IMG/VR virus record: IMGVR_UViG_3300031539_000177
Span: 1 to 32,498 of that record
Reading direction: 5' to 3' (one strand)
Source: a virus
Length of the DNA: 32,498 nucleotides
How positions within the stretch are numbered: position 1 is the stretch's first letter; every line of letters begins with the position of its first letter. The notes under the pieces are model-generated. The model ran no database searches. It saw only the letters and a program-made list of their open reading frames with translations, and was not told the origin of the DNA. A program made the position numbers and the translations under genes. Shown here piece after piece: positions 1 through 32,498 of the stretch.

Positions 1-89
1 ACGCCTGTATGTTTAGAAACTTGTGACAAATTACCATGATTTCTGTAAAATTTTAACATAAGTATTAGCCCGTCATATATTTCACTCAT
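1..89 (-). CDS. Small protein with helix-turn-helix-like segment, partial (C-terminus outside window)
   Basis: The frame starts with ATG at 89, runs to the window edge and gives at least 29 residues. A GGAG Shine-Dalgarno sits 7 bases upstream of the ATG. The start overlaps the end of the preceding gene by 8 bases, the junction style used throughout this phage. Visible residues include an acidic start (MSEIYDG), a hydrophobic helix, then GNLSQVSKHTGV. That last stretch resembles the first helix and turn of a homeodomain-like or resolvase-type helix-turn-helix (gap, L-S-x-V-S, T-G-V). It could be a small regulator, but too little is visible to assign a function. It is the fourth frame after the promoter at 1140-1168, counting the leader ORF. 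Confidence 0.55.
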   Translation of the reverse strand, partial: MSEIYDGLILMLKFYRNHGNLSQVSKHTG

Positions 90-588
90 CTTTTCTCTCC
101 GGTGTTACCGATGTGCTGGATTGAGCTTTGGCTATGGCAGCTCCAAGGCCACAATCACAAATTACTGGGCACTTGAACTTTTTCTCACCCAATTCAATTA
201 TTTCGGGAATATTGCATCGTTCAATCACAGCCAGACCACAATCGTATTTATGAAGCCCGTATTTTTCCAACGCTGCCAGCAAATCGGCATTGATGGCTTC
301 CAAAGTGTCGAGACGGTCTTTTACCGTCTGAAATTTCTCATTACCACAATTAGGACAACAAACTCCGCTCTCTGAGCCAAGTGTATCGTAATCATCGGCA
401 TCAAAAAAAACATTCCCACAAGGGCAAATATAGGTATTCTTTATGGTTCTTGTGTCGTACTCCCCTGCTATTGGTTGCTGCTTCAAGAGGGCTTCGATAT
501 GTTTTATAACAATATCCTTGTGGGGTTCTAATGTATCCCAATAATGGTCTTTTGCTTTTTCCAGCAACTCTATTGCTTTCTCATTCAT
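82..588 (-). CDS. Hypothetical phage protein with central zinc ribbon; tandem paralog of the upstream gene
   Basis: 168 residues. The start is fixed by GGAGG 7 bases upstream and by an ATGA overlap with the stop of the upstream gene. The N-terminus (MNEKAIELLEK) is identical to that of the upstream gene. The middle carries a Cys4-type ribbon (CPC ... CCPNC, about residues 55-85). This is followed by the segment EAINADLLAALE and a tail reading AAIAKAQSSTSV, both shared with the neighbour. The 'NAxLLxALE ... AIAKA' frame is common in small uncharacterised phage proteins. A second Cys cluster (CPVICDCG) lies near the C-terminus. The role is unknown; metal binding is inferred from the Cys spacing. 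The gene belongs to the transcription unit that starts at the consensus promoter near 1150. Confidence 0.75.
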   Translation of the reverse strand: MNEKAIELLEKAKDHYWDTLEPHKDIVIKHIEALLKQQPIAGEYDTRTIKNTYICPCGNVFFDADDYDTLGSESGVCCPNCGNEKFQTVKDRLDTLEAINADLLAALEKYGLHKYDCGLAVIERCNIPEIIELGEKKFKCPVICDCGLGAAIAKAQSSTSVTPERKDE

Positions 589-971
589 TGCCTTACCTCC
601 GGCTCTACTGATGTGCTGGATTGATACTTGGCTATGGCAGCTTCAATCTTTTCTGCTCTATCTTCACAAGACCGCAGAAATGCACATAAACCATTAAACT
701 TTGCCTTATAAATTGCCATAGATGGTTTTTCTGAACACTCTTCAGCAAAATCAGCATAAACAGAGATAATATTTGGTGCGGGAAATGTTTCACACGCTGT
801 CAGCAATTCAGCATTGATGGCTTCGGCTTGGTTCAAGAGGATAAGGGCATCTTCCACAAACACCATCATTTCATCAGCAGCCAGCTTTATGGTATGCTCT
901 GAATAGTCAGGGGATATTCTGCTTTTGATTTCCAGAACCTTTTCCAACAACTCTATTGCTTTCTCATTCAT
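585..971 (-). CDS. Hypothetical phage protein, paralog of the following gene
   Basis: 128 residues, first gene after the structured leader. The ATG at 971 follows AAGG by about 8 bases, and that AAGG lies inside the last codons of a leader ORF (976-1095). It shares MNEKAIELLEK at the N-terminus, the internal segment EAINAELL and the C-terminal AAIAKYQSSTSV with the next gene. Its middle instead holds a Cys/Ala-rich helical region with no zinc ribbon. The pair looks like a duplication followed by replacement of the central part. The C-terminal half resembles the widespread phage family with 'NAELLxA ... AIAK'. No function is known. Confidence 0.75.
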   Translation of the reverse strand: MNEKAIELLEKVLEIKSRISPDYSEHTIKLAADEMMVFVEDALILLNQAEAINAELLTACETFPAPNIISVYADFAEECSEKPSMAIYKAKFNGLCAFLRSCEDRAEKIEAAIAKYQSSTSVEPEVRQ

Positions 972-975
972 TTTC

Positions 976-1095
976 TTACCTTAATAAAAAAGGCCGTAGG
1001 GAGTTGGTATGCCGACAAGCACACAGAGAACTCCCCTTGGCCAAATTTTTGGGATTTTTGTTTTTCGATTTGAGAGTCTTGTCTTTTGTCGGCAT
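976..1095 (-). CDS. Candidate 39-residue leader ORF spanning the attenuator
   Basis: ATG at 1095 is preceded by GGAG with 8 bases of spacing, and the frame runs 39 codons to TAA at 976-978. The predicted peptide starts MPTKDKTLKSKNKNPKNLAK, is strongly basic, and ends with a Cys/Arg-rich part. The ORF crosses the whole terminator hairpin and stops just before the next gene's ATG (971). A ribosome on it would therefore unfold the RNA structures and feed into the next start. The same GGAG is the 5' arm of the antiterminator. It could instead be a chance frame inside a structured RNA. A second ATG at 1100 in another frame has too short a spacing to its Shine-Dalgarno. Confidence 0.4.
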   Translation of the reverse strand: MPTKDKTLKSKNKNPKNLAKGSSLCACRHTNSLRPFLLR

Positions 1096-1107
1096 ACCAT
1101 TAACTCC
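986..1107 (-). promoter_or_regulatory. Attenuator-like leader: antiterminator overlapping an intrinsic terminator
   Basis: On the transcribed (minus) strand, arm a (1107-1086) pairs with 1018-1000 as 13 bp (GGTATGCCGACAA) plus 6 bp (GGAGTT), with a 3-base bulge. A competing hairpin pairs 1042-1029 with 1005-992 (GGCC ... GGGAGTT with AACTCCC ... GGCC; 11 Watson-Crick pairs with a small internal mismatch) and is followed directly by TTTTTT (991-986). The AACTCC at 1005-1000 is used by both, so the two structures exclude each other. This is the layout of a transcription attenuator between a promoter and its first gene. All pairings are visible in the sequence; the switching role is inferred. 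Confidence 0.65.
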
Positions 1108-1139
1108 AATTGTATTCTCTTTACTATTCCATTATCGGC

Positions 1140-1168
1140 ATTATAACCGATGGACTTTAATTTGTCAA
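1140..1168 (-). promoter_or_regulatory. Consensus sigma-70 promoter
   Basis: TTGACA (1168-1163), a 17-base spacer and TATAAT (1145-1140) on the minus strand: both hexamers are perfect and the spacing is optimal. The predicted transcript starts near 1133, about 100 bases downstream of an intrinsic terminator that insulates it from the structural operon. The -10 box is embedded in ATCGG-N8-CCGAT, a 5-bp inverted repeat that could be an operator for a repressor. Such a promoter would be read by the host RNA polymerase. Confidence 0.85.
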
Positions 1169-1231
1169 CATAAATCTTTCCATTTTGTTAAAATATTTTC
1201 AGAATGTCGGTTTTTGGTCTGAAAACCAAAG

Positions 1232-1260
1232 AAAAAAGCCCCGATATTTCTACCGAGGCT
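1232..1260 (-). terminator. Rho-independent terminator at the end of the structural/lysis operon
   Basis: Minus-strand hairpin with a 10-bp stem (AGCCTCGGTA with TATCGGGGCT, two G-U pairs), a GAAA tetraloop and a TTTTTT tail. It lies 25 bases after the stop of the lipoprotein-like gene and ahead of the promoter at 1140-1168. A second small inverted repeat (TTTGGT ... ACCAAA) follows at about 1213-1230. Confidence 0.9.
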
Positions 1261-1284
1261 TCGGAGGAGGATTGATGAAAAGTT

Positions 1285-1728
1285 CTATGCTTCTTTTGTA
1301 GTTGTATCCGTCAAGTGCCTGAACTCTCTGATTACGGTTTCGATATTCGCTCCCTGCTTGTAGAGTTCTTCTATTCTTGGCTTTATCTTTTCCCAAGTTT
1401 CGGGGTATTTCATTTTGACCTCATCAAGAACCATAGTCAAAATTTCGCCGCCACGATAGAAGTCGTCTTTGTCGGCCTCGACAGTTGTTAGCTTGCCCTT
1501 CATTTTAAGCCACAAGGCCAAAGCACCCCCACCTGCCGTTGCTATTGGCACAAATGCTGGAAATAAGGCGGAAAGGGCAGTTAATATGCCTACGACATTC
1601 TCAGCCTTATCCTCTACGACCTGCGCCACGTTAGGGTCGATGTAATGCTGGGTCTCTCCTGTCTCTGGATTGTACGAGGACAGGCAACCACCCATAAACA
1701 AAACCAGTACAATTAGTAACCACTTCAT
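1285..1728 (-). CDS. Putative lipoprotein with hydrophobic segment, probably lysis-associated
   Basis: 147 residues. The start is supported by AAAGGAG 6 bases upstream and an ATGA overlap with the preceding membrane-protein gene. The N-terminus MKWLLIVLVLFMGGC is a lipoprotein signal with Cys15 as the probable lipidation site (the lipobox is imperfect, with Met at -3). A Gly/Ala-rich hydrophobic stretch follows at about residues 45-78, then a charged helical tail. Position, at the end of the late operon beside a one-helix membrane protein, fits a holin/spanin-like role, but I recognise no family. No endolysin is adjacent. It is the last gene before the terminator at 1232-1260. Confidence 0.75.
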   Translation of the reverse strand: MKWLLIVLVLFMGGCLSSYNPETGETQHYIDPNVAQVVEDKAENVVGILTALSALFPAFVPIATAGGGALALWLKMKGKLTTVEADKDDFYRGGEILTMVLDEVKMKYPETWEKIKPRIEELYKQGANIETVIREFRHLTDTTTKEA

Positions 1729-1925
1729 TGCGAACTCCTTTCTGCTAATTTAATGTTTATATCATCAATACTTCCGTCCATTTTATCTACAGCCACAGTT
1801 AGCCTCTCTACGGATTCGGTTAGATTGTGGATGTGGTTATATGTAACGCCCGTATTGAACACTACTGTTAATACCGCTAAGGCTATTAGTATCCATTTTG
1901 CATATCCATTTAGTTTTTTACTCAT
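1725..1925 (-). CDS. Small membrane protein, one helix plus coiled coil (holin- or spanin-like)
   Basis: 66 residues: a short basic N-terminus (MSKKLNGYAK), one hydrophobic helix (about residues 11-29), then a hydrophilic heptad-like segment (about 33-63) containing ESVERLTVAVDKMDG. This type II membrane layout is typical of phage lysis accessory proteins such as XhlA-type or Rz-type subunits, but sequence alone does not decide. The next gene starts inside its last codon (ATGA). The Shine-Dalgarno is weak. It follows a 126-base gap after the giant virion gene. Confidence 0.65.
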   Translation of the reverse strand: MSKKLNGYAKWILIALAVLTVVFNTGVTYNHIHNLTESVERLTVAVDKMDGSIDDINIKLAERSSQ

Positions 1926-1961
1926 TTTTCACTTGACTTCCTGTGTTAAGTTGGGTAAATT

Positions 1962-2054
1962 ATGATTATGTTAGTCCTAAAAGTTATCAGTACATTAGTT
2001 TTTGTCCTTGTCGCCTTCTATGTCATTGAACATATACCACCACGCAAAGATTGA
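1962..2054 (+). CDS. Possible plus-strand 30-residue membrane peptide
   Basis: The 126-base gap between the giant virion gene and the small membrane-protein gene has no usable minus-strand frame. On the plus strand, ATG at 1962 opens a 30-codon frame whose product is one hydrophobic helix (VLKVISTLVFVLVAFYVI) with a basic end (HIPPRKD). Upstream is TTGACT-17-TAAATT, a moderate promoter match, but only a weak Shine-Dalgarno (GGG). It would be the only gene on this strand. The composition is what a small membrane peptide would show; chance is a real alternative. Confidence 0.25.
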   Translation: MIMLVLKVISTLVFVLVAFYVIEHIPPRKD

Positions 2055-5000
2055 CTATCTTACTCTGTGCGGTTTCTTCTTTTCTGCCTCGATTTTTATA
2101 TCAACTGATTCTCCGGCGAATACATATTGTAGTTTCTGCACAAGGTCACGCTTCATTTTATAAGCATCGCCACGTCTCTTATATTCTTTGTCGATAGCCT
2201 CGTAGATGGTTCTCAAGGCCGACCTATCAAGATTCTTGCCCCCTGTTGTTGCTTCAATACCCCTGAGCGTCCAATCGTAGAACGGTATAAATGTATCCGA
2301 CATTCTTGGCAAGATTGTCGTTAGGGCATAGAGGGCTTTCTTATCGCCGCCAAGAGCCTTGATAGTATAGTTATAAGTCTCATTTACATCCTCGGTTATA
2401 CCGAGCATCAATCCGCCAAGTTGGAAATTCAAGATATTAAGAGGATTGTATGGATTTCGCTTTCGACCAGTTATTATACAATAAAGTTCACCCGTAAGAA
2501 TGCCACCAACTATAACTGCCGTAAGAACTTTAGCCGCCCTCATAACTTCCTGTGGGTCTGCACTGGTCAGTTTCTTTGTCTGATGTGCAAGTTTCTCTGC
2601 ATAAGCTCTTGGGAACAACATAAGGTTTCCAAAGACCCTGCCGAGCGGCCCCATCTCTGCCGGTGAACGCTGCGCCCTCTCATACAGGAAATGTATATCA
2701 TCGACGTGAACCCTTGAAACATATCTTGCCATTGCCTCTTTGCCATCTTTAGCAAGAATCCCCAAAGCCCTTACTTGTTCAAGCTCTGACATATCACTGA
2801 ACTTGGCTTCTTTCATCATCTCACTAACATCTTTATTTTCGAGCGCTCGTTTGACTTGGTTTATCTTTGCCCAGAATCCCCATTGTCTGTTCTTAACATC
2901 CGACCAGGCATAAATCTTTATCTTTTGCAGCATCTTCATAAGAGTTTTTGTGCCTGGCAAAGACCTCTCATTGACCATAAAGTATTCTTCCAGCATCGAC
3001 CTCAACTGTTGGACGTAGGTTTCCATATACTCCGTTTCTTCTTTGGTCAGATTTTCGTTGCGTGGGTCAAACAGAATACTCTTATCGTGTTCAAAGGCAG
3101 CGTTCTGGAATGTGTTTCTGAAAGCCAAGACCGGCTGTGCCATAATGATAATCTGCGAAGCCTGTGCATATATCCTCGCCATTACGTTTCCAAACCATTC
3201 ACCCTGAATGTTGTATCGCTTGAGATTTCTCAAGAATAGCTCAATAGATTCTTTGACCTTGGCTGGATTACTGAAACTATCCATATTATCATCATAGAGT
3301 CTCACAAGAGCATTTATCTTAGGCGACAGGTTATAGAGCATATCCATCTGTTTCATATAGGCGTTGAGACGTTGCAGGATGTTCCGTTCCTGCTCGTGGT
3401 ATTCAATGTCAGTTCTTATCTTAATATGAGATTTGCCTACCGTTTTTGGGCCAGTGTTATATAGATGTATCTTCCAGATAAAAGTTTCCAGAGGTTCATA
3501 ACCGGACTTGACAACTCCCCACTTCTGGGTTTTGAGATACTCTATCAAGGCTTCTTTGCCTTGACTGTCATAGACGTCCTCGGCCTTGTGGATTTCCTTT
3601 TTGTACTGGTCGTACTCGGCAATACCTTCACCGTAGTTGTACCAGTTAAAGAACTTGCCTACCCTTGCCTTTATTTCGTATTCTTTGGCTATTTTCTGAA
3701 TTTCCTGTGCCAGTTTCTTCTCTGCATCGGTAACTTTGGGTATTGCTGGCTTGTCCTTCAGGTCGCTCTGTGAGGCTATGTACGCCGCTACAGTGGCCAA
3801 ACTGCCCTCATTGCTTGCAATATCCCTAAAGTCAGGCACATCGTTCTCCATAGCCAATATACGGGCGTGGCGGGTCTTGTGCATCTCAAGGTTGGTATCC
3901 AGTAAGTCCATATACATAGAGAATATAGGTGCGCCGGTCTTTATCTCTGACTGTTGGGCGTAGTATCTCATACTCTCCGTGCGCCACGGGTCACGCTTGG
4001 ACTTGTCGGCTATCTCGCTTTGAAGTCGTGCTACCTCTGCGGCTATTTCAGGGTTCTTGGCAATGGCATTCTTATAAGGCTGTACGGCTCTGGCTATTTC
4101 AGACGCATCGTGCATCCTATTAATGATTTCCTTGCCTTCCTGCTCAGTAATGAATTTCTCCCCACTGATATACCTCGGTTCTTTGTGGCCTATCTTTTCA
4201 CCTTTCTTGCCGAATGTCGGTATTACTCTATTGAGTATCTCATCGAATTTCCCCTGTGATAGATGTTCTCTTTTAATGAGATTGTCTTTAAGGTTCTGGA
4301 TTTTCTTTTCGGTCTTTTGTGTGATGACCTTTTTGTGTCCTATCTGTTTGGGTCGTTTCTTTTCAACCGCCCGAAGAAGTGTCTTTAACTGGTCGGTTGT
4401 GATTTTGGTCTTGGAGATTTTGCCTGTTAGAGTACGATAACCAGTATGTTTTAATTTCAGGTCTGATAAGGCTTTTTTAGTGAGCCCTTTCTTGGCTGCG
4501 ATGGCGCCTATTCGCTGTCGGAGCTTGGTATTTAGGTCTTCTACTTTCTGCTCAATTCCTGTTATTCTTTCCTCTACTTTCGCTGGCTCTGCCTTAGTTG
4601 GCTGGGCTCGAATTGTATCAATATAATCTGCTACTGCTGCGTTAATAGCTTCTGTGCTGTACGGAATAAGATTTAAGTGTTCCTGTTTGCTTAGTGGTAC
4701 AGGAGTATCTCTCCAAAGGACAGACTTTGTACCATTATCTACATTAGCAAAGATACCTTCTATTTGAACACCAGATAACGGACGCAAGGTACTTATGTAA
4801 GCATACTTTTTACCTTCTCGCAAAGGTTTAACATTTTCGTTTGATAAAGCCTCCCCATACCAACTCATTGCTTTCTCTGCTCGGCTAAAACGCCTGAATA
4901 CTGGGTGGTTAATCTTATCAAAATTCTCTTCTAATGCTGCTTGTAATGTGTCATATTCATCGTGACCTGCTGGTTTACCTTCTTTAGTAAAATAAGTTAC

Positions 5001-6734
5001 CTGTATTTTGCCTTTAACTCTCGCCGAAGGGTGTACGATTGATTCATCCGTCAATCTAATTGGTTTCGATTTTTTTACTTTCGCTGGCTCTGCCTTAGAT
5101 ACGGGCTGGGCTAAGAACTTTTCTACTTCAACGCTTGTCATTTTGCTTGTATCATGGAATTGCCCTTTTACCACCCATCCATCAACAAAACCTTCTTCGA
5201 GCATACTTTTAACTGGGTCTATTTTTCCTTCTTCTTTAAGTTTATGGACTATCTCTCCGTGATTCTCGCCTGTAATTACACTACCATCTCTTAATCGAAC
5301 GGCTGGAATTGGTTTAGCTGGCTCTGCCTTAGCCTCTGGCTTGGCTTCAGCCATTGCCGTCTCTTGGATTTCAGCCAATTCCCTTTCCATTTCGGCTACA
5401 TCGGCCTCGAAACGGGCAGTATCCAGCTCCTCGATGATTTCGGCCTTGTGTTCCTCACTCAAAGGCGATTTCTCAACGGCCTCCTGTATCTGGTCTATAC
5501 GTAAAGTCTTTTGTTCTTTGGCTATTAGTGTACCTGTGGCTGCGCCAACAGCAGAAAAACCACCTGCCATAGCAAGTTCCATCGGCCCACCTATTGCCAT
5601 AGATTCGGCCACATTATCCATCCATTGTTGAGACCTATCGGTAAAGACCCAATTCCAGAAATTGCGATTAAACTCCTGCGTACCTTCCTCTGCCGTACCC
5701 CTAAAGTACACCTTGACGCCTTCCCAGAGCATCTTCGGCAGACCTTCAGAAACGTACTTTTTGAAGTTCTTCATCAAGCCGAGCTTGCGGCTCAATGTCC
5801 ATTGCTCAATAATCGCTTCACCCATTCCCGTAAACATTGATTGAGCAAGTGCTGGAAGTTCTTCTGTGCCTGTCGCTCTAACATCTGGATAGACCTCGAA
5901 AGATAACGGTATGCCCATAGCAATAATACCACCGGCAGGGCCACCAATAAGAGTTCCGGCAGTACCTTCGAGAACCATTCCCATAGATTCCACTAAGGAT
6001 TGTACGAAAAGCTCCGGCCTTGCCGCATATTCCCTCAGAGTTCCCACAAAGCCTGCGCCGGGCAGTATATCTACCATTTCAGCCTTATTTTCTCGATAGT
6101 ATTCGCCGATAGCCGCATACATCGTATCTGACCAATCGGCAAGAGTCTTATCCATCTTCTTTAAGTAGTCGGGTTTGTCCCTTTTTAGTAAAGTTTTCCA
6201 CTGCCAGTCCCTCACCTTGCCGCCAAGCTCAGCCTCCATCTTCGCTGCGCCTACCGGCACTTGCAAAAGTCTCACACCGAGGTTCTTCAGGCCATGCTCA
6301 ATAGAGGCCATATACTTCTTTCGGCCTTGATAATAATCTTTGTAGTCTCTTGTCGCCTTCATAACGTCTATGGGTTTCTTGAAGGCTATTTTGTTAAGCT
6401 CATCAACGAGATTGTAGGTAACTTCCGGCAATTCATTGAAAATGATAGAATAGTAAAGACTGTTTTCCATTCTGGCCTTTGTCTCATCCGGCTTTTCTGT
6501 CATTCCCACCACACGGCCAATTCTGTACTTGACATCGAGAGGTGCTAAGTCGCTCAATTCGTATTTGTTATTACCGAGAAGCTGGTCTAACTGCTTATCG
6601 TATTCCCAAGCGCCGGGCAGTTTCTCTCTGGGCAAGAATACTGTTCCGTAGTCTTTGGGCGCACGCCTTTCCTTTTCGGCAAGAAGTCCTCTGCGTCTTT
6701 TTTCGGTTTCAAGTTGTTCTTTCGTATATGGCAT
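2055..6734 (-). CDS. Giant internal virion / DNA-ejection protein (T7 gp16-like by position)
   Basis: 1559 residues, the largest gene here. It starts at a TAATG junction with the preceding internal virion gene. The N-terminal part (about 1-400) is helical with two Gly/Ala-rich hydrophobic stretches (about 250-285 and 380-405), as expected of a protein that enters membranes during genome ejection. The central part is modular: three KAEPAK linkers (near 468, 546 and 713) flank small domains, one reading RLRDGSVITGENHGEIV. A long Lys-rich helical region follows (about 720-880). The C-terminal part (about 1200-1559) has another hydrophobic stretch near 1405-1425 and a motif LMLFPRAYAEKL that I associate with large podophage virion proteins. 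No catalytic transglycosylase motif was identified. The role is inferred from size, position and hydrophobicity. Confidence 0.75.
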   Translation of the reverse strand: MPYTKEQLETEKRRRGLLAEKERRAPKDYGTVFLPREKLPGAWEYDKQLDQLLGNNKYELSDLAPLDVKYRIGRVVGMTEKPDETKARMENSLYYSIIFNELPEVTYNLVDELNKIAFKKPIDVMKATRDYKDYYQGRKKYMASIEHGLKNLGVRLLQVPVGAAKMEAELGGKVRDWQWKTLLKRDKPDYLKKMDKTLADWSDTMYAAIGEYYRENKAEMVDILPGAGFVGTLREYAARPELFVQSLVESMGMVLEGTAGTLIGGPAGGIIAMGIPLSFEVYPDVRATGTEELPALAQSMFTGMGEAIIEQWTLSRKLGLMKNFKKYVSEGLPKMLWEGVKVYFRGTAEEGTQEFNRNFWNWVFTDRSQQWMDNVAESMAIGGPMELAMAGGFSAVGAATGTLIAKEQKTLRIDQIQEAVEKSPLSEEHKAEIIEELDTARFEADVAEMERELAEIQETAMAEAKPEAKAEPAKPIPAVRLRDGSVITGENHGEIVHKLKEEGKIDPVKSMLEEGFVDGWVVKGQFHDTSKMTSVEVEKFLAQPVSKAEPAKVKKSKPIRLTDESIVHPSARVKGKIQVTYFTKEGKPAGHDEYDTLQAALEENFDKINHPVFRRFSRAEKAMSWYGEALSNENVKPLREGKKYAYISTLRPLSGVQIEGIFANVDNGTKSVLWRDTPVPLSKQEHLNLIPYSTEAINAAVADYIDTIRAQPTKAEPAKVEERITGIEQKVEDLNTKLRQRIGAIAAKKGLTKKALSDLKLKHTGYRTLTGKISKTKITTDQLKTLLRAVEKKRPKQIGHKKVITQKTEKKIQNLKDNLIKREHLSQGKFDEILNRVIPTFGKKGEKIGHKEPRYISGEKFITEQEGKEIINRMHDASEIARAVQPYKNAIAKNPEIAAEVARLQSEIADKSKRDPWRTESMRYYAQQSEIKTGAPIFSMYMDLLDTNLEMHKTRHARILAMENDVPDFRDIASNEGSLATVAAYIASQSDLKDKPAIPKVTDAEKKLAQEIQKIAKEYEIKARVGKFFNWYNYGEGIAEYDQYKKEIHKAEDVYDSQGKEALIEYLKTQKWGVVKSGYEPLETFIWKIHLYNTGPKTVGKSHIKIRTDIEYHEQERNILQRLNAYMKQMDMLYNLSPKINALVRLYDDNMDSFSNPAKVKESIELFLRNLKRYNIQGEWFGNVMARIYAQASQIIIMAQPVLAFRNTFQNAAFEHDKSILFDPRNENLTKEETEYMETYVQQLRSMLEEYFMVNERSLPGTKTLMKMLQKIKIYAWSDVKNRQWGFWAKINQVKRALENKDVSEMMKEAKFSDMSELEQVRALGILAKDGKEAMARYVSRVHVDDIHFLYERAQRSPAEMGPLGRVFGNLMLFPRAYAEKLAHQTKKLTSADPQEVMRAAKVLTAVIVGGILTGELYCIITGRKRNPYNPLNILNFQLGGLMLGITEDVNETYNYTIKALGGDKKALYALTTILPRMSDTFIPFYDWTLRGIEATTGGKNLDRSALRTIYEAIDKEYKRRGDAYKMKRDLVQKLQYVFAGESVDIKIEAEKKKPHRVR
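4575..5332. repeat. Linker repeats inside the giant virion gene
   Basis: A 23-bp sequence ending ...GCTGGCTCTGCCTTAG is identical at 4575-4597 and 5076-5098, 501 bp (167 codons) apart, and its last 16 bases recur at 5317-5332. Each copy encodes a KAEPAK linker in the same frame. The linkers bound separate domains, so they may have served as crossover points for domain exchange. Confidence 0.8.
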
Positions 6735-7996
6735 TATTTCAATCTCATAAGTTCTGCATCAAGTTCTTCGTCCGTCATTTCAGATACGTCTTTGACTGTT
6801 CCTGTCTTCGCTTTCTTTTTAGCAAGCGCTGCTTCTTCGGTAGTGCCAAAATGTCTCCAGAACGGCGTACTCTCTTTTGGCCTCAGCGCTTTTCCTAATC
6901 TTTCAAACCAACTCAAGGCAATTGGATGAAGCATATTGTCATAAAACTCCGCTGTCTGTTTCGATGTAGCATTAGGATTAGCCTTAAAGAATTGAATTAA
7001 CTGTTCCATCTTAGAATCGTAATCAGAAACAGTTTCAATATTCTTATTCTTATACAAATCATCAAGATGTTTGAGGTATATTTGCGCTCTCGGCGTCTTT
7101 AATGGGTCAACCTTGGATTCTTGTATTTTGACTAATTCCTTATAATCATCTGTTGTAATTCCCTTGCCGACAGTATCGCCTATCTCCTGTTCTGTTATTC
7201 CTTTCGGGTCTGCCGTTACCCGCCTAAGCAAAGGCCAATATACTTCGGGGTCTGTCGTTGCGGTCGCTATCTCTTCCTGACGTTTCCTGCGGGCTATCAA
7301 GTCATTACGTTGTGCGCTGGTAAGATTGGGGGCATTATTCAGGAATTGCAGGGACTCCTTAATAGGCATTGGCGAGGCTTTTTGCCAGTATGAATCTATC
7401 AGATTAAGCTCAGCACCGGAAGCTGCAAGTTTCTTGGTTTGAGTTATCACACGTACCCCATCAGACCTATCTATCATCCCCTCGCCAACACCCTGAGCGA
7501 CATACTTGGAGAAATCGCCATATAAACCCGACTGTTCGATACCAGCCTGCCTCTCGTACAGTTCTGCCAGCCAGTTATCTTTGACCCTTGCTTTTGTAGA
7601 TTTAGTTACACCGTCCTGCCATCGAGGTTCACGGTCGTTTCTAAACATCTGAAAATTAGCAGCGGCCATCTTGTTAGTCAAAACAGATGATGTGGATTTT
7701 GTTATATCCTCTAAGGCTTTGTCGTATTCCTTCTGATAACTTTCAGGGTCTAAGTTGCCCTCAAAAGACAAGCTGAGTGCGTTCATTCTTTCAGTAGCTA
7801 TTCTCTCGGCCTGACTTAGTTGTGTGGCAGCCTGAATGTTGTAATACTTCTCTCCGAGTCCGAATATCGCACCGCCCAGAGCCGATACAGCCTGCGCTAT
7901 TTGTTGGCCGCCAGTTCTAACGTCAAGGTCTGCCCGTACCTGCGTTGACCTGCCAGGCAAACTTCCTCTTGCTCTCTGTATATTGAATTTTCCCAT
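6734..7996 (-). CDS. Internal virion protein (T7 gp15-like by position)
   Basis: 420 residues from ATG at 7996, which forms a TAATG junction with the previous stop. A longer frame from GTG at 8026 is possible but would overlap more, so the ATG is preferred. The N-terminus is basic and Arg/Gly-rich (MGKFNIQRARGSLPGRS), followed by an Ala/Gly helix (about 35-52) and a mostly helical, charged body. The tail is acidic (EMTDEELDAELMRLK). The arrangement between a small Ala-rich protein and a giant virion protein matches the internal core/ejection proteins gp14-gp15-gp16 of T7-like phages. Similarity to gp15 itself is not evident, so the name rests on context. Confidence 0.65.
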   Translation of the reverse strand: MGKFNIQRARGSLPGRSTQVRADLDVRTGGQQIAQAVSALGGAIFGLGEKYYNIQAATQLSQAERIATERMNALSLSFEGNLDPESYQKEYDKALEDITKSTSSVLTNKMAAANFQMFRNDREPRWQDGVTKSTKARVKDNWLAELYERQAGIEQSGLYGDFSKYVAQGVGEGMIDRSDGVRVITQTKKLAASGAELNLIDSYWQKASPMPIKESLQFLNNAPNLTSAQRNDLIARRKRQEEIATATTDPEVYWPLLRRVTADPKGITEQEIGDTVGKGITTDDYKELVKIQESKVDPLKTPRAQIYLKHLDDLYKNKNIETVSDYDSKMEQLIQFFKANPNATSKQTAEFYDNMLHPIALSWFERLGKALRPKESTPFWRHFGTTEEAALAKKKAKTGTVKDVSEMTDEELDAELMRLK

Positions 7997-8610
7997 TAGC
8001 CTATCTGTCCTTGGAATTGTTTCCACATTTTCTTATTTGTAGGTTTGAATGTTTTGCCGCCCATTCCCGCCGCTCCGAATCCTGTGAGTAATGTTGCCCC
8101 TGCGCCAATATAAGATGCCTGCTTTGCTGATTCTCCTCGTTGTTTTGCTAATTGGCCGGTCGCTCTGTCTATTTCGGCCTGAGATTCGGCTCGTTGCGCT
8201 GCTGTTTCAGCCTCGTATCCTATTAAGAATCTTTCAAGCTCAAGCTCCGCTTCCTGCTCCTCTTCCAAAAGGCCACTACCATAAGCACCTTGCCCTGCTA
8301 TCTTCGTTCCCAAGGTACTCTGTATTCGGGCAGACTCCTTTGCGTGTTGTATCTGGTCGAATTTAGCTTTTGCTCTTGTAGCTTTGGCCTCTTTCTCCAT
8401 AACTGCGGCGTTGTAGCTGGCTATGTTCTGGGCTGACTTGGCCTCAGATTGAGCTACACGACCGCCCTGTATCTGGCCGGCTGCCATTACACCAGTTCCT
8501 ACCAACAATAATGTTACGGGGTCAGCCATTATCATTTCCGGTGCATACAAACAGCGATATACAAAATAAGCCAAACCGCTTAACTGTAAAAATATCCTGA
8601 ATATCTTCAT
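7996..8610 (-). CDS. Small internal virion protein (T7 gp14-like)
   Basis: 204 residues. ATG at 8610 has AAGGA 7 bases upstream and an ATGA overlap with the preceding gene. An in-frame alternative (MADPVTLLL, 27 residues later) would remove a hydrophobic N-terminal segment. After that start comes a Gly-rich hydrophobic stretch (VGTGVMAAGQIQGGRVAQ) and a long Ala/Glu/Gln-rich helix (about 55-165) with YGSGLLEEEQEAELELERF. A second Gly-rich hydrophobic segment (YIGAGATLLTGFGAAGMGG) lies near 168-186. This pattern (hydrophobic glycine segment, SAxNIASYNAAV-type helix, SG-xLLEEE) is typical of gp14-like ejection proteins of podophages. It probably forms part of the ejection channel. Confidence 0.75.
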   Translation of the reverse strand: MKIFRIFLQLSGLAYFVYRCLYAPEMIMADPVTLLLVGTGVMAAGQIQGGRVAQSEAKSAQNIASYNAAVMEKEAKATRAKAKFDQIQHAKESARIQSTLGTKIAGQGAYGSGLLEEEQEAELELERFLIGYEAETAAQRAESQAEIDRATGQLAKQRGESAKQASYIGAGATLLTGFGAAGMGGKTFKPTNKKMWKQFQGQIG

Positions 8611-9038
8611 TCTGTTATCCTTGCGTATAACCAGACATCACATCCATCTGGACAATATTTTTTCATAAGACCTTCAAGTTTGAATCCTATCGCTTCAACC
8701 ATTTTACGTGCCTTCGGAAAGTCCACTCTTACGGTGCATTGCGCCCGTCTCAATTTGTGCTTTTCTATTATGTCGTCAACCTTATCCTTTATGGCCTGAA
8801 ATGCCATTATTCCAAAGACACCTTCCCTCTTGCAATCGGCGGTAAGCATTAGCCAGAACTCGCCTACGCCGTCCCAGAGAACAATCGCACCGCCGACACC
8901 AACTATCTTGTCCTCGAATATCGCTGTAAAAGCAGGGGGCGTGGGTATCATTTTAGGATAGTTCTTAACCGCACCCTCTAAGGGGTTCTCTCGAACATAC
9001 TCAAGATCGCCGTCCTGTAAATCTCGTATTGTTATCAT
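8607..9038 (-). CDS. GNAT-fold acetyltransferase-like protein (virion-associated, gp13-like position)
   Basis: 143 residues from ATG at 9038, chosen because it forms an ATGA overlap with the upstream stop. The frame is open 15 residues further upstream, but inside the previous gene. It begins ITIRDLQDGDLEYV, a typical GNAT beta1-alpha1. KIVGVGGAIVLWDG forms the beta2-beta3 hairpin and FPKARKMVEAIGFKLEG the last helix and beta strand (the 'A..l.e..GF..eG' ending). The acetyl-CoA loop (RxxGxA) is poorly kept (CKREGVFGIMA). GNAT-like proteins occur in many podophage genomes beside the internal virion genes; whether they are enzymes is unclear. Confidence 0.7.
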   Translation of the reverse strand: MITIRDLQDGDLEYVRENPLEGAVKNYPKMIPTPPAFTAIFEDKIVGVGGAIVLWDGVGEFWLMLTADCKREGVFGIMAFQAIKDKVDDIIEKHKLRRAQCTVRVDFPKARKMVEAIGFKLEGLMKKYCPDGCDVWLYARITE

Positions 9039-10717
9039 CTTCCTGTTTTGTCCACTCTTGGTATTATTGCCCTGATTACACAAGGCATAGGGCCGTTATC
9101 TGAAATCACAAAATCATCTTCAACTCCAAAACCGCCATCGGGGTCTGCTATTGCATCACCTGTGAAAAGAGTAGTGCCAAGTGAAGGATTAAAGTCGTGA
9201 AGATTGTCCGTGTCCTCTCCGTACTTAGCACCTAAAGTCTTATAGAAACTGACCACAACCTCGGCAAATCTTTTTATACTTCCTTTTGTCGTACCGCCTT
9301 GAGTAACTATATCAAATCTCATAGGTTTGTAGATATACCTGTATTTCAATCCGAATTGTGCCTGATTGACGAAGTTATGTGCGTGTGGGTCTTCGGATGT
9401 AATATTTATAATTCCGTCTGAATCTACGACCTCGTCATCAAAGACTGTCGAAACGCCGTCAACGTCTGTCCCTAATATCGTTACCGTCTCTCCTATTAGA
9501 TGACTTAGAGTAAACTCATTCTCGACCTGTTGTGCCGTACCACCTGATTCGTAGGGCGTATAACCGGAACCCGCTACCTCTGAAGGCGTAGGAGATGGAG
9601 TAGCCGATGGGCTGGCGCTCGGACTGATAGATGCGCTCGGACTCTTTGAGGCTGACGGAGATTTTGATGCCGAGGGACTTATCGACAACGAACCGGATGG
9701 ACTGACAGACGATGACGCCGAAGATGAGGGGCTAATGCTGGCGCTCGGAGAAATTGATAGACTCGCCGATGCGGATGGTGATATAGACGGTGAAACCGAT
9801 GGGCTAATAGATGGTGAAACGGAGGCCGACGGGCTAATTGAAGGACTACGGCTGGCACTTGGAGAAATGGAAGGTGATACCGAAGCCGACGGTGAAACAG
9901 ACGGTGAAACAGACAGCGAAATTGAAGCTGACGGCGATATACTGGCTGATGGACTTAGCGAAGCCGTCAAACTCGGTGAAGCCGATGGGCTAATCGAGGC
10001 CGATGGGCTGGCAGAAGCGCTCGGACTTATTGATGCTGACGGACTGATGGACGGAGATACGCTTGCACTCGGTGACTTAGAGGCACTTGGCGCACCTGCA
10101 ATTACAATACCAATTGTTATAGCTACCCATTGTTCAGAAGCCGTTAATGCAAATGCCGCCGTTCCTGTCGCTCCTGCTGTTACTTGGTTTGTAGTTTGAT
10201 AAGCAGCGCCGCCGGAAGGCCCAGAAGCATCTCCGCTATAATCTACCGTAATTACAGTTGTTCCAGAAGGTTCACCATCATCCACTGTTATATCATCATC
10301 ATCCGCACCGAATATTCTTAGAATTAAAGCGCCATCTTTTGTGGTTGTAACCGAAGGACAGGTTGGTGTAGCAGAAGTCCCAGATGTTTGACCACTTATA
10401 TTTATCGGCAAAGTGGGATGAGCGCCGGTAATTCTTAATATAAAACCATAAGCTCGTTTTTCTCCTGTCCATGTAAAATTATAGGAAGCAGGTTCACTTG
10501 CACCTGCAATTTTATAAAAAACCCAAGCACTTATAGTTGAAAAACCAAATTGTATATATGTCCAACCAGTTGAAACAATATCAATTGGGGCACCTCCTAC
10601 AACAACAAAGGCGACCATCAAATCATTTTCAACAACACCCGTTGGTTTGTTTATCGTTAAAGATTCAACGATTGTTGCTGCTTTTGCTTCTGCGAAACTT
10701 GAATATGCTACTGCCAT
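9035..10717 (-). CDS. Beta-sandwich adhesin fused through a Ser-Pro stalk to the tail nozzle C-terminal domain
   Basis: 560 residues, TAATG junction with the upstream gene. Residues 1-205 form a beta-rich module (GVVENDLMVAFVVVGG, GWTYIQ, ISAWVFYKIAGASEPASYNF) common in phage and bacterial surface proteins. Residues about 207-380 are a low-complexity array of SPSxSx units. Residues about 385-560 match the C-terminal domain of the large tail protein family that normally continues from the FCCH-like domain: YESGGTA, LSHLIGETV, GLKYRYIYKPMRF, KRFAEVVVSFYKTLGAKYG, LFTGD and PMPCVIRAIIPRV. The N-terminal part of that family is encoded separately at 10953-13634. This gene therefore appears to hold the missing end of a split nozzle protein, now carrying an adhesin on a stalk. 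The domain assignment is from family knowledge; the assembly model is inference. Confidence 0.8.
   Translation of the reverse strand: MAVAYSSFAEAKAATIVESLTINKPTGVVENDLMVAFVVVGGAPIDIVSTGWTYIQFGFSTISAWVFYKIAGASEPASYNFTWTGEKRAYGFILRITGAHPTLPINISGQTSGTSATPTCPSVTTTKDGALILRIFGADDDDITVDDGEPSGTTVITVDYSGDASGPSGGAAYQTTNQVTAGATGTAAFALTASEQWVAITIGIVIAGAPSASKSPSASVSPSISPSASISPSASASPSASISPSASPSLTASLSPSASISPSASISLSVSPSVSPSASVSPSISPSASRSPSISPSASVSPSISPSVSPSISPSASASLSISPSASISPSSSASSSVSPSGSLSISPSASKSPSASKSPSASISPSASPSATPSPTPSEVAGSGYTPYESGGTAQQVENEFTLSHLIGETVTILGTDVDGVSTVFDDEVVDSDGIINITSEDPHAHNFVNQAQFGLKYRYIYKPMRFDIVTQGGTTKGSIKRFAEVVVSFYKTLGAKYGEDTDNLHDFNPSLGTTLFTGDAIADPDGGFGVEDDFVISDNGPMPCVIRAIIPRVDKTGR
9577..10096 (-). 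repeat. Ser-Pro stalk array encoding about 170 residues
   Basis: The coding strand specifies SPSxSx hexads (x mostly A, I, V or K) without interruption. Ser codons are mixed (AGT, AGC, TCN), so the repeat is stronger in protein than in DNA, which points to selection on the peptide rather than a fresh expansion. The complementary strand stays open and reads as Asp/Gly/Glu-rich; that frame is a shadow. Confidence 0.9.
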
Positions 10718-10956
10718 TAGCCTATTTCCTCGCTAAATTGTTTCCACTTCTTGTCTTTTTCCTTTTGCTGGTAGTATTCCTGCAAAGACAATTCAGCGGC
10801 TATTTCCTTTGTCGTCATATCAGTTTTATAATGCTTCTTAATAATCGGAGCTAAAGCCAACCATTTCTGCTTGTTATCAACAGGTTTTGGTCTTGGCTTA
10901 ACCGCCTGTTCAGTATGTCCGGCTATAAGAAAACCCATAATCAATATCCATTTCAT
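10717..10956 (-). CDS. Small exported protein with a lipobox-like signal lacking Cys
   Basis: 79 residues. ATG at 10956 overlaps the end of the nozzle N-terminal gene (ATGA), and the stop makes a TAATG junction with the next gene. MKWILIMGFLIAG looks like a lipoprotein signal (LIAG followed by the +1 residue), but that residue is His, not Cys. The rest is basic and helical (PKPVDNKQKW ... KEIAAELSLQEYYQQKEKDKKW). MKW-L-I also opens the lipoprotein-like gene at 1285-1728. It lies in the gap between the two halves of the split nozzle gene, so it may have arrived with the insertion. The Shine-Dalgarno is weak. Function unknown. Confidence 0.55.
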   Translation of the reverse strand: MKWILIMGFLIAGHTEQAVKPRPKPVDNKQKWLALAPIIKKHYKTDMTTKEIAAELSLQEYYQQKEKDKKWKQFSEEIG

Positions 10957-13634
10957 GCGCTTGGACTGACCTCTCTGAACGTCAGTAACTCAAATGTATC
11001 CACCGTCAAAACATTTACGGTATAAACATTACCATTCACTTCCGTCATTCCGACCACTCCTGCTATGTAAACTTGTTCTCCATCATTAAATCCGTGACCG
11101 ACGGCAGTAACGACCGGAGGGTCGGCGGCTGTAATGTTTGTTATGGTCACGGCTGCGCCACCGTCCCATTGACCACCACAATCCACAAACCACGCATCTT
11201 CTAAATCAACGTCAACCCTCGGCTGTAACTGCTCGACTGTCCTTGCAGTCGAACCGTTTATTGTTCTGGAAACGGTCAGCCAGACCTCATCCTCGTCTGT
11301 GCCTGGAATCACAGATACAGACTCTACAACAACGTCAGTTCCGCCTATGATATGATTCGCCCACGCTATTACATCCTGCTCCCTCTCGTATGACATTGAG
11401 ATTAACTTGCCATCATCCAGAACAAACCAGACAATATCATCAGGGTTTTTTTGGTGTGCCATACAGGTAATGCCCGTCAGTGTGATATGCTCTGCCAGCG
11501 CTGTAAGGTCGGGCGTTACAAACTTCTGCTTGTAATCACTAAAAGTCAATTCCCTTAGTTTTCTACCAGGGGAATCAACGAAAAGAATTGTATCGCCAAC
11601 CTGTACCGGCTGTATCTTGGCCGAACCTCTGGCGGTCTGGGGTCTTGCATTGAAATTGGTGGGAGTTATCTCCTCATCATTCGCCGTTGCTCTTATCCGC
11701 CATTCACCGCCCCTCGTACCTACGATAAGAGCCTCAATAGACGACATCCATCTGATACCGTTTCTTTTGTCCGATGATAATGTACGCCAGAATGAATCAC
11801 CGTCTTTAGTGCCTTCCTCAAAATCGTCAAAATCACGAGAACCACTAAACCATATAGTCTGTGGCCGATAAGTAGTACCACCGTAAACCGCCCTCTCCTC
11901 AAAGAATGTGAAGGCTGCCGGATAACCCCTGTATGCCGACCATGCGCCTTCGTTCCATCTCTTTGTAGCTTCAGTAGAAGCAAAGTCGGTTATAATCTCT
12001 GCCGTGACTTGCGTGGAACTCGTATAACCAATAACTCGACATATCCCGCTCTGCGTACTTTCATTTACGGTAATTTCAGCGTGACAAGTTCCACTTGTCC
12101 ACGTGGTCACGTTCAACCTGTATTGAACATTATCCGATTCCTCGGTGTAAGTATCGTTAAGATGTAAATCATTTGCCGTTACAAATGTCCTGTAAGTTTC
12201 CCAACCTTCGCTACTCTCGTTTCGTTGAAGTTCTATAGTGCCCGTCCATTCGCCGTGAACATTCCAGGAAAATGAACCCTTAACATCTATGGGAGCGCTC
12301 ATAACTCCGGTAGCTACTGCATCATCGCCCGTCTTAAAGACTAATCTTGGTTGGGTCAGTTGAAACAAAGCGCCCGGCGAAGTGGCATGAGAAGGGTCGA
12401 ATACCGCCGAAGATGAAACGAGGGTTATTTCTTTATAAGTCAAGTCTACATTTGTTGTTCCCCAAGCCTCAAGTTCATATAGAATACAATCGGCGTAAGC
12501 ATCAGAATTTACCCAAGTGGTCTTGGTATATAGATATATCTTTACAGCCGTAACATCTGTCCAGGGGCCGATTATATTTGATTTATTGTTAGTGGACGTA
12601 CCTACCGAAGTCCATGCTCCACCCTGCTGAACAGAAACAGCTACAGTACGGGTAGAAGAACCATTGTTATACCATCCTATCCAATATTTAATCTCATCAA
12701 GTCTCGTTACCGTCTCAATAAAAGTGAATGTCATTGTGAAATACGACCATGCGCTATAGCTATTTAATCTTTCCAAGGCGTTATTGTGACCACGCCTTTT
12801 GCGGTAAGTCAAAACATTGCCATCGTTAGTAGCGGCGACCGTACCGGAAGCCGTACCGGATGCAAGAGACTCTGCAGCCACACCAGTGTTATCAGAGGAA
12901 GCATAATCCAAAAAGGATTTCCACGTATCGCTCGGAGTAATTGTTACATCATCATCTTTTGCAAGATCGTTTCTTTTCAGGAAAGGGCCGTTAGTAAAAT
13001 TGATGACCGACAAATCGAAAGTATAAGCCGTTGTCCTCGTTAGTTTTCGAGGGGGATATTCGTTATGAGTAATCCAGACGACATCCGCAGACTGATGAAA
13101 TTGTAATTCAAATAAATCCGATTCCTGATACGGAGTAGGAGTTTCACAGATAGGATAATCGTCAGAATCAAGGTCGGCGACTACCCAATCAGTGAAATTG
13201 CTCGCAGGGTCATCGTGGTCGCCGTCATCGTCTGAAGTATGTGCTACTAAACATCTATAAACTACAGCGGTATGAGTAACGAACTGACCCATTATATAAG
13301 CGGTAGCATCAGCCCACGCCGTAGGTGTAGTAGTCGAACCTACTAATTGAGCACCATCGTAATAGAACCTGATATATTCAGGCCCGACTTCCATCTCGTA
13401 GGCAATTGTATCCGAAAACTGAAAGTCAACCATTCTCGATACTTGAGACGAATCCTTTGTTGATGCTATATACTTTGTGCCCGGCCGTCGCTCCGAACAA
13501 CCATAAATGCGGGGTATCATATTCCGCAACGTCCGGCAACTGGAAGAAAATTTCTTTAAGTCAGACCTTGCATCTATGAGGGGACTCACTTCTCCGGTAT
13601 TTGATGATAACACAGGTATATTAGTTGTTGCCAT
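10953..13634 (-). CDS. Tail tubular protein B-like nozzle protein, N-terminal portion (gp12-like)
   Basis: 893 residues, AAGGAG Shine-Dalgarno and TAATG start. The N-terminus (LSSNTGEVSPLIDARSDL, CRTLRNMIPRIYGCSERRPG) is the signature of a widespread podophage tail nozzle family. Later family landmarks are YYDGAQL, ETPTPYQESDLFELQF, WITHNEYPPRKLTR, the GGTTYRPQTIWFSGSRDFDD region, DDGKLISMSYEREQDVIAW and IIGGTDVVVESVSVIPG. A carbohydrate-binding (CBM5/12-like) module is inserted at about 106-151 (AWADATAYIMGQFVTH...VYRCLVAHTS). The C-terminus is an FCCH-like domain (VTAVGHGFNDGEQVYI, MTEVNG, DTFEL) and stops abruptly at REVSPSA. The usual final domain is absent here and is found at 9035-10717. 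The product probably forms the DNA-exit nozzle. Confidence 0.85.
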   Translation of the reverse strand: MATTNIPVLSSNTGEVSPLIDARSDLKKFSSSCRTLRNMIPRIYGCSERRPGTKYIASTKDSSQVSRMVDFQFSDTIAYEMEVGPEYIRFYYDGAQLVGSTTTPTAWADATAYIMGQFVTHTAVVYRCLVAHTSDDDGDHDDPASNFTDWVVADLDSDDYPICETPTPYQESDLFELQFHQSADVVWITHNEYPPRKLTRTTAYTFDLSVINFTNGPFLKRNDLAKDDDVTITPSDTWKSFLDYASSDNTGVAAESLASGTASGTVAATNDGNVLTYRKRRGHNNALERLNSYSAWSYFTMTFTFIETVTRLDEIKYWIGWYNNGSSTRTVAVSVQQGGAWTSVGTSTNNKSNIIGPWTDVTAVKIYLYTKTTWVNSDAYADCILYELEAWGTTNVDLTYKEITLVSSSAVFDPSHATSPGALFQLTQPRLVFKTGDDAVATGVMSAPIDVKGSFSWNVHGEWTGTIELQRNESSEGWETYRTFVTANDLHLNDTYTEESDNVQYRLNVTTWTSGTCHAEITVNESTQSGICRVIGYTSSTQVTAEIITDFASTEATKRWNEGAWSAYRGYPAAFTFFEERAVYGGTTYRPQTIWFSGSRDFDDFEEGTKDGDSFWRTLSSDKRNGIRWMSSIEALIVGTRGGEWRIRATANDEEITPTNFNARPQTARGSAKIQPVQVGDTILFVDSPGRKLRELTFSDYKQKFVTPDLTALAEHITLTGITCMAHQKNPDDIVWFVLDDGKLISMSYEREQDVIAWANHIIGGTDVVVESVSVIPGTDEDEVWLTVSRTINGSTARTVEQLQPRVDVDLEDAWFVDCGGQWDGGAAVTITNITAADPPVVTAVGHGFNDGEQVYIAGVVGMTEVNGNVYTVNVLTVDTFELLTFREVSPSA

Positions 13635-15181
13635 TAAAAGACACTCCTTGTACTACTGGTAAGATTCCTCACTTCTGTCACTATTCCACCCACTACTTTT
13701 ATGTGAGTAATCGGGCCTTCGTAATTGATACCACCGAAGAAATATGACGGACTTGCGGATGCAGATGGGGATATAGATGGTGACGCCGAAGAAGAAGGAC
13801 TTATCGAAGGCGAAACTGAAGCAGACGGTGAAATTGAAGGCGAAACTGAAGCAGACGGACTAATAGAAGGACTGGCGCTCGGACTCACGGATGCCGACGG
13901 GCTAATCGAACCTGTCAAACTCGGCGAAGCCGATGGGCTGATGGATGGTGAAATTGAAGCTGAAGGCGAAATCGAAGCAGAAGGGCTAATGCTCGGACTG
14001 ACTGATGGCGAAACCGATGCAGAAGGACTAACCGATGCCGAGGGACTAATGCTTGGACTCACAGACGCAGACGGTGAAATTGATGCTGACGGACTAATTG
14101 ACGGACTCACCGAGGCAGATGGACTAATACTTGGTGAAGCCGATGCTGACGGGCTTATGCTCGGTGATACTGACGCAGACGGCGAGATAGACGCTGATGG
14201 GCTTATGGATGGACTGACGGAAGCCGAAGGAGAAATTGAAGCGGACGGACTGATACTTGGACTAACAGAAGCTGAAGGACTAATCGAGGCCGAAGGACTA
14301 ATCGACGGTGAGACAGATGCCGAAGGACTAATGCTCGGAGAAACAGACGCCGATGGACTAACTGATGCACTCGGAGATATACTCGGACTAACGGAATCGC
14401 TCGGTGATATTGACGCAGACGGGCTAACCGATGCCCCTGTTGACACATAACCACCGAGAAGAGCAATCTCGGCAGGGTCTTTGAACATACAAAATGGCTC
14501 TCGGTAGAGTTGGGATATTTCAGAAGCAGATAAGGCACGTAAATATTCTGAAAAAATAACTGAGTCACATGCACAAGTAGAGCCAAGTGTTCTTGGCCCC
14601 ATTGTATTTGTAGGTGCAGCGACTTGAGCTATTGATACAAGTTCAACACCATTTGCATATAACCGAATTGTAGCCTTGTCCCATGAAACAACAAAACAAG
14701 CTATGCTATTTCCAAAAGGCCAACCGTCCGTATAAACCTTTTTGGTTGATACTACTGTACCACCAAATTCAATTCTTATATTAAACCAATATAAAGTCCC
14801 GTCTCGATGTTCCAAAGAGAGCATTATTGTGTTATCATCGTCTCGATAACCATATATTATAGTGTCTTCACTCCATAATGCTGCTGGTTCTGTAATTTTC
14901 GCCCAATAAACCCATGTAAAACCATTACTGTAATCGTGATATGGGGTATTAATTAAAATATGATTATCACCATTATCATCTGTAGTTATCTGAGACCCCA
15001 TTGAGCCAGTTGACCAAGCAGCAGTACCCATCAATGTTGCAGTAGTACCATTCCCGCTCAAATCAAAGACTTGACCGCCTGAGCCTTCAAGCATAGGCCA
15101 GAAGCCAGCATCAGGCACAAGACCACTATCGTAGTCTAATGGCCATCCCATAGGTGGTTTTTGTTGATATGGCCAACCCAT
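13634..15181 (-). CDS. LamG-like lectin on a Ser-Pro stalk, putative tail adhesin
   Basis: 515 residues, TAATG junctions at both ends. Residues about 1-245 form a concanavalin A/LamG-like domain: DAGFWPMLEGSGGQVFDLSG at the start, GFTWVYWAKI, WDKATIRLYANGVEL and LSASEISQLYREPFCMF at the end, the usual closing phrase of phage LamG modules. Residues about 250-479 are an SPSxSx array. The last ~36 residues (SYFFGGINYEGPITHIKVVG...) are a non-repetitive tail that could anchor the protein to the virion. LamG-like domains bind glycans or surface proteins, so receptor binding is the likely job. The order lectin-stalk-anchor is the same as in the gene at 9035-10717. Confidence 0.8.
   Translation of the reverse strand: MGWPYQQKPPMGWPLDYDSGLVPDAGFWPMLEGSGGQVFDLSGNGTTATLMGTAAWSTGSMGSQITTDDNGDNHILINTPYHDYSNGFTWVYWAKITEPAALWSEDTIIYGYRDDDNTIMLSLEHRDGTLYWFNIRIEFGGTVVSTKKVYTDGWPFGNSIACFVVSWDKATIRLYANGVELVSIAQVAAPTNTMGPRTLGSTCACDSVIFSEYLRALSASEISQLYREPFCMFKDPAEIALLGGYVSTGASVSPSASISPSDSVSPSISPSASVSPSASVSPSISPSASVSPSISPSASISPSASVSPSISPSASISPSASVSPSISPSASISPSASVSPSISPSASASPSISPSASVSPSISPSASISPSASVSPSISPSASVSPSASVSPSVSPSISPSASISPSASISPSISPSASPSLTGSISPSASVSPSASPSISPSASVSPSISPSASVSPSISPSSSASPSISPSASASPSYFFGGINYEGPITHIKVVGGIVTEVRNLTSSTRSVF
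13745..14435 (-). repeat. Ser-Pro stalk array encoding about 230 residues
   Basis: Continuous SPSxSx hexads, mostly SPSASV, SPSISP and SPSASI. Codons are diversified overall, yet short recent duplications exist: the 20-bp sequence GGCGAAACTGAAGCAGACGG (plus-strand reading) occurs twice about 30 bp apart near 13810-13858. Length may vary between isolates. Confidence 0.9.
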
Positions 15182-15825
15182 TAGGCATCAGCTCCACATT
15201 CAACGACAAAAGCTATTTCGCTATTATTTATCGTAACTGTATCCTCAAGGAAAACAAACTTACCAAGATGAGTAAGTTTGCCGGTTGTTGGGTCTGTTAC
15301 AGAAAGTGTAGTTTGCGCTGCCGCTTCCTGTGCTGCAAAGTCGGATTTAACAGCTACGGCAGCATATGCCAGTACGTTAACTTTTGTTATTGTTACCCAT
15401 TCGTCAACAGAATCTTCTTTCCTGCCCTGAACAATAACTTCAATGCCGGTTGTGTTTGCAGTTACCGAAGATTGACATACATCAACAGCAATAATTGAGT
15501 CCCATGAAGCACTTGTATCAAAAGCCGAACTCTCGGCAACGGCTGGCGGTGTTAATGCCAACCAAGCATCCTCTTGATTAGCTGTTTTCGTAGGTGTCGT
15601 AATTGATGTTGTCCTCAATAACTTAGTTCGATAATGAACTCTACCACCATCAGGGTCGTAAGCTCCGTTATAGATTACCCTTGCTGCCTTATATACAAGT
15701 GGTATGTGAAACTGGTTGCTATATACAGACGAGTTCGTTGCATGGTCTTGGGTATAAATGTCAGAAGTTGTTTCCTTCTGGTGCATAATCCCATCTAAAA
15801 TTAAAATTGTATCTACCGCTGCCAT
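15181..15825 (-). CDS. Hypothetical virion structural protein
   Basis: 214 residues with AAGGAG 8 bases upstream and TAATG junctions on both sides, between the sugar-gene block and the LamG adhesin. The sequence is beta-rich, with alternating hydrophobic residues and many Thr, Ser and Val (HIPLVYKAARVIYNGAYD, IIAVDVCQSSVTANTTGIEV, AFVVECGAD). Such composition and position suit a small tail or decoration protein. I recognise no family. It has no signal peptide or membrane segment. Confidence 0.6.
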   Translation of the reverse strand: MAAVDTILILDGIMHQKETTSDIYTQDHATNSSVYSNQFHIPLVYKAARVIYNGAYDPDGGRVHYRTKLLRTTSITTPTKTANQEDAWLALTPPAVAESSAFDTSASWDSIIAVDVCQSSVTANTTGIEVIVQGRKEDSVDEWVTITKVNVLAYAAVAVKSDFAAQEAAAQTTLSVTDPTTGKLTHLGKFVFLEDTVTINNSEIAFVVECGADA

Positions 15826-17432
15826 TATTTAATCTCCTTCAAGAATTCATTGAATCTGTCTTTTGTTTTACCCCATCCGGGTATCTCGTCCGCCATTAGC
15901 CAGCCCTGACAAGACTTCGGACTTCTGAACTGGTCTTGCCTGAACCTGTTGGCGGTCAGGTTATATGCGTGTCGAATATCTATATTCGGGAATTGAGACT
16001 CCCAAGAAACCGCTTTGTAGTTATCAATGCCCCTCGGAAAAGCGTGTGTGCCAGGTTCGTATCCTATCTTGTAGTCGTGACCATTGTTGCCGACCCTCTC
16101 AATTCTTTTGCGATAATGTTCTACGAGTAACTCTCGATAGGCACATAAACCTGAAGTCTGCTGGGTATAGTAATAAAGTGCCTGTCCGTCACTCTCCCGC
16201 AACTTCCAAGTGTTAGTATTGTAATAATAGACATCTTTCAAATCCGGCGTGAAATCGAAATGGGTAGGATGGTATAACATATCGTGTTCGACCAGAAAGG
16301 CAATGTCCGTATCCAGAGCCTCCAGACCGGCAAGAATCTGCTTGAACATTGTTACACGACCTCTAATGTCCGGCAGTACGATGTTCGTACCGAAATCAAT
16401 GGGATACAACGAAACGGATACGATAGGGAATCCCATATTATTAAGGAGCTTGCGATTGACTTGAACTATCTGCTCGGAAGCCCTGTTATCGGTATAGTAC
16501 ACCAAACCTTTAGATAAATCCTGACGTGCCTGCCACGTAGGAACGGGAGCAAACTTATCTATGAGCCATTGAAACTTTCGCTTCTGCAAAGGCCACTTGT
16601 TATTTTTCCAGAGGTCACGCGAATACTGACGTGCCTTCTCCTGTTCTGAACCGTGTATCTTATAAGGAAAGCCAAACGGCCCCGTAGTACGGAACATATG
16701 GGCGAACCAAGTTTTTTTATTGACTACATGCCTGCCGCCAGACAACCAAGCCTTACAAGCGATTTCAGCGCCGACTTGTCCCCAACTGCCGTGCTTTTCA
16801 TCGAGGCCGCCTAACTCTAAGAACCTCTTTCTATGTTGAAACCAGCACGCCCCCTGACCATTCATAACGTCAACTATGTCACCTTTAGCCTCCGGCCTCT
16901 CTCCATAACTGCCCCAATACTGAACCCTCAAGTCTTTATCGAGGCACATAAAATCTGTTTTTCTGCTCTTGCGAATCTTCCAGATATATTTCATCTTTAG
17001 AGGAAACTGGCAGTTCGGGCATTTGTTCTCTTTTTTGAGTCCGAATTTGTCCTGATAGAAGTTATGCCCGTTCTCGCAGACCCAATCAAAGACGTGAAGA
17101 TTATACATTCGGGGAAGAACAGTCCAGTCGTACTCACAGTCGGCCATTAACTTAACGTCAAAACCTTCATCGAGCATTGAATGAGCATCCGTTTTGAGAA
17201 TGTATTTAGCCCGGCTTAGATTTGCAGCTTCGTTGACGGCAGCCCTTTGGCCTATTGGTGTGGTATGGTGGATTATGGTTACGCGGGGGTCATCTTTTAT
17301 CTGTGGTTCAGGCCAGTAATCCTGAATGACAGCGATAATCTCCGTGTCCGCCTTAATTGCAGACAGAATCTTCTCGATAGTTCCGGCAAGGAACATCTCA
17401 TTACGTGCTGGTATTATTACTGATACATCCAT
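15825..17432 (-). CDS. Two-domain GT-A glycosyltransferase with a zinc-ribbon insertion
   Basis: 535 residues. Residues 1-300 are a family 2 glycosyltransferase: VSVIIPARNE, IIAVIQDYW, IKDDPRV and the DxH at 82-84 (TDAHS) where DxD is usual. An inserted zinc ribbon follows (C119, H123, C138, C141), then QGACWFQHR and AWLSGGRHVVNKKTWFAH. It is a clear paralog of the gene at 19495-20361. Residues about 305-535 form a second domain starting KGLVYYTDNR with LVEHDMLYHP, possibly another nucleotide-sugar domain. It ends GWGKTKDRF. The start is the ATG at 17432; a better Shine-Dalgarno (GAAAGGG) serves an out-of-frame ATG at 17445. Its stop forms TAATG with a structural gene. The donor sugar and target are unknown. 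Confidence 0.85.
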   Translation of the reverse strand: MDVSVIIPARNEMFLAGTIEKILSAIKADTEIIAVIQDYWPEPQIKDDPRVTIIHHTTPIGQRAAVNEAANLSRAKYILKTDAHSMLDEGFDVKLMADCEYDWTVLPRMYNLHVFDWVCENGHNFYQDKFGLKKENKCPNCQFPLKMKYIWKIRKSRKTDFMCLDKDLRVQYWGSYGERPEAKGDIVDVMNGQGACWFQHRKRFLELGGLDEKHGSWGQVGAEIACKAWLSGGRHVVNKKTWFAHMFRTTGPFGFPYKIHGSEQEKARQYSRDLWKNNKWPLQKRKFQWLIDKFAPVPTWQARQDLSKGLVYYTDNRASEQIVQVNRKLLNNMGFPIVSVSLYPIDFGTNIVLPDIRGRVTMFKQILAGLEALDTDIAFLVEHDMLYHPTHFDFTPDLKDVYYYNTNTWKLRESDGQALYYYTQQTSGLCAYRELLVEHYRKRIERVGNNGHDYKIGYEPGTHAFPRGIDNYKAVSWESQFPNIDIRHAYNLTANRFRQDQFRSPKSCQGWLMADEIPGWGKTKDRFNEFLKEIK

Positions 17433-17463
17433 TTATCATTTTCATTTTTTCCCTTTCAAGGAA

Positions 17464-18138
17464 TCAAGTTTTGCCCCAGCCATCGGGGTTTGCCACTAAC
17501 AATTTATTCTCTCTGTTCTCGATAAAATATTTCATCATAAGATTGTGCATTTTCTGTTTTGGTATTTTTAGTCGGTATCCTGATTCTTTTTTTACATCAG
17601 GAGTATAGACCGCAGGAATCAATGAACGTGAGTATATCTTATGTTTTGTCCCCCTGCGGCGAAGCCTTTCCACTAACTCCTTATCTTCAGGGCCGTAGAA
17701 CTCGAATCTTTCATCGAATCCACCAGCGTCAATAAATTCCTCTTTTTGAATAACCAAAAGTGAATCCCAAGGGCCGGGTATCATCCAGACCGCTCCTGCA
17801 TCTATCAAAACCCTTATCACATGAAAGAAGTATCCAGACGGCAGGTTATCCGCATTGGCCAAAACAAGATATTCTCCACTTGCGGCCAATGCTGAGAGGT
17901 TTCTTGCTTTCGCCATGTGGTAGTATTTATGTCCCGTATGCTTTACATATACTATGTTGTTACCGTCTTTGAGTTGCGGCAGGGTCTTGGCATATTCCTC
18001 CAAACCGTCATCTGAATCATAGTCCAATATAACAATCTCCACCGGCGGACTCCTCTTCGCCGCCGCAATTACCGCTACCAGCGATTGCTTCAAGTCGTCT
18101 ATCCTGTTCCTAATTGGTATGCAATAACTTATTACCAT
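17464..18138 (-). CDS. Family 2 GT-A glycosyltransferase
   Basis: 224 residues. The N-terminus VISYCIPIRNR and VEIVILDYDSDDG are the nucleotide-binding strands. KARNLSALAASGEYLVLANADN carries the metal-binding DxD position as NADN (95-98). GGFDERFEFYGPEDKEL (139-155) is the acceptor-side motif seen in galactosyl and N-acetylgalactosaminyl transferases of the GT2/GT7-C type. The C-terminus ends PDGWGKT, similar to the end of the next gene product. It overlaps the methyltransferase-like gene by 7 bases. Cytoplasmic, no membrane segment. Likely transfers a hexose or HexNAc, substrate unknown. Confidence 0.85.
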   Translation of the reverse strand: MVISYCIPIRNRIDDLKQSLVAVIAAAKRSPPVEIVILDYDSDDGLEEYAKTLPQLKDGNNIVYVKHTGHKYYHMAKARNLSALAASGEYLVLANADNLPSGYFFHVIRVLIDAGAVWMIPGPWDSLLVIQKEEFIDAGGFDERFEFYGPEDKELVERLRRRGTKHKIYSRSLIPAVYTPDVKKESGYRLKIPKQKMHNLMMKYFIENRENKLLVANPDGWGKT

Positions 18139-18626
18139 AGTCCTATCTTATTAACGTCCACAAAATTACTTAATACCTTCGTTCTGGGTCTGGTTAAGAA
18201 TTGATAACTATATTTATAGAGTGGATATGTTTCTTTATAATGATAATATCTTTCGTCTCTACCACAGGTATCGTGTATTATTACAAACTTTGCATAATCG
18301 GCCACTCTGCGAGCTTCTATGTTGCGCCTATTCCATTCATGGTCTATAAAGACAACGTCCCAAGGCTTTTCAATATCTATCTTGTCCCAGTCCTCTACGT
18401 AATTAACAATATGAAATTCACACACATATTGCGTGGCTATCTTGTAATAATTTATGTTACTGTCATAAGATACAAGTCTTCTCTTATCTGGAACGCACAA
18501 CCAATGCAAAACCGGCGTACTGAACAATCCTGTACCACATTCCAGAACATCACCTGTAGTCTCAATTATCATCCTTATCAACAATGGTAAATGTGAGCTA
18601 AAACGAATATGTTGTTCTGGTCTCAC
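18132..18626 (-). CDS. Class I methyltransferase-like Rossmann protein
   Basis: 164 residues from GTG at 18626, preceded by a perfect AAGGAGG and overlapping the previous stop as GTGA. VLECGTGLFSTP (27-38) is the SAM-binding glycine loop, LVSYDSN (51-57) the acidic second strand, DVVFIDHEWNRR (90-101) the motif IV region and VIIHDT (115-120) the next strand. This 'GTG.FST ... IDHE ... HDT' pattern is found in a group of small methyltransferase-like proteins beside glycan genes. It may methylate a sugar added by the neighbours, capping the glycan. Activity is inferred from the fold only. Confidence 0.7.
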   Translation of the reverse strand: MRPEQHIRFSSHLPLLIRMIIETTGDVLECGTGLFSTPVLHWLCVPDKRRLVSYDSNINYYKIATQYVCEFHIVNYVEDWDKIDIEKPWDVVFIDHEWNRRNIEARRVADYAKFVIIHDTCGRDERYYHYKETYPLYKYSYQFLTRPRTKVLSNFVDVNKIGLW

Positions 18627-19507
18627 GTTACCTCCTTGATAATTTCCATAATGGTATCAACAGCCTTGACGTGGTTGTGATGTTCCAGAACTATGTTCCT
18701 GTTCGTAATACCATCTTCGGGTTTGTATTGAGATATTAAACCCGTAAAGACTTTGGTTTTGCATTCAAGACTATAAGCCCTGCCTGAAAGATTATTCATT
18801 CGACTTCTTCGATAAGTATCTTTATTGATATAACCATCGCCACGTCTGCGGTCGAAGACTATCACAGGACGGCAACAGGCCATTGCCTCAAGTACCCCTC
18901 TGCCAAGAGATATGACTATATCCACTTCGTTTATATAGTCCTCTACGTTATATTTGGGATGTGAGGTGTAACCAAGGTGGCGGAACTCGATACCTATTAT
19001 TTTACACGCTTTTTGAATAGTTTCGTATGTCCGCCACCTTTTGAAGTTACTTAAAAATAATAACCGTTTAGGTTTTTCGCTGACAGGCTTTGTGCAATGA
19101 AATCTATCGGTGTCAATGAAGTTTCGTACTATTTGTACGTTTGTAATATCGTAAGAGGCTAAATTCAATAAGACTTCTTCACTGACTGCGATGTACTTAT
19201 CAATATGAATATCCACCGGCGGCTGTTCCAATTCAGGTAGTATTCCGTGCGAAGTGAATATCATCGGTGTATCAAGCCACTTGTTTCTCATCTCTCTCGC
19301 TAACGTGCTGTGTTGTGCGAGAATAACGTCCGGCCTTTCAGCCAATAACAACGATGATATGGTATTCATACGTGCCGCCAGTGCGCCACCTTCGGGACTA
19401 TAAACAACAACCTTATGACCTCTTGATACGAGCTGGTTATAAAGCGTTAGCGTATAGGTAGGAACGCCTGTATAATTCAAAAGAGCTGTACTTATCAAGA
19501 TGTCCAT
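18623..19507 (-). CDS. GT-B (family 4-like) glycosyltransferase
   Basis: 294 residues from ATG at 19507 (MDILIST). An in-frame ATG 5 codons upstream lacks a spaced Shine-Dalgarno. GVPTYTLTLYNQLVSRGHKVVVYSP is the N-terminal Rossmann start of GT-B enzymes; DVILAQHST and FTSHGILPE continue it. IDKYIAVSEEVLLNL is the helix before the hinge, NFIDTDRF the post-hinge loop, RLLFLSNF the C-domain start. SLGRGVLEAMACCRPVIVFD is the EX7E-type donor site with Glu retained. It is shorter than typical family 4 members (350-400), mainly in the C-terminal domain. It overlaps its upstream neighbour by 13 bases. Likely a cytoplasmic nucleotide-sugar transferase. Confidence 0.85.
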   Translation of the reverse strand: MDILISTALLNYTGVPTYTLTLYNQLVSRGHKVVVYSPEGGALAARMNTISSLLLAERPDVILAQHSTLAREMRNKWLDTPMIFTSHGILPELEQPPVDIHIDKYIAVSEEVLLNLASYDITNVQIVRNFIDTDRFHCTKPVSEKPKRLLFLSNFKRWRTYETIQKACKIIGIEFRHLGYTSHPKYNVEDYINEVDIVISLGRGVLEAMACCRPVIVFDRRRGDGYINKDTYRRSRMNNLSGRAYSLECKTKVFTGLISQYKPEDGITNRNIVLEHHNHVKAVDTIMEIIKEVT

Positions 19508-20361
19508 TCGTATTTTTCCCATCCTGGTACTGGCGCAAAATGGTCAATGAGCCATTTGAAGTCTCTTATTTGGCCAGGCCACCTATTGTTCATCCAGTAA
19601 TCGACAATTCGTTCAGAACCTTGTTGTATTTCCTTTCGGGCCAAGTAATAGCCACGTCCGTACTGCTTGCCTTTGTGTAAATGTGCATACCAAGTCTTTT
19701 TATTGCGAATGACCCTCCCGCCAGATAACCATACCTTATTACCTAATTCCTGCGCTTCGCGTGTGAATGTGCCGCCAATCGTATCGTCCATACACCCTAT
19801 CTTGAAGTAATAGTCTCTGTGCATAAACCAGCAGGAACCCTGAAAGGTCATCAGGTCGTCTATTAAAACGTCTTTGCGATTCCTTTCTTCTTCGTACCCT
19901 CGCCAGATTACTCCGCTATACCCAGGCTCCCAATACCTTCCGTCTTCGGGCTTTTTCTTTATGGGCGGGATAATGTATAGATAATTTACTGTCTTACTAT
20001 CGTCGGGCTTTCTCTTCCATTTCTCAGCGTCCAGACTATACCTTGTAGGCACGGCCAGCCAGTCAGGTTCGCAATCCGCAGCAAGTTTAATATCAAAGCC
20101 CTTATCGAACGAACAGTGTCCGTCACACTTCATTATGTATTTGCCTTTAGCTATTCGGGCGGCCTCGTTTATGGCTTCACGCATACCGTGTCTTGTGTGA
20201 TGTATCAGAACAACGTGCGGGTCGTCCTTAATAGGTACTTTAGGCCAGTCACCATCAAGAACAGCTATAATCTCAATATCACCTTCGGCAGACTCTATCA
20301 GACCGTCTATGGTCGGCTGTAAGAACTGTTCATTGCACGAAGGTATAATTACCGATAGCAT
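19495..20361 (-). CDS. Family 2 GT-A glycosyltransferase, paralog of the two-domain enzyme
   Basis: 288 residues, GGGAG Shine-Dalgarno and TAATG junction with the tail gatekeeper gene. LSVIIPSCNEQF, IIAVLDGDWP and IKDDPHV form the nucleotide-binding half. KCDGHC (78-83) gives a DxH in place of DxD, as in the paralog at 15825-17432. FQGSCWFMHRDY, KVWLSGGRVIRNKKTWYAH and DFKWLIDHFAPVPGWEKYEW follow in the same order as there, but with no zinc ribbon and no second domain. The first of five sugar genes, so it couples the cassette to the tail operon. Confidence 0.9.
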   Translation of the reverse strand: MLSVIIPSCNEQFLQPTIDGLIESAEGDIEIIAVLDGDWPKVPIKDDPHVVLIHHTRHGMREAINEAARIAKGKYIMKCDGHCSFDKGFDIKLAADCEPDWLAVPTRYSLDAEKWKRKPDDSKTVNYLYIIPPIKKKPEDGRYWEPGYSGVIWRGYEEERNRKDVLIDDLMTFQGSCWFMHRDYYFKIGCMDDTIGGTFTREAQELGNKVWLSGGRVIRNKKTWYAHLHKGKQYGRGYYLARKEIQQGSERIVDYWMNNRWPGQIRDFKWLIDHFAPVPGWEKYEWTS

Positions 20362-21161
20362 TAAGAACTCCCTAACTTGGTCGGGTCTCTCGATGTTCTA
20401 AATGCGGCAAGCCATGTATTGTAATCGAAAAGACCCTTAGTGTTCTGCTCCTGCCTGTCCATTGCCCTGACCTTTGACATTAAGCCTGGTTTCCTTGCAG
20501 TACCATAAAGTTCATCTTTGAGAAGGACGTACATTTCCTTGTCCTGCGTAATTGGCATACATAACTTAACGGCAAGTGATAGGACAAGGACTTCGATGAA
20601 AAGCGGGTCGAATGATGCAACGGTCTCTACTTTTTTGGTATAGACATAATCTACCGAAGTCTCTCTGGTGTAATACTTAGTCCCTTCGATTATAAAGGAA
20701 TACACGGAACGGTGAGCATCATTGTCATCGTAAGTGTACCTGCTCGCCAAAAAGTCGGCCGGCAAAGACCACATAAAGTCCCACTCATTAACAGGAGTAT
20801 AATCAACCGCTGTGAGCGTAGTCCAATAAGTAGCTTCAACAACGCCGGTTCCAGGCTCATCGTCCAAGTCGCCGGAAGTATGAGCAAGCAGACATTTATA
20901 CCAGACAGAATCATTCGATACGTACTGGTCGGTTGTGTAAGCCGTAGCCGTCACCCAAGACGAAGCAAGCCTTATCCTTGCCCCTGCGAACCGCCACCAG
21001 TAAGACCTTAACAGAGCATCTCTGGTCTGTTCGTAATGAAGGTTACACTTAACGGCTGTAGGGTCGGTATCGGCTGTAATCAGAGCGACCGTTACTGTCT
21101 TATGGCCTATTCTGCCCAAGGCCATATTACACAAATCCGTCTTCGTTGTAGGCGAAGCCAT
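20361..21161 (-). CDS. Tail tubular protein A-like gatekeeper with inserted carbohydrate-binding module
   Basis: 266 residues, AAGGAG 6 bases upstream. TKTDLCNMALGRIGHKTV and YEQTRDALLRSYWWRFAGARIRLA at the N-terminus and EWDFMWSLPADFLASRY with FDPLFIEVLVLSLAVKLCMPIT later are the marks of the T7 gp11-like adaptor that joins portal and nozzle. Between them (about residues 68-115) is an extra module, WVTATAYTTDQYVS...VWYKCLLAHTS...YW, matching the aromatic pattern of CBM5/12 (ChtBD3-like) chitin/cellulose-binding folds. A similar module occurs in the nozzle protein. T7 gp11 itself is about 196 residues, so the extra length fits the insertion. Confidence 0.85.
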   Translation of the reverse strand: MASPTTKTDLCNMALGRIGHKTVTVALITADTDPTAVKCNLHYEQTRDALLRSYWWRFAGARIRLASSWVTATAYTTDQYVSNDSVWYKCLLAHTSGDLDDEPGTGVVEATYWTTLTAVDYTPVNEWDFMWSLPADFLASRYTYDDNDAHRSVYSFIIEGTKYYTRETSVDYVYTKKVETVASFDPLFIEVLVLSLAVKLCMPITQDKEMYVLLKDELYGTARKPGLMSKVRAMDRQEQNTKGLFDYNTWLAAFRTSRDPTKLGSS

Positions 21162-21170
21162 AATATCTCC

Positions 21171-21548
21171 TTATGCCGGTGAATCAATGTATTCGATGTA
21201 AAGATGATACAGAACATCACTATCAGAATCGACATACATAGCAGTATTGGCTGTCAGAGAAATACCCCATTTGAAGTCCTTGCTGTAAATTATACCAGCA
21301 GCCTCTAACTGTACCGGCCCAAACAATGTAGTCGTAGCGCCATCGAGAATCGAAATTGACTGTGCGGTAAGTGTACCCACTGTAATATGTGTGAGTATTA
21401 ACTTTCGTCCATCACCAGGGGCAGCTACCAGTGACTCTGCAGTTGCAGAGTTGTTATCTGATACATTAAGAAAGTGACGTGTAGCCCCCAGCGGCAGGTC
21501 TTGTGATAAGTTTCTTAGTACACCTGTATTTGATGCTGCTAAAGCCAT
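21171..21548 (-). CDS. Small beta-rich virion protein
   Basis: 125 residues with AAGGAGAATAAATT directly before ATG. Beta-strand-like segments (GRKLILTHITVGTLTAQSISIL, YLYHLYIEYID type ending) and few charged residues suggest a compact jelly-roll or head-decoration protein. It sits between the capsid genes and the gatekeeper gene, where completion or decoration proteins are usual. I recognise no family. Confidence 0.6.
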   Translation of the reverse strand: MALAASNTGVLRNLSQDLPLGATRHFLNVSDNNSATAESLVAAPGDGRKLILTHITVGTLTAQSISILDGATTTLFGPVQLEAAGIIYSKDFKWGISLTANTAMYVDSDSDVLYHLYIEYIDSPA

Positions 21549-21560
21549 AATTTATTCTCC

Positions 21561-21857
21561 TTATGCTCCGTATTTAGCTTTTTTGAAGTGACCTTCGGGA
21601 TAATCCGCTTGGTCGCAGGTCGCCCTGGTTCTGTAAGCGCTAATAGCACCAGGCCATTCGACACTACTCCATTCAGAACCGAGAAGTAGATTAGCATCGG
21701 GAGTAGCATCGGTAATCTCCGTACTGTTTTCCCTTGCAAATCCTTCTGCCATTGCGTCCAAATCATCTTCATTCATCGAATCTACTGTTTTGAAACGATT
21801 GTTCTTGATGTAATGAACAAATGCCCAAAAAATATCATTTGTCGTTGCCGTTCCCAT
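21561..21857 (-). CDS. Hypothetical small protein in the head-tail region
   Basis: 98 residues, preceded by AGGAGAATAAATTATG, the same ribosome-site cassette as the next gene. The N-terminal half is helical (DIFWAFVHYIKNNRFKTVDS, NEDDLDAMAEGFAREN), the C-terminal half acidic and aromatic (LLLGSEWSSVEWPGAISAY). No family recognised. Its place between capsid and gatekeeper genes suggests a head-completion or accessory function, inferred only from position. Confidence 0.6.
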   Translation of the reverse strand: MGTATTNDIFWAFVHYIKNNRFKTVDSMNEDDLDAMAEGFARENSTEITDATPDANLLLGSEWSSVEWPGAISAYRTRATCDQADYPEGHFKKAKYGA

Positions 21858-21860
21858 AAT

Positions 21861-22088
21861 TTATTCTCCTATTAGTTTGCCGTTTTCGTCTCTCGGCCAT
21901 ATATTAAGTTTCTGTTCACCAAAAGGTACGGTGACCTGTATCTTTGTGGAATACGTAGGCTCACCGTACCTTGTGGTATATCCTGCTTTGGCATTTCTGC
22001 GCAAAACTTCCTCACGAACATTCTTCTCAGATTCAGTAACTGAAACAATGTCCATTTCAGCGTTTTTTGCTCGTTTAAGAATCTGCAC
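21861..22088 (-). CDS. Hypothetical small protein, GTG start or ATG 11 codons later
   Basis: 75 residues from GTG at 22088, with AAAGG 7 bases upstream; an ATG 11 codons later has only a weak site. Charged N-terminal helix (KRAKNAEMDIVSVTESEKNVREEVLRR), then a short Thr/Gln-rich strand region (TKIQVTVPFGEQKLNIWPRD). The start lies 14 bases inside the preceding small ORF in another frame, so translational coupling or a frameshifted fusion is possible. No family recognised. Confidence 0.5.
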   Translation of the reverse strand: MQILKRAKNAEMDIVSVTESEKNVREEVLRRNAKAGYTTRYGEPTYSTKIQVTVPFGEQKLNIWPRDENGKLIGE

Positions 22089-22173
22089 GTGCAGCCTTTT
22101 CTCTTTCTTCGACTCGCCTTTGCTGATATTCTTCTGCTGATTCTGTTTTCTCTGGTTCTTTTTCTTCTGCCAT
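22075..22173 (-). CDS. 32-residue charged ORF with a strong ribosome site
   Basis: AAGGAG with 8-9 bases to ATG at 22173. The product is MAEEKEPEKTESAEEYQQRR plus 12 more residues, nearly all Glu/Lys/Arg and helical. It ends TAA at 22075, inside the next gene. The ribosome site is the same cassette as on the neighbouring structural genes, so it is probably translated. It might be the N-terminal piece of the following protein if a ribosome shifted frame in the overlap. Confidence 0.5.
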   Translation of the reverse strand: MAEEKEPEKTESAEEYQQRRVEEREKAARADS

Positions 22174-22193
22174 AATAAATTCTCCTTAGTTAA

Positions 22194-22233
22194 GGGTTGG
22201 GGCCGGAAAGGAAAAAATGACCGACCCCTTCCC
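22194..22233 (-). other. Strong GC hairpin after the capsid-associated gene
   Basis: On the transcript, GGGGUCGG (22228-22221) pairs with CCGGCCCC (22206-22199), 8 bp with one G-U and a 14-base loop. A further GGG/CCC clamp lies beyond a two-base mismatch. There is no T-run after it, so it is more likely an RNA stability, processing or partial termination element than a full terminator. It separates the capsid genes from downstream genes. Confidence 0.6.
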
Positions 22234-22241
22234 AGTTAAAC

Positions 22242-23075
22242 TTAAATGCTAATCTGTAGCATTACCATTGGCATACAACCTGTTCCTGTTTGCGATGCAT
22301 CTGTGACGAAACCTGCCCTCTGAAAACCGTTTTCAAGCGTAATTATGTTTGAGCCGTTTACAGAACCGTCTCCAACAAAAACACACTCTCTGTTATCAGC
22401 AGTAGAAGCAATATCAGCATCAGCACCACCTGGTACGCACCAGCACAATCCCCAAGTCTGAATCCAGAGATTGTAACCTGTAGTAACATAAATGTTTGGC
22501 ACGCCCATAACAGAGGCAACCTGGTTGTTTTTCTTTGCGAGATAACCGTAAGCATTTAACGGCAATTCCATAAAGCCTGTTGTGTGTTGAATGGCGAATG
22601 GGTAATCTACATAAACCATTATTGTCCCACCACCAGCAACAACTGGCTCGTTACCAACCACTGTCCTTGTTTCAGTAGTGGCTGCCGCTCCGTGCCCGAC
22701 AACAAGTTGCGCACCTGCAAGCTCATCTTTGGCTATAGCGCCAGCGCCGTAACCTTCGGCAGCAGCTATAGTAACCAAAACCGCCCTGTCACCTATTTCA
22801 ATAGTCAGGGTGTGGTTTGAGTTAATTAATTCTGCCACAGTTACCGTAGCAGCATTAACTGCGCCATAACCAGCGTACAAAGTATCTTTGGAACGGGAAT
22901 ATCTAAATACTTTTCCATCCCAAGTAATACCACGAGTGCCCCAGACATATCTCTGGGTTGTCTCAGCTGTGTAGTAAGCAAGTTGACGTTCATGGACTCC
23001 AGAGGAAGAAGTGTAATCGTGCGGGCCTCCACCCCAAGTAATAGGCTGATGAGGTAATGTAAATACTGAACTCAT
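22242..23075 (-). CDS. Putative capsid-associated or decoration protein
   Basis: 277 residues, AAAGGAG Shine-Dalgarno, directly after the major capsid gene. The N-terminal DGKVFRYSRS ... LYAGYGAVN pattern resembles proteins found beside capsid genes in many podophages ('DGRxFRY'). A Gly/Ala/Thr-rich middle (AAAEGYGAGAIAKDELAGAQLVV) and a beta-rich C-terminus (NIYVTTGYNLWIQTWGLCWC) follow. Most likely a minor head or decoration protein; no enzyme motif is visible. Confidence 0.6.
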   Translation of the reverse strand: MSSVFTLPHQPITWGGGPHDYTSSSGVHERQLAYYTAETTQRYVWGTRGITWDGKVFRYSRSKDTLYAGYGAVNAATVTVAELINSNHTLTIEIGDRAVLVTIAAAEGYGAGAIAKDELAGAQLVVGHGAAATTETRTVVGNEPVVAGGGTIMVYVDYPFAIQHTTGFMELPLNAYGYLAKKNNQVASVMGVPNIYVTTGYNLWIQTWGLCWCVPGGADADIASTADNRECVFVGDGSVNGSNIITLENGFQRAGFVTDASQTGTGCMPMVMLQISI

Positions 23076-23091
23076 TTTAATTCTCCTTTAA

Positions 23092-24012
23092 TTAGGGCGT
23101 TTCAAGGTCGATTTCGACCACCGCCGGGCCTTCTACCCTGGTTGCACCGAGACTTTGTTCCACATAAATCTGCACGCTGTAACATTTCGTGGGAAGCTCA
23201 TCAATTCGGACTGTCGGCTCCTCGGCAATTGAAAGCACGATAGCATCTTGCGCAAATGCGTAGCATACGGTACATCCTGCATCTTCGGTATCCGCAGGAA
23301 GTTCTGTATGCTTGATGAACTTGAATCCCATAAATGTATCTATCTGGCCTTGAGCCAGCGCTCTTACAGTGTTATAGTCCGCACTCTTAACTTCAGTGGT
23401 GTTGAGTAATTGGTTGATGTTATAAGGGTTGCAGAGGAAATAACGCTGCCTTCTATCGTTGATATGCGCATCATCAAGAAGTTGTTTGCAAGTCAAAAGT
23501 TTGGCGATAGTCAACGCCGTTTCTGTAACGGCGCTATGGTTACTACCGGCAGCAGCAATCGTGCCATCACCATCTACGAGACGACATTCGCCTACGTCAT
23601 AGTTATTGACCGTAGTACCCCCTGTATGGCCGCTGTAAGCGGCTCCACCGAGGGCTGCGATGATAACATCGTCTATCTGGCGATTGGCAGCCGCAACTGC
23701 GTTTCGGACATAAACCGATTGAGGGTCGATAAGCATTTTGAGCTTATCGGTACTATCAATCAGGTCAGCCCAGTTGTAGTCGGCTACCGACAACTTGCGT
23801 CTTGAGTGCGGTGTGTCAATCTGCGGGGTGTTCCCGTGTCGAACATTCTTCGGCTGCATCGACGTAGCACCGATTCGCTCGACATACATTGTGTCGCCAG
23901 TCATGTCCTCCATTCTGCAACATCCCCGGAGAAGTGCTGTTTCTTCCTGGGATAAGAGCAGAATGTTGTCCTTGTACTGGTCAACAAATGCTACTGGTAT
24001 TTGAACACTCAT
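23092..24012 (-). CDS. Major capsid protein
   Basis: 306 residues, AGAGG Shine-Dalgarno. The sequence has the profile of the Phage_capsid_2-type HK97-fold capsid protein: VAFVDQYKDNILLLSQEETA at the N-terminus, MYVERIGATSMQPKNVRH, WADLIDSTDKLKMLIDPQSV, AANRQIDDVIIAALGG, TIAKLLTCKQLLDDAHI, RYFLCNPYNINQLL, FMGFKFIKHTELP and a C-terminal beta region ending VEIDLETP. Its place after portal and scaffold genes agrees. It has a long upstream gap (155 bases), unusual here, which may carry its own expression signals. Confidence 0.85.
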   Translation of the reverse strand: MSVQIPVAFVDQYKDNILLLSQEETALLRGCCRMEDMTGDTMYVERIGATSMQPKNVRHGNTPQIDTPHSRRKLSVADYNWADLIDSTDKLKMLIDPQSVYVRNAVAAANRQIDDVIIAALGGAAYSGHTGGTTVNNYDVGECRLVDGDGTIAAAGSNHSAVTETALTIAKLLTCKQLLDDAHINDRRQRYFLCNPYNINQLLNTTEVKSADYNTVRALAQGQIDTFMGFKFIKHTELPADTEDAGCTVCYAFAQDAIVLSIAEEPTVRIDELPTKCYSVQIYVEQSLGATRVEGPAVVEIDLETP

Positions 24013-24167
24013 TAGAAAACCTCTTTAATTGTCGTTTCAAACTACTGCGGAATGGTTGTCCGACAATCGGGCCTATCCTACCTAACGCTGGTAAGCGGGC
24101 GGATTACCGCCGTTTTTGGGCCTCGTAAAAGGTTGTCCAATGAATTACACCAATAGGGCGTTATTGC
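24013..24167 (-). promoter_or_regulatory. Structured 155-base leader of the capsid gene
   Basis: This is the longest gap in the head module. It holds several small hairpins: TTGTC-C-GACAA (24056-24066), CGCT-GGTA-AGCG (24086-24097) and GGCGG-ATTA-CCGCC (24098-24111). GGACAACC occurs twice on the minus strand (24138-24131 and 24061-24054). On the plus strand the GGCGG hairpin is followed by T5 (24113-24117), which resembles a terminator for antisense transcription. I see no clear -10/-35 pair on the minus strand. Confidence 0.45.
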
Positions 24168-25046
24168 TTATCTATTAGTGCTTTGTCTTAATTCCTCTCG
24201 TAATTTCATTATTTTATCAATCAAGGGTTGTCGTACCCTTTTATCTTTATGTGTATATTTCGGGTCTGCCATAATTTTCGTTATCTGCTCCTGTATATCG
24301 CCAGGCGTAGCAATCTTGGAAGATACAATATCGCCGTGCTCGGCGAACTTGCTGCCGATATTGGATAGTATTCTTGATGTATCAACTAAATCACCAATCA
24401 CGCCCCCATCTTTTAATGGTGTCTGTAACCATCTATCCCTGAGTTCATTGTCACCATTTGTTCCTTTTTCAATAGCATAATTGCCCATATGCCTTCTTTG
24501 CTCATAAGCATTGCCTTCTTCTTGCATTAACTTATTTTTGGATTCTTGACGAAAAGAGACAATCGCATCGACTTGAGCTTTCATTGCAGTCAAAACATTT
24601 GCATTATTGAACTCCATTAGCGCAGCAACTTGTTTCTGGTTCAAACCTATCTTGTGAAACAAATCCTGTGCAGCAAGAGCAAGGTCGGCGTTCCAATGTT
24701 CCTCTGGGAAATCTTCCGGTCTGGTTATATTATAATCCACAGCCGCAGGCGGACGGCCACCGGCAGTATGCCACGCATCCCATTCTTCATCACTTGTGGC
24801 ATCGTTGGGAATTGCAATTTTGTCCAAAGGCACTTGCTTGCGAATATGAACATAGCTTTTGGCAAGAGTTTCTGGCTCCTTGAAATTTGGCAAAGTCTTA
24901 TCGCCGTGCAAGGATTCGTCTTTAAGCAATTTGTGCCAATCCTTTACGAAATTGCCATCTTTTCCTACCAATGAAACAGAAGCCGTCTCTGCTGTTGCCG
25001 TTGCCGTTTCTGTCGCTGTTGCCTCGGTTGATGTTTCTTCAGGCAT
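24168..25046 (-). CDS. Scaffolding protein candidate
   Basis: 292 residues from the second of two adjacent ATGs (25046), which gives 7 bases to AAAGG; the first ATG (25049) is too close. The N-terminus is acidic and Thr/Ala-rich (PEETSTEATATETATATAE). The body is charged and helical (FNNANVLTAMKAQVDAIVSF, QESKNKLMQEEGNAYEQRRHM) and the C-terminus is a Lys/Arg-rich helix (KIMKLREELRQSTNR). This composition and the position between portal and capsid genes match podophage scaffolds such as T7 gp9. Confidence 0.75.
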   Translation of the reverse strand: MPEETSTEATATETATATAETASVSLVGKDGNFVKDWHKLLKDESLHGDKTLPNFKEPETLAKSYVHIRKQVPLDKIAIPNDATSDEEWDAWHTAGGRPPAAVDYNITRPEDFPEEHWNADLALAAQDLFHKIGLNQKQVAALMEFNNANVLTAMKAQVDAIVSFRQESKNKLMQEEGNAYEQRRHMGNYAIEKGTNGDNELRDRWLQTPLKDGGVIGDLVDTSRILSNIGSKFAEHGDIVSSKIATPGDIQEQITKIMADPKYTHKDKRVRQPLIDKIMKLREELRQSTNR

Positions 25047-25049
25047 CAT

Positions 25050-25205
25050 TTATCCTTTCAGTATTTTTATGGCCTCTTTTATAAGAGTATTCTTGCTAAC
25101 AGGTGCTGTGCCACTAACAGCCTCCTGCAACTTCACTATTGCTCTTTCTTCTTTAGTTAGTTCACGGCTTGCTTGTGCCTCAAATGGTGGTTCTTTGTCA
25201 TTCAT
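25050..25205 (-). CDS. Hypothetical 51-residue protein before the scaffold
   Basis: ATG at 25205 has GAAAGG with 6-7 bases of spacing and overlaps the previous stop by 8 bases; the frame is open 14 codons further but has no ribosome site there. MNDKEPPFEAQASRELTKEE is followed by an amphipathic helix (AIVKLQEAV) and a C-terminal KEAIKILKG. The stop TAA abuts the scaffold start. Unknown function. Confidence 0.6.
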   Translation of the reverse strand: MNDKEPPFEAQASRELTKEERAIVKLQEAVSGTAPVSKNTLIKEAIKILKG

Positions 25206-25659
25206 TTTTATCCTTTCGCTCAAAATGTTTCTTGTTTTCCGGGTCATTCAGGTAAGGGTCGGCTATGAAAATTGGCAGTTCATAAACAAACGCTTCAGTA
25301 TTAACAAATATACCTTTCGAGCGACATTTCGGGCATACGAGTATTTTGCCGTCCTCTACCGCAGGAACCACAAATCTTTCTTTGCAGTCCTGGCATTTGT
25401 ATTTCTTCGCCTCTGGATGATTCTTAAAAAATATAGCCTTTTCCTCAGAAGATTCGCAAAAATACTTCTTGCCGTCCATATTGATTTGAATGACCTCTTT
25501 ATTCAATACCTTTGACGGCGCTTCTGACCCTTGTTTTGCTATAATCTGCAATAACTGTATTTGAGTTTTTAACGCATCCATTTCCTCCTTATGCTTTTGC
25601 TCGATTTCTCTTATTCTTCTTGCGTTAATATCCTCGTTAGTCAGTTCTTCTTTAGCCAT
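25198..25659 (-). CDS. Coiled-coil plus zinc-ribbon protein
   Basis: 153 residues from ATG at 25659 (AAAGG, 7 bases); five upstream codons in frame lack a site. Residues about 10-45 form a coiled coil (REIEQKHKEEMDALKTQIQLLQ). A zinc ribbon follows with CQDC and CPKC about 20 residues apart (YKCQDCKERFVV ... ILVCPKCRSKG). The last 35 residues are acidic/aromatic. Such proteins appear among small genes between portal and scaffold genes in podophages. The role is unknown; metal binding is inferred. Confidence 0.65.
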   Translation of the reverse strand: MAKEELTNEDINARRIREIEQKHKEEMDALKTQIQLLQIIAKQGSEAPSKVLNKEVIQINMDGKKYFCESSEEKAIFFKNHPEAKKYKCQDCKERFVVPAVEDGKILVCPKCRSKGIFVNTEAFVYELPIFIADPYLNDPENKKHFERKDKNE

Positions 25660-25954
25660 CTTTTTCCCTTTCAATATTTATTGCTTTTTTTTGTTTGACC
25701 TCGTATGGGTCTTTGTTCAACTTAGCATATATGTAAATAATCATGTCTCTTTGTCTTGAAGCAGATACAACCTTATGCGTATCAATATTACCATTATTAT
25801 CCAAATACATCGGATGGGTTTTATATAATGGGACATGAGTCACATCAAACTTAATCTGAGCCATCAAATCGCGCAAAACTCTTTTGCCTGCCTCTGTGCC
25901 GAAGGTCTGTTGATAGTCGATGATTGTCTGTTTTTCGTCTCTGTCGATTTTCAT
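25652..25954 (-). CDS. Bbp19-like small virion gene product
   Basis: 100 residues, ATGA overlap with the preceding gene. DYQQTFGTEAGKRVLRDLMA is the hallmark of the Bbp19-like family (first noted in Bordetella phage BPP-1), with the 'F.tp.GkrVL.dL' core. The C-terminal part has RQRDMIIYIYAKLNKDP, also typical. These proteins are regularly found next to portal and capsid genes of podophages, but their function is not established. Confidence 0.75.
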   Translation of the reverse strand: MKIDRDEKQTIIDYQQTFGTEAGKRVLRDLMAQIKFDVTHVPLYKTHPMYLDNNGNIDTHKVVSASRQRDMIIYIYAKLNKDPYEVKQKKAINIEREKDG

Positions 25955-26088
25955 TTATGTTTCGGTTTTCTACCTGTCTTTAACGATTGCCCCGTCTTGG
26001 ATTGGGCTATTCTCGCAGCCTTACCCTTACTCATTCCCGTTGATACTAATTTTGTATAGACTTTGTGTACTTTGCTTCCTTTAGGCAT
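25951..26088 (-). CDS. Small very basic protein after the portal
   Basis: 45 residues. ATG at 26088 is chosen because GGAGG lies 7 bases upstream; a longer frame would run deep inside the portal gene. The product begins MPKGSKVHKVYTKLV and contains GMSKGKAARIAQSKTG and KTGRKPKHK: 16 Lys/Arg in 45 residues. Similar small basic peptides with 'SKGKAARIAQ' follow portal genes in other phages. It could bind DNA or act in packaging; unproven. Confidence 0.7.
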   Translation of the reverse strand: MPKGSKVHKVYTKLVSTGMSKGKAARIAQSKTGQSLKTGRKPKHK

Positions 26089-27718
26089 TTGTGGCCTCCA
26101 TAACTTTCCCCGCCGGACTGCCTTCTTCCGGCGCACCTGTGGTCTGTCCATAAGCCTGAGCAGCGACCTGAGCAGCTTCAAGCGCCTGTTGTTTCTGAAG
26201 TTCGGCCTGACGTGCTTTCCTGATAGCGTCCCTGTCGTCTGTTGACTTTATATCTTCAGCTCTCATACCTAACTGACGGCATAGATTCCTGTATCCTTCA
26301 TCAACGTTGATATTATCCATTATTTCTGGAATTTGTTCTTTCATCTGAAGACCTATCGCAACGCCTTTCTGGTAGGCTGCGGCCTGTCCTGAACTAAGAG
26401 CATTTGCCATTAAACCTAAATACTCAATCTCTACAGTCTCAAGACCAAGCGGTGGTCTGGGTATCTCACCATTCTCTATCTCAAGCATCAATGTCCTTTT
26501 AAGTAGAGGCTCATAATGCTCCGTTTGTAATCTACCGACTGGTTGACCTACCCGTCTTAGTCCTTCGAGTGTTCTTTCACGTATCTCTACCGTAGTCCTT
26601 CTGTCGCCTTTAAGACCTGTAATTGGATTAAAGACGTTCTTATAAAAAGCAGTATGAACTTCTTCTCGTTCAGCCTCAACTTCTTCTTTAGTAGCTTGTA
26701 GATTGCCTTGAACACCTTTTATTGGAGCTATCGAATTTAATTCCTGAACACGATTGATAGCTCCTGCGAATACTTTAACCTCACCCTCAAAACTTTCGAG
26801 AACTTCAAGGGCTGGATTATTATGTTTATTGCCGCATTCTACCTTGTCACACCTCATCTTCTGTAAGACCCTGACCTGTGGAAGTATCTGTGTTCCTATG
26901 CCCCTGCCCATAATTTCGCCTGTAGTCACCATCCATCTTGCAGGATGATATGGAAAATCAGGAAATCCACCTTCGTCAATCAAATGCTTGTGTTCTACTT
27001 CGATATAGACAGACTCCCAAGGCATATTCATCGGGTCTTCCGAATATCGTGGGTTCCTTTTTTCTCTCGGTTTGACTACGTGCAGTATCTGGAATATATC
27101 CTCTTGTTTCTTGGAGTCTGCGTTAGCCTCCAATATCTTCTTGCCTGCCTTATCACCCCATTGCTGAACAGCCTGCCTTGCGGTGAAGGGGAATTTTATC
27201 ATCATAGTATCTACAATGCCCTCATTGTTCAGGAGCATTATGTAGAGCGCTATATCGTAGTCCTTGAAATTCAGACCACCAGCCTTTACAGACCATTCGG
27301 AATAGGTATTTCCCGTCCCGAAACAGATAAGAGAGCGCATAAACTCGCTCTCCTGCGACATGAAATTGGAAGCGAATAAAGACCTGTGATGCTTATCGGT
27401 AGCCCTCGCACACCAATCTTCGTATTCATCCGATTGTCCGCCGATATTGTCTTTAGATACATTCCACTGAAAGAAATGTTCTCCAGCGGGAATAATCGCA
27501 GACAACAGGCCATCAGCCATTTCCTTTGAATCGGTAATAGCAGTAGTATCATAAACCTTTTTGGTCTGTTCCGTGCCTCTGTACTTGGTAGTGGATATGT
27601 TGCTTTCACGAGGAAACATTAAATCGGCGGTCTCCTGCCAGAGATTGCGGAAGTTGCCGTTCTTGCCCCACTCGATTTCGTATGATTTTATGTACTGTTC
27701 TGCTGTTTTATCTGCCAT
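26081..27718 (-). CDS. Portal (head-tail connector) protein, T7 gp8-like
   Basis: 545 residues. The N-terminus with WQETADLMFPRESN, DTTAITDSKEMADGLLSAIIPAGEHFFQW is diagnostic of the podophage head-to-tail connector family. FGTGNTYSEW, VYIEVEHKHLIDEGGFPDFPY, RWMVTTGEIMGRGIGTQILPQVRVLQKM and RERTLEGLRRVGQPVGRLQTE follow in the expected order. The C-terminus is Ala/Gln-rich. The family length is 500-550. It forms the dodecameric ring through which DNA is packaged and ejected. Confidence 0.92.
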   Translation of the reverse strand: MADKTAEQYIKSYEIEWGKNGNFRNLWQETADLMFPRESNISTTKYRGTEQTKKVYDTTAITDSKEMADGLLSAIIPAGEHFFQWNVSKDNIGGQSDEYEDWCARATDKHHRSLFASNFMSQESEFMRSLICFGTGNTYSEWSVKAGGLNFKDYDIALYIMLLNNEGIVDTMMIKFPFTARQAVQQWGDKAGKKILEANADSKKQEDIFQILHVVKPREKRNPRYSEDPMNMPWESVYIEVEHKHLIDEGGFPDFPYHPARWMVTTGEIMGRGIGTQILPQVRVLQKMRCDKVECGNKHNNPALEVLESFEGEVKVFAGAINRVQELNSIAPIKGVQGNLQATKEEVEAEREEVHTAFYKNVFNPITGLKGDRRTTVEIRERTLEGLRRVGQPVGRLQTEHYEPLLKRTLMLEIENGEIPRPPLGLETVEIEYLGLMANALSSGQAAAYQKGVAIGLQMKEQIPEIMDNINVDEGYRNLCRQLGMRAEDIKSTDDRDAIRKARQAELQKQQALEAAQVAAQAYGQTTGAPEEGSPAGKVMEATNA

Positions 27719-27721
27719 TTT

Positions 27722-27904
27722 TTATCCCAATAAAGTTTTGCCCATACCTTCAGGCGCAAGCTCGCCGGTGATAATGGTCTCGGCACGACCCTTGCGTTTC
27801 TTGGGCTTGTCACCTTCACCCTTCAACGCCTCGGTTACTACTTCCGGTGGCTCTTCGACTTCAGGCATTTGTATCGGTTCGGGTTTCTTGAAAAGTCCGC
27901 CCAT
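27722..27904 (-). CDS. Small phage protein before the portal (KTLLG ending)
   Basis: 60 residues, AAGGAG Shine-Dalgarno, TAAATG contact with the upstream stop. MGGLFKKPEPIQMPEVEEPP is followed by a basic patch (KPKKRKGRAETIITGE) and ends MGKTLLG. This 'MGG-F.KP ... P-rich ... KRRGRA.TI.TG ... KTLLG' layout is seen in short proteins beside podophage portals. I know of no demonstrated function. Confidence 0.7.
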   Translation of the reverse strand: MGGLFKKPEPIQMPEVEEPPEVVTEALKGEGDKPKKRKGRAETIITGELAPEGMGKTLLG

Positions 27905-28072
27905 TTAGTTTTCTCCTTCTGGCCCGCCTGATTCGGATTCAGGCAAGATATAAGACGCCTGCTTAACACGAAAACTCACAACGTCCAAAACGCCGCAAAC
28001 TTCTTCGGTGGTCAGTCCTTTGTTAATGTACTCATTCACAATATCAGTTATCTCTTTTGATAAATTGTTCAT
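27905..28072 (-). CDS. Small helical protein between large terminase and portal
   Basis: 55 residues from ATG at 28072, with GAAAGG about 8 bases upstream and 11 bases after the terminase stop. Starts MNNLSKEITDIVNEYINKGL, then TTEEVCGVLDVVSFRV, and ends in Ser/Glu/Gly-rich residues (ESESGGPEGEN). The final codons supply the Shine-Dalgarno for the next gene. It looks like a small dimeric helical protein, but no family is recognised. Confidence 0.65.
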   Translation of the reverse strand: MNNLSKEITDIVNEYINKGLTTEEVCGVLDVVSFRVKQASYILPESESGGPEGEN

Positions 28073-28083
28073 TTTTTAACCTT

Positions 28084-29754
28084 TCATACTCTTGCATAAT
28101 CGTTGTTGGCTACCGTCTGGCGGGGTTTTCTGTTTCTTCCATGTTTTGTCACTATGCCCGATTTGTTTCCAGCCAGAAGTAAATAATTCAAGCAATGACG
28201 GAAGTGGTCTGGGTCATTTGTTTTGCGATAACGATAGACCATTTGTTTTGTTTTCTTGTTCAACTCCTCTACCTTAAACGGAGAACATAACTGTCTGGCA
28301 AATTCGATTATCTCAGGACTCCTGCGAGGAAGAACTAAATTGCCAGGCGTTATTACCAACCTATGAGAAGTATCCATAATCTCTGTTCGACATACGCTTA
28401 CCATCTTCGTGTTCGGATTAAATATCGAACCAAGAGGGGTAGTTTCCTTGTACTCACATAACCATACTTTGAAATTTACCTTCTTTTGGAAATGTCTCGC
28501 CATATCTTCGTATGGCCGAATATCGACTACGCCGACCTTAACATTAAACCTTTTACAAATGTCCTCTATCTCATTCCAACTATCCATCCCCTCGCCCCTG
28601 ATTATAGCGAGCTTGTAGATTTCAAAACTTTCCGAGCCTGTGCGTGCGCCTATAATCAGATGTTTGCCCTTCATACAATCCAAACCCATCAAACAAGGAC
28701 CGGGATGGGAGTTGAGAGGATAGTTACTTTCACCACAACAACTCAGAACATCTTCTTTTCTTAACTTGTCCTCCGCAGAGATATGAGGCCAACCTAATCT
28801 TAATCGGACAATCGAGCTTAAATTATCTTCTGGTGGGTCTCTGTACTCTGAAAGTATTTCGGCAGGGTCGTTTCTTACGCTTGTTAATTGAGATAATTGA
28901 TAACCGTGCATATAAGCAGATTTTTGGGGATAAGCAGGAACCCATTCGCCGGGATAGTTAGGAATCTCTTTTCCACATTTCAGACAAGTAATATAACCAG
29001 AACCATCCTTGCGCAATCTCACGCATTTTTCAGGGTCTTCCATAAAGAAGAGTTCGGCACAAGTCGTATGTTTGCCACAAGCCTCACAAAACCTGAACCA
29101 TTGTCTCTGGTCGGATTTGGCAAAGAAAGTGTCTATACCAAAATTGGGTGTGGTCGGATTAGAAATGAAACACTCTTCCGATAATTCAGAATCCCGCAAC
29201 CTTCCTCTGGCCTTGCCGACAACAGTAAATTTATCGTCGGTATCCGCCATTAAATCTAATTCATCAAAAACAATCCTATCAAGAGGAATGGATGATGTCT
29301 TGGACGATACGGCCTGCTCATCTATTTTACGAGGCATCCTCGCTCCTCGTAACCATAAGAAGGCATCACCTATTTTCTTTAATGATGCGGTATCAGTACC
29401 CTTTCTGCCGGTATCCTTAACAAATTTTCCAATAGCATTACGATTAGACTGTATCAATGGATTGAATCGGGACTTGCCAAATTCCTGAACATCATCGTTA
29501 GTTGGAAAATAATAACCAATACCTCTCGGATAACGACCGTGTATCAAACCGTGAAGTGACCTCAAAACCTCCATTTCAGTAAAACCAAGTTGTGTGGCTT
29601 TCATATAACATATTCTCTTGGCTTCAGAACTAAGAGGCTCCCTTTGGTATTCGCGAGTATTCCATGAAAAAACCCCGCTCTGGAGTTTGATTTCATTTAG
29701 TACAGCCCAGTATCCGGCGTCTTCTCTTGCTATTTCTTCAGGAGTTACATCCAT
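28084..29754 (-). CDS. Terminase large subunit, GpA-like
   Basis: 556 residues. The ATPase domain has a deviant Walker A (KATQLGFTE, 52-60), Walker B (IVFDEL, 161-166) and a coupling motif (ISNPTTPNFGID, 197-208). A zinc-ribbon insertion follows (CEAC 223-226, CLKC 257-260), as in the GpA branch of terminases. The nuclease domain shows MGLDCMKGKHLIIG, VGVVDIRPYED and DPDHFRHCLNYLLLA. It starts 17 bases inside the preceding small gene. It is the motor that cuts and packages the phage DNA. Confidence 0.92.
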   Translation of the reverse strand: MDVTPEEIAREDAGYWAVLNEIKLQSGVFSWNTREYQREPLSSEAKRICYMKATQLGFTEMEVLRSLHGLIHGRYPRGIGYYFPTNDDVQEFGKSRFNPLIQSNRNAIGKFVKDTGRKGTDTASLKKIGDAFLWLRGARMPRKIDEQAVSSKTSSIPLDRIVFDELDLMADTDDKFTVVGKARGRLRDSELSEECFISNPTTPNFGIDTFFAKSDQRQWFRFCEACGKHTTCAELFFMEDPEKCVRLRKDGSGYITCLKCGKEIPNYPGEWVPAYPQKSAYMHGYQLSQLTSVRNDPAEILSEYRDPPEDNLSSIVRLRLGWPHISAEDKLRKEDVLSCCGESNYPLNSHPGPCLMGLDCMKGKHLIIGARTGSESFEIYKLAIIRGEGMDSWNEIEDICKRFNVKVGVVDIRPYEDMARHFQKKVNFKVWLCEYKETTPLGSIFNPNTKMVSVCRTEIMDTSHRLVITPGNLVLPRRSPEIIEFARQLCSPFKVEELNKKTKQMVYRYRKTNDPDHFRHCLNYLLLAGNKSGIVTKHGRNRKPRQTVANNDYARV

Positions 29755-29929
29755 CAGTTACTCTCTCGGCTATCAGGTTATTCAAGTCAGCAATACGCCG
29801 CTCAATCTTCTCTATGACCGGAAATGTCCAGTTCTCCGACTTCATATATTCAATGAGTTCCAGACGTTCCTTGACGGCCTCGTTAATAGTCAAGTCCGTT
29901 CTACCGCTAATTTCACGTTCTACTGTCAT
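29738..29929 (-). CDS. Small helical protein overlapping the terminase gene
   Basis: 63 residues, AAAGG with 7 bases of spacing. MTVEREISGRTDLTINEAVK then a long helix (RLELIEYMKSENWTFPVIEKIERRIADLNNLIAERV). It follows the terminator-like hairpin at 29945-30000 and is the first gene of the packaging block. Charged and coiled-coil-like, so it may oligomerise; it could be a terminase accessory factor, but no family is evident. Confidence 0.65.
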   Translation of the reverse strand: MTVEREISGRTDLTINEAVKERLELIEYMKSENWTFPVIEKIERRIADLNNLIAERVTDGCNS

Positions 29930-29944
29930 TTATTGCCTTTCTGC

Positions 29945-30000
29945 GCAACAAAAAACGGCGGTGTAAGAGGTGTAGGCTCCTACACAGCCGTATCTGTTGC
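29945..30000 (-). terminator. Intrinsic terminator-like hairpin with an alternative fold before the packaging genes
   Basis: On the transcript, ACGGC-U-GUGUA (29991-29981) pairs with UACAC-C-GCCGU (29965-29955) and is followed by T6. An alternative inner hairpin, GTGTAGG (29985-29979) with CCTACAC (29976-29970), uses the same GTGTA. Outer arms GCAACA/TGTTGC (30000-29995 and 29950-29945) could close the whole 56 bases and bury the T-run. It could attenuate transcription into the terminase operon. Confidence 0.6.
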
Positions 30001-30040
30001 AAAAATCAGTTTTTTAAGTTAAATTATTAGTCCCTACGCT

Positions 30041-30247
30041 TCATTCTTCGTCCATCCTATTCTCCTGTGGCTTGGATTCTTTTTGGTCAAGATATTGCAT
30101 TCTGGCATTGTCAGCAATCATAGTCAAATGCTGTAAAACATAAGCCATCGCTGCATTGCCCTTTGTATCTTGTTCTCGTTGTAACTCCCATAAGTGTATT
30201 TTCAAATGAGTTAGCTTTTCCTCAACAGTTTCTAATGAATAATTCAT
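30041..30247 (-). CDS. Small coiled-coil protein
   Basis: 68 residues: MNYSLETVEEKLTHLKIHLW and QREQDTKGNAAMAYVLQHLTMIADNA form two helices, then a polar tail ending RMDEE. The segment CATTCTTCGTCC occurs both at its end and at its start region (near 30040 and 30246), a short direct repeat that may reflect a past duplication. The Shine-Dalgarno is weak (GGAC). No family recognised. Confidence 0.55.
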   Translation of the reverse strand: MNYSLETVEEKLTHLKIHLWELQREQDTKGNAAMAYVLQHLTMIADNARMQYLDQKESKPQENRMDEE

Positions 30248-30348
30248 TCTTCGTCCGTCCTACGGCCTATCTGGGACTCCTATCGGTACTATTGCTAACA
30301 TTGTATCCTATATTGTTCTTGATATTCCATAGTTTTTATAAAATAGCT

Positions 30349-30588
30349 TTACCAGCCAACTAAAACTGCATCTACCTCACATTGACATTTATTACATTTG
30401 AAAGTCTTTGGCCTTAACTCGCCCATCGGAACAGACATATACTGACTACGATTACAATTCGTACACTCACAACGAATCTCATAATGAGTCGGAGGAAATA
30501 ATACATTCTTAATTCTCAATATCTCGGACTGTAAATCATTAATACTGTTTCCGTGTTGAATAACCTGCTTTTTTAACTCCTTGTTCAT
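30349..30588 (-). CDS. Zinc-ribbon small protein
   Basis: 79 residues, GAAAGG Shine-Dalgarno before ATG at 30588. An N-terminal helix (LKKQVIQHGNSINDLQSEILRIKNVLF) is followed by a Cys4 ribbon: CECTNC, then CNKCQCEV about 25 residues later. The pattern (coiled coil followed by zinc ribbon) echoes the protein at 25198-25659. A role in DNA binding or virion assembly is possible but not shown. Confidence 0.65.
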   Translation of the reverse strand: MNKELKKQVIQHGNSINDLQSEILRIKNVLFPPTHYEIRCECTNCNRSQYMSVPMGELRPKTFKCNKCQCEVDAVLVGW

Positions 30589-30875
30589 TTTTTCCCTTTC
30601 GTTTCAATATATGTTCTTGACATCCGTTATTTTTATAATAAATATATAAGGTCGCCCCCGTCCCGGCTTCCCTATGTGTGGCACTATGCGAAAGTGAAGC
30701 GCCAGCTATATAAAAAATCTGGGGCATTACGCCTTGCCACGCCCATTCCATTGCTTTTACAAGAATTTGGAATTAGCCAAAACAAAAGCCCGTAAATTAA
30801 ATGAGGTGTTAGCCCATAAAAATGGGGTTTTGACCTTAATTTTATCTTGACATTCTCGATTCTCCATAAAATATG
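30589..30875 (-). other. 287-base non-coding stretch
   Basis: It contains two copies of the leader motif (30845-30854 and 30615-30624), a TTGACAT ... ATGTCAA inverted repeat (30847-30853 with 30874-30880, just past its edge) and an AGCCCAT-AAAA-ATGGGG hairpin with TTTT on the plus strand near 30811-30833. An open frame (30539-30751) lacks a ribosome site and overlaps the next gene. I see no tRNA. A decayed gene or small RNA are possibilities. Confidence 0.4.
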
Positions 30876-31099
30876 TCAACTTGATTCTGGATAAATAAAA
30901 GCGTTCACACCAATAAAAACAAGGCCAATTCCTTTCATCTCAAATTGTTTGTTTCCGTGACTGCTTGCAACTACTTTTGTCTTGCCAGTTGTTGATACCG
31001 CAAGTGGATTATTGACCGGTAATTCAATAATCAGTTTTTCGTTTTCAATTTTTGCTTTCATACTTTTTTCCTTTCATTCCATAAAATTATCTTGACATT
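30615..31099 (-). repeat. Three copies of a leader motif (ATGTCAAGA)
   Basis: Copies at 31099-31090, 30854-30845 and 30624-30615. Each is preceded by an AT-rich stretch such as TATTTATAGTATTTATGGA or TATATTTATTATAAAAATA. Copies one and three lie 29 and 27 bases before the starts at 31061 and 30588. The middle one precedes no visible gene. It may mark a promoter or transcript 5' end used by this phage. Confidence 0.45.
30876..31061 (-). CDS. Small conserved phage protein (SGKT-VVAS-HGN type)
   Basis: 61 residues, AAGGA Shine-Dalgarno before ATG at 31061. MKAKIENEKLIIELPVNNPL is followed by STTGKTKVVASSHGNKQF and GIGLVFIGVNAFIYPES. The frame 'LxIxLPL ... P..S.SGKT.VVAS..GN ... VG.NAYI' is a common family of about 60 residues in phages and mobile elements. 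Its function is not known to me. Beta-rich, no membrane segment. Confidence 0.75.
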   Translation of the reverse strand: MKAKIENEKLIIELPVNNPLAVSTTGKTKVVASSHGNKQFEMKGIGLVFIGVNAFIYPESS

Positions 31100-31129
31100 C
31101 CATAAATACTATAAATATGTCGAGGCATA

Positions 31130-31324
31130 CTATGATTTAGTCAGCCCCGGCCCCCTTGGGGGTTTAGGTACTTTAGGAACAGGCCGGGCCTCAACTTTTA
31201 AGCCTTGACACACAAGCCGGCTAAACCTGTGCTGCTCGATATTGTTCTGTACCTGTTCCCTTGTTAGGTAGTCAACCTGGGCACGTCTTAACTGTACTGT
31301 TCTATCTGCCTTAGCCTTGCCCAT
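31130..31324 (-). CDS. Small basic protein
   Basis: 64 residues, AAGGAG 8 bases before ATG at 31324; overlaps the preceding gene by 14 bases. A helical basic N-terminus (KADRTVQLRRAQVDYLTREQ) and a Pro-rich end (RPVPKVPKPPRGPGLTKS). No family recognised. Confidence 0.6.
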   Translation of the reverse strand: MGKAKADRTVQLRRAQVDYLTREQVQNNIEQHRFSRLVCQGLKVEARPVPKVPKPPRGPGLTKS

Positions 31325-31583
31325 CTATACATCTCCTTGTAGTCTCGCACATGGGCACGTAGTCAGCATCACCTGGCTTGGAGACTCTTTGGTTGGGCGT
31401 GCCTGGAGGCACAGTGGCCAACAGCCTTGTGAATTCAGCATCAGATATACTTGGATACTTGGGTATTACTCGCTTTGTGTCAATAATACCCTGACCAGTA
31501 ATACCTTCAGTAATACCCTTGGCCTTAAACTTGGCCTGTGCCTTCCTATTAGCTTCTCGCTGCTTGTCCTTGTCTTTATACAT
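31311..31583 (-). CDS. Small phage protein with basic N-terminus
   Basis: 90 residues, AAGGA Shine-Dalgarno. MYKDKDKQREANRKAQAKF is a basic amphipathic helix. Such 'YKD..KQREAN' openings occur in short phage proteins near terminase genes. The middle (RVIPKYPSISDAEFTRLLAT) and the C-terminus with two Cys residues show no known fold. It may bind nucleic acid. It follows a candidate promoter at 31662-31689. Confidence 0.6.
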   Translation of the reverse strand: MYKDKDKQREANRKAQAKFKAKGITEGITGQGIIDTKRVIPKYPSISDAEFTRLLATVPPGTPNQRVSKPGDADYVPMCETTRRCIDGQG

Positions 31584-31661
31584 TAGCTATCCTTATAAAT
31601 ACCCTCGATTTAAGCCCAATAATGCGGGTACACTGTCAAGATAACGGCCATAAAGCCTGTT

Positions 31662-31689
31662 ATTATACTCATTTATGTAATAATGTGTA
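31662..31689 (-). promoter_or_regulatory. Candidate sigma-70 promoter
   Basis: TATAAT (31667-31662) with TACACA 16 bases upstream (31689-31684, 4 of 6). An inverted repeat (ATAAC ... GTTAT) starts right at the -10 box and runs to 31641. It is placed to drive the gene at 31311-31583 and those after it. A TTGACA at 31639-31634 has no good -10 partner. Confidence 0.45.
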
Positions 31690-31696
31690 GAATACA

Positions 31697-32146
31697 TTAG
31701 CCTGCCTCCAGCCTTATTATGTGCTGTTCCTTGATTGTGTCCTCATTTAAGAGCTTTGCAATCCGTTTAACCTCCTTACGCTTGGTCTCGTCCAATTTAG
31801 TCTGCTCTGTGCGTTGTGCGTTGTCTAAAGCATAATAACCCACATTCTTAGCCTTGTTCTCAACGCATCTTATAGCATTAGTGTTATCATTTCTGGCTAC
31901 GCAAGCCCCATATCTTTCCATAAATAGCTTATCACAGAGCTTTCTACTGCCGCTCATCCATTCTTTTATATCATTAACAGCGTCATCAATGGCCTCTTTA
32001 ATGCCTGTAATTGCCTGTATGTACTTACCAGAGTTCTTCCTTGCATATCCAGGCTTATATCCAGCTTTAAGCATTGATTGTTCGCAGTTGCCCTTTGTAT
32101 CTCCTTCTGTGTAGTATGTAACGAATAGTTGTTGTTTAAGGTTCAT
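31697..32146 (-). CDS. Terminase small subunit-like protein
   Basis: 149 residues, AAGG 8 bases upstream, ATGA overlap. The N-terminal LKQQLFVTYYTEGDTKGNCE followed by SMLKAGYKPGYARKNSGKYI is the DNA-binding helix-turn-helix of the Terminase_2 type ('F...Y...g....A...AGY....A...G'). Residues after 60 form helices with a charged tail. It would recognise the packaging site and feed the large subunit, although nine kilobases of small genes do not intervene: only about two kilobases separate it from the large subunit gene. Confidence 0.75.
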   Translation of the reverse strand: MNLKQQLFVTYYTEGDTKGNCEQSMLKAGYKPGYARKNSGKYIQAITGIKEAIDDAVNDIKEWMSGSRKLCDKLFMERYGACVARNDNTNAIRCVENKAKNVGYYALDNAQRTEQTKLDETKRKEVKRIAKLLNEDTIKEQHIIRLEAG

Positions 32147-32498
32147 TCACAAGCCTTCCTAAGCTCGTTTAATAGGGCTGATTCTACCCTTATACAACCT
32201 ACAATTTGTTTGATTATCTCAAGGTTTGAGCTCTTAACTACACATTCTGGGCAAGGTACGCCGTAAGGGTCTCCATAAATTTGCTTGGTATCACCACACA
32301 TTTGACATTCACATTCATTATCTTCCTTAGCGGCACATCCTGTATTTATGGGCTGTTCAGGGCGTTTTATTGGGTCATCACAATTGCAATAATACTGCCA
32401 TTCACCCGATGGCCTCACCACACGCCCGGCTCCGCAATATTGACATTTATCATATTTTGGCTGTTCAGGTGCTTTATATTCCAGCGTTTCAAGCTCTT
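32143..32498 (-). CDS. Zinc-ribbon protein, partial (N-terminus outside window)
   Basis: The frame is open to the window edge. A GTG at 32421 could be taken as the start, but the codons before it add a CQYCGAG motif, so the true start is upstream. Cys groups are CQYC, CNC, CECQMC and CPEC. CQMCG ... GVPCPEC has the spacing of DnaJ-like or ribbon zinc knuckles. The C-terminal 30 residues are helical (LEIIKQIVGCIRVESALLNELRK). It overlaps the terminase small subunit gene by four bases. Function unknown. Confidence 0.65.
   Translation of the reverse strand, partial: ELETLEYKAPEQPKYDKCQYCGAGRVVRPSGEWQYYCNCDDPIKRPEQPINTGCAAKEDNECECQMCGDTKQIYGDPYGVPCPECVVKSSNLEIIKQIVGCIRVESALLNELRKACE

Follow-up and report, generated by a model that had tools for sequence, protein, structure and literature searches.

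What decides whether the two small genes at the end of this viral DNA are transcribed? The window, by which we mean the whole 32.5-kb IMG/VR virus record analysed here, carries its genes in one direction on the minus strand, among them those for a terminase, a portal (PF12236), an HTVC010P-like capsid (PF19821) that compares with pelagiphage capsids at about 45%, and further structural proteins. At the end of the late genes lie, in order, a terminator-like hairpin, a promoter, a leader and two small genes (Table 1). An earlier note had described the leader as attenuator-like, placed behind a perfect sigma-70 promoter and insulated by a terminator of its own upstream; the promoter and the upstream terminator were both found. 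The two small genes overlap, the last codon of the first being common with the first codon of the second.

Table 1. Positions of the leader, its segments and neighbouring features in the window.
Feature	Position	Strand	Remarks
Intrinsic-terminator-like hairpin, ends upstream late/structural operon	1235..1262	(-)	12-bp stem, then TTTCTTTGG
Upstream DNA, near-identical in L003 (ACCAAAAACCGACATTCTGAAAATATTTTAACAAAATGGAAAGA...)	1169..1234	(-)	part of 100-nt alignment at 91%
Consensus sigma-70 promoter, TTGACA-17-TATAAT	1140..1168	(-)	12/12 match; hexamers kept in L003
Arm A, GGAGTTAATGGTATGCCGACAA	1086..1107	(-)	partner of C in read-through fold; SD (GGAG) and AUG inside
Possible leader ORF, 39 codons (MPTKDKTLKSKN...)	976..1095	(-)	SD GGAG 8 nt before ATG
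Invariant GACTCTCAA	1070..1078	(-)	GACTCTC pairs with B in predicted read-through fold
Segment B, GGCCAAGGGGAGTT + CTCT + GTGTGCT	1018..1042	(-)	5' side of terminator hairpin
Segment C, TTGTCGGCATACCAACTCCCTACGGCC	992..1018	(-)	A competes for 1018-1000, B for 1013-992
T6 tract, candidate terminator	986..991	(-)	from sequence
First downstream gene, 128 aa, no known family	585..971	(-)	
Second downstream gene, 168 aa, two CxxC motifs	82..588	(-)	

Two predicted folds compete for one segment of the leader

Folding of positions 1133-971 gave -45.7 kcal/mol, with z = -3.8 against shuffled sequences. The 19-bp pairing that had been claimed is correct as a perfect 14-bp inverted repeat (1005-1018/1086-1099) with a 5-bp extension (GGAGT/ACTCC); together these join 1107-1086 to 1018-1000, with a 3-nt bulge on the 5' side, and the two arms, A and C, are separated by 67 nt. 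The number of perfect 14-bp inverted repeats (loop of 100 nt or less) expected in the window is about 0.015, and the A:C repeat is the sole perfect inverted repeat of at least 13 nt within 110 nt found in it.

The terminator stem proposed in the earlier note (1042-1029 with 1005-992, followed by T6) is also present, and inside its 23-nt "loop" lies an inner 7-bp stem that had been overlooked, GTGTGCT/GGCATAC (1024-1018/1013-1007). The complete B:C hairpin contains 4+8+7 bp, or 19 pairs, at -26.5 kcal/mol (z = -4.25). The reported sharing of AACTCC (1005-1000) between the two pairings is real, but its extent was understated: because the inner stem also uses C, most of 1018-1000 is contested. 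Indeed C (TTGTCGGCATACCAACTCCC) is contested almost end to end by the mutually similar strands A (GGAGTTAATGGTATGCCGACAA) and B (GGGGAGTTCTCTGTGTGCT). Folding bears out that the two structures exclude each other, in that A:C and B:C cannot coexist as ordinary nested stems. Left to fold freely, the window leader adopts A:C at -42.2 kcal/mol, compared with -32.9 kcal/mol for enforced B:C, a difference of 9.3.

A diverged homologue keeps both folds

The sole relative found is in a 48.8-kb IMG/VR contig (L003), which was reached by a search with the protein of the gene at 971-585; the homologue was detected via that protein, independently of the hairpin. No relative of the window portal was detected in this contig. 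Its promoter region matches that of the window over 100 nt at 91%, promoter included, and identity is 95% across the opening 44 nt of the 971 gene. The leader copy, at 3514-3635 upstream of the homologous gene, is about 65% identical to the window, below the level of these well-conserved flanks; whether this reflects faster change or recombination we cannot say. Extra DNA flanks the element on both sides in L003: about 205 nt more than in the window separate it from the promoter, and roughly 360 nt follow it before the next homologous gene begins.

The L003 leader folds as A:C at -44.0 kcal/mol against -37.4 kcal/mol for enforced B:C (difference 6.6). When arm A was masked in folding, B:C formed in both the window and L003, and when it was unmasked A:C formed in both. 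The terminator hairpin of L003 (z = -4.36) has the same architecture of 4 bp, a 2x2 loop, 8 bp, an inner loop and 6-7 bp; the hairpin itself is present, and the U-tract after it is weak (TTATATTG, 5 T of 8).

The A:C arms read GGTATGCAGGCA/TGCCTGCATACC in L003 and GGTATGCCGACA/TGTCGGCATACC in the window, with two differences per arm. Both differences sit at partner positions and restore Watson-Crick pairs (C-G to A-U and A-U to G-C), leaving zero broken pairs in the 14-bp stem of L003. Compensatory pairs fell to 0 when the register was slid by 1-3 columns, and the chance of both changes falling on partners and pairing is about 0.0017; a shuffle control of the compensation (138/500) is uninformative for a two-row alignment. 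In C, both compensated positions fall within what becomes the terminator loop, and A:C has therefore been selected apart from B:C. Furthermore, GGTATGC and GTGTGC are invariant in both phages, and both must pair with one GCATACC. Compensated loop pairs together with these invariant strands are, as far as the two sequences can be read, the prediction of a three-strand switch.

We also randomly mutated the window copy at 12, 20 and 30% (3 x 2000 variants), a null that assumes unconstrained substitution. None of the 6000 variants had both folds as stable as those of L003, and either single fold reached this in at most 2.4%. Homologous leaders that had lost the pairing were named beforehand as evidence against a switch; the one homologue (n=1) keeps it. 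Conservation of the structure rests on two sequences, the window and L003. Because L003, otherwise unrelated, keeps both folds despite its changed letters, the leader is probably a real genetic switch, and the attenuator-like architecture suggested earlier is supported by folding and by this diverged copy.

Two regions next to the element also drew our attention. Preceding the -35 box, some 65 nt (window 1234-1169; L003 3220-3290) are near-identical in both phages, a level of conservation that neither the promoter spacer nor the leader reaches; this DNA is a possible UP element, operator or recombination anchor. In L003, the stretch at 3640-3806 that separates the element from the next genes holds candidate hairpins; its z is only -1.3, it has no Rfam match, and a second terminator-like hairpin (GCTCG..CGAGC ATTTTTG) closes it.

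Searches for further copies

Rfam covariance models, at gathering and relaxed thresholds, gave no credible match in the window or L003. Pattern scans of IMG/VR recovered no copy beyond L003, and exact motifs recovered just L003 and L004, which are one contig. The loosest pattern matched four other IMG/VR sequences (L007-L010), none of which has the inner motifs. Among matches in genome contigs, those from Methanosarcinales/ANME-2 lack the inner stems and those from Geomonas are short tandem palindromes in 43-nt units; the matches that were compared with the covariance model of the element do not fit it. In Geomonas diazotrophica (L011, L014 and L018) the tandem 43-nt repeats (TTTGGAGTTAAGTGGTATGCCGTTAAAGCCTAAGGGCATACCG) form short hairpins at several sites, and they resemble arm A in sequence but not in architecture. 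No DNA match to the element was found in phage and plasmid records. A covariance-model search of 395 genomes and a DNA search of 398 genomes from two arbitrarily chosen phyla returned nothing beyond chance, a result of little weight. No tRNA or tmRNA was found, and no description of the element was found in the open-access literature.

A model for the probable switch

Based on these results, we consider it most likely, with a probability of about 0.58, that the leader acts as a two-state attenuator of transcription, driven by a strong promoter of host type. In the model we propose, the loop part of C (TTGTCG) would leave the polymerase first and would be captured by arm A. Since TTGTCG is predicted to pair only with A, A:C would be favoured both kinetically and energetically whenever A is free. 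A:C would then zip up while GACTCTC holds B; the U-tract would have no hairpin next to it, and transcription would continue into the genes from 971 downwards. As A:C is favoured on both counts, read-through is the likely default. If arm A were occupied as C emerges, B would pair with C, the terminator hairpin would form directly before U6, and transcription would stop near 986.

A ribosome at the SD/AUG is a candidate occupant of arm A, a protein or an antisense RNA being the alternatives. The SD (GGAG) and AUG lie inside arm A in both phages, with a spacing of 8 nt in the window and 6 nt in L003, which makes the ribosome the best candidate, and we tentatively name it as the most likely one. 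No ligand-like domain or trigger was identified. The possible leader ORF stops (TAA) 4 nt short of the ATG that starts the 971 gene. Between the window and L003, substitutions number 8/11/9 across its codon positions, with no third-position bias and hence no coding signature, and no codon run is common to the two leader peptides (MPTKDKTLKSKN... in the window, MQAKHQTLNSTK... in L003); the substitution pattern leaves the ORF unsupported as a conserved protein. A possible 43-codon ORF (MEQNKKGAKKDEVLSKRLKRKYLGCSWTVDNSLSMYVFNFDWS) between promoter and element in L003 (approximately 3390-3521) is absent from the window. Its stop codon falls inside arm A, and it would be a second possible route to ribosome occupancy of that arm. 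Given the L003 U-tract and the approximately 360-nt distance to the gene, the conserved function may be other than termination.

Alternative explanations

The perfect promoter, the compact structured RNA, its terminal intrinsic terminator and the terminator upstream would also suit a stand-alone, trans-acting small RNA gene of about 145 nt that ends at U6, with the downstream genes transcribed by leak. We regard this as unlikely, as the most stable fold (A:C) abolishes the terminator hairpin, which would be odd for a simple small RNA gene; additionally, T6 is only 15 nt from the ATG at 971, and in L003 the element is away from the promoter and has a weak U-tract.

Next in order, and likewise unlikely, the hairpin could control translation or stability, with A:C masking the SD/AUG of the short ORF, or else providing a site for RNase III or stabilising the 5' end, and its likeness to a terminator would be secondary. 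The placement of the SD and AUG in arm A of both phages, the minimum-energy status of A:C and the unconserved U-tract of L003 agree with such a role. However, the B:C hairpin and the inner stem are conserved as well and would be superfluous for it, and the short ORF shows no third-position bias in its substitutions.

An improbable extension is a trans-acting, phage-specific RNA switch through which the leader self-regulates or excludes related phages. Once terminated, leaders would expose a free arm A together with a hairpin; the loop of the latter, a covarying toehold, would be complementary to arm A of other transcripts and confer the specificity. Counted in its favour, the toehold differs between phages whose promoter DNA is nearly unchanged, and the strongest pairing of each arm A is with the C of its own leader (-30.1/-28.8 kcal/mol for window/L003, against -16.9/-23.8 kcal/mol when swapped), whereas B:C has no self-specificity between the two phages.

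More improbable again is that the inverted repeat works as DNA, for instance as a recombination or integron-like site, an operator or a replication hairpin exchanged between phages. The region is a mosaic common to phages with different structural genes, a tyrosine integrase is encoded nearby in L003, and compensatory changes would preserve a DNA hairpin too; yet three-segment competition, U6 and an upstream consensus promoter are needs of an RNA switch and not of a DNA site, and the arms are 67 nt apart. Finally, a processive antitermination element like HK022 put, which modifies RNA polymerase, would explain a structured RNA directly after a strong promoter at an operon start, but is highly improbable given the leader's own terminator-like alternative fold and an L003 copy that is not promoter-proximal.

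Comparison with known systems

In the immunity system of phage P4 (CI RNA), leader segments compete for pairing and decide the premature termination of a phage operon. The attenuator proposed here resembles it in its competing segments, an analogy only, set beside P4 by description. P4 differs in its trans-acting RNA, with which the own-arm pairing preference seen here is at most compatible. Attenuators of the trp/his type are similar: their 5' leader has an antiterminator hairpin and a terminator hairpin that exclude each other, a U-tract and a short ORF with an SD. They differ in that here the last segment is the contested one (A:C versus B:C), such that occupancy of arm A favours termination; unlike amino-acid attenuators, this leader has no run of one amino-acid codon, and its ORF is unsupported as coding. 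Riboswitches likewise place a leader RNA with two alternative folds ahead of a gene, whereas here there is no Rfam match and no conserved aptamer-like core was recognised. Riboswitches have been called "a rare feature in phages", an example being the glutamine riboswitch of phage Melnitz (PMC9004378). HK022 put is described as an antitermination RNA of a phage early leader that acts on the polymerase itself (PMC9378689). It is like the present element, by analogy only, in being a phage leader RNA that affects termination, and differs in that competition here is with a terminator hairpin of the same leader.

The element adds a new example to a known type of device, and reports of such switches from phages are few. 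Its compact three-segment switch has been kept by compensation while passing between phages whose structural genes are unrelated, which suggests that it serves accessory or early genes as a portable module of control. About 150 nt would suffice for a directly testable construct, for which both an on state and an off state are predicted.

Additional features of the two phages

The small genes of the window (82-588 and 585-971) and of L003 (4001-4321) are near-identical over their first ~40 nt (GGTAAGAAAATGAATGAGAAAGCAATAGAGTT) and over their last ~30 nt (QSSTSVEP), with middles that differ in the manner of exchangeable cassettes. The 3' end of the L003 gene overlaps a convergent tyrosine integrase gene. 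Elsewhere in the window, two structural-region proteins (9035-10717 and 13634-15181) contain long SPSAS-type low-complexity repeats, and a group of proteins at 15825-20361 appears glycosyltransferase-like by eye. Downstream of the capsid region, a 17-nt inverted repeat between ORFs (21918-21977; 94% complementary, 26-nt spacer) is a possible terminator or processing hairpin.
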